From: Tenacibaculum sp. MAR_2009_124
GTDB taxonomy: Bacteria; Bacteroidota; Bacteroidia; Flavobacteriales; Flavobacteriaceae
Direction of reading: 5' to 3'
Assembly (NCBI RefSeq): GCF_900105455.1
Contig: NZ_FNSF01000001.1
Span: 1,369,001-1,433,000, forward strand
Length of the DNA stretch: 64,000 nt
Position numbers and translations under genes: made by a program
The notes under the pieces: generated by a model
Told to the model about the DNA's origin: nothing
Database searches by the model: none
What the model saw: the letters and a program-made list of their open reading frames with translations, nothing else
In this document: in pieces, positions 1-64,000 of the stretch
Numbering within the stretch: the stretch's first letter is position 1
Layout of the letters: each line of letters opens with the position of its first letter

Positions 1-885
1 GTAGGGATGACTTATAGTTTAAATAAATTATATAAAACTATAGGCATTAGTAAACAATCTGTTTATCAATATCAAAAGCGTCAAGAAGTTTTTGAGGATA
101 AGCTTTTACAGTTGATCACTGAAGCAGATGTGTTGCGTAAAGAACATCCGGGTTGTGGGGTTGAGAAGATGTATTATAGTTTAGCTCCTGATTTTATAGG
201 TAGAGATCGCTTTATTGAAATAATGATGAAGCTGGGATATCGTTTAAAGCGAAAGAAAAATTATAAGCGCACTACCATTGCCAGTAAAATATATTATCCA
301 AATTTGATTAAAGGGATAACGGTAAGTGCTCCCAATATAATCTGGCAAAGCGATATTACTTATATCTTAGTAGATGGTAAGTTTTATTATGCAGTCTTCA
401 TTATTGACGTCTATAGTAAAGAAATAGTAGGCTATAGTATTGCAGACCATATCAGAGCTACTGCAAATGTAAAGGCTTTAAGGATGGCCTTAAAAATTCA
501 TGGGCCACCAAGATTTCATCATTCTGATAGGGGTAGCCAATATATTTACAAAGAATATATCCAGATTCTAAAGGCTAACAATATACAGATTAGTATGGCT
601 ACAAGCGCACAAGATAATGCCTATGCAGAACGTATAAATAGAACTATTAAAGAAGAATACTTGGATCATTGGAAACCTAAAAACTTTTTTCAGTTAAAGC
701 AAATGACGAAAAAAGCTATTAAGAATTACAATGAAAAAAGGATCCATAACAGCATAGATAGAAAAAGACCATCTATGTTTAGAGCAAATTTTTCTTTGTT
801 GACTAGTCAACAAAGAAAATCAATTACTATTTTTAACAATGAAGTATTAACCTAAAAAACGGTCAACTATGTTTAGGGAAGTACA
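1..885 (+). mobile_element. IS3-family insertion sequence, 3' part
   Basis: The element enters from before the window; its transposase gene (orfB type) ends at 855. The right terminal inverted repeat is read as 861-885, ending in GGGAAGTACA. IS3-family ends conventionally finish in CA on this strand, and the motif lies just downstream of the transposase stop. The left end and orfA are outside the window, so the boundary is inferred from one end only. Confidence 0.7.
7..855 (+). CDS. IS3-family transposase (OrfB, DDE integrase)
   Basis: This is the catalytic subunit of an IS3-family transposase, cutting and joining the element's ends. It has a short N-terminal HTH_21-like segment (about residues 20-85) followed by an rve integrase core. 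The DDE residues are visible: Asp in WQSDITYI, Asp in HHSDRGSQY and Glu in NAYAERINRTIKEEY. The 282 residues match typical OrfB length. In this family OrfB is usually expressed as an OrfAB fusion by -1 frameshifting, so the ATG at position 7 may not be the physiological start; OrfA would lie before the window. The gene appears intact within the window. Confidence 0.9.
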   Translation: MTYSLNKLYKTIGISKQSVYQYQKRQEVFEDKLLQLITEADVLRKEHPGCGVEKMYYSLAPDFIGRDRFIEIMMKLGYRLKRKKNYKRTTIASKIYYPNLIKGITVSAPNIIWQSDITYILVDGKFYYAVFIIDVYSKEIVGYSIADHIRATANVKALRMALKIHGPPRFHHSDRGSQYIYKEYIQILKANNIQISMATSAQDNAYAERINRTIKEEYLDHWKPKNFFQLKQMTKKAIKNYNEKRIHNSIDRKRPSMFRANFSLLTSQQRKSITIFNNEVLT

Positions 886-986
886 TCCTCCAAATGTCAG
901 TTCTAGTATTTTTTACAGAGTGCTAACGACGTAAAAAATGTATAGAGAACTACATTCAATGCTAGCAATAACCAAACACAAAACAT

Positions 987-1021
987 TGATAACTGATAAC
1001 TGATAACTGATAACTGATAAT
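987..1021. repeat. 7-bp tandem repeat TGATAAC, five units
   Basis: Four exact copies of TGATAAC are followed by a fifth unit ending in T. It lies in non-coding DNA just downstream of the IS3 end. The unit contains stop codons, so it is not a coding repeat. No function is evident. Confidence 0.9.
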
Positions 1022-1263
1022 TAGTCATTAAGAAACTTATCATTTAAAATTCAATACTTAAAATTAAAATAAAGAGGTTACGGGAAACCGTAAGGATATT
1101 TCCATTCTTTTTTATAGGTTAGCATCATAAAGAAAAAGCAACCTGAAAGATTAACCAAATACTACGAATCTGGAGAGATATACGTGCTTTAACCGTATAC
1201 TTCATTCTCTCTTTTCTAATTGTAAAAATTTTCACTTTTTAGCGAGGCTTTTTGAATGATTAA

Positions 1264-1401
1264 CCAAAAGGATAACAAAACCCAAAAGGTCTGGTTATCC
1301 GGAAATATATAACGGATAACGATTATATTTGTATGGATATAACTAGTTGTATTTAATATGCTCAGCCTTTTGGATACCGAATATTCATTTTGGGTTTGTT
1401 A
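1264..1401 (+). other. interlocking inverted repeats (possible structured RNA)
   Basis: CCAAAAGG (1264-1271, again 1282-1289) is complementary to CCTTTTGG (1366-1373). The segment at 1273-1287 (TAACAAAACCCAAAA) is complementary, with one extra A, to 1387-1401. A 7-bp stem, GTTATCC/GGATAAC (1294-1300/1314-1320), sits inside. Nested and pseudoknotted pairings are both possible. No RNA family was assigned. Confidence 0.4.
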
Positions 1402-1532
1402 AAATTTCTTTCTAAGGGCAATTTTTAAAATACTAAGGAAAGAGACTTTAATGAAGTTTCGTCTCAAACTGTACGATTGACATCGTTGAGAGTTTCACTA
1501 TCAAAACGTTGGTAACGTAAAACAGTTTGACG

Positions 1533-1577
1533 AAGTTATCGGAAAAATTTGACAATGTCAAGTTTTTCCGATAACTT
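1533..1577. repeat. 45-nt near-perfect palindrome
   Basis: Arms 1533-1554 and 1556-1577 are complementary over 22 positions with a single T/G wobble, starting AAGTTATCGGAAAAA. There is no U-run directly after it and no upstream gene to terminate, so a simple terminator role is unlikely. Confidence 0.75.
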
Positions 1578-1768
1578 ACTGTATTATAAATAATTGCTAC
1601 AATATTAGTTAAATTTTAAGGGACCTTTTTTTATAACAGAACCTTATCAGTCAGTGGTTGATAAAGTTTATAATAAAAAAATAAAATGAAAATTGGAAAG
1701 GTTTTAAAGTAGCGACTGACAGACTACGTATTTTATAAATTGTATATTTACTATTGTATAAAATACTA

Positions 1769-1823
1769 AAAACAACACCCCATATACGCCATTAAAACGG
1801 CGCATATAGGATACGTTAGGCAT
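1769..1823. other. attC-like recombination site A
   Basis: The site has an AAC-ending box (1769-1776), an imperfect stem (1779-1790 with 1799-1810), an 8-nt loop ATTAAAAC (1791-1798), and a GTT-initiated box GTTAGGC (1815-1821) preceded by AC. This is the layout of integron attC sites (R'' core RYYYAAC, stem, R' core GTTRRRY). Both stem mismatches are C/A or A/C on the top strand, so they become G/T wobbles on the bottom strand, the strand that integron integrases recombine. No integrase is visible, so assignment rests on layout. Confidence 0.55.
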
Positions 1824-1840
1824 AATGAAGAACAACAACT

Positions 1841-2977
1841 ATGGAAGAACATATTATTTTTGAGAAAATTGATTTAATTCAAAAAATTATTAAGGAAAAA
1901 GATGTAAAAAAAATCCTTACCAGTGAAGATTTGAGCTTTTATCAAACTGCAATTGATTACATAAAAGAAAAATTAAATAACACCATTCCTTCGTTAGTTC
2001 AAGAATCTGATTTAACAAACGCATCGAATGAAATAGAATCTGCAGTTTCTCAATTAAACACATATGTTGGAAATGAAAATACAGGACATTTAAAAAACTC
2101 AAAAAACTCAATAATTTCTGCTTCTAATAGAATTAAAAATTTACCAACATTAATACAGGATAGTAAATTCAATTTTAGTTCTGAAATCATAAACTTTAAA
2201 AACTCGGTTTCTGAAAAAAATTCAGAATTCGATGAAGAATTAGAAAACCTAAAAGGACAACTATCAAGTTTAGATGATGAGATAACGGATAGAATGACTG
2301 AACTTAATTCTGTTAAGGAAGAATTGAGCGAAAAACAGAAAGAAATAGAAAAACTAAACACTTCCTTTGAAGAACAATACGAATCTGACCGAACTAAATA
2401 TTTAGAAAAATTAGAAGAACAAGAAAATTCTATTAAAAGCAATACAGATAATTTAGTCCAATACCTTGAAAAAAAGAAAACAGAAGCATCTAAAATTGTT
2501 AATGTAATTGGAAATATTGGAGCAACTGGAAATTTTCAGAAAATCGCAAACGACCATAAAAAAGATGCAAATCTTTGGAGATTTATTGCAATACTATTTA
2601 TGGCAGGATTGAGTGGTCTTATAATTTGGGCTATAATTGGATTAGGAGATAGTGAGTTCGATTGGACTAAATCATTAATAAGAATAATTGCTGCAGCTGC
2701 ATTGTCTTATCCAGCAACTTATGCATCAAGAGAATCTTCAAAGCATAGAAAACTGGAAAATTTTAATAGAAAATTAGAGCTTGAATTAGCATCAATTGAA
2801 TCTTTTATTGAAATTTTACCTGAAGAAAAGAAACAAGGTATAAAAGAAAAATTGGCTGAAAAATACTTTGGCAGTACTTTAGACCAATTTGAGGATGCTG
2901 ATTTAAAGTCAGATAAGGATTTCTCTTTACAATCTATAGAAAGATTATTTAAGGCTGTAAAATCACTAAAAGAATAA
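1841..2977 (+). CDS. cassette gene 1: coiled-coil protein with two membrane helices
   Basis: The function is unknown. The 378-residue protein has a long charged coiled coil (about residues 115-225, heptad-like E/L/K-rich), two hydrophobic segments near residues 246-268 and 278-295, and a charged C-terminal tail. There is no signal peptide, so it is probably an inner-membrane protein with the coiled coil in the cytoplasm. It starts 26 nt after a GTTAGGCATA box (1815-1824) and stops 5 nt before the exact reverse complement of that box (2983-2992), which is the compact layout of an integron gene cassette. Antisense ORFs here look like shadows of this Glu/Lys-rich gene. A role in stress or phage defence is possible but unsupported. 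Confidence 0.75.
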   Translation: MEEHIIFEKIDLIQKIIKEKDVKKILTSEDLSFYQTAIDYIKEKLNNTIPSLVQESDLTNASNEIESAVSQLNTYVGNENTGHLKNSKNSIISASNRIKNLPTLIQDSKFNFSSEIINFKNSVSEKNSEFDEELENLKGQLSSLDDEITDRMTELNSVKEELSEKQKEIEKLNTSFEEQYESDRTKYLEKLEEQENSIKSNTDNLVQYLEKKKTEASKIVNVIGNIGATGNFQKIANDHKKDANLWRFIAILFMAGLSGLIIWAIIGLGDSEFDWTKSLIRIIAAAALSYPATYASRESSKHRKLENFNRKLELELASIESFIEILPEEKKQGIKEKLAEKYFGSTLDQFEDADLKSDKDFSLQSIERLFKAVKSLKE

Positions 2978-2982
2978 ATCAC

Positions 2983-2992
2983 TATGCCTAAC
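2983..2992. other. attC-like site B, first half (R''-like box)
   Basis: TATGCCTAAC is the exact reverse complement of the box at 1815-1824 that opens cassette 1. It fits the integron R'' core RYYYAAC. The rest of this site lies at 4208-4329, beyond the IS110 copy inserted directly after this box. Confidence 0.55.
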
Positions 2993-3024
2993 AAAGAACT
3001 GAGGTAAAAACCAAATAAAACTTC

Positions 3025-3996
3025 TTAATTATTAACCAAAGTACTCTTGTACTGATTGTTGTATGGAACACCATTTTTGACAATAGAAAATGCTTGTTTT
3101 AGTAATTTGTTGCATACTGCTATTAAAGCTAGTTTTTTACTTTTTCCTTTCGCTACAATTCTATCGTAAAGCGCTTTGCACCCTTGGTTGTATTTACAAG
3201 CATTGAAACTGCACATAAATAGTAAATTCCTCAGTTTTGGATTGCCCATTTTACTAATCCTTGGTCTTCCTTTAACACTACTTCCACTCTGTCTTATTAT
3301 TGGTGTTAACCCAGCGTAACTACATAGTTCTTTCGAGCTTTCAAAACGATGAAAACCATCTGTAAAAACCAATAACATTAAAGCTGTTTTATCTCCTATT
3401 CCTGGAATGCTTTTTAATAAAGTTAGTGATTCTTGGTATTCTTTTTTCACATTATCATTTAATGCTTTTTCTAAAACCTCCATTTCTTTTTTGAGTTTTT
3501 TCAAACTTCTATTCAAAGAGTTAACAACAACTTTTGATGGATACCCTAAAACTTCTTCTCCATGTATTTTGTTTTTTAACTGAGTACTTTGTTTACTATA
3601 AATACTGAGCATACGCAATAACTGGAGACTTTCTTGTTGAGTATCCGATTGACCAATCCACAACTTAGGTCTACGATCTTTTCCGTAAAGCTGAATCATT
3701 TTTGCATCACTCTTATCAGTCTTTATTTTCGATAAGTCCATTTGGATATAACGTTTTATTTTTAATGGATTAACCACACTAACTCCAAAACCTAACTCCA
3801 ACAAAAAATAAGCTAATCGAGTATGATAATATCCTGTGGCTTCCATAACGCAAATGGTATTTGAATCCAGTAATTTAACTAACTTTCTGAAACCAGAAAG
3901 ATTGTTCTTAAATTGATAATACGCTAAGTTATTATCACATACATCAAAGAAATCTTTACTAATGTCAATTCCTAAATATTTTATATCTTTATTCAT
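3025..3996 (-). CDS. IS110-family transposase (DEDD), copy 1
   Basis: This is a 323-residue recombinase of the IS110/IS116/IS902 type. The N-terminal RuvC-like DEDD domain shows Asp in YLGIDISKD, Glu in VMEATGYYH and the Asp pair in KTDKSDAKMI. A helix-hairpin-helix (LLKSIPGIGDKTAL) is followed by the C-terminal Transposase_20 domain with SGSSVKGRPRISKMGN, containing the conserved Ser region. In characterised members the enzyme works with a bispecific bridge RNA encoded in the element's non-coding end. It differs from copy 2 (5208-6179) at only about 8 residues, so both were mobile recently. It appears intact. Confidence 0.92.
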   Translation of the reverse strand: MNKDIKYLGIDISKDFFDVCDNNLAYYQFKNNLSGFRKLVKLLDSNTICVMEATGYYHTRLAYFLLELGFGVSVVNPLKIKRYIQMDLSKIKTDKSDAKMIQLYGKDRRPKLWIGQSDTQQESLQLLRMLSIYSKQSTQLKNKIHGEEVLGYPSKVVVNSLNRSLKKLKKEMEVLEKALNDNVKKEYQESLTLLKSIPGIGDKTALMLLVFTDGFHRFESSKELCSYAGLTPIIRQSGSSVKGRPRISKMGNPKLRNLLFMCSFNACKYNQGCKALYDRIVAKGKSKKLALIAVCNKLLKQAFSIVKNGVPYNNQYKSTLVNN

Positions 3997-4200
3997 AAGA
4001 AAAAAGGATTGTAAAGAACCTATCTATTGTGAATTCAACAACTTGAAATCGAAGTCTAAAGCTTCATAGAACTGAACGAATTTAACATAGAAAAGAGCAG
4101 GGATTATCAATGTTGACGAGATCAAAGTCTCTGCGTATATCATAACCTTATTCCGCTCTTTGGTTCTGTATGATTAAGTTTCTAATTTAATAAAATGCTA
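3997..4200 (-). ncRNA. candidate IS110 bridge RNA region, copy 1
   Basis: In characterised IS110-group elements the non-coding end upstream of the recombinase encodes a structured guide RNA that pairs with both target and donor. The corresponding approximately 200 bp here contain several complementary stretches. They differ from the equivalent part of copy 2 (6180-6383) at only two positions by eye, matching the two copies' identical target position. The boundaries and pairing loops were not determined. Confidence 0.4.
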
Positions 4201-4207
4201 ACTTAAG

Positions 4208-4329
4208 CCGTATATAATTTATTGCTAGTTCTAGCCTACTTACGAAAATCCTCGCGGATTTTCTATTCAGTTTGTATTTGCTAAATTAGGTACTGAAACA
4301 CGCAACAAACTATATACACAACGTTGCCA
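4208..4329. other. attC-like site B, second half (long type)
   Basis: The 16-nt arms at 4210-4225 and 4302-4317 are complementary except at two positions. Both are A/C on the top strand and thus T/G wobbles on the bottom strand. An inner 8-bp hairpin, GAAAATCC-TCGC-GGATTTTC (4244-4263), lies in the loop. The site ends ACGTTGCCA with the R'-like box GTTGCCA (4323-4329). The centre is nearly the same as in site C (6391-6513). IS110 copy 1 separates it from its R''-like box at 2983-2992. Confidence 0.55.
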
Positions 4330-4358
4330 ACAATATAAAAACCAAATCGCAAACATTT

Positions 4359-5159
4359 ATGCTTTCATTTTTTAAATCAAAATCTAACTTAACGGAATCG
4401 GAATTTGCTGAAAAATTTTTGTCTGAATTAAGAAAGAAAGTTAACGGTTTAGAATTAGTCTCTATCAATGGACTCGAAATCACTACGAAACTAAAAGATT
4501 CTGACAATTACCGTCATTTTCTGGACAATTCTTACGCGGAATATAAAAATGACCCAAAGGATTTGAAAAACGTTATTGAAAAATATACATTTTCTGCAAA
4601 AGACCTTTTTCTTCCTCAAGAGCCTTTACAAAAAGAAAGAATAGTGCCCGTTATCAAAGACAAAAGGTACTTAATTGAGAGCTCTAAAATAATTGAGGAC
4701 TTCGAGAACACTCACGTTTATGAAAAATACAACTCGGAACTATATATTTTTTATGCAGAAGATAAAGAAAATACGATTGGATATTTCACGAAAGAAGAAT
4801 ATTCAAAGTTGGATTCTGACATTGAATCTATTAGAGAAATAGCAATCGAAAATCTGAATTCTCTCGTATCAAAAATGGAAAGACACGGAGAAAATGGATA
4901 CTTTATGTTAACAGCAGGTGGAGATTATGAGTCAAGTTTAATTCTATTTGACATTTGGAATAAAGAAAATTTTCCCGTGAATGGAAATTTAATAATCGGA
5001 ATTCCAGCTAGAGATGTTATTCTAGTAACTGGAACAAATGACAAAGAAAATATTGATAGACTAAAGAAATCTATCAAAGAAATAAATGAAACTGGAGACC
5101 ATATAGTTTCCGACAAAATATATGAATTAAAAGAAGGAAAATTTGAATTATGGGAATAA
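4359..5159 (+). CDS. cassette gene 2: DUF1444 (YtpQ-like) family protein
   Basis: This 266-residue soluble protein resembles the DUF1444 family (Bacillus YtpQ), whose biochemical function is unknown. Supporting features are the general length, the segment VIKDKRYLIES near residue 105, the central stretch with ELYIFYAEDKENTIGYF, and the late block GNLIIGIPARDVILVTG typical of the family's C-terminal half. There is no signal peptide or membrane segment. It starts 36 nt after a GTTGCCAACA box (4323-4332) and stops 5 nt before the exact reverse complement TGTTGGCAAC (5165-5174), again a cassette layout. Family assignment is by pattern recognition, with moderate certainty. Confidence 0.7.
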   Translation: MLSFFKSKSNLTESEFAEKFLSELRKKVNGLELVSINGLEITTKLKDSDNYRHFLDNSYAEYKNDPKDLKNVIEKYTFSAKDLFLPQEPLQKERIVPVIKDKRYLIESSKIIEDFENTHVYEKYNSELYIFYAEDKENTIGYFTKEEYSKLDSDIESIREIAIENLNSLVSKMERHGENGYFMLTAGGDYESSLILFDIWNKENFPVNGNLIIGIPARDVILVTGTNDKENIDRLKKSIKEINETGDHIVSDKIYELKEGKFELWE

Positions 5160-5164
5160 AATAC

Positions 5165-5174
5165 TGTTGGCAAC
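5165..5174. other. attC-like site C, first half (R''-like box)
   Basis: TGTTGGCAAC is the exact reverse complement of the box opening cassette 2 (4323-4332). The rest of the site lies at 6391-6513, beyond IS110 copy 2. Confidence 0.55.
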
Positions 5175-5207
5175 AAAGAACTGAGGTAAAAACCAAATAA
5201 AACTCCC

Positions 5208-6179
5208 TTAATTATTGACCAAAGTACTCTTGTACTGATTGTTGTATGGAACACCATTTTTGACAATAGAAAATGCTTGTTTTAGTAATTTGTTGCAAAC
5301 TGCTTTTAAAGCTAGTTTTTTACTTTTTCCTTTCGCTACGATTCTATCGTAAAGCGCTTTGCAGCCTTGGTTGTATTTACAAGCATTGAAACTGCACATA
5401 AATAGTAAATTTCTAAGTTTTGGATTGCCCATTTTACTAATCCTTGGTCTTCCTTTAATACTACTTCCACTCTGTCTTGTTATAGGTGTTAACCCAGCGT
5501 AACTACATAGTTCTTTCGAGCTTTCAAAACGATGAAAACCATCTGTAAAAACTATTAACATTAAAGCTGTTTTATCTCCTATTCCTGGAATGCTTTTTAA
5601 TAAAGTTAGTGATTCTTGGTATTCTTTTTTTACATTATCATTTAAAGCTTTTTCTAGAACTTCCATTTCTTTTTTGAGTTTTTTCAAACTCCTATTTAAA
5701 GAGTTAATAACAACTTTTGATGGATGCCCTAAAACTTCTTCTCCATGTATTTTATTTTTTAACTGAGTACTTTGTTTACTATAAATACTGAGCATACGCA
5801 ATAACTGGAGACTTTCTTGTTGAGTATCCGATTGACCAATCCACAACTTCGATCTGCGATCTTTTCCGTAAAGTTGAATCATTTTCGCATCACTCTTATC
5901 AGTCTTTATTTTCGATAAGTCCATTTGGATATAACGTTTTATTTTTAATGGATTAACCACACTAACTCCAAAACCTAACTCCAACAAAAAATAAGCTAAT
6001 CGAGTATGATAATATCCTGTGGCTTCCATAACGCAAATGGTATTTGAATCCAGTAATTTAACTAACTTTCTGAAACCAGAAAGATTGTTCTTAAATTGAT
6101 AATACACTAAGTTATTATCACATACATCAAAGAAATCTTTACTAATGTCAATTCCTAAATATTTTATATCTTTATTCAT
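5208..6179 (-). CDS. IS110-family transposase (DEDD), copy 2
   Basis: This 323-residue IS110 recombinase has the same domains as copy 1 (3025-3996): an N-terminal DEDD RuvC-like domain, helix-hairpin-helix, and C-terminal Transposase_20 with SGSSIKGRPRISKMGN. About eight substitutions separate the two proteins (for example A to V in DNNLVYYQF and P to S in DRRSKLW); most are conservative and none touches the visible catalytic acids. It is full length and probably functional. Confidence 0.92.
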   Translation of the reverse strand: MNKDIKYLGIDISKDFFDVCDNNLVYYQFKNNLSGFRKLVKLLDSNTICVMEATGYYHTRLAYFLLELGFGVSVVNPLKIKRYIQMDLSKIKTDKSDAKMIQLYGKDRRSKLWIGQSDTQQESLQLLRMLSIYSKQSTQLKNKIHGEEVLGHPSKVVINSLNRSLKKLKKEMEVLEKALNDNVKKEYQESLTLLKSIPGIGDKTALMLIVFTDGFHRFESSKELCSYAGLTPITRQSGSSIKGRPRISKMGNPKLRNLLFMCSFNACKYNQGCKALYDRIVAKGKSKKLALKAVCNKLLKQAFSIVKNGVPYNNQYKSTLVNN

Positions 6180-6383
6180 AAGAAAAAAGGATTGTAAAGA
6201 ACCTATCTATTGTGAATTCAACAACTTGAAATCGAAGTCTAAAGCTTCATAGAACTGAACGAATTTAACATAGAAAAGAGCAGGGATTATCAATGTTGAC
6301 GAGATCAAAGTCTCTGCGTATATCATAACCTTATTCCGCTCTTTGGTTCTGTTTGATTAAGTATCTAATTTAATAAAATGCTA
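6180..6383 (-). ncRNA. candidate IS110 bridge RNA region, copy 2
   Basis: This non-coding 5' end of IS110 copy 2 corresponds to 3997-4200 of copy 1. By the known IS110-group layout it should encode the guide (bridge) RNA. By eye only two bases differ from copy 1, both A/T swaps near the outer end. The RNA boundaries are inferred, not seen. Confidence 0.4.
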
Positions 6384-6390
6384 ACTTAAG

Positions 6391-6513
6391 ACGTGTATAA
6401 TTAATGGCTAGTTCTCGCCTACTTACGAAAATCCTCGCGGATTTTCTATTCGGTTTTTATTTGCTAAATTAGGTGCTTAAACACGCCACTAATCATACAC
6501 AAATACGTTATAG
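6391..6513. other. attC-like site C, second half (long type)
   Basis: The 16-nt arms at 6393-6408 and 6485-6500 match except at two A/C positions, which become bottom-strand T/G wobbles. The inner hairpin GAAAATCC-TCGC-GGATTTTC (6427-6446) is the same as in site B. The site ends with ACGTTATAG, giving the R'-like box GTTATAG (6507-6513). IS110 copy 2 separates it from the box at 5165-5174. Confidence 0.55.
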
Positions 6514-6525
6514 GTAACCGTAAAA

Positions 6526-7101
6526 ATGATACTTAAAAAGGTACATAGAGACTTTGAAAATTATATAAAACATTTAATTGATAAAACAATTATTAAAGTT
6601 GAATATGCAGAAATTGACTATCAAAAGTTAAACGGTGATTTTAATGAAAAGCCCTACTACTTTACTCATTTTAGGAATCTAGATTCAATTGATTTTTCAA
6701 TTTTCTTATATTCGAAAACAAATGAAAAAATAGAAATATATTGGGATGATAAATTTTTTCAATTTGGACTTGGGATGAAAATAAACGAGAAATCGGATTT
6801 TTCTGACTTTAAGATTTGGGATGTTTCAAATAACCAAATTTGGTCGGGAATCATTGGTGAAACCATTGAAAGTGCCAAGTTAAATTGGGAGGAGGTAACG
6901 ACGACTGATGAAAAAAATGGAACATCTGAAACCTTTATCTATCCGCAAGATATTTCATTAAAATTTTCCAATGGAATAATGGTATTTATTAGTGCTGCTG
7001 CTTTTTTAAATGAACATGACAATGAAGTTTTTGGAATGTGTGATAATTTGACAGTAACTAACAATGAAGAATTAGCACGAAAAACAAAAATGATAAACTA
7101 A
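6526..7101 (+). CDS. cassette gene 3: hypothetical protein
   Basis: The family was not recognised. The protein has 191 residues, is soluble and acidic, with no signal peptide or membrane helix. It contains a mixed alpha/beta-looking central part (DSIDFSIFLYSKTNEKIEIYW) and a late conserved-looking block (DISLKFSNGIMVFISAAAF). It starts 19 nt after a GTTATAGGT box (6507-6515) and stops 5 nt before the exact reverse complement ACCTATAAC (7107-7115). The general look resembles immunity-type or small intracellular hypothetical proteins common in Bacteroidota accessory DNA, but no function can be assigned. Confidence 0.7.
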   Translation: MILKKVHRDFENYIKHLIDKTIIKVEYAEIDYQKLNGDFNEKPYYFTHFRNLDSIDFSIFLYSKTNEKIEIYWDDKFFQFGLGMKINEKSDFSDFKIWDVSNNQIWSGIIGETIESAKLNWEEVTTTDEKNGTSETFIYPQDISLKFSNGIMVFISAAAFLNEHDNEVFGMCDNLTVTNNEELARKTKMIN

Positions 7102-7106
7102 AGGCA

Positions 7107-7162
7107 ACCTATAACACCACCTAAACTGCATTAAAACGCAGCTTAGCCAAAACGTTGTAGTG
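7107..7162. other. attC-like site D (intact, short type)
   Basis: This is the cleanest site of the array. It has the R''-like box ACCTATAAC (7107-7115), a spacer, stem CTAAACTGC (7121-7129) with GCAGCTTAG (7138-7146), loop ATTAAAAC (7130-7137, identical to the loop of site A), and the R'-like box GTTGTAG (7154-7160) preceded by AC. The single stem mismatch is A/C on the top strand, hence T/G on the bottom strand. The layout matches short integron attC sites. Confidence 0.6.
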
Positions 7163-7195
7163 CATTAAAACAAGATGCTAAGAGAATTATAATAG

Positions 7196-7648
7196 ATGAG
7201 AACTTATCCAGAAAACACCGAAGAACTAGAAAAAAAACACAGTTTTAGTTTTCCTTTAGATAAAAAAAAATTGGAGCTTATTCATAATAATGTTATTTTA
7301 CGTAACGATATTGCATACGTATTTTTAAAATCAAGAATATTAAATTCACTGAAAATGCATAATCTATTTGAAAACGAATTATTCAGTGAGTCATTTTTGG
7401 ACAAGAAATTTAACCAAACGGATAGACTTAAAATTTATAATGCAATAAAAAATCAACTTCCTATGCCAGCTAGTAGGAGAAATAAACTGAGCTTATCTTC
7501 TTTGTTTCAGCTAAATGAAAAACCAAAAATCGATACTAGAGTATTAACAATTAAAGACTTAATTTTTGATTTAATCAAGCAAAACAGATTCACTATTAAG
7601 GGAGAGTTTGAAATACTTTTTAAATATGAACTTGACAACTTAAAATAA
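7196..7648 (+). CDS. cassette gene 4: small hypothetical protein
   Basis: The family was not recognised. The 150-residue, Lys/Leu-rich, probably helical and cytoplasmic protein has no signal peptide. It starts 42 nt after a GTTGTAGTG box (7154-7162) and stops 8 nt before CACTACAAT (7657-7665), the reverse complement apart from the last base. That last base appears to be where a minus-strand group II intron end abuts. One protein per cassette in the same orientation is the pattern shared with its three upstream neighbours. Confidence 0.65.
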   Translation: MRTYPENTEELEKKHSFSFPLDKKKLELIHNNVILRNDIAYVFLKSRILNSLKMHNLFENELFSESFLDKKFNQTDRLKIYNAIKNQLPMPASRRNKLSLSSLFQLNEKPKIDTRVLTIKDLIFDLIKQNRFTIKGEFEILFKYELDNLK

Positions 7649-7663
7649 TAAAACGACACTACA

Positions 7664-7870
7664 ATGGAGTAGACGGCTCTGCCCTTAGATAGAGCAGAGT
7701 GCGCCTCTCAAATAAGTGAAACGATTCACTAACTCCAGAAAAAATCAAGAAATACAGTGATTACAACACCGTACGTGCGGCACTACGTGCTTCCTTTCGT
7801 CAAAAGCAGTTCTTTTTTCTCAGGAACATATACGGCGGTTCGGTACACATTACCATTAGGCTCTTTTCCC
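7664..7870 (-). mobile_element. 3' end of a group II intron (remnant)
   Basis: Read on the minus strand, the stretch carries motifs seen at the 3' end of bacterial group II introns. These are GAACCGCCGTATA paired with GTACGGTG (domain V-like), then GAGAGG, a hairpin closed by CTCTGC/GCAGAG (domain VI-like), and the closing CTACTCCAT at 7664-7672. An unusual insertion with its own hairpin (7704-7717) sits between the two domains. No maturase or 5' end is seen, so this is a remnant. Group IIC-attC introns are known to insert into the bottom strand of attC sites, which fits this position and orientation. The intron class was not determined. Confidence 0.5.
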
Positions 7871-7999
7871 CCTAATGATTAGTTTGTAATTTAAGCATAG
7901 GCTATATTAAAATAATCGAAAGCGTACCATAACTAATATCCCAATATGACTATTGATTGCAATTAGTATTTAATATATTTGTGATTAACTTGAAATCCC
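7871..7999. other. non-coding, AT-rich spacer
   Basis: No ORF or clear structural element is visible between the intron remnant and the DUF2200 gene remnant. It may contain decayed intron or maturase sequence, but nothing is recognisable. Confidence 0.4.
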
Positions 8000-8130
8000 T
8001 TAGAAGAAATTACATCTCCTCCTTACCCTCAATATCTCTTCCTTTTTACGACCTTTGGCAAGCTCATGAACTAACTTTTCCATTTTACTGGATTGCTTGT
8101 ATATTGGGAAGTTATCTTCTAGGCAGTAAA
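8000..8130 (-). pseudogene. remnant of a DUF2200 gene (3' end only)
   Basis: Translated on the minus strand, this segment gives an open frame containing KMEKLVHELAKGRKKEEILR and ending at a stop at 8000-8002. It lines up with the C-terminal third of the intact DUF2200 protein at 11235-11612 (EKLVDELAKGRKMEKILRVEK). Upstream of about 8130 the similarity stops, so only about 40 codons remain and there is no start. The divergence in sequence shows it is an older paralogue or allele, not a recent duplication. Confidence 0.75.
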
Positions 8131-8157
8131 CTCTAGAGTAATTACGGCTATTGAAAC

Positions 8158-8198
8158 AATCTTTTTAGTTATTTTTGGAAAAAATAGCTAAAAAGATT
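8158..8198 (+). repeat. strong hairpin upstream of the 8214 gene
   Basis: Arms 8158-8176 and 8180-8198 (19 nt each) pair with one T/G wobble around a 3-nt GGA loop. The hairpin ends 15 bp before the start codon at 8214. There is no clear U-run, so it could be a leader structure or the end of a small mobile element rather than a terminator. Confidence 0.6.
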
Positions 8199-8213
8199 AT
8201 ACATTAAATAAAA

Positions 8214-8969
8214 ATGAAAAGAGGAAAAAAAATTGTTATAGTTAGCTCCATTGTTCTAAATCTTGTATTCCTATATACTACATTTTCTACATCGGAAAAC
8301 ATCAACAGAACAGCTTATTGGCACCCATTTGAATTAAATTCAAATATCAATTTAGAATCCATAGTAAATGACGGGTATCGCTATTCAAGCGCTCCTTGCG
8401 GATTTGTGCAATACACTAAACAAATAGCAGACACCATTATTCAATATGAAGTTTACGTTGATTGCAAGACCTATGAAGGGGTTTATGAACCCATACTTTT
8501 CGAAATTGAAGACGAACCAACAGAACTTTCTGAATCGGAAACAAATGATACAGAAATAACTTGGGAAGAGGAAATTGCAAAAAACAAGTATTATCCTTGG
8601 AAATTTAATGAAGTAAAAGATTGCTATCAAGGAATTAATTGGAGAATATATACAGTTAATCTTGGAGAGAGTTTAGATTTAAATAAGGTTCGTGATTTTA
8701 TTCATAAGAAAGGAGGCAGAATAATTATGGAAAATTGGAGCGATGATAAAGGTGGCTCTGTAATTGTTTATTATCGAGAGAATGCTCTTTATTTTTGTGT
8801 GAATGTTTCTAAAGAAAAAATTGAGAAAAATAATGGATCATGGGTTCTTGGTATAACTAGAACTATACCTCATTTAGACTATTTGAAAGAAAGGCAAAGT
8901 ATTGATCGTCAGAAAAAGATGGATAAATATTACAATTGGGAAGCACATTATAACTTTCTAAAGAATTAA
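8214..8969 (+). CDS. membrane-anchored or secreted hypothetical protein
   Basis: The family was not recognised. The 251-residue protein begins with a short basic segment and a hydrophobic stretch (about residues 6-24), acting as a signal peptide or N-terminal anchor; no lipobox Cys is present. The rest is soluble and acidic, with a few cysteines (C62, C78) and a Trp/Tyr-rich second half containing RDFIHKKGGRIIMENW, suggesting an extracytoplasmic domain. It is monocistronic, preceded by a strong hairpin. It lies in mobile DNA and may be accessory. Confidence 0.6.
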   Translation: MKRGKKIVIVSSIVLNLVFLYTTFSTSENINRTAYWHPFELNSNINLESIVNDGYRYSSAPCGFVQYTKQIADTIIQYEVYVDCKTYEGVYEPILFEIEDEPTELSESETNDTEITWEEEIAKNKYYPWKFNEVKDCYQGINWRIYTVNLGESLDLNKVRDFIHKKGGRIIMENWSDDKGGSVIVYYRENALYFCVNVSKEKIEKNNGSWVLGITRTIPHLDYLKERQSIDRQKKMDKYYNWEAHYNFLKN

Positions 8970-9096
8970 TTATTTACTTCGGAATGTCCCTTATATAGCT
9001 ATTGGGATCTAAAATGAGCGTTCGATAAGGCAAAGTGTTTTTACTACTTTAGGAAAAATAACTTAACTATGCATACTTATAAAATTATAGTGCACT

Positions 9097-9669
9097 ATGA
9101 AAAAAAATTTAGTCGTATTAATACTGTTATCAATTTCCTTGAAATCCAATGCTTGTAGTTGTGAATGGGTTGGGAATTTTTCACGTATTGCTAAGCATTC
9201 AGGATTAGTAATTAAGGGAAAGGTTGTACAACATATTTATCATACTGAAAACGGGAAACGTTTCATAAATCATGATGAGTTTATTCATGAAACTCTAAAT
9301 AATGAGTTTGACCCAAATTACGGAACTGGAGAATCCATAAAAGTTGAAATCTTAGAAATTATCAGAGGCGAAGAGCATAGAAAAATTATTGAAATTTTTG
9401 ATACAGACGGCGCTGATTGTAGAGCCAGCATTCACAATTTCCAAACTGGGAAGGTATATATTTTCGCTACACATAAATCAATGGGAACTAGAAGGAAATT
9501 ACCTAACGAAACTAAAGATGATTATCAAATTGGAGCTTGTTATGAAAGTACGTTACAATATTTCCCTGAAGAAAATCAAGTTTATGGTATGATTAAAGGG
9601 AAATCATATAGACGAAAAAACATAAAATATAATTACGAGAAATTAAAGAGAAAATTAATGCAGTACTAA
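9097..9669 (+). CDS. secreted TIMP/netrin-like (NTR) fold protein
   Basis: The 190-residue protein has a cleavable signal peptide (residues 1-19) and then begins CSCEW at the predicted mature N terminus. It contains a VIKGKVV strand and later GADCRASIHNFQTGKVYIF. A mature N terminus starting with Cys-x-Cys, followed by a GKV strand and a later Cys plus F-x-x-G-x-x-Y-x-x-F, is the pattern of the tissue-inhibitor-of-metalloproteinase-like/NTR proteins common in Bacteroidota. Their bacterial function is unknown. It is probably periplasmic or outer-membrane attached. The assignment is by pattern only. Confidence 0.65.
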   Translation: MKKNLVVLILLSISLKSNACSCEWVGNFSRIAKHSGLVIKGKVVQHIYHTENGKRFINHDEFIHETLNNEFDPNYGTGESIKVEILEIIRGEEHRKIIEIFDTDGADCRASIHNFQTGKVYIFATHKSMGTRRKLPNETKDDYQIGACYESTLQYFPEENQVYGMIKGKSYRRKNIKYNYEKLKRKLMQY

Positions 9670-9849
9670 GCTTTAAGAGAAGAAATCAATGACAAAAGAG
9701 CTATTGAGATAATTAATGAGACTCTCCATTCGATCAACAATGAAGCTATTTTTCAAAGAAACTCTGAAGCACTAGAGAAAAGGTACTCCAAACCAACAGA
9801 AACATTATCAGGCTCGATATTTCAAGGGGATATCATTGATTCTAAAAAG
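9670..9849 (+). pseudogene. gene remnant interrupted by IS256
   Basis: An open frame of 60 codons with protein-like composition (for example REEINDKRAIEIINETLHS and SGSIFQGDIIDSKK) has no start codon. It begins right after the stop of the preceding gene and in the same frame. It is cut at 9849 by the IS256 element. Joining across the 8-bp target duplication continues the frame from 11198 to a stop at 11279-11281, antisense to the end of the DUF2200 gene. The family was not recognised, and the 5' part appears deleted. Confidence 0.5.
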
Positions 9850-9898
9850 GACACTATCCTAAAAAGTGTGTAAGTTCAAAATATCAGGGTTAGGTTAT

Positions 9899-11095
9899 TT
9901 ATAGCCTAATCCTTTTTTCAAATATAGCTAAAAATTGATTTAGAATTATGCCCCAATTTCTAATGGGCATTGTCCACTTTTTAGTACTTTCTCTTAAAGC
10001 TAAATATACCGATTTGATAACAGCGTCATCTGTCGGGAAAGAGAGTTTGTTTTTAGTGTATTTGCGTATTTTCCCATTAAGATTTTCAATAAGATTAGTG
10101 GTGTAAATAATAGTTCTTATTTCAATTGGAAAATCGAAGAAAACAGTGAGTTCATCCCAGTTGTTTTCCCAACTTTTAATAGCATACGAATATTTAGCTT
10201 CCCATTTATTTTTAAAATCTTTTAAAGCAGCCTTTGCGGCTTCTTTAGTTGGAGCTGTATAGATTTGCTTCATATCTTTAGTAAACTCTTTTTTATCTTT
10301 CCAAACCACGTATCTACAAGAGTTTCTAATCTGATGTACTACACATATTTGTGTGGTAGAATTAGGAAACACTGTCTTTATAGTATCTGTAAATCCGTTT
10401 AAATTATCGGTTGCAGTAATCAGTATATCTTGCGTTCCTCTGGCCTTAATATCAGTCAAAACACTCATCCAAAAAGCAGCTGATTCATTTTTACCTAACC
10501 ACAAACCTAGTACTTCCTTTTTACCGTCGGATCTAAGGCCTACAGCTATGTATATAGTTTTGTTAATAACCTTAGAGTTCTCTCTAACCTTGAAAACAAT
10601 TCCATCCATCCAAACGATTAAATAAGTAGCTTCTAAAGGTCTATTTTTCCATGCTACAATGTCATTAGTAATGCTATCTGTGATTCTTGAAATCGTTGAA
10701 GTAGAGATGTTAAAGTCATATAGCTCTCGGATTTGCTCCTCTATATCAGAAGCACTCATTCCCTTAGCATACAAAGAGATGATAAGATTTTCAACACCAT
10801 CTGTAGTACTTTCTCTTTTCTTTACCAACATAGGATTAAAAGATCCTTCACGGTCTCTTGGGACTTCTATTTCTGTTTCTCCTAAAGTTGTTTTTAACTT
10901 CTTCTTTGAATAGCCATTTCGAGAATTAGAGTTAGTGCTCTTTTGATGTTTCTCGTAATCTAAATGAGCTGATAACTCTCCTTCTAAAATCTTTTCAACT
11001 CCTCGTTTGTGAAGTTGTTCTATAAAGCTAGTTAACTCTGAGCCATCTTTAAATTGTTTTAGAAATTCGCCGTTTAATAAATCTTCTGGTTTCAT
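9899..11095 (-). CDS. IS256-family transposase (Mutator-type DDE)
   Basis: This is a 398-residue transposase of the IS256/Mutator superfamily. Visible motifs are the first Asp in [12 protein letters not shown], the second Asp in [10 protein letters not shown], the C/H-rich segment [15 protein letters not shown], and the catalytic Glu region [20 protein letters not shown]. Its length is typical, and it appears intact. It carries no passenger genes. Confidence 0.93.
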
Positions 11096-11112
11096 AAATG
11101 TGTAAAAATTAA

Positions 11113-11171
11113 AGTTAATGAATAAAAAAATCTCGGGGTTGAATTCAACCCCGAGATTTTAAAACTTACAC
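11113..11171. repeat. IS256 subterminal palindrome
   Basis: Between the transposase start and the right end is a strong inverted repeat, AATCTCGGGGTTGAA/TTCAACCCCGAGATT, at 11131-11160. It is followed by the terminal repeat core CTTACACAG. It may insulate the transposase from outside transcription or act as a terminator of read-through. Confidence 0.6.
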
Positions 11172-11234
11172 AGTTTATGAAATACTGCCCTAAAAAGCTT
11201 TTTAAATTATTAAGGAAGAATAAATACATAAAGC

Positions 11235-11612
11235 TTACTTCTTCTCTACTCTTAATATTTTCTCCATTTTACGTCCTTTAGCAAGCTCATCAACTAACTT
11301 TTCCATTTGTCTACATTGCTTATATATTTGGAATTCATCTTCAATTTCTTCAATACGATACCCACAAACAACTCCTTTAATCATATGTGCGTTTGGATGC
11401 ATGGTGGCTCCTTCAAAAAAGGCTCTGAAAGTTACTTTTCCTTCTATAAATGATTCCATTGCAGTATCATCATAGTTTGTTAGCCATTTTATTACCTGAT
11501 CTAATTCCTCTTTTGTTCTTCCGTTTTTTATTATTCTATTCAAGTAGTGTGGATAAATTGACCCAAAGATCATATTTGCTACTTTTTCATTTTTTTCTGC
11601 CGTAACCTTCAT
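11235..11612 (-). CDS. DUF2200 family protein
   Basis: The 125-residue cytoplasmic protein is of the DUF2200 family, function unknown. Recognisable blocks are NEKVANMIFGSIYPHYLNR at the N terminus, GRTKEELDQVIKWLTNYD, the central FFEGATMHPNAHMIKGVVCGYR and the terminal EKLVDELAKGRKMEKIL. The length matches the family. A decayed partial copy of the same family lies about 3.1 kb away at 8000-8130. The 3' end is close to the IS256 insertion and overlaps antisense with the disrupted frame. Confidence 0.85.
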   Translation of the reverse strand: MKVTAEKNEKVANMIFGSIYPHYLNRIIKNGRTKEELDQVIKWLTNYDDTAMESFIEGKVTFRAFFEGATMHPNAHMIKGVVCGYRIEEIEDEFQIYKQCRQMEKLVDELAKGRKMEKILRVEKK

Positions 11613-11902
11613 TGCTGTTAGATTCTATTTTACAAACTATTACGGAACTAAAGTTAATATTTTTTAACGAAATAAAACTCAAATGTCAATTTTTAGGAAG
11701 AAGAATCTAGAACAATTAAACAATATTACTATAAAATTTATAATCCTTTAAGTCAGAAAAACAAATTGGCACGAGAATATTTAAAACAACATCGTTGCTT
11801 TTTTTCAAAGGAAGGATAATGACTAAGAAATCTATTCGAAAATCAATTATAATTAAAAACGAAGGATTTCTTCTTAACCGTCGAAATGAGACTTTTTATT
11901 CT
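11613..11902. other. non-coding spacer between DUF2200 and pssA
   Basis: There is no convincing gene in about 290 bp. A 29-codon frame at 11819-11908 with an AAGGAAGGAT Shine-Dalgarno-like stretch was seen but has nothing else in support. The 11902-11929 end holds the pssA terminator palindrome. Confidence 0.4.
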
Positions 11903-11929
11903 AGATGATATTTGAATCAAATATCATCT
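11903..11929. terminator. palindromic terminator at the end of pssA
   Basis: The inverted repeat AGATGATATTTGA/TCAAATATCATCT is perfect. It overlaps the last bases of pssA on the minus strand and is followed by an A/T-rich run on that strand. It is probably a bidirectional terminator. Confidence 0.6.
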
Positions 11930-12668
11930 ATCCTTTCGCCATATTCTGAAAAACTGAAATAATAACATACAATAGAATAATCATTGGTATGGCTACTACT
12001 TTTAATAACACAATAAAAAGGATTGATGTTATTAAGAAGATATATTTTACGATGTTTTCCTTGATTCCAAAAGACTTAAACTTCAAGGAAAATAATGGTA
12101 ATTCCGCATTCATTAAAAAAGACAGCAAAATAGTAATAGTCATTAAAACATATTTATTATGGATTAAGTCTAAAAAGAACTGACTTTGTCCGTACTCCCC
12201 TATTAACGGTAAAGAAATAACAAACAAACTCATGGCTGGCGTTGGTAAACCAATAAAACTATCGCTTTGCCTTTCATCAATATTAAACTTTGCCAAACGA
12301 TATCCAGCGGCCAATGTTAAAATTAACCCTATATACGGTAAGTTACTCCCTGATTTTCCATATTCATCCAATCCAAAATAACCTACAGCATCAATATCAA
12401 TCGCATTTACAAATAATTGTAACATTACTATTCCTGGCACTACTCCACTTGTTACCATATCTGCCAACGAGTCTAGTTGTTTTCCTAGTTCCCCCTGAAC
12501 TTTTAAAATTCGTGCTACAAAACCATCTAAAAAATCGAAAACAATTCCTAAAATCACCATAACAGCTGTTCCGTAAAAATCACCTTTTACAGCCAAAATT
12601 GCTGCAATGGTTCCACTTAACAAATTTCCGAGTGTTATGAGGTTGGGAATATGCTTTTTTATGTTCAT
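11928..12668 (-). CDS. pssA: CDP-diacylglycerol--serine O-phosphatidyltransferase
   Basis: This enzyme makes phosphatidylserine from CDP-diacylglycerol and serine, the first committed step toward phosphatidylethanolamine, in the inner membrane. The CDP-alcohol phosphotransferase signature DGx2ARx8Gx3Dx3D is present as DGFVARILKVQGELGKQLDSLAD near residues 48-70. There are several hydrophobic helices throughout the 246 residues, and the length is typical of the Bacteroidota type. It is monocistronic on the minus strand, with a palindromic terminator at its 3' end. Confidence 0.9.
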   Translation of the reverse strand: MNIKKHIPNLITLGNLLSGTIAAILAVKGDFYGTAVMVILGIVFDFLDGFVARILKVQGELGKQLDSLADMVTSGVVPGIVMLQLFVNAIDIDAVGYFGLDEYGKSGSNLPYIGLILTLAAGYRLAKFNIDERQSDSFIGLPTPAMSLFVISLPLIGEYGQSQFFLDLIHNKYVLMTITILLSFLMNAELPLFSLKFKSFGIKENIVKYIFLITSILFIVLLKVVAIPMIILLYVIISVFQNMAKG

Positions 12669-12764
12669 AGTTTATAGATTTTAAAAACGAAAGTAATAAA
12701 TCCTTTTCAAGTATTCCTTTTTGATCTCTATTTAATTTTATCAATTTAAGTTGGTATTAATAAC

Positions 12765-13829
12765 TTAACTACCAATATAGGTAACGCAAAAATGGCCTTC
12801 TGTTACCTCGTAGGTTCCAACTCCTGTATGAACAGGTTCTGCTGTAAATTGAAAACTTCCGATAAGTAAATTTCTTTCTGGGTTGTGAGTTATAATACTA
12901 ATAGTTCCATTGGCTCTATGAAAATCATCAAAAGTAGGTGAATAATCTCCAGATGGCACTTCGGGAAGTGTTGCAAAATTATATGTTCCAATAGTTACAT
13001 CATGTGCTACACCTATGGTTATCGATGCTCTATTATCGTCAACAACTTTAAAGCCTATAATTCCAAAATTATTAATACCAGGAATTATATCAACATCAAC
13101 AAACTCAACACCATCAACTTTCGCGAAAAAATCATCTTTTTTTGTAAAAACAATCCTTTCAAAAACACCATTCGTAAATTCTTTGCTATTACCATTAGAG
13201 CCTGTTCCTGTAAAATTAAATGTTCCAGACACCCACATATTATTATAATCTACTTCAGTAATAGTAATTACTCCTTGTGGTTCAACTCCATTTGTAGTTG
13301 ACTCCAACACCATATTAGTATGATTATCGGGTAAATATTTCACAACATTTTTTTGATTATTACTATTTTCAACACCTAATTGAAATGTTCCAACATCTAA
13401 GTCATGTAATACTATTTTAAAAACTTCTCCGGTAGAACTTTTCATGGCTTCCAAATGCAAGGTATGACCATCAATTTCTGCCTTTGAAGAAGTAGCTAAA
13501 TAGGTAGCATTATCAAAATCCACTTGAAAAAAAGACGTTAAATCGCAATCTCCCAACAGCGCTAATTGCTCTATTAGCTCTTCATCCGCTTCATCACATG
13601 CATCAATGCTTTCCAATAAAGCATTTTTATAAGCTTCACAAAGCTCTGAATAATCGTCAGAGGTAACATGTGAAAAATTAGATTCAGCATCTATTAAATT
13701 ATCCTCTGCTTCTTCGCATGATATTTCATGACCATTAAGATAAACCCCATTAATATCTAAAAATGGCTCATTGCATGTGTAAAAAAGAAAACAGGTAATT
13801 AAACCTTTGAAAAAAATGTTACCCCTCAT
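12765..13829 (-). CDS. exported DUF6252-like protein
   Basis: The 354-residue exported protein has an N-terminal hydrophobic segment with Cys at FLFYTCNEP, a plausible lipoprotein attachment site (residue 19). A Cys/Glu-rich helical stretch (about residues 38-95) is followed by two similar beta-rich repeats. These begin at about residues 105 and 235, and each contains the ATYLATSS or FFAKVDGVEF type motif typical of DUF6252 family proteins of Flavobacteria. The function is unknown; cell-surface location is inferred. It is monocistronic. Confidence 0.6.
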   Translation of the reverse strand: MRGNIFFKGLITCFLFYTCNEPFLDINGVYLNGHEISCEEAEDNLIDAESNFSHVTSDDYSELCEAYKNALLESIDACDEADEELIEQLALLGDCDLTSFFQVDFDNATYLATSSKAEIDGHTLHLEAMKSSTGEVFKIVLHDLDVGTFQLGVENSNNQKNVVKYLPDNHTNMVLESTTNGVEPQGVITITEVDYNNMWVSGTFNFTGTGSNGNSKEFTNGVFERIVFTKKDDFFAKVDGVEFVDVDIIPGINNFGIIGFKVVDDNRASITIGVAHDVTIGTYNFATLPEVPSGDYSPTFDDFHRANGTISIITHNPERNLLIGSFQFTAEPVHTGVGTYEVTEGHFCVTYIGS

Positions 13830-13998
13830 CGTAATCAGTACTTACTCAAAAATAATAATTTCACAACAAAACAAGCATAAACCGCTACATTACAAAACAT
13901 TACCTATGAACTTCAAATAAAGATTTTCCCACTAGTTATAATTGATTAATGAAAAAAAAATCATGATATTTGCTTAAAATAGCTATAAAACGAACCAT

Positions 13999-14973
13999 AT
14001 GCCAATTTTACATTCGAACTTTACACCAAGCTTACCTTTTAAAAATGGGCATTTTAACACCATTTATCGACCTCTTTTTGTAAAGGAAACTGTTAACTAT
14101 GAAAGAAAGAGAATTTCAACTTGGGATCATGATTTTATTGATCTTGACTTTTCCTTTGTGAAATCAAATACACTCGTTCTTTTAATTCATGGTTTAGAAG
14201 GAAGCTCTTCCTCAAGCTATATGCTTACAACTACAAAGTATCTTAATAACAATGGTTTTGACACTGTTTGTATGAACTTGCGAGGTTGCAGTGGTGAAGA
14301 TAATTTAGTACTAGGCACCTATCATAGCGGAAAAACAGATGATGTAAACTTTGTTGTAAACTATCTCAGTAAAAATTATTCCTATCAAAATATTGTTCTA
14401 GTAGGTTTTAGTTTAGGTGGTAACTTAACTCTTAAATATTTAGGAGAATATTCTGATATTCCCGAAGTTGTCCAAGGAGCCATATCGGTTTCTGTTCCTG
14501 TAGATTTAACGACTTCGCAAGCTGAATTATCGAAATTTAAAAATAGAATTTACTTGTCGGAATTTTTAAAAACTATGAAAACTAAAATTATAGCAAAGGC
14601 TGAGCGTTTTCCTGATTTTAAACTAGATAGGAACCTTTTAATGAAAGCTAGTAAATTCAAACATATAGAAAAGCAATATACAGTGCCTGTTTTTGGATTT
14701 AAAAGTTCAGAAGAATACTGGATAAAAGCTAGTTCAAAACCCTATATACCCCAAATAAAACACCCAACATTATTAATTAACTCTTTGGATGACAGCTTTC
14801 TTTCTAAGGAGTGTTACCCTTTCGAAGAGGCGGAAAAAGTTGATAATTTTTATTTAATCACGCCTGATTATGGTGGACATGTTGGTTTTCTTTCTTCTTT
14901 TTCCAAAACTCAAAACAATTGGTTGGAACAAAAAATGGTTCAATTCATTAAAGAGAAAATAAATTTAGTCTGA
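13999..14973 (+). CDS. YheT-like alpha/beta hydrolase
   Basis: This is a 324-residue alpha/beta-hydrolase of the YheT/ABHD1-3 (UPF0017) family, putative esterases with uncertain substrates. Visible are the oxyanion-region motif LIHGLEGSSSSSY, the block MNLRGCSGEDN, the nucleophile elbow GFSLGG (Ser in the middle), the acid region SLDDSFL and the catalytic His in DYGGHVGF. The length matches the family, and there is no signal peptide. It stands alone, 134 bp before the PorV/PorQ-like gene. Confidence 0.87.
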   Translation: MPILHSNFTPSLPFKNGHFNTIYRPLFVKETVNYERKRISTWDHDFIDLDFSFVKSNTLVLLIHGLEGSSSSSYMLTTTKYLNNNGFDTVCMNLRGCSGEDNLVLGTYHSGKTDDVNFVVNYLSKNYSYQNIVLVGFSLGGNLTLKYLGEYSDIPEVVQGAISVSVPVDLTTSQAELSKFKNRIYLSEFLKTMKTKIIAKAERFPDFKLDRNLLMKASKFKHIEKQYTVPVFGFKSSEEYWIKASSKPYIPQIKHPTLLINSLDDSFLSKECYPFEEAEKVDNFYLITPDYGGHVGFLSSFSKTQNNWLEQKMVQFIKEKINLV

Positions 14974-15106
14974 CTTGAGAAGAATTATTCAACTACCTTG
15001 GAAATTTATAATAACAATAACTTGTTAAAAATATAGTTATGTTGGTAGTATTTCAGATATTTGTAGGTAAACCATAATGCAAAACAGAACTAATTTTTTT
15101 CATTGA

Positions 15107-16174
15107 ATGTACATTCGTTTTATTTTTATTGCACTTTTAATAACCAATTCCGTTACTGCTCAATTTAGAAATTATTCTAATGAGTTTTTAAATATTGGTG
15201 TTGATGCGGCTGCTCTTGGAATGAGTAAATCCGTTGTAGCTACTAGTAGTGACGTTAACTCAGTTTACTGGAACCCTGCCGGTTTAGTGGCTGTTGAAGA
15301 TTATCAAGGTTCTTTAATGCATGCCTCCTATTTTGCTGGAATTGCCAGTTATAACTTTGCTGGATTTGCCATGCCTGTGGATAAAGAAAGTGCTGTAGGT
15401 TTTTCTATTATTCGTTTTGGTGTTGATGATATTTTAAATACAACAGAATTAATTGATAGCGAAGGAAATATCGATTATAACAGAATACAACTTTTTTCTG
15501 CAGCTGATTATGCTTTTAATATTGGTTATGCTAGAAAATTATTACTTGATGGTTTTCAGTTCGGAGTGAATGCCAAAGTGGTTCGAAGGATTATTGGAGA
15601 CTTTGCCAATTCTTGGGGGTTTGGTTTAGACGCAGGAGTGCAATTTGAAAGAAATAATTGGAAATTTGGTTTAATGGTTCGGGATATTACCACCACTTTC
15701 AATAGTTGGGCTATTGACCAAACTGAATTCGAAAAAATTCAAAATGCCATTCCAGGCCAAAACCAAGAATTACCAGAAACCACTGAAATTACAAAGCCAA
15801 AAGTTCAATTAGGTGTAGCTCGATCATTTGAAATTAATCGTTCTTTTCACCTTTTGGCGGAAGTGGATTTAAATATGAGATTCGCAGAAACCAATGATAT
15901 TATATCAACCTCTTTTGTAAGTATTGATCCATCACTAGGAGTGCAGCTGGATTATGAAAAATTAGCGTTTCTACGTTTCGGTATAGGTAATATTCAAAAT
16001 ACAACTGAATTCGATGGCTCTAAATCTACTTCACTTCAACCTAATTTCGGTATCGGTTTTGTATATAAAGGTATTCAAGTAGATTATGCACTTACCAATA
16101 TTGGTAGTGTTGGTAATGCTTTATTTTCCAATATATTTTCAATAAAATTTGATTATAGTTTCTTTAGACAATAA
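15107..16174 (+). CDS. PorV/PorQ-family outer-membrane barrel protein
   Basis: This is a 355-residue outer-membrane beta-barrel protein with a signal peptide ending near TAQ (residue 18). Typical PorV/PorQ-family features are the early block GVDAAALGMSKSVVATSSDVNSVYWNPAGL, alternating hydrophobic strands to the C terminus, and a terminal aromatic strand IKFDYSFF. PorV itself shuttles T9SS cargo to the cell surface; shorter paralogues of this type are common in Flavobacteriaceae with less clear roles. Only 2 bp separate it from the DUF4105/Lnb-like gene, so they form an operon. Whether this is the essential PorV cannot be decided here. Confidence 0.75.
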   Translation: MYIRFIFIALLITNSVTAQFRNYSNEFLNIGVDAAALGMSKSVVATSSDVNSVYWNPAGLVAVEDYQGSLMHASYFAGIASYNFAGFAMPVDKESAVGFSIIRFGVDDILNTTELIDSEGNIDYNRIQLFSAADYAFNIGYARKLLLDGFQFGVNAKVVRRIIGDFANSWGFGLDAGVQFERNNWKFGLMVRDITTTFNSWAIDQTEFEKIQNAIPGQNQELPETTEITKPKVQLGVARSFEINRSFHLLAEVDLNMRFAETNDIISTSFVSIDPSLGVQLDYEKLAFLRFGIGNIQNTTEFDGSKSTSLQPNFGIGFVYKGIQVDYALTNIGSVGNALFSNIFSIKFDYSFFRQ

Positions 16175-16176
16175 CT

Positions 16177-17355
16177 ATGTTAAAAAAATACTTTCTTTTT
16201 CTTCTCTTAATCGTTTCTAACTATTCTTTTTCTCAGGGAATGGAATTATCGGTATATTCCAAAATAAGTGTTATTACTTACGGTCCAGGAGATGCTTTAT
16301 ATGAAAAGTTTGGGCATACAGCCATACGAATACAAGATCCTGTATTACAACTCGATTTAATTTATAATTACGGAATTTTCGATTTTACTGAAGAAAACTT
16401 CTATATAAATTTCACGAAAGGTTTCATGAAATATCGACTTGCACGATATTCTTTTCCTTCTTCACTTCGTGGGTATAACAATAATGAACGCTGGGTTAAA
16501 GCTCAAATATTAAATTTAAATGTTCAACAGCGAAATACATTTTTCAACTATTTAGAAAATAACGCTCAACCAAAAAACGCAAGTTACTTCTACGATCCTT
16601 TTTTTAACAATTGTTCTACAAAACCAATTGATATCATGAAAGCCATCTTTGGGGACACTATTATTTATAAAAGTGATTTTGTTACCAAGGAAAACTCAAT
16701 AAGGCAATTAATGAATAAGGAAATTCATACAAATACTTGGGGCAGCTTAGGTATTAATATTGCTCTTGGTAATCGGTTAGATAAAATTGCACTAGCAAAT
16801 GAATATGCATACTTACCCGATTATGTTTTCGAAACTCTTGAAAACTCAAAAATAATAAAAGAGGGCAAGGAAGAAAAACTAGTTTTAAAAACGATCAAAT
16901 TATTAGATTATCCTGAAAAGAGCAACCATTCAGATACGATTAATCCATTTATCGTGTTTTTAATTTTATTGATTTTCGGGGCCTATATTAGTTATCGTGA
17001 TATAAAGAGAAACAAGTGCTCTCGTTGGTTCGACTTAAGTTTGACATTAATTACAGGCTTATTTGGTGTTTTAATTGTTTTTTTATGGTTTTTCACCAAT
17101 CATTCCACAGCACCCAATAACTTTAATTTCCTATGGGCCTTCGCTCCAAATTTCTTTTTAGCTTTTGTTATGCATAAAAAAAATCCACCAAAGTGGATTT
17201 CTAATTATATAAAATTTTTACTAGTTCTTTTATGTTTAATTCCTGTTATTTGGATATGCAACATACAACTATTCCCGTATGTTTTAATTCCTCTTTTTAT
17301 ACTACTTGGACTTCGCTATTTTGTTGTCTTAAAATTTATAAAAAGCTCTGAATAG
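16177..17355 (+). CDS. DUF4105 / Lnb N-terminal periplasmic domain membrane protein
   Basis: The 392-residue protein has a signal peptide (about residues 1-20), a periplasmic DUF4105 (Lnb N-terminal-type) domain and about five C-terminal membrane helices (residues 255-385). The domain shows YEKFGHTAIRI and the Asn-Cys motif FFNNCSTKPIDI that is characteristic of this papain-like fold. In some Gram-positives Lnb is a lipoprotein N-acyltransferase; the role of Bacteroidota homologues is not established. It is co-transcribed with the upstream barrel gene. Its last 20 bp overlap the convergent aroQ stop. Confidence 0.8.
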   Translation: MLKKYFLFLLLIVSNYSFSQGMELSVYSKISVITYGPGDALYEKFGHTAIRIQDPVLQLDLIYNYGIFDFTEENFYINFTKGFMKYRLARYSFPSSLRGYNNNERWVKAQILNLNVQQRNTFFNYLENNAQPKNASYFYDPFFNNCSTKPIDIMKAIFGDTIIYKSDFVTKENSIRQLMNKEIHTNTWGSLGINIALGNRLDKIALANEYAYLPDYVFETLENSKIIKEGKEEKLVLKTIKLLDYPEKSNHSDTINPFIVFLILLIFGAYISYRDIKRNKCSRWFDLSLTLITGLFGVLIVFLWFFTNHSTAPNNFNFLWAFAPNFFLAFVMHKKNPPKWISNYIKFLLVLLCLIPVIWICNIQLFPYVLIPLFILLGLRYFVVLKFIKSSE

Positions 17356-17752
17356 CTAAATCATAACTTTGTAAACCAAATCCTGTAATAATTCCCTTTA
17401 CATTAGGAGCTATATAGCTTTTGTGACGAAACGATTCTCGTGAATAAACATTTGATATATGCACTTCTATAACGGGTGTTTCAATAGCCTTGATGGCATC
17501 AGCAATAGCCACAGAAGTATGAGTATAAGCGGCTGCATTTAATACCACACCGTCATAGGCAAAACCAACCTCATGCAACTTATTTATCATTTCTCCTTCA
17601 ACATTTGACTGGTAATAATGTAATTCGACTTCTGAGAACTTCTCTTTCAATTCCTTAAAATAAGAATCGAAACCATGATTTCCATAAATACTAGGTTCTC
17701 GCTTACCTAATAAATTTAAATTTGGGCCATTTAATACTAATATTTTTTTCAT
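17336..17752 (-). CDS. aroQ: type II 3-dehydroquinate dehydratase
   Basis: This is the shikimate-pathway enzyme converting 3-dehydroquinate to 3-dehydroshikimate; it assembles as a dodecamer in the cytosol. The 138-residue sequence carries the type II signature at the N terminus (LVLNGPNLNLLGKREPSIYG) with the active-site Arg and Tyr. It also has YQSNVEGEMI, NAAAYTHTSVAIADA with the active-site Asn region, and EVHISNVYSRESFRH with the catalytic His. The length is typical. Its 3' end overlaps the convergent upstream gene by 20 bp. Confidence 0.95.
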   Translation of the reverse strand: MKKILVLNGPNLNLLGKREPSIYGNHGFDSYFKELKEKFSEVELHYYQSNVEGEMINKLHEVGFAYDGVVLNAAAYTHTSVAIADAIKAIETPVIEVHISNVYSRESFRHKSYIAPNVKGIITGFGLQSYDLAIQSFL

Positions 17753-17884
17753 CGTTCTTTTATAAAGAAAGTAAATTTAGAAATTGTTTTGAAATATGGA
17801 AGTATTAGATCAATTTTTTACTTATTAATCAAAAGAAAACCGTTGATTTCTCAACGGTCTCTATATATTTCAGTAAAATTAAAT

Positions 17885-19357
17885 TTATCTTCTACTATAA
17901 TTAGGAGCTTCTTTCGTAATTGCTACATCATGCGGATGGCTCTCATTGATTCCCGATGCCGTAATTCTAACAAATTTTCCGTTATTCTTTAACGCTTCCA
18001 CATCCTTCGCACCACAATAGCCCATTCCAGCTCTTAAACCTCCAACAAACTGGTGGATGCTCTCAAATAACTCTCCTTTATATGGTACTCTACCAACAAT
18101 TCCTTCTGGAACTAATTTCTTAATATCATCTTCAACATCTTGAAAATAACGATCTTTTGAACCTTTCTTCATTGCTTCAACCGATCCCATTCCTCTATAA
18201 GACTTGAATTTTCTACCCTCGAAAATAATAGTTTCTCCAGGAGACTCTTTTGTTCCAGCAAGCAACGATCCTAGCATCACACAATCTGCTCCAGCGGCAA
18301 TAGCTTTAGGAATGTCTCCAGTATAACGAATACCTCCATCAGCAATTACAGGAACACCCGTACCTTTAATTGCAGCCGCCACTTCTATGACAGCAGAAAA
18401 CTGAGGAAAACCAACACCTGCTACCACACGTGTGGTACAAATTGAACCAGGTCCAATTCCTACCTTAACAGCATCTGCACCTGCCTCAACTAAATATTTT
18501 GCAGCCTCAGGAGTCGCAATATTTCCTACGACCACATCTAAACCAGGAAATTTAGATTTTACCTCTTTTAAAACAGCAACCACTCCTTTTGTATGTCCAT
18601 GAGCTGTATCAATAATTACCGCATCAACGCCAGCATTAACCAAAGCTTCCGCTCTTTCAACGGCATCTCCCGTAACTCCTAATGCAGCAGCTACACGTAA
18701 CCTACCATATTGATCTTTATTTGCTATTGGTTTTTGAGTAGTTTTTGTTATATCTCTAAAAGTTATCAGTCCAACTAATTTATCTCCATCTACAACTGGT
18801 AACTTTTCAATTTTATTTTCTTGCAAAACAACTTCAGCTTCTTTTAAAGAAGTTCCTTCTTTAACCGTAATTAAATTCTCCGAAGTCATTACTTCCTTAA
18901 TAGGACGTTCGTTATTGTTTTCGAAACGTAAATCTCTATTTGTAACAATTCCTACTAACTTCCCATCATGATCAACAACTGGAATTCCCCCAATTCTATT
19001 TTCTTTCATTGCCTTTTTAGCATCTAAAACAATAGCAGATTCTGGTAAAGTAATTGGATCGATTATCATACCACTCTCAGCTCTCTTTACCTTTCTTACT
19101 TCATTGGCCTGCTGCTGAATAGTCATGTTTTTATGTAGAACACCTATTCCTCCTTCTCTAGCAATAGCAATTGCCATAGCCGATTCAGTTACCGTATCCA
19201 TAGCAGCTGAAACTATAGGTACATTTATAGTGATATTTCTAGTAAATTTTGTTTGAATACTTACTTCTCTTGGAAGAACTTCTGAATAAGCAGGAACTAA
19301 TAAAACATCATCATATGTTAATCCTTCTCCTACAAATTTTGATTGGTGGGCGTTCAT
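17885..19357 (-). CDS. guaB: inosine-5'-monophosphate dehydrogenase
   Basis: IMPDH oxidises IMP to XMP with NAD, the committed step of GMP synthesis. The 490-residue protein has a split TIM-barrel with two CBS domains inserted (about residues 95-205, two PVVD-type repeats). The catalytic Cys lies in [11 protein letters not shown], the nucleotide-binding [12 protein letters not shown] follows, and the flap includes the RYRGMGS-type sequence ([15 protein letters not shown]). I chose the ATG at 19357 (MNAHQSKF); a TTG four codons upstream extends the frame but is less likely. A TACATTTG -7-like element lies upstream. Confidence 0.96.
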
Positions 19358-19412
19358 AAATGTAATCAATTTTACTCGTGAGAGTGTTTAGTTGTTAAAA
19401 ATTAATTACGTG

Positions 19413-19420
19413 CAAATGTA
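19413..19420 (-). promoter_or_regulatory. -7 promoter element of guaB
   Basis: TACATTTG on the minus strand matches the Bacteroidota -7 consensus TAnnTTTG about 55 bp before the guaB ATG. No good TTG -33 element was found at the usual spacing. Confidence 0.35.
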
Positions 19421-19557
19421 CTACAAATAAATTTATCGAAGTGTAACGATTTGCATTATCTACAAAAAGTTTCTATTTAAAATAAGTCCAAATAAACTTT
19501 GAAGAATTAAAAAATCTAACTTCCTTTGCTCTCTTATTAAAACTAAATCTAAATAAA

Positions 19558-20784
19558 ATGAAGAAACTAATCGCTTTATCATTTACCACAGTTATCATGG
19601 CTTTAACCAGTTGTTCAAATGATGATGCAGGTGATAATGGTCAAGATACAGCCATCGCAAATGCTAAAACAGCCTTTGTAGATAATTACGTAACTATCGT
19701 AAAAGCAAGTTACGATGATGCTTTGGCTCAAACTCAGAATTTAAAAACGGCTATAGATGCTTTTGTAAGCGCTCCTGACGCAACGAACTTTAACGCCGCA
19801 AAACAAGCTTGGTTAGATGCAAGAGAACCTTATGGTCAAACAGAAGCTTACCGATTTTATGATGGTCCTATTGATGGTGACGGTGGTGAACCAGAGGGAT
19901 ACATTAACGCTTGGCCTTTAGACGAAGCTTTAATTGATTATGTAGCAGATGGTACAGGAGGTCAACAAGGTTCCGATACTAGACAAAATATCATAAACAA
20001 TACTACTGAATACCCTACCTTAAGTAAAACAGTTTTACTCGATATTATTGGATACAACCAAAATGAATCTAACGTTACTTTAGGCTACCATGCTATTGAA
20101 TTTTTACTTTGGGGACAAGATTCATCTGCTCCAGGGGATCGAATAGCTGGACAACGTGCTTATACTGATTATACTACGGCAGATAACGCCGACAGAAGAG
20201 GTCAATATTTAAAATTAGCTGCTGAAATTTTAGTTGAAGATTTAAAGTCGGTAGTTGACCAATGGAAAGAAGGTGCTGCTTACAGAAAAGAGTTTTTGGC
20301 ATTATCAAAAAATGACGCCATTGACAAACTTTTAACCGGTGCTGCTAAATTAAGTAAGGGAGAATTAGCTGGTGAAAGAATGACTGTAGCTGTTGAAAAT
20401 CAAGATCAAGAAGACGAGCATTCTTGCTTTTCTGATAATACACATAGAGACGTGTTTTTGAATGCTAAATCAATTAATAATATTATTACAGGAAAATACA
20501 CGAGAGTTGACGGTTCTGTAGTGAGTGGTACATCTTTATTGGATGTATTAAAACTAATAAATGCGGAAGAAAGTGCCACTCTAGCAGCAACAACAACCTT
20601 AGTAATGGCTAAAGTTCAAGTTATTTCAGATGCTAAATTCTTTGACTATCAAATTATTGGTGAAACTATTGATAATATCTCTAAACCTGTAATGTCAACA
20701 GTATCATCACTTGAAAAGCAAGGAGATGAATTGGCTCAAGCAGGTAAAACAATTACTGGAAAAAACATCGATCCTTCGGTATAA
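19558..20784 (+). CDS. imelysin-family lipoprotein (first in iron cluster)
   Basis: This is a 408-residue imelysin/IrpA-like lipoprotein. It has a signal peptide with lipobox LTSCS (Cys19), then an acidic tether and an all-helical imelysin domain. The metal-site motif GxHxxE is intact as GYHAIEF (about residues 176-182), and the paired NAWPLDEALIDYV block typical of the subclass is present. Imelysins are periplasmic or surface proteins implicated in iron acquisition. It is the first gene of a plus-strand set with the di-haem oxidoreductase (20870) and a second imelysin (22269). Confidence 0.88.
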   Translation: MKKLIALSFTTVIMALTSCSNDDAGDNGQDTAIANAKTAFVDNYVTIVKASYDDALAQTQNLKTAIDAFVSAPDATNFNAAKQAWLDAREPYGQTEAYRFYDGPIDGDGGEPEGYINAWPLDEALIDYVADGTGGQQGSDTRQNIINNTTEYPTLSKTVLLDIIGYNQNESNVTLGYHAIEFLLWGQDSSAPGDRIAGQRAYTDYTTADNADRRGQYLKLAAEILVEDLKSVVDQWKEGAAYRKEFLALSKNDAIDKLLTGAAKLSKGELAGERMTVAVENQDQEDEHSCFSDNTHRDVFLNAKSINNIITGKYTRVDGSVVSGTSLLDVLKLINAEESATLAATTTLVMAKVQVISDAKFFDYQIIGETIDNISKPVMSTVSSLEKQGDELAQAGKTITGKNIDPSV

Positions 20785-20869
20785 TTTTCAACTAACATAC
20801 TACAAAATAATCTAGCCAAACTAAGTCTTAGTGACTTGGTTTGGTTTTTGCGTACAAAAACAAAAAACA

Positions 20870-22267
20870 TTGAATAAATTAATTTATTATTTAGGAATAT
20901 CTATTTTTCTATTTTCATGTTCGAAAGAAGAAGATGTATATCTCCCTAAATATACTTACGAAGAAGGTGAAGAACTCTCGGTTGGTAGACTAACGACTAC
21001 CATTTTAGGGTCCAATGCCTTTGATCAACCCATACCAAATTTGTCTACCATTGATAACAGATTGTTCTTCGTTGGTAATTCTTTATTCAGACAAAATTGG
21101 GTAAGTGCTCCAGCCTCTACTACTGCTCGTGATGGTTTAGGACCAACCTTTAATGCAAGATCTTGTAGTGCCTGTCATAATAAAGATGGAAGAGGCCTGC
21201 CCTTACAAGAAGGGCAATCGTTTTCAAACGGTTTTTTAATGCGAGTGAGTCTTCCTGGAAATAGTACTAATGGAGGACCAAATCCGGTCGAATTTTATGG
21301 AGATCAAATTCAAGAGCATGCAAATTTAGGAGTTTCCTATGAAGCAAAAGTTTCCATCAGATTTGAAACTATTACTGGTCAGTTTTCAGATGGTGAAACT
21401 TATGAATTAAGAAAGCCAATTTATACCATAGCAGATGAACAATTTGGAACACTACAAAATGCTTTAACTTCTCCTAGAGTTGGACCACAAGTAATTGGAT
21501 TAGGTTTTATTGATGCTATAAGTAATCAAGATATTCTTACGAATGTTGATGAAAACGATCAGAATGAAGATGGTATTTCCGGAAAAGCGAATTATGTTTG
21601 GAACGTTCAAAAACAACAACATGAATTGGGTAGATTTGGTTGGAAAGCCAATCAACCTAACTTAACCCAACAGGTAGCAGGCGCTTTTCATGGTGACATG
21701 GGACTTACCTCTTCTCTTTTTCCCAATGAAAACTGTCCAACAATACAGCAAGATTGTCTCGATTCTGTAAACGGTGGAATACCTGAAGTAACAGATGATG
21801 CATTGCACAACGTTATGATTTATTCAACCTCTTTATCCGTTCCTATTCGAAGAAATTATGAAAAGGAAGAAGTATTGAAGGGTAAGCATCTTTTTAAAGA
21901 AATGAAATGTTCTGGTTGCCATATAGAAGCCTTTACAACTTCTTCATATTCTTTTAACAGATCACTTGAAAATATCAGAATTAGACCTTATTCAGACTTT
22001 CTTTTACACGATATGGGTGAAGATCTTGCCGATAATAGGCCTGATTTTTTTGCATCGGGTAAAGAATGGAGAACACAACCATTGTGGGGTATTGGTATGA
22101 TTGAAGAAGTTAATAATCATACTTTTTTCTTACATGATGGTAGAGCTAGAAATATAGAAGAAGCCATATTATGGCATGGTGGCGAAGCTCAAAACAGTAA
22201 AGAATCTTATAAAAATTTAACCAAGGAAGATAGAACAGCCGTTTTAGCTTTCATAAACTCATTGTAA
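20870..22267 (+). CDS. di-haem oxidoreductase (DUF1111/thiol oxidoreductase-like) lipoprotein
   Basis: This is a periplasmic or outer-membrane-anchored c-type cytochrome with two haem-binding CxxCH motifs, CSACHNKDGRG in the N-terminal third and CSGCHIEAF in the C-terminal third. It also has MauG/di-haem peroxidase-like features such as the LHDGRARNIEEAILWHGGEA block. The start is taken as TTG at 20870, giving a lipoprotein signal with FLFSCSKEED. A GTG at 20831 would add 13 residues before the signal. The gene sits between two imelysins, and members of this family co-occur with imelysins in putative iron-uptake loci. It probably oxidises or reduces iron or its ligand (inference). Confidence 0.85.
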   Translation: MNKLIYYLGISIFLFSCSKEEDVYLPKYTYEEGEELSVGRLTTTILGSNAFDQPIPNLSTIDNRLFFVGNSLFRQNWVSAPASTTARDGLGPTFNARSCSACHNKDGRGLPLQEGQSFSNGFLMRVSLPGNSTNGGPNPVEFYGDQIQEHANLGVSYEAKVSIRFETITGQFSDGETYELRKPIYTIADEQFGTLQNALTSPRVGPQVIGLGFIDAISNQDILTNVDENDQNEDGISGKANYVWNVQKQQHELGRFGWKANQPNLTQQVAGAFHGDMGLTSSLFPNENCPTIQQDCLDSVNGGIPEVTDDALHNVMIYSTSLSVPIRRNYEKEEVLKGKHLFKEMKCSGCHIEAFTTSSYSFNRSLENIRIRPYSDFLLHDMGEDLADNRPDFFASGKEWRTQPLWGIGMIEEVNNHTFFLHDGRARNIEEAILWHGGEAQNSKESYKNLTKEDRTAVLAFINSL

Positions 22268-22268
22268 C

Positions 22269-23336
22269 ATGGTAAAACGACTAACTTTTATTGCTATTTT
22301 AATCGTTATAATACTTGCTGCTGCATGTAGCAGTGAATCAGACAATCAAAATTCTTTTGATATTCAACAGTTGAGAGCTGATTTTATTAATTTGATTGAA
22401 CAACCAACCACTACCCTTTTTACACAGAATATTCGAAGCTTACACACTACTATAACGTCATTTTCCAATAATACTTCAATTCAAAATTTACAAGCGGTCA
22501 AAGAAGCGTGGAAGAAGGCTGCTGAAGCTTTTTCTAGCATTGAACCCTACAATATTGGAGAAATAAAGAACTCAAATATTCAAACTTCTTTTTATACTTG
22601 GGGAGCAGACGATACTGGTATAAACGCATATATTGCCTCTACTAATACAATCGACCAAGAGAGTATTAATTCTTTACCAACAACACAAAGAGGTCTTAGC
22701 GCAATTGAATTTCTTTTATTCGAATTTTCAGAACAACAAACCGTGGAAAGCTTTATGAATACTAGACGAATTAATTATTTGAGTACTTTGGGTGAAAACT
22801 TAGTATCGAAATCAAACATCTATAAAACTTTATGGGAAAATACGAGAAACGATTTTATTCAAAACAATCAAACTGGAATTAATGGTAGTATGAATCAAAT
22901 AGTAAATCAAATGTATGCACTTTTGGAAGATATTAAAAGTCTTAAAATTGGAGAACCTGCCGGCATAGAGAGAACATCCAATCCTGATTCAGAACTGCTA
23001 CAAGCTGAAAAAAGTTCTTACTCTTTAAATCTTATAAAAGAAAATATTGAAAGTATTAAAAGCCTTTATTTTGGAAATGCAAATGGGTTAGATGACTACA
23101 TTTTTTCAAAAACGAATACTACTGAACTGAATGACGAAATAACTAAGACTTTCAATAATATTGAAAGTGCAATTAGTAGTTTAAATCATATTCCTTTAAA
23201 TCAAAGTATTTTTAACAAGCCAACTGAAGTTCAAAATTTATACAACACCATAAGAGATTTATTGATTTTAATGAAAGTTGACGTCGCTGATGTTTTATCA
23301 ATAACAATTACCGTTACCGATAATGACGGAGATTAG
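22269..23336 (+). CDS. imelysin-family lipoprotein with altered GxHxxE
   Basis: The 355-residue lipoprotein has lipobox AAACSS (Cys20) and a helical imelysin domain. The position of GxHxxE reads GLSAIEF, with Ser in place of His, so metal binding may differ from the 19558 protein. It starts 1 bp after the stop of the di-haem gene and is therefore translationally linked. The C terminus is acidic (TVTDNDGD), as in the imelysin at 26724 (YVDADGD), suggesting these two are closer to each other. It ends the plus-strand cluster, converging on 23392. Confidence 0.85.
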   Translation: MVKRLTFIAILIVIILAAACSSESDNQNSFDIQQLRADFINLIEQPTTTLFTQNIRSLHTTITSFSNNTSIQNLQAVKEAWKKAAEAFSSIEPYNIGEIKNSNIQTSFYTWGADDTGINAYIASTNTIDQESINSLPTTQRGLSAIEFLLFEFSEQQTVESFMNTRRINYLSTLGENLVSKSNIYKTLWENTRNDFIQNNQTGINGSMNQIVNQMYALLEDIKSLKIGEPAGIERTSNPDSELLQAEKSSYSLNLIKENIESIKSLYFGNANGLDDYIFSKTNTTELNDEITKTFNNIESAISSLNHIPLNQSIFNKPTEVQNLYNTIRDLLILMKVDVADVLSITITVTDNDGD

Positions 23337-23391
23337 TATTATTCATGCTAAGGGCTTCGCTCTTGGCATGTGTAATTTTAAACGACTAGGT

Positions 23392-24111
23392 TTAGGATAT
23401 TTTGTTATACGGACTTTGCCAACAGTACTCGCTAAAATTTTTACCAGAAGAAATTCCAAAAAATAAAATCCCTCCAATAAACCCTTTTAAATAAAATAGA
23501 AATAGCACCAATCCATAGATTAAGCTGCTTTGCTTCCCAAAAAATATTGAATGCGTTATAATAGTGCTAATAAAACTAATTAATAGAACGAATGCTCCTA
23601 GGTTTCTGACATTCTTTGCAGGCCAAAATTTAAGTTTTCTTAATGGATGTAGGTCATTACCCCATTGATAAATTAAATAATAATAGTCGTTTCCCAAAGG
23701 TACAAACAAAAGAGGATCATCAGTTTCCTTTAATTTAAACAGTCTCGAACGAGCCATAATTTTGAATCCTTTTAATTGAATGTGATGCCTTCTTTCAAGG
23801 TTCCTTATTTCGGTCACTGCTTGCTCAGGGTAATCTCCTTTGAATAATCCAGTAGTTAAAAAGCGTAATCTATAATCAACACATATTTTCTTTATTTGAT
23901 TTATGTGAAAAACAGCTTGGGGATTCACCTTATTTATATCCAAATTATTATTAAAAGATTCATTGCTACTTTCCAAACCATTTTTGATTCGATTTCTATC
24001 TAAATCGAGTTCATTAAAAACAGTTTGCACCCAACTCAAAATATCGCCCCCTTTTAAAATGCGACTTCGGGCTTTAATTAATTGTTTTTTAATATTAACA
24101 GCTTTCAACAT
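23392..24111 (-). CDS. hypothetical membrane protein
   Basis: The 239-residue protein has a charged N-terminal domain of about 165 residues and two or three C-terminal membrane helices (about residues 168-192 and 197-225). The N-terminal half includes VCTVDYRLRF-like and FVPLGNDYYYLIYQWGND segments, often seen in conserved flavobacterial hypothetical proteins. It lies 80 bp after the TonB receptor and may be the last gene of that minus-strand cluster. The function is unknown. Confidence 0.6.
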   Translation of the reverse strand: MLKAVNIKKQLIKARSRILKGGDILSWVQTVFNELDLDRNRIKNGLESSNESFNNNLDINKVNPQAVFHINQIKKICVDYRLRFLTTGLFKGDYPEQAVTEIRNLERRHHIQLKGFKIMARSRLFKLKETDDPLLFVPLGNDYYYLIYQWGNDLHPLRKLKFWPAKNVRNLGAFVLLISFISTIITHSIFFGKQSSLIYGLVLFLFYLKGFIGGILFFGISSGKNFSEYCWQSPYNKIS

Positions 24112-24191
24112 ACGTTCCGATTTTCATAAAAATACAGACAAATCGAATGAATTAAAAACTTTAACTAATTATGATCCTATTTAGATAGGAT

Positions 24192-26624
24192 CTAAAGCTT
24201 AAATTCAAGAGTAACATAATACGTTCTAGGTGCAGAAGGTATAATTCCTGGACCTGGATACCCTGTTGCTCTTCTCGTGAAATAACTATTGTTTAATACA
24301 TTATTAACTCCAGCTTCTAATTTAAAATACTTGTATTTATAAGAAGTAGAAAAATCTAAAACATCATACGATGGAATTACTCCATTAACACCGCTTAACC
24401 CAGCACCCACCGAATTAGAAGCATCCGTGAACTGCTCTGATAAATATGTATATTGAATGTTCGATGAGAAGTTTTTATAACCGAACCTAAATCCTGTTTT
24501 AATATTTAAATCTGGAATAAATTCGACTTGGTTATTAATAACTCCAGGAACCTCGGAACGGATATACTCTGATTGAATAAATGATGTGTTCACAAAATAA
24601 TTGAAATCAAAATCATTCGATATATTAAACAATCTCTTTAAATTAAAATCTACTAAACTTTCAATACCCAAAATTCTAGCATCTCCTGCGTTCCTTCTTT
24701 CTTGCACTACTCTACCACTACCATCTTCCAATTCTTTTTGGATTAAACCTATTCTATCGTTATAAAATAGACCAAAAATTCCTGCATCATAAGAAATTGT
24801 TCTATTGATATTTCCACGTATCCCTAAATCTGCTGTAAAACCTTTTTCATCGCCCAAATCACTTGCGATTTGAAAAGAAGGGTTCACAATATTTACATCA
24901 GAAAAAGTTACCGAACGATAGTTCTGCGAAATGTTACCATAAAGTTCAAATTTAGAACTTGGTTTGTAACTAGCTCCTAAACCTAATAATACAAAAGAAC
25001 GAATGTTATCATCTGAACTAATGATGGTTTCATTGAAAATAACATTTCCAGCTCCATCAAAGTTTATTCTTTTTAGAAACCCATCACTTTCTGTTTTTAT
25101 ATATTCTACTCTAAATCCTGGAGTTATTGAAATTTTATCATTAATATAGAAAATATTCTCTCCAAAAACTGCTATATTTAAATTCGGATTATTATAATCT
25201 GACTGATTTCTATAATTAGGAAATTGATCTAACGCTGCAGAAAAGTTCGCGTCACTACCATCAGTACCTGGGCCTTGAACAGAAGTATTATCTGCTTTGT
25301 AAAACTTAGTACCTATTAAAAATGTAGCATCTTTATTGAATATTTTATACTTACTCAATAACCTCGCTTCAAATCCAAAGTTATTAAAATCACCAGTAAT
25401 TAAATCTCTTCCTCCCAAATCGTCTACTTGACTCACTCTATTAGTTCTAAATCCAAGGGCTTTTCTACTCGCATTTAAGCCGAAAAAATTAAAGGTAAAA
25501 TTAGTTTTATCAGAAAAGGCATGTGATAATTTAAAATTATACAATAACCAATCTACTTCAAACCAATTTCTAGTTCTGTTACTTTGCAAAGGATTTTCAT
25601 TGAACATGTCATCAGTAAGCCCTCCCGCCTGCTGCGCCAAATAATGTAAGTAGGTAAGTTCTACCTCTACTTTCGTGTCTGAATTGAAATCATATCCAAC
25701 ATGAAAGAATGCATTTTTCGACTCGAATTCAGAGTTTGGTCTAAATCCGTCTCCTCTCTTGTAGTTATAATAGGCTAAATAACTCAGCTTCTCTGATGTT
25801 CCACTAACACTTGTGAAATTGGTAAATAAATTATTGCTACCAATTGTATTTCTCGTTACAATTTCTAATTGCTTATTTGGATTTGGCTTTTTGAGTACAA
25901 AATTTACCAAACCTCCAAACTGTGTACCATATTGTAACGAAGCCGCACCGCGAACTATTTGAATTTCTTCTATAGCTTCTGCTGGTGGTGAATAATAACT
26001 TTCTGGGTATCCTAATACGTCTGCACTAATGTCATATCCATTCTGCCTTGTATTGAAGTTCGAAGTTCTATTCGGATCTAAACCACGTCCTCCAATATTT
26101 AGCTGTAGTCCAGCATCATCATTTTCAAAAATGTTTAAACCTACAACTTGGCTATATATCTGGCGTGCATTGTTCGACGCTAAATTAACCGTAGACTGGT
26201 TAACAAGTACTACTTCCGTCTTTTTACCAGCATAAATCGCGGTTTGTTCAACATCTTTAAGCCTTCCTAATTCAAAAGCCTTTCTTCTCTGCGATTTTAC
26301 CACTACTTCTGATAAGTTCTCAGAAAAAGCATTCATTTTTATATTTAAAATGTTATTCCCTTCTTTTAACAGAATTTTCTTTTCTACAAACTGATAATTA
26401 TCAACATAAAATATTAACTCAATGTTCCGCTTAGCTGTTGAAAAAGAATAAACTCCTTTGGTATTTGAAGAAGCTATTTCGCCTCCATTTCCGTCAAAAA
26501 TTTTTACATTATTAAGTGTTTTTTTACTATCGGAAGTAATCGTTCCTGAAACTTTATATTGGGCAAGTCCGTTAAACACACTTACGCATATAAAAACCAC
26601 CGTTAAAAATTTGTGTAGGCTCAT
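24192..26624 (-). CDS. FecA-like TonB-dependent receptor
   Basis: This is an 810-residue outer-membrane active transporter. After a signal peptide (residues 1-21) comes a CarboxypepD_reg-like domain (about 23-105). A plug follows, with NARQIYSQVVGLNIFEND and the block GGRGLDPNRTSNFNTRQNGYD, and then EEIQIVRGAASLQYGTQFGGLVNF. The 22-strand barrel ends in a terminal aromatic strand (YVTLEFKL). The plug type resembles FecA-family iron-chelate receptors. It is downstream of an imelysin (26724) and DUF4856 (27941) in the same orientation, pointing to iron acquisition. A hairpin terminator precedes it at 26681-26704, so it may be partly independently expressed. Confidence 0.9.
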   Translation of the reverse strand: MSLHKFLTVVFICVSVFNGLAQYKVSGTITSDSKKTLNNVKIFDGNGGEIASSNTKGVYSFSTAKRNIELIFYVDNYQFVEKKILLKEGNNILNIKMNAFSENLSEVVVKSQRRKAFELGRLKDVEQTAIYAGKKTEVVLVNQSTVNLASNNARQIYSQVVGLNIFENDDAGLQLNIGGRGLDPNRTSNFNTRQNGYDISADVLGYPESYYSPPAEAIEEIQIVRGAASLQYGTQFGGLVNFVLKKPNPNKQLEIVTRNTIGSNNLFTNFTSVSGTSEKLSYLAYYNYKRGDGFRPNSEFESKNAFFHVGYDFNSDTKVEVELTYLHYLAQQAGGLTDDMFNENPLQSNRTRNWFEVDWLLYNFKLSHAFSDKTNFTFNFFGLNASRKALGFRTNRVSQVDDLGGRDLITGDFNNFGFEARLLSKYKIFNKDATFLIGTKFYKADNTSVQGPGTDGSDANFSAALDQFPNYRNQSDYNNPNLNIAVFGENIFYINDKISITPGFRVEYIKTESDGFLKRINFDGAGNVIFNETIISSDDNIRSFVLLGLGASYKPSSKFELYGNISQNYRSVTFSDVNIVNPSFQIASDLGDEKGFTADLGIRGNINRTISYDAGIFGLFYNDRIGLIQKELEDGSGRVVQERRNAGDARILGIESLVDFNLKRLFNISNDFDFNYFVNTSFIQSEYIRSEVPGVINNQVEFIPDLNIKTGFRFGYKNFSSNIQYTYLSEQFTDASNSVGAGLSGVNGVIPSYDVLDFSTSYKYKYFKLEAGVNNVLNNSYFTRRATGYPGPGIIPSAPRTYYVTLEFKL

Positions 26625-26680
26625 TATGTAGTATTATTCTGCTAGGTAATTAAAGATATTTTAAGGGGGAGATATAAAAA

Positions 26681-26704
26681 AACTGTCTGCAAATGCAGAC
26701 AGTT
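26681..26704 (-). terminator. terminator or attenuator between imelysin and TonB receptor
   Basis: The 10-bp perfect stem AACTGTCTGC/GCAGACAGTT with a 4-nt loop is followed by a T-run on the minus strand. It lies inside the cluster, so it could lower expression of the receptor relative to the upstream imelysin. Confidence 0.75.
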
Positions 26705-26723
26705 TTAAGTTTTTATGTGGCGA

Positions 26724-27830
26724 TTAATCACCATCAGCGTCAACGTAGTCAACATTAACATTAATTGCAGTCAACATTTCTACTTTGAACATTGCTACGA
26801 CCTTTTGAAGTTCCGTATAAACGGCTGATACCCCATCTCTATCGTTAGCTATCTGCTCACTTAAATTATCATTTAAAGTAGTTATTTTTGTTCTAGCAAC
26901 CTCTAATTGATTGTTTATTTTAGTCGCCAAATCCTCTCTACCTATTGCTTCTAAATATGCCTTTAATCCAATACCTGCATTCCCATTAGAAAAATGTGTT
27001 CCATTAAAAAAGTTTTGAACAGAAGTAAGAGATTCTAACATCAACTCTTTGGAAACAGTTTTTTTATAATATGCTTCAACTTTTTCTGGAAAAATAGTTC
27101 CTCCCGAGAAAATACCAACTGGAATTCCGATCTTATTGGCTCTTAATTTTTTCTCATAATAGAAAATATAGTCATTTACCAATTTGTTTAAAGAACTAGT
27201 CGCAGTATTACCAGTACTATTGATAAATTCATTTTTATAAGCACCATTCCAATCAGCAACAACTACATCCGTAAGACTTACCATTTTTGCAATGACATCG
27301 TTCAGGTATTTCTTGTAATTCGTAGCATTAGCATTGGTTGTATATTTTTCCAAAACCTCAGTATCATTACTTCCTACACCATGTACTAAATAATCTAACG
27401 CTGGAAAACCAAGAGCATCTCTATTGTTAACGTGGTCTATATCATAAGTACCACTTGCAATGTTGGCATCAACATCTGCTGCTGTTAAAGGAAATGTATT
27501 GAAAAAAGAATCATAAGCTAATTCTTCAGCTTTTCCAATGTTATAAATTCCTACATGCTGCCAAGCTTTGTAAGCTTCAAACCAAGCTGTTCTTACTTCT
27601 ACTAATGTTGACACATCAGCTGTGTTAGTAAATGCTGTTGTTTTTTCCTTTAAGGTAGCCAGTTTAGTTTGAAAAGAAGTATACGATGGTATAATAATGT
27701 TGTTGGCAACATTTGTTAAAAGAGTACTTCTGTCGAAGTTATCATCAGATGTGTTGCCCCCGTTATCTGAACTCGAACTACATGCTCCTATAACTACAGA
27801 AAGCAGTAATACATATAAAATTTTCTTCAT
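26724..27830 (-). CDS. imelysin-family lipoprotein (minus cluster)
   Basis: The 368-residue lipoprotein has lipobox VIGACSS (Cys17) followed by a Ser/Asp/Asn-rich tether and an all-helical imelysin domain. The usual GxHxxE region reads LGFPALDYLV, lacking both His and Glu. This is a variant subclass that is nevertheless typical of TonB-linked imelysins in Bacteroidota. It is placed between the DUF4856 lipoprotein and the TonB receptor. Its role in iron or haem handling at the cell surface is inferred from context. Confidence 0.87.
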   Translation of the reverse strand: MKKILYVLLLSVVIGACSSSSDNGGNTSDDNFDRSTLLTNVANNIIIPSYTSFQTKLATLKEKTTAFTNTADVSTLVEVRTAWFEAYKAWQHVGIYNIGKAEELAYDSFFNTFPLTAADVDANIASGTYDIDHVNNRDALGFPALDYLVHGVGSNDTEVLEKYTTNANATNYKKYLNDVIAKMVSLTDVVVADWNGAYKNEFINSTGNTATSSLNKLVNDYIFYYEKKLRANKIGIPVGIFSGGTIFPEKVEAYYKKTVSKELMLESLTSVQNFFNGTHFSNGNAGIGLKAYLEAIGREDLATKINNQLEVARTKITTLNDNLSEQIANDRDGVSAVYTELQKVVAMFKVEMLTAINVNVDYVDADGD

Positions 27831-27863
27831 TTGTAGTTTTATTTATTCTAAATAAAAGATTTG

Positions 27864-27871
27864 CAAATATA
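27864..27871 (-). promoter_or_regulatory. -7 promoter element of the 26724 imelysin gene
   Basis: TATATTTG on the minus strand matches TAnnTTTG and lies about 33 bp before the start codon. The upstream part of the promoter overlaps the terminator hairpin of the preceding gene. Confidence 0.4.
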
Positions 27872-27877
27872 AAAAAA

Positions 27878-27897
27878 GTAGCCCAAATGAGGGCTAC
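27878..27897 (-). terminator. terminator after the DUF4856 gene
   Basis: The stem GTAGCCC/GGGCTAC with a 6-nt loop is followed by seven T on the minus strand, 44 bp downstream of the gene ending at 27941. Confidence 0.75.
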
Positions 27898-27940
27898 CTT
27901 TGTATAATTTGCATAAATAAATCATTATTTATCTAATTAA

Positions 27941-29140
27941 TTATCTCGCTTGTCCAACAGTAAAACCGTAGGCATTAGCAATTTTCGTAGACATTTGCTC
28001 TAATTCATCGTTAGTTATTGTCCAAAACCCATTCCCTGCTTGCAGAGTACTAACAAATTCATTTATTTCATCAACAGTTAAATGAGGTGCACCTGTAGCA
28101 GAAGTCTGTGTAAAACGAAGTGAATAAACAAATCCATATCCTTCTGATAAGTCATGGAATGCCGCTCCTTTATCCGTAGCTAACTTGTCTTTACCATATT
28201 GTAAGTAATATACAGCTCTAACCGCAATAATTTTAGAAATTTCCTCTCTAAGAATCTCTACTTGCTTATCTCTTAATTCATAATCTTTGGCCACAATTGC
28301 AGCCCTTCCTAATTTGAAAGCATTGTAAATTTTATCAGCGATACCAGCAAAATCAGCATCATCCTCTACTCTCTTCAAGTACTTGTTTAAAAAACTATCT
28401 GCTCCTAATTCTGGTGAAGCTGGAGTAGCTTCTTTACCATATAAATATCCATAAGCTTCATCCCACTTGTGCTCCATGTTGGTATAATTCTTACCTTCAA
28501 TTAAGATACCAGCGTCATTATCTGCTCTACTTGTTGCTTCATCTAGTTTCTTGGTACTTAGGTAATTATTTAAAATTTGGTCAACCATTAAGGCTCCGAT
28601 CAATCCCTTACCGAATGCTTGATTGTATTCCAATCCTTTCGCATTAACATAACGCATCGATCCACCAGTTCCTAATTCTTGAATTTTTCCGGCAGTACCT
28701 TCAACAGCATCAACATTCCAATTAGGAAATACTTCTGTTACTTGACTTGAGATAAAACCATCAAAATCTTCTTTTATAAAAACGGCCTCTGCCGTTCCAG
28801 GAAAATAATCAATTGAAGCGGCTGTCTTGCCCCTAAGATTCTTCGAAGAACCGTCTAACTCAGCATCGTTAAAATAACTATGGGTGGTTAAATTTCTACC
28901 AAACATAGAGTCTAATTCTATTTTTGTCTTAGACTTATCTTTTAAAGCTGATATTAATTTTTCTCCCATTTTAATTCTAGTAGTTTGCCCACTAAAACTA
29001 ACTGAAGTTGCTCCATTTCTTTCAAACGTATACGTAGCCGGTGCAGTAACAGCTGTGTCTATATTGTTATCGTTATCATCAGAGCATGATGAAAAAACTA
29101 AAGCTGCAATTGCAAGCGTAGATAATACAACCTTCTTCAT
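27941..29140 (-). CDS. DUF4856 lipoprotein
   Basis: The 399-residue lipoprotein (start chosen at 29140) begins MKKVVLSTLAIAALVFSSCS, a perfect lipoprotein signal with Cys at residue 19. An in-frame start 52 codons upstream would bury this signal and also cross the promoter, so it is rejected. The mature protein begins with the DUF4856 block TYTFERNGATSVSFSGQTTR. DUF4856 proteins occur next to imelysins and TonB receptors in Bacteroidota, consistent with this cluster; the fold and ligand are unknown. A well-formed promoter (29171-29200) precedes it. Confidence 0.85.
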   Translation of the reverse strand: MKKVVLSTLAIAALVFSSCSDDNDNNIDTAVTAPATYTFERNGATSVSFSGQTTRIKMGEKLISALKDKSKTKIELDSMFGRNLTTHSYFNDAELDGSSKNLRGKTAASIDYFPGTAEAVFIKEDFDGFISSQVTEVFPNWNVDAVEGTAGKIQELGTGGSMRYVNAKGLEYNQAFGKGLIGALMVDQILNNYLSTKKLDEATSRADNDAGILIEGKNYTNMEHKWDEAYGYLYGKEATPASPELGADSFLNKYLKRVEDDADFAGIADKIYNAFKLGRAAIVAKDYELRDKQVEILREEISKIIAVRAVYYLQYGKDKLATDKGAAFHDLSEGYGFVYSLRFTQTSATGAPHLTVDEINEFVSTLQAGNGFWTITNDELEQMSTKIANAYGFTVGQAR

Positions 29141-29170
29141 TTTATTTAGATTAAGTTTTAATAATTTGCG

Positions 29171-29200
29171 CAAATGTACTGAACTAAACAAACTGAACAA
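29171..29200 (-). promoter_or_regulatory. complete Bacteroidota promoter for the DUF4856 cluster
   Basis: On the minus strand, TTG (29198-29200) is followed after 19 bp by TACATTTG (29171-29178). This matches the -33/-7 consensus TTG-N17-23-TAnnTTTG. Transcription would start about 25 bp before the chosen ATG, which supports the start at 29140. Confidence 0.65.
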
Positions 29201-29500
29201 AGGTTTAACTAGATTAATTTTAAATAAAAAACGACATCCTTTATCACAAACACGCCTATGCTTAAAATATAGACGCTTAAAACTATTTATAGTCAATCGG
29301 TTATAATTGATCTTACTTTTACATAATAATCATAGCATATATGGGTAACCTAATTGTATACCTATTGATATTGTTAGAAAAATTCGATCGCGCTACATTA
29401 TCCGTTAGAAATCTTCCCATAGAACGGATTGACCAATACAAAAGATCTGTTTTATTCTTTATTCTAACATAATTACAAGGAATACTAATCTAAAATAATC
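29201..29500. other. spacer between divergent gene sets
   Basis: These 300 bp separate the minus iron cluster from the plus unit starting at 29501. There is no ORF of note and no strong hairpin. The plus-strand gene's promoter is presumably here, but no clear TAnnTTTG was identified. Confidence 0.4.
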
Positions 29501-30295
29501 ATGACTACAGATACGAACCAATCAAGAGAGAAAACACCTTCTTCATCTCCTTCCACCGAACCTAAAGCTAAACAGAAAACAAAAGAAACTTTAGGCATTT
29601 CGAAAACTGTTGTATCTGAATTAATGAATGAAATAAATCATATGCTATCGTATGCTATTTATAACGGTGTTATCATAAACACTGAAGTGAACTCTTTAAT
29701 ACAAAATAGTAGCGTTGATAATTTGATAAATGCCCATAATATTTTAGTCAAAAATATAGCGCCTGTTACACCAAAATCTATTGAATACGCTAAGAGAATC
29801 AGGGACAATCAAAAAGGGAAGCCTATATTTAACAAAATTCCATTAGTAAGGAATTTAGTAATTCTTGCTATCGTTTTTCTAGTGATTTTTATAACAACTG
29901 GCTTATCACCACAAGTTAATAACATCTCTTTAAATAAAGGAATTATGAATAATAGTGGTATATCCTTATTGTTAAATTTAACCTTTTTGTCAACCGTTTC
30001 CGGTCTAGGAGTTCTCTTTTTTCTATTAAAGAAAATTAGTGAAGCTATCAAAAACACAACGTTAGTGGAAGAAGAGTTTGTGTCCTATACTGCTCAAATA
30101 CTTATTGGCATCATTGCAGGTTTAATTATGTCGGAGATCATTTCCTTTTATTCTTCTGATGAAAAAAGTATCACACTCTTTAGTAAAAGTATTCTAGCCC
30201 TTATAGGAGGCTTTTCTTCCGATGCCATATTTAGTATTATACATGGTATTATTAACCGTATAAAATCCATATTTACTTCTCCTTTAATAAAATAA
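29501..30295 (+). CDS. hypothetical membrane protein with four predicted helices
   Basis: The 264-residue protein has a cytoplasmic, Ser/Thr/Lys-rich disordered N terminus (1-32), a helical domain (about 33-105), and hydrophobic segments near residues 121-140, 152-174, 196-215 and 225-245. The family was not recognised. It starts a compact plus-strand unit: the next gene begins 14 bp later and encodes a lipoprotein, and a third small gene follows after 5 bp. The three probably act together at the inner membrane and periplasm, but no function can be given. Confidence 0.65.
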   Translation: MTTDTNQSREKTPSSSPSTEPKAKQKTKETLGISKTVVSELMNEINHMLSYAIYNGVIINTEVNSLIQNSSVDNLINAHNILVKNIAPVTPKSIEYAKRIRDNQKGKPIFNKIPLVRNLVILAIVFLVIFITTGLSPQVNNISLNKGIMNNSGISLLLNLTFLSTVSGLGVLFFLLKKISEAIKNTTLVEEEFVSYTAQILIGIIAGLIMSEIISFYSSDEKSITLFSKSILALIGGFSSDAIFSIIHGIINRIKSIFTSPLIK

Positions 30296-30309
30296 AAATC
30301 ATATTAGCC

Positions 30310-30897
30310 ATGAAGCACTTTAAAATTGTATTTATTGTATCAATATTTTTACTCAACTCTTGTGCGAGTATACCTGAAGCCACGGTAACTTTAACGCAAG
30401 AAATTTCAAGTGAAGTAGATAATATGCATAATTTGAATCTAAATTTAATAAGGCAGTTATTTAATGAAAGGCAACAACGATTACATTCTTTCATTAACAA
30501 TACTTACACTCCAAAATTGATTAAAAAATATCAATCATTACTACCCGACAGCATTGACTACAAAAACAATTTAACTGAAATAATTGGCAGTATTATACCG
30601 GTAATTGAACATAAAAAAGATTCTTTGACAGACATTTTAAATCAACAAGAAAACACCATTATTTCAAAATTAAATCAAAACTATAGTTCGTTTTCAAAAG
30701 CGACGAATTCATTGCAAAACTTAATTAGTTCTGCGGCACGTGTGGGGAATTCTGAGAAGAATTTAATCTCGTCAATTGATAGTTTAACTGGAAACAAAAT
30801 CAATATCCTTAAAATTGAAACGGACTTGAATAATGCGATCAACAAGACCACGAACATATTTCATAAACTACAACCCTTTGAAAGCTTAATAAAATAA
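30310..30897 (+). CDS. small helical lipoprotein, function unknown
   Basis: The 195-residue lipoprotein has lipobox LLNSCAS (Cys18). The mature part is almost entirely alpha-helical and coiled-coil-like (Gln/Asn/Lys-rich, several ISSxxxL heptads). No family was recognised. It is the second gene of the 29501-31172 unit, between the membrane protein and the 89-residue protein. Confidence 0.65.
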   Translation: MKHFKIVFIVSIFLLNSCASIPEATVTLTQEISSEVDNMHNLNLNLIRQLFNERQQRLHSFINNTYTPKLIKKYQSLLPDSIDYKNNLTEIIGSIIPVIEHKKDSLTDILNQQENTIISKLNQNYSSFSKATNSLQNLISSAARVGNSEKNLISSIDSLTGNKINILKIETDLNNAINKTTNIFHKLQPFESLIK

Positions 30898-30902
30898 CTA
30901 AT

Positions 30903-31172
30903 ATGAATACTATAGACTGGAATGAAATAGCCAATAATGCTGCAAAACAAACGGATGACGAATTGGGCTCTCAATTGGCTCATTTGACCAACTTAAAACT
31001 TGTAGAAGTCGAAAGTTTTATTGCTGAAAGTAAAATTACAAATGCCAATGCAATTAAAGTTTTGCAAATTATTGATAATGCGGCTTTAGCAAATAATATA
31101 AAGGCAGTAAAGATAGAAACCATAGAAAATGGTATTAATTTTCTAACAAAACTAGCTAGTAAAGTTATTTAA
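30903..31172 (+). CDS. small hypothetical protein, third gene of unit
   Basis: The 89-residue, acidic, Ala/Asn-rich helical protein has no signal peptide and is probably cytoplasmic. Repeated IxNAxAxxNxIK-type turns are visible (LQIIDNAALANNIKAVKIE). It follows the lipoprotein gene by 5 bp and is followed by a strong terminator at 31194-31219, so it ends the transcript. The family was not recognised. Confidence 0.6.
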   Translation: MNTIDWNEIANNAAKQTDDELGSQLAHLTNLKLVEVESFIAESKITNANAIKVLQIIDNAALANNIKAVKIETIENGINFLTKLASKVI

Positions 31173-31193
31173 AAGCAACATTATTAAAAACAA

Positions 31194-31219
31194 AAGAGAT
31201 CCTATGACTATAGGATCTC
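31194..31219. terminator. bidirectional terminator
   Basis: AGAGATCCTAT and ATAGGATCTCT form an 11-bp perfect stem with T-runs after it on the plus strand. It serves the 29501-31172 unit and possibly the convergent helicase gene. Confidence 0.8.
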
Positions 31220-31242
31220 TTTTTATAATTTATTGAGGTTTT

Positions 31243-33030
31243 TTAACCTCTTCTACGTTTTCTACCAAAACCTTCAGTAGGTCTTTTTTTCTTTCCTTCT
31301 CCACGATTTTTACCAAAATCTTTTCCTGAAAAATTCTTATCTCCAGAAGGTTTTTTTCTACCTCTTCCTTTGAAACCACCAGATGATCCACCGCGTCTTC
31401 TTCGGCCACCTCCGCCTCCTCTGTCGGTTTTAGTAATTTCAATATTTACATTTCTTCCATTATAATCTGGCCTATTTTCCTCAAAACTCGACAAAGTTTC
31501 TCCTTCGAAATTCTTATCTATTTCAAAGAACGAAAATGTATCTAAAATATCTATCGAACCTATTTCTACCTTATCTCCAATATTCTGTTCGTTTATTAGA
31601 CCAATTAATTTTGCTGGATTTAACTTATCTTTTCTACCTAAATTAATAAAGAAACGTGTCATATTCTCATTTGACGACCTTCCTCTAGAATTTTCTCTAG
31701 AGCTTAAATTATTTAGATCTGCAGCATTTTCATAATATGACAAGAATGAATTAAACTCAATAGAAACGAACTTTTGAATTAATTCTTCACGAGTTAAGTT
31801 TTCTAATTTTTCATAAATACTTGGTAAATAAGTGGCTATCTCACCTTCATTTACTTCAGTATTCTCAACTTTATCAATTAAATGAAATAATTGTTTTTCG
31901 CATATTTCTTTACCTGTTGGTACTGTACTATGTACGAACTTTTTCTTTAAAATTCTTTCTATTGGCGATAATCTAGATCTTTCTTTTCTACCGATTAAGG
32001 CAATAGAAACTCCTTTATTACCAGCCCTCCCTGTTCTACCACTTCTGTGGTTATAATTTTCAATTTGGTCTGGTAACTTATGATTTATTACATGTGTTAA
32101 GTTATCTACATCTAATCCTCTTGCTGCAACATCTGTAGCTACTAGCATTTGAATGTTCTTTTTCCTGAACTTTTCCATAACACTATCTCTCTGTGCTTGA
32201 GATAGGTCTCCATGCAATGCATCAGCACTATATCCATCACGGATTAAAAAATCCGCAATTTCTTGAGTTTCTCTTCTTGTTCTACAAAAAACTATCGCAT
32301 AAATATTAGGATTAACATCTGCTACCCTCTTTAAAGCAGGATATCTAGTTTTTTCAGTTACCAAATAATACTCATGACTTACATTTTCCGAACCTTGATT
32401 TTTCTGACCCGAAGTAACCTCTATTGGGTCTGTCATATAGTTTCTTGCAATAGCTTCTACCTCTCTAGGAAATGTTGCAGAAAACAATAAGGTTTGCTTC
32501 GTTTCTGGTGTCGCTTCAAGAACTTTATCCAACTCATCCTTGAACCCCATATTAAGCATTTCATCAGCTTCATCTAAAACAAGCCACTTAACACTTCCTA
32601 ATTTTAAAGCTCTTCTTCTAATTAAATCAACTGTTCTTCCTGGTGTACCAACAACTATTTGAGCACCTTTTTTAAGCTGCTTCATTTGTTGTTCTATACT
32701 AGATCCTCCGTAAACAGTTACCACTTTTAAGTCTGGTATATATTTAGAAAAATCTTCTATATTTTTACCTATCTGAACCGCTAATTCTCTTGTTGGCGAT
32801 AAAATAATTGCTTGTGTAGACGTATCATCCTCTTGAATAAGTTCAATTACTGGTAAACTAAAGGCTGCAGTTTTACCTGTTCCTGTTTGTGCAAAAGCTT
32901 TTAAATCTTGATTAGATCCAATAATTTGAGGAATTGCTTTTTCTTGGATTAACGTAGGATTTTCGTATCCTAAATCCGTTAACGCCCTATTGATAGACTC
33001 TTTCAAGCCTAATTCTAAAAATGTTGACAT
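31243..33030 (-). CDS. DEAD-box ATP-dependent RNA helicase (CsdA/DbpA-like)
   Basis: This is a 595-residue RNA helicase. The Q motif and Walker A (AQTGTGKTAAF), PTRELAVQ, GTPGR, DEAD (VLDEADEMLN), SAT (LFSATF), ARGLD and HRSGRTGRAG (motif VI) are all visible in the first 360 residues. A DbpA-type RNA-binding domain follows (about 455-530). The tail is Gly/Arg/Lys-rich (RGGGGGRRRRGGSSGGFKG), typical for RNA annealing and cold-adapted helicases. It is likely involved in ribosome assembly or mRNA turnover, especially in the cold. It is monocistronic, with a TACTTTTG promoter element upstream. Confidence 0.92.
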   Translation of the reverse strand: MSTFLELGLKESINRALTDLGYENPTLIQEKAIPQIIGSNQDLKAFAQTGTGKTAAFSLPVIELIQEDDTSTQAIILSPTRELAVQIGKNIEDFSKYIPDLKVVTVYGGSSIEQQMKQLKKGAQIVVGTPGRTVDLIRRRALKLGSVKWLVLDEADEMLNMGFKDELDKVLEATPETKQTLLFSATFPREVEAIARNYMTDPIEVTSGQKNQGSENVSHEYYLVTEKTRYPALKRVADVNPNIYAIVFCRTRRETQEIADFLIRDGYSADALHGDLSQAQRDSVMEKFRKKNIQMLVATDVAARGLDVDNLTHVINHKLPDQIENYNHRSGRTGRAGNKGVSIALIGRKERSRLSPIERILKKKFVHSTVPTGKEICEKQLFHLIDKVENTEVNEGEIATYLPSIYEKLENLTREELIQKFVSIEFNSFLSYYENAADLNNLSSRENSRGRSSNENMTRFFINLGRKDKLNPAKLIGLINEQNIGDKVEIGSIDILDTFSFFEIDKNFEGETLSSFEENRPDYNGRNVNIEITKTDRGGGGGRRRRGGSSGGFKGRGRKKPSGDKNFSGKDFGKNRGEGKKKRPTEGFGRKRRRG

Positions 33031-33115
33031 ACTATGAATTTAAACGAATTCACAGATGCCCACCTAGTGAATTCTATTTTATTAATGTTAACCTCTAATG
33101 AGATTTTGGACGGCG

Positions 33116-33123
33116 CAAAAGTA
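33116..33123 (-). promoter_or_regulatory. -7 promoter element of the helicase gene
   Basis: TACTTTTG on the minus strand fits TAnnTTTG and implies a 5' leader of about 80 nt. No TTG -33 element was seen at the usual spacing. Confidence 0.4.
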
Positions 33124-33154
33124 CGTTAATTTATTGTAACCAGTTACCATAACG

Positions 33155-34522
33155 CTACTTTTTTAATAACTCCTGTATTTGGCTCTCAATATCAAAAGCA
33201 AAAATACTTGAAAAATCATTTAACACAACTCCTTTTTTATCGACTATCATCAGACGGGGGAATTCGCTTGTTAAGAAGTTATGAGCTTTACTTTCTTCAA
33301 TTAATTTATACTGATATTTAATATCGATCCCTTTTACATACATGTCAGAGTTTCCTTTGTTCTGTTGAATTAACATAAAGTTTACATCGGGAAATCGTTT
33401 TTGTAAAAAATTAAAACGTTTTGACACACTATAATCAGAAAAATATTCAGCATTATTAAAGAATACTATTGAGTTTTTTCTTTTCACAACTTCTTTCACA
33501 CTCACCCAGTTTCCTGTTGGAGCTTCCATCAAAAAGTCCGGTAATTGCTCTTTTCTATCCACATACTTCACATCATTAATAAGTCGTTGAATCTCTTTTT
33601 TATGTTCTATATCACTACTATATTTAAAATAGTTGAAAAAGGCTTTTTGATAATTGTTTTCCCTTTTTCTCTTCATAAAATTATAAGCAATTGTTCTGTA
33701 AAGTATTCTATTCTTTATTTCTTCGTCACTGACCTCTTCATTTATACGATTCAATATATCTATCACAAACTCTTCAGATTCATCAGTATAACCCTTCAGC
33801 ATTGCTTCGCTATACATTTTCTGCATTACATAGGTATAATAAGGTGCATAAAACAACAAAGAGTCTCTCCTCAATTGAATACCATTCCTATGCTTCAATA
33901 ATTTTTCTTTTATTGTATCTGATTTAAATCGAGTACAATTATTTATCGTATACTTTTCTAGTTCAGAATATATTGGAAAGGTTAAAGCTATTTCATAAAC
34001 GTCTAGAAATTCTTTAGATGCATTTATATGACTCGTTTTATAATCCTCTAACTTCTCTTTTTTTAGATTTAAGAGATGATCCGTTGTATTAATAAAACTC
34101 ATGGTACTCGCCATTCCTTCTTTACTAATAATACGCTCGTCCTCCTCGCTTTGCAAAAATGCCTCGATTAAAAGGTTGTTATTTTCTGCATTTTTACCAC
34201 TAAAAACTAATGATTCATCGAACTCCCATGTATTCAAGCGAAAAATTAAACTATCCTTTGCCTTAATGTAGGCATATTGATGTTCAACTCCGTGTCTAAA
34301 ATAATATAATCCCGATCTAAAATCTCGAAATCGTCCCATAAAAGTATTATCACTGCACAATTCAAGTGTATCTCTAAACCCATTATTACCTGTAAGTATC
34401 ACGATACTATCTTTAGGATGTATTATTTTCCCTCCAAAATAAGTATACTCTATCTTGGAGTTATTTTTACATCCTATTACAAATGAGATGATAATGATTA
34501 AGGGTACTAAACGTTTCAACAT
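33155..34522 (-). CDS. thioredoxin-fold lipoprotein lacking CXXC
   Basis: This 455-residue lipoprotein has lipobox VIGCKN (Cys18). The N-terminal part (about 25-115) resembles the DUF4369-like domain of Bacteroidota TlpA-type proteins, the middle is helical, and the C-terminal 120 residues look thioredoxin-like (NSIVFFNNAEYF, then FPRLMIVDKKGVVLNDF). In place of the usual CXXC after the first strand is NNAEYFSDY, so no thiol-disulfide activity is expected. It probably faces the periplasm. It is monocistronic. Confidence 0.65.
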   Translation of the reverse strand: MLKRLVPLIIIISFVIGCKNNSKIEYTYFGGKIIHPKDSIVILTGNNGFRDTLELCSDNTFMGRFRDFRSGLYYFRHGVEHQYAYIKAKDSLIFRLNTWEFDESLVFSGKNAENNNLLIEAFLQSEEDERIISKEGMASTMSFINTTDHLLNLKKEKLEDYKTSHINASKEFLDVYEIALTFPIYSELEKYTINNCTRFKSDTIKEKLLKHRNGIQLRRDSLLFYAPYYTYVMQKMYSEAMLKGYTDESEEFVIDILNRINEEVSDEEIKNRILYRTIAYNFMKRKRENNYQKAFFNYFKYSSDIEHKKEIQRLINDVKYVDRKEQLPDFLMEAPTGNWVSVKEVVKRKNSIVFFNNAEYFSDYSVSKRFNFLQKRFPDVNFMLIQQNKGNSDMYVKGIDIKYQYKLIEESKAHNFLTSEFPRLMIVDKKGVVLNDFSSIFAFDIESQIQELLKK

Positions 34523-34670
34523 ATTTTGTTCCTCTGTAAAATAACATTCAAAAATAATTATCTAGTTATAATAACCTTGTTAATTCGTTGTTAAAAAGAC
34601 GATAAGAAAGTACTAAAGTTACCATTACAAATATTTCGGTTCAAATTATTTTATGGACTAGATATTTTTT

Positions 34671-34678
34671 ACTTTTGC
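34671..34678 (+). promoter_or_regulatory. -7 promoter element of the ABC-F gene
   Basis: TACTTTTG fits TAnnTTTG 23 bp before the start codon at 34701, implying a short leader. Confidence 0.4.
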
Positions 34679-34700
34679 TCGGAATTTTAAAAGTTTATAA

Positions 34701-36323
<1,623 letters not shown>

Positions 36324-36338
36324 TAAAAAGATCAAACA

Positions 36339-36380
36339 TAAAGTAAAAAAGGTAGCAATATTGCTACCTTTTTTACTTTA
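36339..36380. terminator. perfect 42-bp palindromic terminator
   Basis: The stem is 21 bp and perfect, with the core GGTAGCAATATTGCTACC inside A/T-rich arms ending in a T-run. It lies 16 bp after the ABC-F gene and about 100 bp before the convergent lon stop, so it can act in both directions. Confidence 0.88.
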
Positions 36381-36476
36381 TAATCAATAAATTAATAGTA
36401 CGTCGTAAAAATTGATCTTTTCGGTTTATACAAAAAACACCTACTTTTATTTCGTACTATTAAATCATAACCGTTA

Positions 36477-38939
36477 TTATTCTGTTAGAAGCTTTTTAGC
36501 ATTCTTCACTTTTTGCTTTGTAAGTGCTGCTTCAATAACGTCACTCATCTCCGTTACATAATGAAATTTTAATCCTTTCAAATAACTTTGCTTAATCTCT
36601 TCAATATCCTTTTTATTCTCCTCACACAAAATTATCTCTTTAATATTGGCTCTCTTTGCCGCTAAAATTTTCTCTTTAATACCTCCTACTGGTAATACTT
36701 TTCCACGCAATGTTATTTCACCTGTCATAGCTATTTTATTCTTTACCTTTCTCTGAGTAAATAACGATACTAAAGACGTTAACATTGTAATTCCAGCACT
36801 AGGTCCATCTTTTGGAGTTGCTCCTTCAGGTACATGAATATGAACATCATACTTATCAAACACTTTAGAGTTAATTCCAAACTCATCTGCATTGGCTTTG
36901 ATATATTTCATTGCTATCGTTGAAGATTCCTTCATTACTGTTCCTAAATTCCCAGTGATAGAAAGATTCCCTTTTCCTTTCGATAAAATAGACTCTATAA
37001 AAAGAATATCTCCACCAACACTCGTCCAAGCTAATCCAGTTACAACACCCGCCGTGTCGTTATTTTCATATTTATCTCTTTCTAAACGAGCTGGTCCTAA
37101 AATACTTTCAATATCTTCACTTGATAAGGTAACATCATACTCCTCTTCCATCGCAATAGATTTGGCTGCATAACGAACTACCTTCGCCACTTGCTTCTCC
37201 AAAGTACGAACTCCAGACTCACGTGTATAACCTTCAACTATTTTTTCAATTTGAGACTTCCCTATCTTTAAATGTTTTTCAGTTAGTCCGTGTTCAGTAA
37301 GTTGTTTTGGAAGTAAGTATTTTTTCGCAATCTCAACTTTCTCCTCAATCGTATATCCTGTAACATTTATAATTTCCATACGGTCTCTTAATGCCCATGG
37401 AATTTGTTGTAAGTTGTTTGCAGTAGCAATAAACAGCACTTTCGATAAATCATATCCAACCTCTAAGTAATTGTCGTAAAACTCAGTATTTTGCTCTGGA
37501 TCTAAAACTTCAAGCATTGCTGAAGAAGGATCTCCTTGATGGCTTTGACTTAATTTATCTATTTCGTCCAAAACAAATACTGGATTTGATGTTCCAGCTT
37601 TCTTAATATTTTGAATCAAACGTCCAGGCATTGCACCAATATAGGTTTTTCTATGACCGCGAATTTCCGCCTCATCTCTTAATCCACCTAAAGACATTCT
37701 TACATATTTTCTCCCTAAAGCTTCGGCTACAGACTTCCCTAATGATGTTTTTCCAACACCTGGAGGACCGTATAAACATATAATTGGTGACTTCATATCG
37801 CCACGTAACTTCAACACCGCTAAATGCTCAATAATACGTTCCTTCACTTTTTCCAAGCCAAAATGATCTCTATCAAGAATATTTTGAGCCTTTTTTAAGT
37901 TGAATTTATCTTCAGAATATTCACCCCAAGGCAATTCAAGCATTAACTCCAAATAATTCCTTTGCACACCATACTCAGCCATTTGAGGATTCATTCTTCT
38001 CAAACGATGCAATTCTTTTTCAAATGCTTCACCAACTTCTTTATTCCATTTCTTCTTTTTAGATTTAGAAAGCATCTCCTCTAATTCTTGATCATGAGAA
38101 ACACCTCCTAATTCATCTTGAATTGTCTTAAGCTGTTGGTTTAAATAATATTCTCTTTGCTGTTGATCTAAATCCGAACGAGTCTTTGATTGAATATCAT
38201 TTCGAAGTCTTAACTTTTGAAGTTCTTTATCCAAGTTCTTCAGTGTTAACAACGCTCTTTCCTTAAGGTTATCTTTTTCTAAAAGTACTTGCTTTTGAGA
38301 TACACTCAACTCCATATTTGATGAAATAAAATTCACCAAAAAAGAATTAGACTGAATATTTTTTATAGCAAAAGAAGCTTCTGACGGTAACATCGGGTTT
38401 TCCTTTATTACTTCTAAAGATAGCTCTTTAATTGAATCTATAATTGCATCAAATTCCTTTACATCATCAATCTCACGCTCATCTAAAGCCTCTTTTACTT
38501 TAGCTTTTAAATAAGGTTCTTCTTGAATTACTTCATCAATTTCAAATCTCTTTTTACCTTGAATAATTACTGTCGTATTACCATCAGGCATTTTTAATAC
38601 TCTTAGAATTTGAGCAACAACTCCTGTTGTATAAATATCATCAATAGATGGATCTTCTACTTCACTATTCTTTTGAGCAACTACTCCTACTACTTTATCT
38701 CCTTTGTTAGCATCTTTAATTAACTGGATAGATTTATCTCTACCCGCTGTAATTGGAATTACAACTCCTGGAAATAACACAGTATTTCGTAATGGTAATA
38801 TTGGTAATTCTTCAGGAATTTCCTCATTATTCATGCTCTCTTCATCTTCCGCAGTCAATAAAGGAATTAGTTCAGAATTTTCGTTAAAAACATCTTGAAG
38901 CGACAAGTTGTCTAAATGTATTATTTTTGATTTACTCAT
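36477..38939 (-). CDS. lon: ATP-dependent protease Lon (LonA)
   Basis: This hexameric cytosolic AAA+ protease degrades misfolded and regulatory proteins. The 820 residues comprise an N-terminal LON substrate domain (about 43-235), a helical segment, and AAA+ with Walker [12 protein letters not shown] and Walker [10 protein letters not shown]. The C-terminal S16 protease domain has the catalytic Ser in KDGPSAGIT (about residue 714) and Lys in GGIKEKIL (about 757). The length fits LonA. It is monocistronic. Confidence 0.97.
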
Positions 38940-39169
38940 ATATTTTTTTCTGTCATGTTGGCACTCATATGCTTAGCAAATTCATACGGAGCCCTTATTT
39001 TCATTCTAAAAACACTAACTATCAATCAATTACAATTAACCATTAATAGTTTATGAATATTGTATTTCAATTCTTATGCCAAGTATATTCTGATACTTTG
39101 AATTTTTTGTAACTATTTTCACAAAAATACGTCTTGTTTATATATCTTTTACTTTTCAACACCAAAACT

Positions 39170-39856
39170 ATGTTAAGATCGCTATTAACTTTACTTTTTT
39201 TAATTCCTTTATTATCGAGTTGTAAATCAAATAAAAATTCTGATGAATTTATAAATACCAGCTCTGGACGCTATTTTTTTAACGCTGATGAAGCGATTGA
39301 AGTATATTTTAAAGAAAAGATACTCTTTGTTAAATGGAGAAATAAAGAATTAACTCCTTTAAAAGTAAATGACAGCAGTTTTTATGTAAGAGAAATGAAC
39401 GAAAAATTGATTTTTAACCTATCTAAAAATCAAATTCAACTCGCTCCTAAAAGAGAGCATCATGATAAACAATACATTTTTGAAAAACTAAAAGATGGAG
39501 AAAAAACTCCAAAAGAATACTTAAATGATAATAACTATGAAAAAGCCTTACAGGGTTACTTAGCAATACAGAAAAATGATAGTTTAAGTAGAATAATTAG
39601 ACAACGTACCTTAAATAAACTGGGATATGCTTATTTGAGAGATAACGAAGTTATTAAAGCTATAAATGTTTTTAAAATCAATACGGTTTTATACCCAAAT
39701 AGTTCAAACGCCTTCGATAGTTTAGGTGATGCTTATCTAAAAAATAACGATACCCTAAATGCTATTGATAATTTCAAACTTGCACTAACTATAAACTCAG
39801 AAAACCGAGGCTCTAAAGAAAAGTTGAACAAGTTAACGAACAAGAGTAAAGAGTAA
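39170..39856 (+). CDS. TPR-containing lipoprotein
   Basis: The 228-residue lipoprotein (start ATG 39170) has lipobox LLSSCKS (Cys17). A small beta-rich segment follows the signal, and the C-terminal half contains about three TPR-like helical pairs (LNKLGYAYLRDNEVIKAINVF, FDSLGDAYLKNNDTLNAIDNF). It is likely periplasmic or surface-attached and used for protein contacts. A TTG 12 codons upstream would push the signal inwards and is rejected. It is monocistronic. Confidence 0.75.
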   Translation: MLRSLLTLLFLIPLLSSCKSNKNSDEFINTSSGRYFFNADEAIEVYFKEKILFVKWRNKELTPLKVNDSSFYVREMNEKLIFNLSKNQIQLAPKREHHDKQYIFEKLKDGEKTPKEYLNDNNYEKALQGYLAIQKNDSLSRIIRQRTLNKLGYAYLRDNEVIKAINVFKINTVLYPNSSNAFDSLGDAYLKNNDTLNAIDNFKLALTINSENRGSKEKLNKLTNKSKE

Positions 39857-40004
39857 TGTTGTAAAACATTTTTTGAACCTACATTCGTTTTATGAAACCG
39901 ATTGAAGATTTAGCTCAAAGGAAAAGGAGGAATCTATTATTAAAGCTCCTTCCATCATCTTAGCATTCACATTGAGAATTAATTTACTTAAACGAAAAAA
40001 GTGA

Positions 40005-40619
40005 CTATAGCATAATCAATGCTGCAATGGAAACAAAAACAATTATTTGCGTCCACTTAAGATAAACACCAACTTTTGCATTTTGCTTCAAGTAATTTGA
40101 TATGGATCCTGCCAAAAGAGCAATACCTCCAAAAATTAAAAAGGATGTTACAATAAATAAACCTCCCAACACATAAAATTGAATTACAGTAGATATTTCA
40201 TCCGAGAATAAAAACTGAGGAAAAAAAGCTAAAAAGAAAATGGTTACTTTAGGGTTTAAGACATTCATCCAAAACCCCGTTTTAAACAATTCTGTTGTAC
40301 TTTTATGATCAATATTATCTGTTGAAAAAACAATTTTAGCATCGCTCTTATAAACTTTATAAGCGAGATAAAGTAAATACGCTGCTCCAAAAAGTTTTAT
40401 AATAAAAAATAGACTTTCATTTCTTTTAATCACCTCAGAGACCCCAAAAGCCACTAAAGTCGTATGAATAATGCATCCTGTCATTAACCCCGCCACTGTA
40501 GCTAGTCCGTATTTTCTTCCATTAACAATACTTTGAGTCAGTACGAAAATATTATCTGGCCCTGGAGAAACCGCCAATGTGACAGTGGCAAAAACAAAAG
40601 AAATTAACGTTTCTATCAT
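40005..40619 (-). CDS. LysE-family amino-acid exporter
   Basis: The 204-residue inner-membrane protein of the LysE/RhtB superfamily has about six helices and the typical early block VSPGPDNIFVLTQS (PGPD motif), plus GFWMNVLNPKVTIFFLAFFPQF in the middle. Such proteins export amino acids or related metabolites; the substrate cannot be told. It starts 3 bp after pyrD ends, on the same strand, suggesting co-transcription. Confidence 0.88.
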   Translation of the reverse strand: MIETLISFVFATVTLAVSPGPDNIFVLTQSIVNGRKYGLATVAGLMTGCIIHTTLVAFGVSEVIKRNESLFFIIKLFGAAYLLYLAYKVYKSDAKIVFSTDNIDHKSTTELFKTGFWMNVLNPKVTIFFLAFFPQFLFSDEISTVIQFYVLGGLFIVTSFLIFGGIALLAGSISNYLKQNAKVGVYLKWTQIIVFVSIAALIML

Positions 40620-40622
40620 AAA

Positions 40623-41657
40623 TTAATTTCTCGATAAAATTGCTTTATTTATTTTCTTTACAAGACTTGGTCCTTCATATATAAAACCAGTATAAATCTG
40701 TACAAGATCTGCACCAGCATCAATTTTGGCCAAAGCATCTTCCGCAGAATGAATACCTCCTACTCCTATTATCGGAAAAGATTTTTTAGAATTATCTGAT
40801 AAATATTGAATTACCTTAGTACTTCTGTCTTTTATTGGTTGTCCGCTTAAACCACCATTTCCAATTGCTTTTAAACTATCTTCCGATTCCTTTAATCCAT
40901 CACGATTCATTGAAGTATTTGAAGCAATTACACCATCAATTTTGGTTTCTGAGATAAGTTCTATTATTTCATCCAATTGTCCATTGTTTAAGTCTGGAGC
41001 AATTTTTAATAAAATTGGCTTCTGAACAGTTTCCTTCTCATTTAATACCTTTACTTCAGAAATTAACTCCTTTAGATATCCAACATCTTCAAGTTTTGCA
41101 TGACTACTAACATTCGGGCAACTTACATTCAGTACAAAATAATCAACATAAGGATGTAGCCCCTTAAAACAAGCTAAATAATCTTCAGTATAATTCTCTG
41201 GTTTGGTACTAGTGTTTTTTCCTATATTCCCTCCAATAATTACCTTACCTTTATTCTTTTTTAACTGTTCAACAGCAGCTTTAAGTCCTTCATTATTAAA
41301 GCCCATTCTGTTTATAATACCGCGATCGTCTTTTAATCTAAATAATCTCTTTTTAGGATTTCCTTCCTGTCCTACTGGAGTCACTGTACCGATTTCAACA
41401 AAACCAAATCCAAAATCTGCCAATTCATTATATAGAACAGCATTTTTATCAAACCCAGCTGCCAACCCCACAGGGTTCTGAAAAGTTAGTCCAAATAATT
41501 TACGCTCTAACCTTTTATCCTTTACCATGTATATTCCTCGAAACAACAGAGAAATTAATGGAATTTTAGATAATACTTTCACTAATGAAAACGTAAAGTG
41601 ATGAATCTTTTCTGGATCGAAAAGGAAAAATATTGGACGTATTAATATTTTATACAT
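40623..41657 (-). CDS. pyrD: quinone-dependent dihydroorotate dehydrogenase (class 2)
   Basis: This enzyme oxidises dihydroorotate to orotate in pyrimidine synthesis, passing electrons to quinone at the inner membrane. The 344 residues have a hydrophobic N-terminal helix (membrane-associated class 2 extension), then [20 protein letters not shown], the FMN-binding [12 protein letters not shown], and [12 protein letters not shown]. The active-site loop reads NVSCPNVSS, with Cys where well-known class 2 enzymes have Ser. It is the first gene of a pair with the LysE exporter. Confidence 0.94.
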
Positions 41658-41699
41658 AGAGATTATATCGGTTTGTCAAATTATAAATTTTACATACAA

Positions 41700-41723
41700 A
41701 AAAACTCCAATTATGGAGTTTTT
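41700..41723 (-). terminator. terminator of pheT
   Basis: The stem AAAAACTCCA/TGGAGTTTTT with a 4-nt loop lies just downstream of the pheT stop, with a T-run on the minus strand. Confidence 0.75.
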
Positions 41724-41727
41724 CATG

Positions 41728-44154
41728 TTATCTTAATTCAGCATCTAAATTCTTTTCAAAAGATTGCTGCAGCTTTTGCATTATTTTATCTATCTGTTTA
41801 TCCTGCAATGTTTTATTTTCATCTTGAAGAATAAAACTCACTGCATATGATTTTTTACCTTCTGGTAGTTTTTCACCTTCATATACATCAAAAAGATCAA
41901 CATCTTTTAATAGTTTTCGCTCAGATTGGAAAGCTAAATTATAAACTTCTTTAAACTCAACCTTATTATCAATCAATAAAGCTAAATCTCTTTTTACTGA
42001 AGGAAACTTTGGTAGATCACTTACTTTCGTGTTTTTTGAGCTAATAACCTTTAAAACATTCTCCCAATTAAAGTCCGTAAATAAAACTTCTTGTTTAATA
42101 GAAAAATTTTTCAAAATATTTCTCTTTACAACTCCTAACTCTACTAGTTTAATTTTACCTAAACTCAACACAATCCCTTCAGAAAATACATCTGATTTAA
42201 TAGGAGACGTTTTTAACGAGTTTATCCCTAACCTTGACAATAGAGAAGTAACAACACCTTTCAAATAGAAGAAATCTGATACTTCTGAACTCACTTTCCA
42301 ACTCTCTTTTATTCTATTTCCAGTAACAAAAAGTGTCAAATGTTTATCTTCTTGGTAACCTTTTTCATAATTATGATATGTTTTACCAAATTCGAAAAAC
42401 TTTAATGAATTTTGTTTTCTATTTAAATTATAACTAACACTTTCTAAACCACTAAATAGCAACGATTGTCTCATTACCTTTAAATCATTACTTAATGGAT
42501 TGAGCATTTCAACATTGTTATCCTCATTTATATTCTCAGAAAGCTCAACGTATTCTGGTTTTGTAAGAGAATTAGCCATTGTTTCATTAAAACTCAATGA
42601 AGTTAAGTAGTTAGCAACAATATTTTCAATTTTCACATTGTTATTCTTGTCAAAAGAAATAGATGTATTTAATTTATGCGAAAACTCGATATTGTTATAA
42701 CCATAAACTCTTAAAATTTCTTCAATAATATCAGCTTCTCTCTGAACATCAACTCTGTAAGAAGGTATTGTTAATCCAAGTCCTGCTTCAGTTGCGCTAT
42801 TTATCTTAATATCTAATGAAGCTAAAATATTTTTAATAGTTTCTTTAGGTATTTCTTGACCTATTATTCTATAAGCATTTTCAAATGACAAAAACACTTG
42901 GAAATCTTCTACTTTTTCAGGATAAAAATCAAGAACATCAGACGACAATTTACCTCCAGCGTACTCTTCAATTAAAAGCGCCGCACGTTTTAAGGCATAC
43001 TTGGTCATATTAATATCAATTCCTCTTTCAAATCTAAAAGAAGCATCCGTGTTTAAGCCATGACGTTTTGCCGTTTTACGAATAGAAACTGGATTAAAAT
43101 AAGCACTTTCTAAAAATATTGATGTCGTTCTTTCAGATACTCCAGATTCGGTACCACCTAAAACTCCAGCAATACATAAAGGATTATCATCAACGTCACA
43201 AATCATTATATCTTCAGAAGATAGTTCTCTTTCTACATCATCTAATGTTGTGAATTTAGTTCCCTCTTCCAAGGTTTTCACAACAACTTTATTTCCTTTT
43301 ATTTTTGAGGCATCAAAAGCATGCAATGGTTGCCCTAACTCATGCAATACATAATTGGTTATATCAACTACATTGTTTTTTGGTGTAATACCAATTGCCT
43401 TTAATCTATTTTGGATCCATTCTGGTGAATCTTTAATTTCTATGTCAGTAATAGTTATCCCTTCGTATCTAGGAATTAAATCCTTATCTGATACTTCAAT
43501 ATCTATTTTTAGGACTCTTTCGTCCACATGAAAATCGGATACCGACGGAGATATTAACTCTAAATTTGTTCCTTGTTGAATTAAACCAGCTCTTAAATCT
43601 CTTGCAACACCATAATGACTCATTGCATCAGCACGATTTGGAGTTAAGCCTATTTCAAATACATGGTCAATTTCAATATTGAATACTTTAGCACATGGAG
43701 TTCCTGGCTCAAGACTCTCATCTAGTACCATAATACCGTCATGTCCTTTTCCTAGTCCAAGCTCATCCTCGGCACAAATCATTCCATGACTCTCCTCTCC
43801 TCTTATCTTTCCTTTTTTAATTTTAAATTCTTCCCCTTTTTCATCATATAATTTCGTTCCAATCGTTGCCACTGGTACCTTCTGACCAGCATCTACATTG
43901 GGAGCTCCACACACAATTTTCACAGGTGCTTCACCTCCTAAATTTACAGTAGTAACCTTCAATTTATCAGCATTCGGATGCTTCTCACATGTCAAAACTT
44001 CTCCAACTACAACACCTTCTAAACTTCCTTTTATACTTTCAACTTTTTGAATTCCCTCTACCTCAAGTCCTAAGTCAGTAAGTAACTCCCCTGTCTTTTC
44101 TACTTCCAATTGAACTTGTAAAAATTGCTTTAACCAATTATATGATATCTTCAT
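41728..44154 (-). CDS. pheT: phenylalanyl-tRNA synthetase beta subunit
   Basis: This is the beta subunit of the alpha2-beta2 PheRS, which charges tRNA-Phe. The 808 residues carry the N-terminal tRNA-binding OB domain (about 40-155, EVLTCEKHPNADKLKVTTV) and the B3/B4 editing domain (about 215-390). The B5 domain (about 405-475), a catalytic-like core and a C-terminal FDX-ACB anticodon-binding domain (about 715-808) follow. The length is typical. The alpha subunit is not adjacent. It is monocistronic, with a TAAATTTG promoter element before it. Confidence 0.95.
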   Translation of the reverse strand: MKISYNWLKQFLQVQLEVEKTGELLTDLGLEVEGIQKVESIKGSLEGVVVGEVLTCEKHPNADKLKVTTVNLGGEAPVKIVCGAPNVDAGQKVPVATIGTKLYDEKGEEFKIKKGKIRGEESHGMICAEDELGLGKGHDGIMVLDESLEPGTPCAKVFNIEIDHVFEIGLTPNRADAMSHYGVARDLRAGLIQQGTNLELISPSVSDFHVDERVLKIDIEVSDKDLIPRYEGITITDIEIKDSPEWIQNRLKAIGITPKNNVVDITNYVLHELGQPLHAFDASKIKGNKVVVKTLEEGTKFTTLDDVERELSSEDIMICDVDDNPLCIAGVLGGTESGVSERTTSIFLESAYFNPVSIRKTAKRHGLNTDASFRFERGIDINMTKYALKRAALLIEEYAGGKLSSDVLDFYPEKVEDFQVFLSFENAYRIIGQEIPKETIKNILASLDIKINSATEAGLGLTIPSYRVDVQREADIIEEILRVYGYNNIEFSHKLNTSISFDKNNNVKIENIVANYLTSLSFNETMANSLTKPEYVELSENINEDNNVEMLNPLSNDLKVMRQSLLFSGLESVSYNLNRKQNSLKFFEFGKTYHNYEKGYQEDKHLTLFVTGNRIKESWKVSSEVSDFFYLKGVVTSLLSRLGINSLKTSPIKSDVFSEGIVLSLGKIKLVELGVVKRNILKNFSIKQEVLFTDFNWENVLKVISSKNTKVSDLPKFPSVKRDLALLIDNKVEFKEVYNLAFQSERKLLKDVDLFDVYEGEKLPEGKKSYAVSFILQDENKTLQDKQIDKIMQKLQQSFEKNLDAELR

Positions 44155-44178
44155 CTTTTAAGAATCTAATTTAATTGG

Positions 44179-44186
44179 CAAATTTA
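44179..44186 (-). promoter_or_regulatory. -7 promoter element of pheT
   Basis: TAAATTTG on the minus strand fits TAnnTTTG, 25 bp upstream of the start codon. Confidence 0.4.
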
Positions 44187-44301
44187 CATAAATTAATGAA
44201 AAAACCTTAACTGTTCATTATCATTCCTACAGAAGATCTTATTAATACATCATTAACATTAATCAAACAGTCTAATAATGTTAAAAATCAAACAATTACA
44301 C

Positions 44302-44309
44302 TAATTTTG
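44302..44309 (+). promoter_or_regulatory. -7 promoter element of the 44336 nuclease gene
   Basis: TAATTTTG fits TAnnTTTG, 27 bp before the ATG at 44336. Confidence 0.4.
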
Positions 44310-44335
44310 TAGAAACCATTAACTAATAATATCTT

Positions 44336-46876
44336 ATGAAATCAATTATACCCTTCATTTTATTTCTTACATCGTTTGTATGTTTTTCTCAAATACCGAC
44401 GTATTACAATAATGTAAATATCAATCTCACTGGAAGCTCTCTAAAAAATGAGCTAGCCACCAAAATTATTAGTACACATCATACCAACCTTTCTTATACA
44501 CCTGGCGTATGGAACACATTAAAACAAACCGATCTAGACCCAATAAATAATAGTAAGGTTTTACTTATTTATGGATACAGCGATACTGATGGTAATTATC
44601 GTACGGATAGAACCAGAAGTAAAAATGCTAATGGAGGTAGTGCAGGAACTCAATGGAACAGAGAACATGTTTATCCAAAGTCACTAGGAAATCCAAATTT
44701 AGGAACTTCAGGACCAGGATCTGATGTGCATCATTTAAGGCCTTGTGATATTTCTTATAATTCTTCTCGTGGAAGTAAGAAGTTTGCTCAAGGATCAGGG
44801 ACTTCTGGAGTTGTTTCAGCAGGGTGGTATCCTGGTGACGAATGGAAAGGTGACGTAGCCAGAATGATGTTATATATGTACTTACGTTACGGAAGTCAAT
44901 GTTTACCCAAAAACGTTGCCGTTGGGAGTTCTCCTTCATCTGATAGTAATATGGTAACATTACTATTACAATGGAACGCCGATGATCCTGTATCGAACTT
45001 TGAAAAACAACGAAACCCAATAATTGAGAACCTACAAGGAAATAGAAATCCTTTTATTGACAACCCAGCTTTCGCTACGAAAATATGGGGAGGTCCACAA
45101 GCAGAAGATGTATTCGGAAACGGAAGTAGCGACACCCAAGCGCCAACTGCCCCTGCAAACTTAACGGTTTCTAATATTACACAAACATCTTTATCACTGG
45201 CTTGGAGAGCTTCTTCAGATAATGTTGCAGTTACGGGATATGATATTTATCAAAACAGTACCAAAATCACATCAACTACTTCTACGAGTTATACTATTTC
45301 AGCGCTATCTTCTTCAACAACTTATTCCTTTTACATAAAAGCTAAAGATGCAGCAGGAAATATTTCTCCAGCAAGTTCAACCATTTCGGCAACAACATCT
45401 GGATCTTCTTCTGGGGTCGCATCAGAACTCCTAATTTCCGAATATATTGAAGGCTCTTCTTACAACAAAGCTATTGAATTAGCAAATTTTACAGGAAATA
45501 CACTCAACCTTTCTAGTTATTCTTTAAAAAAAGCATCTAATGGTGGTGGATGGTCAAATACTCTAGCATTAAATGGTTCATTACTAAATGGAAAAACCTA
45601 CGTTATTGCCCATTCGAGTGCATCAACTTCAATAAAAAACAACGCTCAAAAAACCAATTCTAATGTTCTTTCCTTTAATGGTAATGACGCCGTTGGATTA
45701 TTTAAAAACAATGTTCTAATTGACTTAGTTGGTGATCCTAATAGCTCTGCTAACTTTGGTAAGGATAAAACATTACAAAGAAAAACGAATACGACTTCTC
45801 CCAATTCAAATTATATAGTTTCGGAGTGGAATTCACTTCCTAAAAACACCTTTTCCAATCTAGGTAATCATTCTATCGATGGAGGAAGTTCTGATGTACA
45901 AGCACCTTCTACTCCATCAAATCTTACAAGTAGTAATATCACTCAAAACTCAGTTACAATTAGTTGGTCTAGCGCTTCTGATAACATTGGAGTGGTAGGT
46001 TATGATGTTTATAGGAATGGGGCCAAAATAACTACTATAAGTGGTACGACTTTCACTGTTTCCGGACTTTCCCCGTCTACAACTTATAGTTTTTACGTTA
46101 AAGCGAAAGATGCCGCAAATAATATTTCAGGAAATAGTAATACAGAATCGATAAAAACACTTTCAAATGCAATTACCTATTGTAATTCAAAAGGAAATAA
46201 TTCTAGTTACGAATACATCGATTATGTTTCCTTCGGAGGTGTTTCCAATAGTTCTGGTGATGATAATGGATATAAAGATTATACCTCTTCCGTAGGCTAC
46301 CTTAGTTATGGAAACAATTCAATAATATTAAGTGCCGGTTTTTCCGGTTCTTCGTATTTGGAATTTTGGAAGGTATGGATTGATTTTAATAGAAATGGAA
46401 CATTCGAAGCTTCAGAAGAAGTTGTAAGCGATTCTTCTACAAGTTCTAGTAATTTAAATTATACAATCAATATTGCCAGTTCCGTTCCACAAGGGCAAAC
46501 GAGAATGCGTGTTTCAATGAAATGGGATAGTGCTCAGACTTCTTGTGAAAGCTTTTCTTATGGAGAAGTTGAAGATTATTCCGTTATGATCGGTAGCTCA
46601 AACTCTAGAAATAGAACCATTAAAAACAAAAATTATTCTGAGAACTCTTTACTTCAGGATGTCGTTTATCCAAACCCTGTTATGAATACTTTTTCTATTA
46701 AAACGGAAGGTGATTTAAATTCAACATTTAAACTAATCAATCAAAATGGACAAGTTATTAAATCTGGGAATACAGGTAATAAAAACATTGATATTTCAAA
46801 TTTAAACAGCGGCGTTTATCTTATTCAAATTAAAAATGGATCACAAACTATTCTTAAAAAAGTAGTAAAGAAATAA
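44336..46876 (+). CDS. secreted T9SS endonuclease I with FnIII, lamin-tail and GEVED domains
   Basis: This is an 846-residue secreted nuclease. After a signal peptide (1-18) comes an endonuclease I domain (about 20-255) with the His-containing motif NREHVYPKSLG and GPGSDVHHLRPCD. Two fibronectin type III domains follow (about 270-355 and 520-605, both opening APxxPxNLTxSNIT). A lamin-tail domain (about 360-505) lies between them, then a GEVED-type domain (about 630-755) and a C-terminal T9SS type A sorting domain (VYPNPVMNTFSI, ending ILKKVVKK). It likely degrades extracellular DNA for nutrients or biofilm turnover. It is monocistronic. Confidence 0.9.
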   Translation: MKSIIPFILFLTSFVCFSQIPTYYNNVNINLTGSSLKNELATKIISTHHTNLSYTPGVWNTLKQTDLDPINNSKVLLIYGYSDTDGNYRTDRTRSKNANGGSAGTQWNREHVYPKSLGNPNLGTSGPGSDVHHLRPCDISYNSSRGSKKFAQGSGTSGVVSAGWYPGDEWKGDVARMMLYMYLRYGSQCLPKNVAVGSSPSSDSNMVTLLLQWNADDPVSNFEKQRNPIIENLQGNRNPFIDNPAFATKIWGGPQAEDVFGNGSSDTQAPTAPANLTVSNITQTSLSLAWRASSDNVAVTGYDIYQNSTKITSTTSTSYTISALSSSTTYSFYIKAKDAAGNISPASSTISATTSGSSSGVASELLISEYIEGSSYNKAIELANFTGNTLNLSSYSLKKASNGGGWSNTLALNGSLLNGKTYVIAHSSASTSIKNNAQKTNSNVLSFNGNDAVGLFKNNVLIDLVGDPNSSANFGKDKTLQRKTNTTSPNSNYIVSEWNSLPKNTFSNLGNHSIDGGSSDVQAPSTPSNLTSSNITQNSVTISWSSASDNIGVVGYDVYRNGAKITTISGTTFTVSGLSPSTTYSFYVKAKDAANNISGNSNTESIKTLSNAITYCNSKGNNSSYEYIDYVSFGGVSNSSGDDNGYKDYTSSVGYLSYGNNSIILSAGFSGSSYLEFWKVWIDFNRNGTFEASEEVVSDSSTSSSNLNYTINIASSVPQGQTRMRVSMKWDSAQTSCESFSYGEVEDYSVMIGSSNSRNRTIKNKNYSENSLLQDVVYPNPVMNTFSIKTEGDLNSTFKLINQNGQVIKSGNTGNKNIDISNLNSGVYLIQIKNGSQTILKKVVKK

Positions 46877-46900
46877 TATCAGTTACGCTATAATATACGA

Positions 46901-46927
46901 AAGGGATGATTGAAATGGTCATCCCTT
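46901..46927. terminator. bidirectional terminator
   Basis: AAGGGATGA/TCATCCCTT with a 9-nt loop lies between the convergent nuclease and EamA genes and overlaps the last bases of the latter. A T-run follows on the plus strand. Confidence 0.75.
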
Positions 46928-47800
46928 TTTTGTTACGATTCTTATACCTAATACGACAATTATCACTCCAATAATCTGATTTACATTAATCTCTTCTTCT
47001 AGAAAAATAACCGCTAGAATAATTGTTGAAAATGGGCCTATACTTCCGAGAATTGAAAAATTAGAAGCACCAATAAGTTCAATAGCATAAGAAACTAAAA
47101 AAGAAGGTATTAATGTTGCTATTATAGCCATTGCAAATCCTAAGTAATATACCTCTGTAGGATAAATAGTAAATGAACTCCCATCCGAAATTAAGTAGTG
47201 AATACATACACAAATAGTTGAAACAACCATAGCGAAAGAAGTAAACATTACAACTCCAAACTTCGGTATTAGCCAACCACTTCCCACAATATAAGATGCA
47301 TAGGTAAGGGCACTCAAAAAAACTAAAGCACCTCCCAAAATAGCATCGTATTCAACTACTTGATTTCTATTTCCAAAGGCTATAATTACCCCAAAATAAG
47401 TTAACGCTATAGCGCCTATTTGTCTTTTTGTTATTTCCTTTTTTAAAAACAGTTTATTTATTAACAGTACTAGTGTAGGATACACAAAAAGTATAATTCT
47501 TTCAAGACTTGCATTGATATATTGTAGCCCTAAAAAATCAAAGTAGCTAGCCAAATAATAGCCTATAAAACCAAAAAAGAGTAACCATAAATAATCCTTG
47601 GTTTTTACATTAAGTTTTTTCTTTTCTATCTTTATTAAATAAAAAAGTATTCCCAAATAAAAAGGTAGTGAAAATAACATTCTGAACAATAGTAAATGCA
47701 TGGAAGTAACATTGTATTGATATGCTAACTTTACCATAACTGCCTTTGTAGAAAATAGTATTACTCCTATAATTCCTAAGAATATCCCCGATAATTTCAT
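46919..47800 (-). CDS. EamA/DMT-family transporter
   Basis: This 293-residue inner-membrane permease has ten predicted helices in two EamA repeats (about 8-140 and 150-290). The second repeat contains SNFSILGSIGPFSTIILAVIFLEE, the usual EamA end motif. Members export metabolites such as amino acids; the substrate is unknown. It is monocistronic, convergent with the nuclease gene. Confidence 0.88.
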   Translation of the reverse strand: MKLSGIFLGIIGVILFSTKAVMVKLAYQYNVTSMHLLLFRMLFSLPFYLGILFYLIKIEKKKLNVKTKDYLWLLFFGFIGYYLASYFDFLGLQYINASLERIILFVYPTLVLLINKLFLKKEITKRQIGAIALTYFGVIIAFGNRNQVVEYDAILGGALVFLSALTYASYIVGSGWLIPKFGVVMFTSFAMVVSTICVCIHYLISDGSSFTIYPTEVYYLGFAMAIIATLIPSFLVSYAIELIGASNFSILGSIGPFSTIILAVIFLEEEINVNQIIGVIIVVLGIRIVTKKG

Positions 47801-47927
47801 TTTTTTATTTCGAAGATAATTTTTAGTCTTTACCCCAACTATGAAGATTTATTAAAAAATACGATATCTAAGGACTCGTTTTTTATTTTTATATTATTAA
47901 TTAACCCGCATATTAACATTTTCACTT

Positions 47928-47935
47928 TATTTTTG
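47928..47935 (+). promoter_or_regulatory. -7 promoter element of the (p)ppGpp gene
   Basis: TATTTTTG fits TAnnTTTG, 62 bp before the start codon at 47998. Confidence 0.35.
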
Positions 47936-47997
47936 CTCAATAAAATTCTTTATACTATTTTAACTTTTAAAACCCCGAAATATTAAAGTACACGTGT

Positions 47998-50214
47998 ATG
48001 AGTTATAATGCAACGATAGAAGAAGAAAATAAAGAAATTGCTAGCAGATACAAAGACCTATTGAAGGGGACATATCAAATGCTTACTGAAGATGACAAAA
48101 AACTGATTCGTAAAGCTTTTGAAATATCAGTTGAAGCACATTCTAAGCAACGAAGAAAAACTGGTGAACCCTATATTTATCACCCCATTGCTGTAGCTAA
48201 AATTGTTGCCTATGAAATTGGATTGGGAGCTACTTCTATTGCCGCTGCCCTTTTACATGATGTTGTGGAAGATACGCATTATACTGTTGAAGATATAGAA
48301 AGACTTTTTGGTGAAAATATTGCACGAATAGTAAGTGGTTTAACCAAAATATCTAATCTTAAAAAAGAACAAGATTATTCCATTCAAGCAGAGAATTTCA
48401 GAAAAATGCTCTTGACCTTGCATGATGATGTTCGAGTTATATTAATAAAAATTGCAGATAGGTTGCATAACATGCAAACCATGGATGCAATGCCTCCTCA
48501 CAAACAAGTTAAAATTGCATCTGAAACATTATATATTTATGCTCCATTGGCACATCGTCTTGGATTATACAACATAAAAACAGAATTAGAAGATTTAGGT
48601 TTAAAATACACCGAACCTGATGTATATAATGACATTCTAAATAAAATTAAAGATAGTAAAGAAGAGCAACAACGTTATATTGACAGCTTTACCGATATGT
48701 TGAAAACTGCTTTAAATAAGGAGAATTTTTCATACGAGGTTAAAGGGCGTTTTAAATCCATTTTTTCCATAAGGAGAAAGATGCGTAAACAAAATGTTTC
48801 GTTCGATGAAGTGTATGACAAATTTGCTATTCGAATTATATATCAACCTACATCCAAGGATGAAAAATTCGATGCCTGGAAAATTTATTCAATTGTTACT
48901 GATTTTTTCAAACCGAACCCTGCGAGATTGCGAGATTGGATTTCACAACCTAAATCTACCGGTTATGAAGCTCTTCACATTACTGTAATCGGCCCAGAAT
49001 CAAAATGGGTTGAAGTGCAAATTCGTTCTCAGAGAATGGATGAAATTGCTGAAAAAGGGTATGCTGCCCATTTTAAATATAAGCAAGGTAAAATTAGTGA
49101 AAATGGTTTAGAAGGTTGGCTAAACAGATTAAAAGAAACACTCGAAAATCAAAGTTTGAATGCTGTTGATTTCGTTGAGGACTTTAAGTTAAATCTTTAC
49201 GCAAAAGAAATATATGTTTTCACTCCACGAGGTGATTTAAAATCTTTACCAAAAGGAGCATCTGCTTTAGATTTTGCTTTTTCAGTACATACAGATGTTG
49301 GATTAAAATGTAGAGGAGCTAAAGTAAATGGAAAACTGGTTCCTTTAAGTTATCAACTAAAAAGTGGAGATCAAGTAGAAGTACTGACAGCCCCAAATAA
49401 CAAACCTAATATTAGATGGTTAGACTTTGTATTAACCGCCAGAGCAAGAACTAAAATTAAATCGGCGTTAAAAGCAGAAGAAAAGAAAATAGCTGAGGAA
49501 GGTAAGGCTATTCTGATGAGAAAATTACGTCATCTAAAAATTGGTACCAACGAAAAAACAATACATGAAATTGCCAGTTATTTCGGTTTAAAAACAAGTT
49601 TTGACCTTTTTTATCGTGTTGGTAATGGAGCCATTGATAATACAAAATTAAAAGAATTTGTTGCACAGCGTAGCGGTGCAATTATGAGCTTTATTAAAAG
49701 TACTTTTAGACGTACCCCTTCTAAATCCGTTTCAGATAAGGAAGAAGTAACAAGTAATTATGACTCCCTTGTTTTTGGTAAAGATGAACAAACCCTCGAT
49801 TATACACTCGCGAAATGCTGTAGCCCAATTGCCGGAGATAAAGTATTTGGCTTTGTAACCATTAATGAAGGAATTAAAGTGCATAAAAATGATTGTCCGA
49901 ATGCTATTTCTTTACAATCGAACTATGCCTATAGGATTATGCCTGCCAAATGGATTGATTCTACTCAACAAGAATATAAAATAACCCTACAATTTTCTGG
50001 AATTGATAAAAGAGGAATAGCCAACAATATTACACGAATTATTTCGAATAGTACTGATGTATATATTTACGGAATTAATATTGCTGGAGATGATGGTGTG
50101 TTTGAAGGAAGCCTTACTTTAGGAGTTAAAAATAGATCACAAGTAAATAAGTTAATAGACAAAATAAAGAACATTGATGGAGTTCAGAATGTAGAACGTG
50201 TTAATACTTTGTAA
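47998..50214 (+). CDS. rsh: RelA/SpoT-family (p)ppGpp synthetase/hydrolase
   Basis: This is a bifunctional stringent-response enzyme making and degrading (p)ppGpp. The 738 residues carry an HD hydrolase domain (about 45-200) with intact metal motif LLHDVVEDT and IADRLHNMQT, and a synthetase domain (about 235-365) with YDKFAIRIIY and QPKSTGYEALHITV. TGS (about 395-460, EIYVFTPRGDLKSLPKG), a zinc-finger-like CCSP segment and a C-terminal ACT domain (about 660-738) follow. Both catalytic halves look intact. It is followed by a Fur-family gene and purA in the same direction, a common flavobacterial order. Confidence 0.94.
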   Translation: MSYNATIEEENKEIASRYKDLLKGTYQMLTEDDKKLIRKAFEISVEAHSKQRRKTGEPYIYHPIAVAKIVAYEIGLGATSIAAALLHDVVEDTHYTVEDIERLFGENIARIVSGLTKISNLKKEQDYSIQAENFRKMLLTLHDDVRVILIKIADRLHNMQTMDAMPPHKQVKIASETLYIYAPLAHRLGLYNIKTELEDLGLKYTEPDVYNDILNKIKDSKEEQQRYIDSFTDMLKTALNKENFSYEVKGRFKSIFSIRRKMRKQNVSFDEVYDKFAIRIIYQPTSKDEKFDAWKIYSIVTDFFKPNPARLRDWISQPKSTGYEALHITVIGPESKWVEVQIRSQRMDEIAEKGYAAHFKYKQGKISENGLEGWLNRLKETLENQSLNAVDFVEDFKLNLYAKEIYVFTPRGDLKSLPKGASALDFAFSVHTDVGLKCRGAKVNGKLVPLSYQLKSGDQVEVLTAPNNKPNIRWLDFVLTARARTKIKSALKAEEKKIAEEGKAILMRKLRHLKIGTNEKTIHEIASYFGLKTSFDLFYRVGNGAIDNTKLKEFVAQRSGAIMSFIKSTFRRTPSKSVSDKEEVTSNYDSLVFGKDEQTLDYTLAKCCSPIAGDKVFGFVTINEGIKVHKNDCPNAISLQSNYAYRIMPAKWIDSTQQEYKITLQFSGIDKRGIANNITRIISNSTDVYIYGINIAGDDGVFEGSLTLGVKNRSQVNKLIDKIKNIDGVQNVERVNTL

Positions 50215-50256
50215 ATATCATTTTAACTTCATGCCTATTATATAAATAAATAACTG

Positions 50257-50264
50257 TAAATTTG
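50257..50264 (+). promoter_or_regulatory. -7 promoter element of the Fur-family gene
   Basis: TAAATTTG fits TAnnTTTG, 24 bp before the start at 50288, so the regulator can be transcribed independently of the upstream gene. Confidence 0.4.
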
Positions 50265-50287
50265 CCTTTTCGTAAAATTCCAAAAGA

Positions 50288-50740
50288 ATGAGTAACTCAG
50301 AAGAAAATCAAGAAATTGTAAAAAAAGTATTCACTTCATTTTTAGAAGAGAATAAACATCGTAAGACACCTGAACGCTACGCTATTTTACAAGAGATATA
50401 TGATGCTGATGAGCATTTTGATATTGAATCATTATATATCAAAATGAAAAACAAAAATTATCGAGTAAGTAGAGCCACTTTGTACAATACGATCGATTTA
50501 TTATTAGACTGTGGATTGGTAAGAAAACACCAATTTGAAGGTCAATCTATGGCTCGATATGAGAAGAGCTATTTTGATAAAAATCATGACCATGTTATTT
50601 TAACGGATTCTGGCGAAGTAAAAGAGTTTTGCGATCCTAGAATTCAGGTAATTAAAAAAACAATTGAAGAGGTTTTTGATATCGATATTCACAATCATTC
50701 TTTATACTTCTACGGAACAAAGAAAAAGCAACAAAATTAA
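50288..50740 (+). CDS. Fur-family metal-dependent transcriptional regulator
   Basis: This 150-residue repressor has a winged-helix N-terminal domain (about 8-85, [19 protein letters not shown]) and a C-terminal dimerisation/metal domain ([16 protein letters not shown]). The His-rich ligand positions are present ([11 protein letters not shown]). The structural CxxC zinc pair of E. coli Fur is absent: the position after DHVI reads LTDSGEV. It could be Fur proper or a Zur/PerR relative. With an imelysin/TonB iron locus in the same window, a Fur role is plausible. It lies 37 bp before purA. Confidence 0.85.
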
Positions 50741-50776
50741 CAACAACATATAACTTATTTAACAATACACAACTAA

Positions 50777-52048
50777 ATGGCAGTAGATTTATTACTTGGT
50801 CTGCAATGGGGAGACGAAGGAAAAGGTAAAATTGTAGATGTACTTACAACAAACTACGATATTATTGCACGCTTTCAGGGAGGTCCAAATGCGGGTCATA
50901 CCTTAATTTTTGATGGTTACAAACATGTATTGCACACTATTCCTTCTGGAATTTTTCATAAAACTGCATTAAATGTAGTGGGAAATGGTGTTGTAATTGA
51001 CCCTGTAATATTTAAAAAAGAGCTTGAAAATTTAGATCAACATAGTATTGATTATACTTCGAAATTATTAATTTCAAGAAAAGCTCACTTAATTCTTCCT
51101 ACACATCGTTTACTTGATGCCGCTTCTGAAACCTCTAAAGGTAAAGCCAAAATTGGTTCTACTTTAAAAGGTATAGGTCCAACATATATGGATAAGACCG
51201 GTAGAAATGGTATGAGAGTTGGAGATTTAGAACTTAATGATTGGAAAGAGCGTTATGATGCTTTAACTGAAAAGCATTTAAAAATGTTAGACTTTTTCGA
51301 TGTTGATATTCAGTTCGATTTAAAAGAATTAGAAAAAGAATTTATAGAGGGTATAAAAAAACTAAAAACTTTAAAGTTTATTGATTCCGAAGAGTTTTTA
51401 AATTCAGCAATAAAAGAAGGTAAAACAATTTTAGCTGAAGGAGCTCAAGGTTCTTTATTAGACATTGATTTTGGAACATATCCATTTGTTACTTCATCAA
51501 ATACAACTGCTGCTGGTGCTTGTACAGGATTAGGTATTGCTCCTAATAGAATTGGTGATGTTTTCGGTATTTTTAAAGCATATACAACACGTGTAGGTTC
51601 AGGACCTTTCCCAACAGAATTATTCGATCAAGATGGGGATAATATGGCTAAAATAGGGCACGAATTTGGTGCTACTACTGGTCGCCCTCGTAGATGTGGA
51701 TGGTTAGATCTAGTAGCTTTAAAATACGCCGTTCAGGTAAATGGAGTAACACAATTAATGATGATGAAAGGTGATGTTCTTTCTGGCTTTGATACTTTAA
51801 AAGTATGTACTTCTTACAAATACAAAGGCGAGGAAATTACGCATTTACCTTATAATATTGAACCAGAAAACGTAACACCTGTTTTCACTGAGTTTAAGGG
51901 ATGGGAATCCGATTTAACAAAAATGACTGATAGTGACGAACTACCTAAAAATCTGTTAGATTATATTTCATTCATTGAAAAAGAAACCGAAGTTCCAATC
52001 AAAATTGTATCGGTTGGACCTGATAGAAAACAAACAATTAATAGATAA
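50777..52048 (+). CDS. purA: adenylosuccinate synthetase
   Basis: This enzyme converts IMP and aspartate to adenylosuccinate with GTP, the first committed step to AMP. The 423 residues start with the GTP-binding loop QWGDEGKGKIVD and continue with GGPNAGHTL, the IMP-binding GIGPTYMDKTGRNGMRVGD, GAQGSLLDIDFGTYPFVTSS and the Asp-loop GATTGRPRRCGW. The length is typical. It closes the relA/spoT-fur-like-purA run and is followed by a terminator. Confidence 0.97.
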   Translation: MAVDLLLGLQWGDEGKGKIVDVLTTNYDIIARFQGGPNAGHTLIFDGYKHVLHTIPSGIFHKTALNVVGNGVVIDPVIFKKELENLDQHSIDYTSKLLISRKAHLILPTHRLLDAASETSKGKAKIGSTLKGIGPTYMDKTGRNGMRVGDLELNDWKERYDALTEKHLKMLDFFDVDIQFDLKELEKEFIEGIKKLKTLKFIDSEEFLNSAIKEGKTILAEGAQGSLLDIDFGTYPFVTSSNTTAAGACTGLGIAPNRIGDVFGIFKAYTTRVGSGPFPTELFDQDGDNMAKIGHEFGATTGRPRRCGWLDLVALKYAVQVNGVTQLMMMKGDVLSGFDTLKVCTSYKYKGEEITHLPYNIEPENVTPVFTEFKGWESDLTKMTDSDELPKNLLDYISFIEKETEVPIKIVSVGPDRKQTINR

Positions 52049-52054
52049 TATTAC

Positions 52055-52081
52055 AAGGAGTTCTTTTTTTTAGAGCTCCTT
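52055..52081 (+). terminator. terminator after purA
   Basis: The stem AAGGAGTTC/GAGCTCCTT has one T/G wobble and an A/T loop, and is followed by a T-run. Confidence 0.75.
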
Positions 52082-52111
52082 TTTTTAGTGCCCCTACCGA
52101 ACTAACTAACC

Positions 52112-52639
52112 ATGATACAAGAATATTTAGATAATATTAGGACACAATTTAAATCGTACAAAAAAGTTGCTGATAAAACTATTGGCCAACTTGAAAAAGA
52201 AGATTTTCACTGGCAGTATAATGATGAGAGTAATAGCATCGCTTCAATTATTATTCACATGTCCCAAAATATGCTATCGAGATGGACAAACTTTTTTAAT
52301 TCCGATGGTGAAAAATCTTGGCGAGATAGAGATAATGAATTTGAAAAACAACATTTTAGCAAACAAGAGCTCATCAATGAATGGGAAAAAGGATGGCAAT
52401 GTTTATTTGAAGCCTTAGATAGTTTGAATGAAAGTAATTTCAATACTCCTATTAAAATTCGAAATAAAGAAGTAAAACTTATTGAAACAATTACGAGACA
52501 AATTGCCCACTACCCCTATCATATCGGGCAAATAGCCTATATAGGTAAAATGATTTTAAATGATAAATGGCAAACAGCTTCTATTCCAAAGGGTAAATCT
52601 AAAGAGTTTATTCAACAACAATTCAAAGAAAACATCTAG
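52112..52639 (+). CDS. DinB-like (DUF1572) family protein
   Basis: The 175-residue cytoplasmic protein has a four-helix-bundle DinB/DUF1572 fold. Markers are the metal-site His in SIIIHMSQNMLSRW and the HYPYHIGQIAYIGKM motif near the C terminus, plus the acidic GEKSWRDRDNEFE between them. DinB proteins bind divalent metals; some are thiol transferases, but the function of this branch is unknown. It is monocistronic with its own terminator at about 52650-52685. Confidence 0.85.
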   Translation: MIQEYLDNIRTQFKSYKKVADKTIGQLEKEDFHWQYNDESNSIASIIIHMSQNMLSRWTNFFNSDGEKSWRDRDNEFEKQHFSKQELINEWEKGWQCLFEALDSLNESNFNTPIKIRNKEVKLIETITRQIAHYPYHIGQIAYIGKMILNDKWQTASIPKGKSKEFIQQQFKENI

Positions 52640-52645
52640 TTAAAA

Positions 52646-52685
52646 CAATTAAAAACCCCAAAGAGTGTATACTCTTTGAGGTTTA
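52646..52685 (+). terminator. terminator after the DUF1572 gene
   Basis: The stem CCAAAGAGT/ACTCTTTGAGG around GTAT lies about 15 bp after the stop. The tail is only weakly T-rich. Confidence 0.6.
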
Positions 52686-53126
52686 TGAGATTTAATCATT
52701 AACCTTTAAATCTCTCATATGCTTCTTTTAACATCTCTCTAAAATTTACTTAATTTTAAAGATTTAGTTTTAGATTACTAATTACCTCCTCTAGCCAAAA
52801 AAAATTACTTCTCCCCACAATCTATCTCAATTCTGATTTATAAACCCCATTTAAGTAGTAAATTTTCTTTATCTAAATAAAGATTCCAGTAATACAATAC
52901 ATTTTCCTCGGACTCTAAATTATTTGTACTTGCCTCCGTCTTTTTCTGTTTTCTAAAGCAAAATTGAGATTAATCTTTTAATCATAATATGATATAAATC
53001 ATAATCCCTATTTATTCATCTATTCTTTTCTACCGTTTAACCACAATAACTAAACATTAAACAAATAAAAAAATAATAAGGGATCATATCTTATAAATTT
53101 AGCATAAACGTCTAAAAATCAGTATC
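52686..53126. other. non-coding AT-rich spacer before the T9SS protein gene
   Basis: About 440 bp hold no supported gene and no strong hairpin. They probably contain the promoter of the 53127 gene. Confidence 0.4.
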
Positions 53127-55703
53127 ATGAATAAATATCTCCCCGTATTCATAGCCATATTTTTCTTTACTTCATCATCTTTTTATTCACAGAGCCAGCC
53201 ATTTAACTGTGTAGAATATGCATATCTATTTCAATACAATGATGTATACAGTATTAATTTAGCATCAGGTAATGCTACCCTTGTAGGTGTTGACATCACT
53301 GATGGATCAATTAATGCATCAGGTTATAATAGTGCCGACGGTTACATTTGGGGATCTCTATCAACTCCGAGTAAATCAATTGTGAGAATTGGAGATGATT
53401 TTTCAACAGATGTTTATACCATTAATGAATTACCCACTAGCAATAGATATATTGGAGATATTAATCTTTCAGGTCATTATTACTTAAAGCCTGGAGGTGA
53501 TACATATTATATTATAGACTTAGACCCAGCCTCTCCCAATTATTTAACTTCTCTAGGAACAGGCACATTAAGTACAAGTTTATCAATTCATGATTGGGCT
53601 TTTAATTCTTTAGATAATTTTATATATGCTGTGGAAAAAGGAACAAACATTTTATACCGAATAAACTCAGCTACTGGTAATGTTGATAGTTTAGGCGAAG
53701 TACCTATTCTATCAGGTTTCAATTATACCTATGGTGCCGTTTATTTTGATAATGTAGGTAACTTTTATGTTTCTTCTAACCAAACAGGAACGGTTTACAT
53801 TATTTATGATGTAACCAATATAACCAGTGGAGGAAATATTACATCAAACCTTTTCGCATATGGACCTTCTAGTTCAAGTAATGATGGCGCTAGGTGTCCT
53901 ACGGCTCCAGTTCCAATGGAAGACTGCTCTAATGGTGTGGACGACGACGGAGATGGTTTAGTGGATTGTGATGATCCATCATGTTCTGGTGTTGAGTCAT
54001 GTCCAACTATCGATCCTTCAACATCAGGAGGAAATGAAGGAGGACTTGAAAGTAATAATAGATTAGCAGAACAAATTAGTAAAAGAAACTTTAAGAGATT
54101 AAAGACTAACTACTCTTTTCAAAAAGCAAAGGCCAAAAGATTAAAAAAAACGAATAGCTATGGTAAAAGTAAAAGAAATCAAACTATTAGTTTGGAAGAT
54201 TTTATTCCATTAGCAACAATTGATGAAGACGAAACGATTGAATCAACACCAACAGATTTATTAAATATTACCAACGCAACTGAAGTTTTCTCTGTGGATT
54301 ATTTGCGTGATAATTCGACTATAGCCTCTATTCTTGCATTAAAAACCGAAAACTCAGTATATGAACACAGTAAATACATATGTGATAGATTACTTGGAGC
54401 AGAACTTTTATCAGTATCAACAGTAGAAATCAATGAACATAATTTTATAAGATCAATCATTAAAAACTCCGATGGAAATACAGAGTTTGTAGCAAGCTTT
54501 TCAGCTAAAATTGCAGACACTTTTGAAATAGAAAATCACTGGAATTTAGACAAATACAGTCAAGAATCTGATTTTTACAACTTCCAAATTTGGTCAAACT
54601 CTATAGATGATTTAGTAAAATTATGTGAAGAAATATTAGTTCTTCTTGAAACTCAAAAAAATATATCGAGTTATGCCCTTTCTGCTCCCCCAACTGTTTT
54701 TGTGAAAAGTGGTTCTTATAAAGATGGTGAGTTAGACTTAACTATTGTAAATTCAAATAATACTGACTCAGTTGAATTTAATGCTGGGTATAGATCTACA
54801 GAAACAAGCAATATAGAACATGTTACATCGAACATAGCTTTAAACAATAACTACCTATCAAACATTCACTTAGAAACAGGAAATCTTTTCGATATTGGTT
54901 TTAGAATTGGTGATGGAACCAATACTCCTGATGACTTGTTTATGTCAGATGGTCCTTGGGGAATAGATGACGCTGCAAGTAGCACACAAATAGAAAGCTT
55001 CTTAGTATCTCCAAATGAAGTAGCAACAGAATTTGAAGAAATGGCAATCGAAAGAAACATTGAATTAGTTGCCGAAACTGAAGAATACATCTCTATATAT
55101 AAAGCTTTTACAGCAAGATTTAAACCTATAGACATTTCAGAATACAATACATTATCTTTTAATGCTAGCGGAAGTGGAACTTTACAAGTAAGGTTTATAA
55201 AAAACAATATCGATGTGTGGGAAGAACAATATAGTTTAAACATTCAATTAGAAGAAAACACCAACCAATACACACTCCCTTTAAATCAATTTTCCACGGA
55301 GCATAGTGGTGAACCAATATTCAATGATGTAACTATGCTAGTATTCACAAAAACTTCTAGCACAGGAGAAAGACAAGAGGTTAATATCTCTGTAAGTGAA
55401 ATAAAATTATCAAAATCAGCTTTAAGTGTAGATGAATATGATGTTTTTGATGGAATAGCCATCAATCCGAATCCAATGACAAAAACATCTACCTTAAGTT
55501 TTAATGGAATTTCTCCACAATCTGAAGCTGATTTAGTTATATATAACCAATTAGGACAAATGGTTCAAAATCAAAAAATAACTATTTCAACAGGTAAAAA
55601 TGAAATCAAAATTCATAGAAACAACATATCATCTGGAATTTACTTTATTAGTGTAAATACTCTCAACGGATGTATAATTAAAGAAAAACTAGTGATTAAA
55701 TAA
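53127..55703 (+). CDS. T9SS-secreted surface protein with DUF6923-like propeller
   Basis: This 858-residue exported protein has a signal peptide (1-22). An N-terminal beta-propeller-like DUF6923-type domain (about 25-265) contains YLFQYNDVYSINLASGNATLVG. An Asp-rich, calcium-type segment NGVDDDGDGLVDCDDPSC (about 272-290) follows. The middle is Lys/Arg-rich and then helical (about 310-510), a beta-rich domain covers about 520-780, and a T9SS type A sorting domain ends the chain (INPNPMTKTSTLSFNG to IIKEKLVIK). It is probably attached at the cell surface. It is monocistronic, 123 bp before the response-regulator gene. Confidence 0.8.
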   Translation: MNKYLPVFIAIFFFTSSSFYSQSQPFNCVEYAYLFQYNDVYSINLASGNATLVGVDITDGSINASGYNSADGYIWGSLSTPSKSIVRIGDDFSTDVYTINELPTSNRYIGDINLSGHYYLKPGGDTYYIIDLDPASPNYLTSLGTGTLSTSLSIHDWAFNSLDNFIYAVEKGTNILYRINSATGNVDSLGEVPILSGFNYTYGAVYFDNVGNFYVSSNQTGTVYIIYDVTNITSGGNITSNLFAYGPSSSSNDGARCPTAPVPMEDCSNGVDDDGDGLVDCDDPSCSGVESCPTIDPSTSGGNEGGLESNNRLAEQISKRNFKRLKTNYSFQKAKAKRLKKTNSYGKSKRNQTISLEDFIPLATIDEDETIESTPTDLLNITNATEVFSVDYLRDNSTIASILALKTENSVYEHSKYICDRLLGAELLSVSTVEINEHNFIRSIIKNSDGNTEFVASFSAKIADTFEIENHWNLDKYSQESDFYNFQIWSNSIDDLVKLCEEILVLLETQKNISSYALSAPPTVFVKSGSYKDGELDLTIVNSNNTDSVEFNAGYRSTETSNIEHVTSNIALNNNYLSNIHLETGNLFDIGFRIGDGTNTPDDLFMSDGPWGIDDAASSTQIESFLVSPNEVATEFEEMAIERNIELVAETEEYISIYKAFTARFKPIDISEYNTLSFNASGSGTLQVRFIKNNIDVWEEQYSLNIQLEENTNQYTLPLNQFSTEHSGEPIFNDVTMLVFTKTSSTGERQEVNISVSEIKLSKSALSVDEYDVFDGIAINPNPMTKTSTLSFNGISPQSEADLVIYNQLGQMVQNQKITISTGKNEIKIHRNNISSGIYFISVNTLNGCIIKEKLVIK

Positions 55704-55786
55704 ACCGTTTAACGATGAATGTTAGCCATTCGTCTATAAATTAAATGCTACCAACTTTTGATAATTTAATTATCAATTAAAAAAAA

Positions 55787-55794
55787 TATATTTG
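55787..55794 (+). promoter_or_regulatory. -7 promoter element of the response-regulator gene
   Basis: TATATTTG fits TAnnTTTG, 33 bp before the ATG at 55827. A TTG at 55758-55760 is 26 bp further upstream, slightly longer than the usual spacing. Confidence 0.4.
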
Positions 55795-55826
55795 TTTAAC
55801 ACTAAAAGCCTACTTACGCAAAAGTT

Positions 55827-56228
55827 ATGAACTTAAAAATTTTATTAGTTGAAGATGACGAGATCGAAAAATTAAAATTTGAAAGGGCCTTAAAAAAGTT
55901 AGAAGCAAACCATTCTGTAGTAAAGGCAGCAAATGGTGAAGAAGCTTTGACGATTTGTAAGGATGTACTTCCAAACTTAATACTACTAGACTTAAATATG
56001 CCCAAAATGAATGGGTTAGAGTTCTTAGATATTTTAAGAGCCGATGAAAATTTAAAATTCGTTCCAACCGTTGTTTTTTCAACGTCAAACAATCACCAAG
56101 ATATGATCAATGCCTACAAGGTAGGTATTGCTGGTTATGTAGTTAAACCTCTACATTATTCTGATTATGTTAATCAAATAGAAAAAATTATTGATTACTG
56201 GTCCATTAATGAATTAGTCAGTTTATAA
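55827..56228 (+). CDS. single-domain response regulator (receiver only)
   Basis: The 133-residue CheY-like receiver has the phospho-acceptor Asp55 (LILLDLNMPKMNG), the acidic pair EDDE near the N terminus (ILLVEDDEIEK), the Thr/Ser switch VVFSTSNN and the conserved Lys in GYVVKPLHYSDY. There is no output domain. It probably works with the histidine kinase at 56818, with the H-NOX gene between them, as a phosphorelay or direct signal protein. Confidence 0.92.
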   Translation: MNLKILLVEDDEIEKLKFERALKKLEANHSVVKAANGEEALTICKDVLPNLILLDLNMPKMNGLEFLDILRADENLKFVPTVVFSTSNNHQDMINAYKVGIAGYVVKPLHYSDYVNQIEKIIDYWSINELVSL

Positions 56229-56282
56229 AGAAAGTATTATTTTCATCACTGATTAAACAATTTCATTAATCCCCCGCTACAT

Positions 56283-56825
56283 ATGAAAGGAATCGTATTT
56301 ACCGAGTTTTTAGAAATGGTAGAAAAAAAATTCGGACTAGAAACTGTGGATACCATCATCACTGAGTCTAATTTAGACTCTGATGGTGCTTATACCTCCG
56401 TGGGCACATATGCCTTTAAAGAACTTCAAAGTTTAGTTAGTAACCTAAGTAAGTGTACTAATATTAACCCTCAGGATTTAATACACTTATATGGAATATA
56501 TTTCTTTGATGTACTTACAAAAAACTATATAAACCTTTTTGACCATTATAAAAACGCCTTCCAATTAATTTCTAGTATTGAAGAACATATTCATGTAGAA
56601 GTAAGAAAAATGTATCCCGATGCGGAACTTCCTTTCTTCGAAACCCATGAAAGTTCCGATAGTAAACTGGTTATTGAATACCATTCTGAAAGAGCTATGT
56701 ATTCTTTTGCCCAAGGGCTAATTGAGCGTTCCTTGGAACATTACAATGAGAATGCAACTGTAACCAAGAAATTATTAACTGATTCAGGAACTAAAGTTTT
56801 ATTTACCATAGTCAAAAATGCTTAA
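56283..56825 (+). CDS. H-NOX haem nitric-oxide/oxygen sensor (HNOB)
   Basis: This 180-residue haem-binding NO sensor, homologous to the haem domain of soluble guanylate cyclase, starts MKGIVFTEFLEMVEKKFG as usual. The proximal haem ligand is His104 (seven residues before the YP of KMYPDAELP). The YxSxR propionate-binding motif is present (Y133-R137, YHSER). The Tyr needed for O2 binding in other H-NOX cannot be confirmed by eye. It overlaps the downstream histidine kinase by 8 bp, so they are co-translated and the sensor most likely regulates that kinase, as in characterised H-NOX/HK pairs. Confidence 0.9.
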   Translation: MKGIVFTEFLEMVEKKFGLETVDTIITESNLDSDGAYTSVGTYAFKELQSLVSNLSKCTNINPQDLIHLYGIYFFDVLTKNYINLFDHYKNAFQLISSIEEHIHVEVRKMYPDAELPFFETHESSDSKLVIEYHSERAMYSFAQGLIERSLEHYNENATVTKKLLTDSGTKVLFTIVKNA

Positions 56826-58533
56826 TAATAAAATAAGAATATTAGAAAAAGCTTTAGAACGAGAACGGAAGGCGAGAAAAGAAGCCGAAGAAATTTTAGA
56901 AAAAAAGTCTTTTGAACTATATGAAACTAATAAGCATATAGAAGAACTATATGATGATAGAAATGCCCAATTAAAACTTATTGTTGATAACTCTTCTTTG
57001 GGTATTATACTGTCCCAAAATGGAAAACTTGTTACAATTAACAGAGCTTTGGTTAAGCTTCTTGGTTATTCATACCAAGATTTAATGGCTATGAATATTA
57101 GTGATGACCTCACCCACCCTGACGACGTTAAAGAATCTGACTATCAAACAAACTTACTTGAAACAAATAAAATTGACAGGTTTTCACTTCAAAAAAGGTA
57201 TTTAAGAAAAGACGGAAGTTACGTACTATGTAAAACCAATGTCAGCGCAGTACGTAACAGTAAAGGTGAAGTAAAATATCAAGTCGCCCTAATAGAAAAC
57301 GTTACTGAAATAAATAAGAAAACTAAAATGCTTAATACCTTAAATAGATTATCAGCCTCTATTTTAGGGAAAAGAGATTTATATGAAATCTCCTGGGAAA
57401 TTGCAAAAACCACTGCAGAGCATTTACAATTAGAAGATTGTGTTGTCTATTCTGTTAATCTTGATACTGGAATACTAACACAAATAGCAACAGCCTCACA
57501 TTCAATGTATAAAGGAAATGATAAAACAAACCTTTTTGAATTAACCACCGAAGAAGGAATTGTGGGTAAGGCAGTAAGAACAGGGGAATATCAACTCGTG
57601 AATGATACTTCTAAATGTTCAGACTATTTGGTTGATGCCAGCTTTCGATTCTCAGAATTGGCCGTACCCATTATTGCTAACGGTAAAGTTATTGGAGTAA
57701 TGGACTCTGAAAACAGTAAGAAAAATTACTTTAATTATGAGCATGTGGAAGTATTTAAAAATATAGCGAGTTTAGCATCTGCTCAATTTAACAGTGCCAT
57801 TAGCATGGCTAAAGAAAGAAAAACCCAATTAGAAAAAGACAAACTTTTAATAAAACTTGAAAAAAATAACGAAGAATTAAAAAACTTTGCTCACGTCGTT
57901 TCACACGATTTAAAATCTCCTTTAAGAAGCATGTCTGCTTTAATTTCCTGGATTAAAGAAGACAATGACGATATCTTTGATGATGAAACTTCAAATAATT
58001 GCAATTTACTTCTAGCTAAAATACATAAAATGGATTCACTTATTAATGGAATCCTTAAATACTCAAGTATTGATAAAATAGAAAAAGAGTACAAGAATGT
58101 AAATATTCAACAAGTTGTTAAGGAAATTATCGAAACGATCTTTATCCCCGATACAATCAACATTGATATAAAAAATGAATTACCTACAATTCCTGGAGAT
58201 AAATTCAGGTACCAACAATTGTTTCAAAATTTAATTAGCAACGCAATTAAATATAATGACAAGGAAAAAGGAATTATTGAAATAGATGTTCAAGAAAAAA
58301 AAGACACCTATGTGTTTTCCGTAAAGGACAATGGTATGGGAATTGACCAAAAGTATCATACTAAAATCTTTGAAGTTTTCGAAACCCTGGGTCAACATAA
58401 TGACAACTCAACAGGAATTGGATTATCTATCGTCAAAAAAATCATAGATCTATATGAAGGTAAAATATGGATAGAAAGTGAATCAAATAAAGGAACCAAA
58501 TTTTTATTCCAATTACATAAAAAACCTCTTTAA
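56818..58533 (+). CDS. PAS-GAF histidine kinase partnered with H-NOX
   Basis: This 571-residue cytoplasmic histidine kinase has no membrane helix. An N-terminal coiled coil (1-45) precedes a PAS domain (about 48-165, SLGIILSQNGKLVTINRAL and PDDVKES), then a GAF domain (about 175-330). HisKA has the phospho-acceptor His363 (FAHVVSHDLKSPLR), and HATPase_c carries the N-box NLISNAIKYND, G1 DNGMGID and G2 STGIGLSIVKKI. It is co-translated with the H-NOX gene and preceded by a receiver gene, giving a complete NO-responsive two-component set. A terminator lies at its 3' end. Confidence 0.93.
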   Translation: MLNNKIRILEKALERERKARKEAEEILEKKSFELYETNKHIEELYDDRNAQLKLIVDNSSLGIILSQNGKLVTINRALVKLLGYSYQDLMAMNISDDLTHPDDVKESDYQTNLLETNKIDRFSLQKRYLRKDGSYVLCKTNVSAVRNSKGEVKYQVALIENVTEINKKTKMLNTLNRLSASILGKRDLYEISWEIAKTTAEHLQLEDCVVYSVNLDTGILTQIATASHSMYKGNDKTNLFELTTEEGIVGKAVRTGEYQLVNDTSKCSDYLVDASFRFSELAVPIIANGKVIGVMDSENSKKNYFNYEHVEVFKNIASLASAQFNSAISMAKERKTQLEKDKLLIKLEKNNEELKNFAHVVSHDLKSPLRSMSALISWIKEDNDDIFDDETSNNCNLLLAKIHKMDSLINGILKYSSIDKIEKEYKNVNIQQVVKEIIETIFIPDTINIDIKNELPTIPGDKFRYQQLFQNLISNAIKYNDKEKGIIEIDVQEKKDTYVFSVKDNGMGIDQKYHTKIFEVFETLGQHNDNSTGIGLSIVKKIIDLYEGKIWIESESNKGTKFLFQLHKKPL

Positions 58534-58551
58534 ATATTCTTTAAAGAGGTT
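58523..58551 (+). terminator. terminator after the histidine kinase gene
   Basis: AACCTCTTTAAA/TTTAAAGAGGTT forms a 12-bp perfect stem with a 5-nt loop, followed by a T-run. It overlaps the last codons of the gene. Confidence 0.82.
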
Positions 58552-58556
58552 TTTTT

Positions 58557-59427
58557 TAAAATACAAACTACTAATTATCTACTATATCTTTTTAATTTTC
58601 TTAAATTTTATATTATAAAAATAAAGCTATAACCAGTAATTTATTTAAATCTTCGATGTAATTAAGCTTACTATAGTTTAGTTGTCCTTAATCACCGTTT
58701 AAATACAATAATAATGATGTTATTTATAAATGGTAACAAAAAAATTCCCCATCAAGGTTGTAATGAGGAATTTCGAGGGACTCTTAAAAAATAAGTTTTT
58801 AGTTTAGTTTTTAAATAATTTAAATGAGTTTGTTGTTCAAATTTAGTGTAATATCACTTTTTTAGTAAAAAAAATAGCTGAATATTTTTCGAGAAGGCAT
58901 AAATAACAGCAAAACAGCGATTAACGACATTTTATAAACCAAAAATCTCAACATTAAAACTAACATTGAGATTTCTTGGGAAATTTAAAGGGAGAACTAT
59001 TTGAAAGCAAATAGTTCATATTAAAATTAATGGTAATATTCATGAAAAAAGAAAGCAATCGACAATTATAAATCGAAGTGTGGATGAAAAGTTGTTTACC
59101 TATGATTAACAACATTTTATAAAAAAGAAAACCTCATTATTAAATCCTTTAATAATGAGGGCTTGTAAAGAATCAGGGGGATACAAACAAACTACAAAAT
59201 AACTATCTATTATATATTTTTCTTTTCTCGTTTTACATTATGAATTTAACTAATCATTGGCTTATCAACATCTTATATCGACAAAAAGACAGGGTTTTGT
59301 CGATGAAATGTATTATTACATAGATGAATAAAACACATCACAAATTATTCAAAAATGAATTGAATTGTATACCGATTAGTTAATTAGATATTAACTAAAT
59401 GATTATGTTGGGTAGGCAAAATTTCGC
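58557..59427. repeat. gene-free spacer with repeated leader plus hairpin units
   Basis: About 870 bp lack supported genes. At 58920-58939 and about 59104-59123 the same 20-bp stretch occurs (GATTAACRACATTTTATAAA). Each copy is followed by a different hairpin: AATCTCAA/TTGAGATT (about 58947-58974) and CCTCATTATTAAA/TTTAATAATGAGG (59132-59160). A further hairpin, GAACTATTTG/CAAATAGTTC, is at 58995-59018, and another at 58748-58772. These could be small-RNA 3' ends or a degenerate repeat element. Confidence 0.45.
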
Positions 59428-59898
59428 TTAAATATTTCTATATGAAAAATGATAAGTAAATATCTTATTAATACAGTGATTAACAAAGGAAGCTATATTT
59501 TTACTTAGTTTATGAAGCATTTGAACTCTATTTCCAAAATACATTTCGAGTTTCTTATTTTGCTTTAATTCTTTTATTAAATCATCAAAATCATCGAAAT
59601 TAGAATCAAAATCAGCATCAAAATAGCCCACATATTGAATTGTAGAAATACTGTAAAAATATCGGGCCCCTGCTTTAATAGCCATCGACTTTCCTTGATT
59701 CTTTTTCTTGTTTATAACGGTAATTCTATCGCTGTATTCTTGCTTAAATTTATTTAAGATAGTCATGGTATTATCTTTACTTCCATCATTTACAAAGCAT
59801 AATTGAAAATCGTTGAAATCTTTCAACCATTTTTTAAATGCGTTAACATTTAATCTCTTCTCTTCATTGTAACATGGAATAATGATACCTACCTTCAT
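59428..59898 (-). CDS. GT2-family glycosyltransferase, probably truncated
   Basis: This is a family 2 glycosyltransferase core with GIIIPCYNEEKRL, FVNDGSKDNT, NQGKSMAIKAGA and the nucleotide-sugar/metal motif GYFDADFDSN. It is only 156 residues, while typical members with this N terminus have 230 or more. It ends after FTYHFSYRNI at a TAA, and a second stop follows 10 codons later. The C-terminal acceptor and membrane segments are missing, so it is likely a remnant or a short variant. It lies alone, opposite to the large membrane-protein gene at 60065. Confidence 0.65.
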   Translation of the reverse strand: MKVGIIIPCYNEEKRLNVNAFKKWLKDFNDFQLCFVNDGSKDNTMTILNKFKQEYSDRITVINKKKNQGKSMAIKAGARYFYSISTIQYVGYFDADFDSNFDDFDDLIKELKQNKKLEMYFGNRVQMLHKLSKNIASFVNHCINKIFTYHFSYRNI

Positions 59899-60064
59899 AT
59901 ATGTAATTATTGTTTCTCGTTTTCAAAAGTACTTTCGAAATTCTCTCTTTCTTACCGAAAATCGACTAATATGTTTTTTTATACGTTAAATAGTAAATAT
60001 CTTTAGATTAGTTTCTTATCTATACTTGTTAACTTTATAATTGAAACTAAGCCCCCATAAAAAA

Positions 60065-63000
60065 ATGAAAAGAACCTATAACAAGTACTTTCTATTAGCC
60101 CTCGGGCTTGCTTTATTGTTTCATGGCAGTGCCATCTTTTATACTATTGAGCTCACTTATGACGCTTTAATTCATTTATTTTTTTCTGAACATTATGCAA
60201 GTAATTGGCAAGAACCTTGGTCATTTAAATGGTATACCGGTTTCACCGTTATGGGGTACCCTCCTTTAGTACATCAAATGCTAGCAATTCTTTCATTCAT
60301 TGGAGGTTTCAAATTCGCTTTGTACAGTTTTTCTTTTATTATAATTATTCTATTTACCACTGGGGTCTATAGGTTTAGTCTGTTACTCACTCAAAATGAA
60401 GATTACGCAGGTTTCGCTAGTATGTTTGCTATATTTTCTTCCGTATTTATAGAAACATTTCACCTTTTTGGGCAACTCCCCACTTTAACCGGAATTTCGT
60501 TACTAATGCATTCCTTTCCTGAAATATATTTGTGGATAGTTACCAGAAAAATAAGATATTTAGTATCTTCTTTCTTATTAATGGGCTTGATGGTATGTTC
60601 GCACCATGTAACTCCAATTTTTGGAATGGTATTTTTTATATTTCCACTTATAGGATTGGCTATCATGGATATTTGTAAAAAAATTAAAGGTAACTATTCC
60701 TCGATTCGATTTTTATTTTTTGTAAAGCAGTTATATAAATCACTAAAACCTGTTTTAATTTTTGGCTTTGGATCGCTGGTTATTATGATAGGAAGTATAT
60801 TACCTTATTGGATTAACACAAAAAATAATCCAATTACTCAAGTTCCTATACCGCATGGATCAAGAGATAATTTTTTAGAAGTTCTGTCTTCAGGGCTTGT
60901 ATTTTTCCTCATCCCATATGGAGTTATACTTACTCTTTTCCCCTATGTGTTTTATCGATTTTTCAGTAAACGCTTGCTTTTTTTTGGAATATCATTTTCA
61001 ATGCTAGTACTTCTTGGTACAGGAGGTACTACCCCGCTTCCTAAAATGATACTTGGTGAAAATGCCTTTTCAATTTTAACTTTAGATAGGTTTACCTTTT
61101 GGGCTTCTATTATGAGTTATCCTATCATGGGAGAATTCTTTATAAGAATATTAAAAAGGGATTATAAGGTATATTTAAAGCGAAAATTCGGAAGAATTTA
61201 CTACGGAACTATCATTTTACTTTTAGGAGCTATTGCAATGTATTTTGCAATTTTTACAACAAACATTGGAAAATTTAGACCTAGTCAACCCCAAGCGATT
61301 AAAATGTTACCTATAATTAATTTTCTAAATCAAGATATGCATTATAAATGGCGTTATCTTCCTTTAGGTTTTGGTGACCAAATGGCGTGGTTATCTTTAC
61401 AAACTCAAGCGTTAACAGTAGATGGCAATTATCATTCAGCCCGACGACTTCCTGAACTAACAACAAAAGCTGTTGAAAGGTTGGAAAACTCGAAATTCAG
61501 AGGAATTGAAGGTATCGGCTCTTTACAGCAGTTTTTAGCCAACCCCGATAAATTTAATTTAAAATATATTTTTTCAAAGGACAAATTTTATGACCCTATT
61601 CTCTATTTTACTGGATGGGAAAAACTATCGTACTTAGAAAATGGTATCATGGTTTGGGAAAAAAAGAATGTAAACCCATTACCCGTTATTTTAACAAAAA
61701 TAGACACTCCTTTATATCAAAAAGTTATTTGGTCATTTGTTCCTATGGGTTTTGTCTCTTTAAGTATCATATGGTTTATTATAACCTTATCTTTCTCTAA
61801 TAACCATTATACATTCCGTACTGGTTTTATCGCATCATCAATAAGGTTTTCAAAATCACTCCTTTTTTACAATATATTTCTTGCCGTATGTGGTCTGTAT
61901 GGCATGTATTTATTTTATATTCATAATACCACTCAAATTTCATCAGAAAACGTTGTTAAGGCCTATTTCGATGCTCTTGATTTTAAAAGATTCACACAAG
62001 CTCATTCATACTTAGACAAAAATTCTAAAAAATCTTTAGATCAATTCATGTTGGAAATTTCAGTAACTGATGGCTTATTGAGTTCTTATGCCAAACTAGA
62101 AAATATCGAAACCAAAGTTATTAGTAAAACAAAGGATACCACCTATATTGAAACAAAAACAAAGTGGATTACTCCTCTGGAAACCATTGACAAAAGTGAA
62201 ATTATAAAGACGGTTAAAAAGAACCATAAATGGTATGTTGTACCCAAAAAAAATTCGAAATACACCCCTGCAAATCTATTTTTTGATATTCCTGAAACTA
62301 CATTTTACAATCAAGGGAGGCGAAAAATCACCACACAACAAACCAATCACGAAGACATTTTACCACAGCCAACCCTTTATATAGAAGAGGCTAAATTGGT
62401 TACAAACAACAATCAATATTACGTTTTAGGAGAAATGCAAAATATCGATTATTTCCCAGCGGCAATTAGTTTAAAAGCAATGTTATATGATAATGAAAAT
62501 AATGAGTTGGCAACATACAGTTCAAAATACCAAAATAAACATTATTTAAACCCATTTGAAAAATCAGTCTTTAAAATTGGTTTTGAGGAAGTTGCTTGGA
62601 TTGATTCAGATAAAAAAGACAAGAGTTTTAACCCTGATGAATTTCACATAAAAATATTCGATACTAAACCTTCTAAATTTGTAATTCATGCAAGTTCTAC
62701 AACAGCGATTAAAAACCTGTATCAATACTCTCAGGTTAATGACCTGTATTGCACACCTACATCTGTTAATGGAATGTTATTTAATGCTGGTAATAAAGAA
62801 GTAACTATTCCACAATTGTTATTTGCTTATTATGAAAATAATGAAATCATTTGGATAGATCATCAGTTTATTCAAGAAAGTATTCGACCTCATAGAAAAA
62901 GAAAATTTATTCATACTCTTCCTGATATCTCAAAAATAAAAGTAATATCAAATACCACCAATAACTGTTATGTTAATGGAAGAAAAAATTCAATGTCTAT

Positions 63001-63106
63001 AAAAGATAGAGTGGATATGTATGATTCAATAATTGGAAAAAAGTTCATGATTAATAAAAATGAGTACAATATAAAATTACAAGTATCAAACTTTATTGGA
63101 AACTAA
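60065..63106 (+). CDS. large membrane protein, PTPS-related / GT-C-like
   Basis: The 1013-residue protein has about 12 membrane helices. The first half (about 1-370) is multi-helical and opens with a periplasmic loop DALIHLFFSEHYASNWQEPW and later GYPPLVHQ, as in the 6-pyruvoyl-tetrahydropterin synthase-related membrane family, which resembles GT-C glycosyltransferases. A central soluble domain (about 410-540) precedes two more helices near 555-575 and 595-620. A C-terminal extracytoplasmic part of roughly 390 residues follows. The start is ATG 60065; a TTG at 60041 adds eight residues. It is followed 3 bp later by a lipoprotein gene. The substrate is unknown. Confidence 0.7.
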   Translation: MKRTYNKYFLLALGLALLFHGSAIFYTIELTYDALIHLFFSEHYASNWQEPWSFKWYTGFTVMGYPPLVHQMLAILSFIGGFKFALYSFSFIIIILFTTGVYRFSLLLTQNEDYAGFASMFAIFSSVFIETFHLFGQLPTLTGISLLMHSFPEIYLWIVTRKIRYLVSSFLLMGLMVCSHHVTPIFGMVFFIFPLIGLAIMDICKKIKGNYSSIRFLFFVKQLYKSLKPVLIFGFGSLVIMIGSILPYWINTKNNPITQVPIPHGSRDNFLEVLSSGLVFFLIPYGVILTLFPYVFYRFFSKRLLFFGISFSMLVLLGTGGTTPLPKMILGENAFSILTLDRFTFWASIMSYPIMGEFFIRILKRDYKVYLKRKFGRIYYGTIILLLGAIAMYFAIFTTNIGKFRPSQPQAIKMLPIINFLNQDMHYKWRYLPLGFGDQMAWLSLQTQALTVDGNYHSARRLPELTTKAVERLENSKFRGIEGIGSLQQFLANPDKFNLKYIFSKDKFYDPILYFTGWEKLSYLENGIMVWEKKNVNPLPVILTKIDTPLYQKVIWSFVPMGFVSLSIIWFIITLSFSNNHYTFRTGFIASSIRFSKSLLFYNIFLAVCGLYGMYLFYIHNTTQISSENVVKAYFDALDFKRFTQAHSYLDKNSKKSLDQFMLEISVTDGLLSSYAKLENIETKVISKTKDTTYIETKTKWITPLETIDKSEIIKTVKKNHKWYVVPKKNSKYTPANLFFDIPETTFYNQGRRKITTQQTNHEDILPQPTLYIEEAKLVTNNNQYYVLGEMQNIDYFPAAISLKAMLYDNENNELATYSSKYQNKHYLNPFEKSVFKIGFEEVAWIDSDKKDKSFNPDEFHIKIFDTKPSKFVIHASSTTAIKNLYQYSQVNDLYCTPTSVNGMLFNAGNKEVTIPQLLFAYYENNEIIWIDHQFIQESIRPHRKRKFIHTLPDISKIKVISNTTNNCYVNGRKNSMSIKDRVDMYDSIIGKKFMINKNEYNIKLQVSNFIGN

Positions 63107-63109
63107 TAT

Positions 63110-64000
63110 ATGTCAAAAATTATTTATTTACTACCACTACTTTTCTATATATCATGCAATAAAGGTAAAACTGAACCCAAAACTAACCTTCCAAAAATTG
63201 ACTATAAATGGATACAGAAAACCAACGAAACAAACGCCCGAGAAAAAATAGATTTAATTTTATCAGGTAATTTTATGACAGAAGATCTATATCTGGGTTT
63301 GTCCAATGATTTCGGAAGCTCAGTAATTACTCCTCGAAAACGAGATGCTAATACTTTCATATTCACTATTCCAAAAAGTTTATCTAAAATATCAGGTGTT
63401 TTATCCTACTCTCTTTCTTATAACAATCATGTGATTGATAATGGTAATATTAACATACTTCCATTAAATACTGCACTTTTGGAAACCTATTGTGGACCTT
63501 CTCATATGGTTGCTTCATTAATCGACTATTCGATGATCGTGGTTATACCAAATGATATTTATGACAATCCTAATTCCGGTGAGCATTATACTGTAGAATT
63601 TGATACTAAGACAAAAATTGAAGAATTAGTACAAACTGACGAATTGTTAAGCCATAGAAGAATTTATAGTAGACAGAAAAAAGGTAAAGTACTGGCAAAA
63701 GCATACATTGACACTATTAAATCGAAAGTATCAGATATTATAATATTGGCAAACAATGCAACCGACTTTACTATAAGTTATACTCGAAACACTAGTTTTT
63801 CCGACGGGAAAGAGCTAACTACTCTAAAAACTTCTGTTATTAGAGATGGCTACGATAACATTATCGAAAATGGTACTATGGTCAACTTTTATTTAACCTT
63901 TAATAAAACCCATTTAAAAATTCATGGTAAAGTAATTAATGGTATAGCAACGGCACAATTCGTTCACCCAGAAATAAAAAGAGAATATTCAGTTCAAGCA
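63110..64000 (+). CDS. lipoprotein, 5' part (runs past window end)
   Basis: The open frame starts at ATG 63110 and has no stop before 64000 (297 codons so far). The N terminus MSKIIYLLPLLFYISCNKGK is a lipoprotein signal with Cys16. The mature part is beta-rich with frequent NG/DG turns (LSYSLSYNNHVIDNGNINI). It begins 3 bp after the upstream membrane-protein gene, so the two are translationally coupled and probably function together at the cell envelope. The family was not recognised. Confidence 0.75.
   Translation, partial: MSKIIYLLPLLFYISCNKGKTEPKTNLPKIDYKWIQKTNETNAREKIDLILSGNFMTEDLYLGLSNDFGSSVITPRKRDANTFIFTIPKSLSKISGVLSYSLSYNNHVIDNGNINILPLNTALLETYCGPSHMVASLIDYSMIVVIPNDIYDNPNSGEHYTVEFDTKTKIEELVQTDELLSHRRIYSRQKKGKVLAKAYIDTIKSKVSDIIILANNATDFTISYTRNTSFSDGKELTTLKTSVIRDGYDNIIENGTMVNFYLTFNKTHLKIHGKVINGIATAQFVHPEIKREYSVQA

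Follow-up and report, generated by a model that had tools for sequence, protein, structure and literature searches.

Do the boxed single-gene units lined up at this locus constitute an integron-like cassette array and, if so, which recombinase could have joined them? The window, i.e. the whole stretch analysed, comprises 64,000 nt of the forward strand of Tenacibaculum sp. MAR_2009_124 (GCF_900105455.1, NZ_FNSF01000001.1:1,369,001-1,433,000). An initial annotation had reported four units (A to D), each starting with a GTT box and closed by the reverse complement of that same box, with imperfect palindromes in between. All four start boxes (1815, 4323, 6507 and 7154) are present, and the end boxes mirror them at 10/10 positions in A and B, exactly over 9 nt in C and at 8/9 positions in D, where 7657-7665 carries AAT instead of AAC (counted by eye). 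The palindromes are equally real: three are matched by a covariance model of folded sites (Table 1), whose training set consisted mainly of Flavobacteriaceae sites and included the two longest palindromes of the window, and the fourth, at the C/D junction, forms a stem in both folds. The reading of these units as cassettes is supported, and we consider it very likely that they belong to an array of a Bacteroidota integron-like recombination system with a Xer/XerA-type recombinase.

The initial annotation overlooked a leader and a noncoding cassette, NC (together 1261-1814), an attI-like core and two IS110/IS1111 copies, the transposases of which both contain the Pfam domains DEDD_Tnp_IS110 and Transposase_20. 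At up to 3 mismatches, the attI-like pattern has 9 sites in the genome and 1 on the control; the 12-mer GCATTAAAACGC of the C/D site has 4 copies and 0, respectively. The leader also contains TATATTTG, which we take to fit the Bacteroidota -7 promoter element. No Rfam family matched the window at the gathering threshold; with E up to 5, region 1000-10500 gave four weak sub-threshold matches, none of them to a group II intron.

Table 1. Features of the putative cassette array (positions in the window)
Feature	Position	Strand	Remarks
Leader	1261-1345	+	Terminator-like stem (by eye), promoter-like element; resembles leaders at this genome's other array heads
Promoter-like element in leader	1324-1331	+	TATATTTG
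attI-like core	1323-1348	+	TTATATTTGTATGGATATAACTA followed by GTT; pattern match, 2 mismatches
Noncoding cassette NC	1346-1814	+	R'' ends 1776; own attC-like body 1774-1814; five genome copies ending at GTT boxes
Short attC-like site	1774-1817	- (folded strand)	Covariance model 30.9 bits
Cassette A	1815-2992	+	R' 1815-1824, R'' 2983-2992; boxes 10/10 complementary
Cassette A ORF	1841-2977	+	378 aa, coiled-coil-like
IS110/IS1111 element	2994-4196 (approximate ends)	-	Transposase 3025-3996; directly after R'' of A
attC-like site A/B	4204-4325	-	116.5 bits; training site; separated by IS from R'' of A
Cassette B	4323-5174	+	R' 4323-4332, R'' 5165-5174; boxes 10/10; orthologs boxed too
Cassette B ORF	4359-5159	+	266 aa, DUF1444-like; Pfam PF07285, 6.3e-12
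Second IS110/IS1111 copy	5176-6379 (approximate ends)	-	Transposase 5208-6179; directly after R'' of B
attC-like site B/C	6387-6509	-	127 bits, E 8.5e-26; training site
Cassette C	6507-7115	+	R' from 6507, R'' ends 7115; exact 9-nt boxes
Cassette C ORF	6526-7101	+	191 aa
Short attC-like site C/D	7113-7156	-	Loop ATTAAAAC; stem in both folds; uncalled by model
Cassette D	7154-7665	+	R' from 7154; R'' 7657-7665, last base changed
Cassette D ORF	7196-7648	+	150 aa

Paired boxes and predicted folded sites

Of the 48 window ORFs of at least 120 aa, 3 (A, B and C) are enclosed by an exact 9-mer pair, with the GTT box no more than 60 nt upstream of the ORF and the reverse complement of this box no more than 45 nt from the stop, as compared to 2 of 1880 shuffled flanks. 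An independent test is provided by the site model itself, which spans AAC...GTT only, so that the R' and R'' boxes lie outside it. Agreement, meaning at least 6/7 variable positions between the R' after one site and the R'' before the next, was found for 16 of 31 pairs of the Tenacibaculum genome (non-cognate pairs, 1.9%) and for 27 of 32 other pairs (non-cognate, 3.0%), a result equalled in 0/10,000 permutations. Copies of NC contribute 4 of the 16 agreeing pairs, and in 7 of the 31 the R' follows an attI-like motif, not an attC-like site. Among the 15 own-genome pairs in disagreement, an IS end replaces R'' in 10 (IS91 in 6, IS110 in 4); the remaining 5 involve a missed site or are without explanation. 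The input was 42/45 and 46/98 rows of two site listings, with own-genome loci counted once; opposite-strand duplicates and lone or weak sites (e.g. L079, L066, L115) were left out, and pairs more than 5000 nt apart or with another start in between were not counted. For ordinary attC sites, R'/R'' complementarity also extends over 9-11 nt (PMC2727003).

In the modelled folds, the bottom strand of the attC-like sites adopts R and L stems together with an unpaired spacer. Compensatory changes are found at 11 of the 16 pairs of the L stem, one G.T pair of which is present in 26/26 sites, and on the bottom strand a G invariantly comes next to the AAC of R' on its 3' side, as in most attC sites (PMC2727003). 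The bottom strand is the more stable one in 61 of 71 sites (59/144 for random stretches), a modest preference with a median of -1.8 kcal/mol, the top strand being favoured by 9/71 sites and 1 being equal; the count covers 71 distinct of 72 typed sites picked from the listed model matches. With regard to extrahelical bases in the L'' arm, both arms are free of bulges in 33 of 58 sites picked from the same matches and a bulge lies on the R''-L'' side in 11, in a procedure that handled four IntI-type controls imperfectly.

Since boxes closely flank single genes and hairpins lie between genes, they might be thought to act in the RNA of accessory genes, for instance as terminators or mRNA ends. We regard this as extremely improbable: the better-pairing strand is the complement of the mRNA, the same cassette is found behind unrelated sites with homology from the GTT on, and the same GTT recurs in attI-like sites behind a recombinase gene.

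The recombinase and its attI-like site

The initial annotation saw no integrase, which is correct as far as the window goes. Elsewhere in the genome, however, contig C2 encodes the likely integrase, a 369-aa tyrosine recombinase (G000:C2:76424-77530, minus strand), and the leader known from the window lies behind its gene together with an array. The recombinase is matched by Pfam Phage_integrase (9.6e-41), and its catalytic residues R216, K244, H305, R308, H331 and Y340, i.e. a complete R-K-H-R-H-Y set, are invariant in the 12/12 aligned members of the family, all of which have an N-terminal extension of about 75-85 residues. By profile, the closest solved relatives are 4A8E and XerA 5HXY, with equal core length. 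Where the family profile has 19 residues, IntI4 (2A3V) has 62, while XerA and XerD align without a break; as judged from the alignments, the additional I2 domain of IntI is absent from the family. The Arg(I)-His(II) spacing is 88-90 in the Bacteroidota recombinases (94 in L078) as against 131-132 in six loci from other phyla, which TIGR02249 (373-488 bits) identifies as IntI. The three family members scanned with that model, the own recombinase (192.2 bits), L059 (190.6) and L070 (196.4), do not reach its cut-off of 265 bits; L070 is the one array member to pass the NF040815 XerA cut-off (243 vs 220). The initial annotation had proposed a search for the IntI patch; the recombinase lacks it, so that the system is not strictly of the IntI class. 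It is integron-like in its working, yet falls outside the strict IntI definition, because the enzyme is Xer/XerA-like without the additional domain and because the boxes rarely conform to GTTRRRY (4 of the 45 listed boxes, in a list that contains repeats).

At 14 of 19 related loci, an attI-like motif, ATATAA-N(2-4)-GTT, lies no more than 260 nt past the stop codon of the recombinase gene (control, 40/1100), and at 12 of the 19 within about 60 nt of it; the other 5 are without a motif of that spelling, and 3 of 22 loci were dropped from the count. In 6 of the 14, including the own locus, GTT is preceded by TAnnTTTG, a promoter consensus that may mark a Pc promoter for the cassettes. A boxed unit begins within 260 nt of the stop at 23 of 43 loci (control, 38/500) and was not found at the other 20; of 48 loci, 5 with short flanks had been set aside beforehand. 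Behind the recombinase, unit chains reach 9, 7, 7, 6, 5 and 5 in six loci, with mostly 1-2 in shuffles; Winogradskyella ursingii and Algibacter onchidii are among the species with long arrays. Chains of 3-4 also exist in loci of other phyla, and a single shuffle gave 5; by themselves, therefore, none but the longest chains carry weight. The window chain is 2 (shuffles, 2-3), and the scan missed this array because ISs break it.

Could a classical IntI-type integron act in trans, the Xer-like recombinase being a bystander? The attI/attC/cassette logic does equal that of IntI integrons, and Bacteroidota figure among the integron-bearing phyla in PMC9668308, PMC8618304 and PMC2426708; a recent survey gives one complete Bacteroidetes integron, that of Salinibacter ruber (PMC9024848). 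We nevertheless find this very unlikely, as the 99.99% complete genome has no TIGR02249 match above the cut-off, and both the close attI-like motifs and the long arrays go with the Xer-like gene. Nine split-recombinase copies flagged by TIGR02249 were rejected as integrase because they belong to IS91-like elements inside the arrays.

We therefore return to the Xer/XerA-type system. A cassette, gene or noncoding unit, would run from the GTT of its R' up to, but not including, the next GTT. The attC-like site of the cassette would fold as single-stranded bottom-strand DNA, the outer stem being formed, once the cassette is a free circle, by pairing of its R' with its R'' (9-10 nt). A recombinase supplied from another locus would then join the cassette, at the GTT, to another attC-like site or to the attI-like palindrome, which lies directly after the recombinase gene. 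The window array has an attI-like leader and no recombinase beside it, and so would either depend on an enzyme acting in trans or no longer change. We infer recombination, the role of this recombinase, the single-stranded substrate and the cleavage point. Like IntI-class integrons, the system has an attI-like site next to the recombinase gene, cassettes that all point the same way, GTT/AAC borders, cassette-own R'/R'' complementarity, a favoured bottom strand and IS1111-type elements in the sites; unlike them, it has no I2 domain, GTTRRRY is rare, and the recombinase gene is co-oriented with the array in the closely read loci. XerA/archaeal Xer and XerCD are alike in core length and in the solved relatives named above, but the N-terminal extension, attI-like sites and cassette arrays set the Bacteroidota family apart.

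Occurrence and origin

The initial annotation suggested searching for more sites with a custom model. Among 296 Bacteroidota genomes, 71 have matches to the folded-site covariance model, against 0 among 37 other genomes. Of the 296, 42 have both sites and recombinase, with sites in 71 and the recombinase in 94 overall (Fisher p 3.3e-8). The model found no site in 52 of the 94 genomes with a recombinase; missed sites are to be expected because of its mostly Flavobacteriaceae training and the stricter filters of the phylum search, and some of these recombinases possibly have other jobs. Conversely, no recombinase was found at 1e-60 in 29 of the 71 genomes with sites.

In an AU test, grouping IntI and 32 Bacteroidota recombinases as one clade gave p 0.108, a value that demonstrates neither shared ancestry nor independent origin; six IntI rows form one branch in a quick tree (SH-aLRT 100). 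We put forward, tentatively and at somewhat less than even chance, that this is a second, separately evolved integron of Bacteroidota: an I2-less Xer/XerA-like recombinase would act on folded single-stranded sites, with G.T wobbles instead of extrahelical bases setting strand choice, in a widespread system whose cassettes would be shared between families and on plasmids. It would have been overlooked because IntI models score the recombinase below cut-off. Titles and abstract openings, in a search that had bioRxiv and most subscription journals outside its scope, gave no description of such a system. Integron integrases are said to have gained single-strand recombination via the I2 helix (PMC7790495), and the insertion is called essential, though incompletely conserved in its subgroup (PMC8138268). 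That the Bacteroidota family is without a domain regarded as essential for folded attC sites speaks against the preferred explanation. With attI-like and folded attC-like sites used by a recombinase without I2, the requirements for an integron integrase would become testable, and many gene cassettes not seen before would come to light, among them a candidate defence gene and genes carried on plasmids. The genes tet(X3) and blaVEB-3 were considered as cassettes of the system and are not claimed, the R'/R'' match being absent.

Cassettes as presumed movable units and the insertion sequences

NC is found in five contexts, directly behind attI-like as well as attC-like sites, always with GTT-to-GTT ends and with no IS ends at those junctions. 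Related copies exist behind different sites in two other species (the six G009 rows have 5 different flanks on the upstream side; the five G620 rows have 4, of which two are closely related). The initial annotation named the absence of boxes from orthologous loci as evidence against cassettes; in 249 family genomes besides its own, no more than two orthologs of unit B were found, and each is boxed (GTTAGCCACA), their GTT boxes being self-complementary and of other sequence. Cassette B is 91% identical in two genomes, vs about 50% for the flanks, and homology stops at the box. The attC-like body behind cassette B is not alike in G373 and G560, a point against the preferred explanation.

It is also conceivable that IS91-like or IS110 elements move the units, the boxes being their target sites, given that 9/9 IS91-like copies in the genome end at AAC (with a model match there in 8, two weak) and that 6/7 IS110 left ends lie behind boxes in the arrays. 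The IS-free junctions of NC and the long arrays behind the recombinase in other species make this most improbable; moreover, IS1111 elements are known to target attC in ordinary integrons (PMC11187229). The IS110/IS1111 copies resemble these IS1111-attC elements in sitting at one border of attC-like sites; the host sites are those of the Bacteroidota system, and the comparison concerns position.

A further alternative, compatible with the preferred explanation and rather unlikely in our view, is that the window copy is a relic with immobile cassettes, comparable to a CALIN in having sites and cassettes but no adjoining recombinase. Two ISs inside sites and the lost box end of D speak for it. 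Unlike a CALIN, the window array has its own attI-like leader and a presumed recombinase of another type; the genome retains a recombinase with all catalytic residues, and three NC copies, that of the window among them, are identical, which suggests recent movement or copying.

Boxed cassettes, leader and noncoding cassette

Re-reading of the window sequence bore out the positions of the GTT boxes with which, according to the initial annotation, four consecutive cassettes (A to D) begin. Among 48 window ORFs of at least 120 aa, only A, B and C have an exact 9-mer GTT box (R', within 60 nt upstream of the ORF) and its reverse complement (R'', within 45 nt of the stop); with shuffled flanks as control, such a pair occurred in 2 of 1880 cases. 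The closing box of D has AAT instead of AAC at its end; the sequence GGAGTAGACGG... (7665-8000), for which an Rfam search gave no match, begins at the position expected for the last base of this box. The sites after A and B are each broken by an IS110/IS1111 copy (n = 2), which had been overlooked.

Coordinates of the cassettes, leader core and recombinase
Feature	Location	Strand	Remark
attI-like core	window 1323-1348		in upstream leader; overlooked by initial annotation
Noncoding cassette NC	window 1346-1814		behind attI-like leader; overlooked by initial annotation
Cassette A	window 1815-2992	+	
Cassette B	window 4323-5174	+	
Cassette C	window 6507-7115	+	
Cassette D	window 7154-7665	+	
Recombinase, 369 aa	contig C2, 76424-77530	-	

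The palindromic attI-like pattern, to which the window core has 2 mismatches, matches 9 sites of the own genome at up to 3 mismatches (6 perfectly), compared with 1 on the control. Of the two sites with 3 mismatches, one has no GTT and may be a chance occurrence. At 8 of the 9 sites (contigs C1, C3, C4, C7 and C8), no recombinase of the family described below lies directly before; the genome has a single match to this family.

NC has five copies in the own genome: three identical, one at 98% and one at 84%. Their homology begins on the left at GTT, preceded in three copies by mutually similar attI-like leaders and in two by attC-like sites that differ from each other; to the right, it spans the attC-like body and stops at the GTT with which the next cassette, a different one in all five cases, begins. 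Related copies in two further species of this genus also start at GTT, behind several different sites. The counts are 5 in the own genome, at least 6 in G009 and at least 5 in G620 (loci L175-L199), and NC once immediately follows a recombinase's attI. Its conserved core looks capable of forming hairpins, and NC may be a cassette that carries a promoter or an RNA.

The cassette reading was expected to fail if orthologous loci lacked the boxes. Besides its own, unit B has two orthologs among 249 family genomes, both having GTTAGCCACA and its complement as borders, with the tenth base mismatched in one of the two; identity is 91% across the cassette and drops to about 50% in the 300 bp on each side. 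Loci L172 and L173 have cassette B in common and differ in the attC-like bodies after the R'' box.

Structure of the attC-like sites

A covariance model, R1, was trained on 26 sites (two from the window) from AAC to GTT. With 150 of 4788 first candidates scored, it has at least 33 matches in the own genome at E ≤ 1 and at least 27 at E ≤ 0.001, mostly clustered. The L stem of the 26 sites has 16 pairs, with compensatory changes in 11, and a G.T pair in all 26, which becomes A.C on the opposite strand. The predicted folding of the bottom strand is better in 61 of 71 sites, compared with 59 of 144 random stretches.

Since the boxes lie outside R1, their agreement is an independent test. R' and R'' agree at six or more of 7 variable positions in 16 of 31 own pairs (4 of the 16 being NC copies) and in 27 of 32 other pairs (many of these sites were used in training, which leaves the boxes unaffected), as against 1.9% and 3.0%, respectively, of non-cognate pairs; none of 10,000 permutations reached either cognate total. 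Among the 15 own pairs that fail, 10 have an IS91 or IS110 end where R'' belongs.

IS91-like elements, which carry a split Tyr recombinase and an IS91 transposase, are present in 9 own-genome copies; all 9 terminate exactly at AAC, with an R1 match at 8, two of them weak (L161, L163, L168, L017, L169, L170). Of seven IS110 left ends (window 2993 and 5175; L161, L168, L170, L210), six lie immediately after AAC(A) within arrays and the seventh follows ...CACTAAAAC.

The recombinase and class assignment

A search for a tyrosine recombinase with the IntI patch had been proposed. A recombinase was found on contig C2, but its family lacks an insert of IntI length, with 19 residues between two conserved blocks versus 62 in IntI4. 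Within about 65 nt it is followed by an attI-like leader closely resembling that of the window, then by NC, an lgt cassette, NC again and more boxed units, all in one orientation. The catalytic residues are unchanged in all 12 aligned family members. In a profile search, archaeal Xer and XerA were the nearest solved structures, followed by IntI4 and, after it, XerD; a fold search with the predicted structure (mean pLDDT 82, pTM 0.55) placed XerA, archaeal Xer and IntI4 on top. Between Arg(I) and His(II), the Bacteroidota members have a spacing of 88-90 (94 at L078), compared with 131-132 at six loci from other phyla, which are IntI by TIGR02249 (373-488 bits); three recombinase-family members score 191-196 bits, under the cut-off of 265. 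Some records call members 'site-specific tyrosine recombinase/integron integrase', which is a label and not a test.

In the anatomy tested, extrahelical bases and promoter aside, the system works like an integron with two exceptions: unlike in IntI-class integrons, the Bacteroidota recombinase has no I2 domain and the cassette boxes rarely fit GTTRRRY. Because both belong to the definition of that class, we do not file the system as an IntI integron. Judged from searches of open-access literature, it appears to be undescribed.

Distribution and cargo

In a set made up of the own genome and 38 relatives, 20 of the 39 have the recombinase (1e-40), some copies having internal stops. Among 296 Bacteroidota genomes, 71 have sites (1e-4), 94 the recombinase (1e-60) and 42 both (Fisher p = 3.3e-8); 20 of the 24 genomes with at least 4 sites have the recombinase. 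Outside Bacteroidota, none of 37 genomes has sites at 1e-4. Chained units behind the recombinase number 9 in Algibacter onchidii, 7 in Seonamhaeicola aphaedonensis, 7 in Rufibacter sp. (some boxes look doubtful), 6 in Flavobacteriaceae S0862, and 5 each in Winogradskyella ursingii and Bacteroidetes GWF2. The window genome, Algibacter, Winogradskyella, a Sphingobacteriales MAG and a Flagellimonas plasmid share one site type at 90-96% identity, a sequence similarity that speaks for exchange of cassettes between families. In one other family (G074:C33, G082:C44, G211:C17), the recombinase match is directed away from the sites, as in the classical integron layout, and the match to the profile begins no earlier than the core of the recombinase.

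On the Flagellimonas marinaquae plasmid NZ_CP092416.1 (L211, 6905-7738), a DHFR-family gene lies between two model sites as a cassette whose boxes (GTTGGCATTC) match at 9/10 positions by eye; adjoining it are erm(F) and a recombinase relative with 40% identity. Further relatives (42-45% identity over 58-64% of the own recombinase) lie immediately upstream of tet(X3) on an Acinetobacter indicus plasmid (L213, 5028-7049) and of blaVEB-3 on a Klebsiella michiganensis plasmid (L214, 5142-6763), both genes being at the position expected for a first cassette; by eye, a palindrome and GTT precede each gene, and a matching R'' was looked for in both and not found. The Tenacibaculum finnmarkense plasmid CP116298.1 (L212) has two model sites, which score 112.6 and 109.6 bits; a gene annotated as a tyrosine-type recombinase adjoins one of them. 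An FRG-domain array gene (L015, 9965-10915) matches the PADLOC candidate defence family PDC-S15 (2.1e-122).
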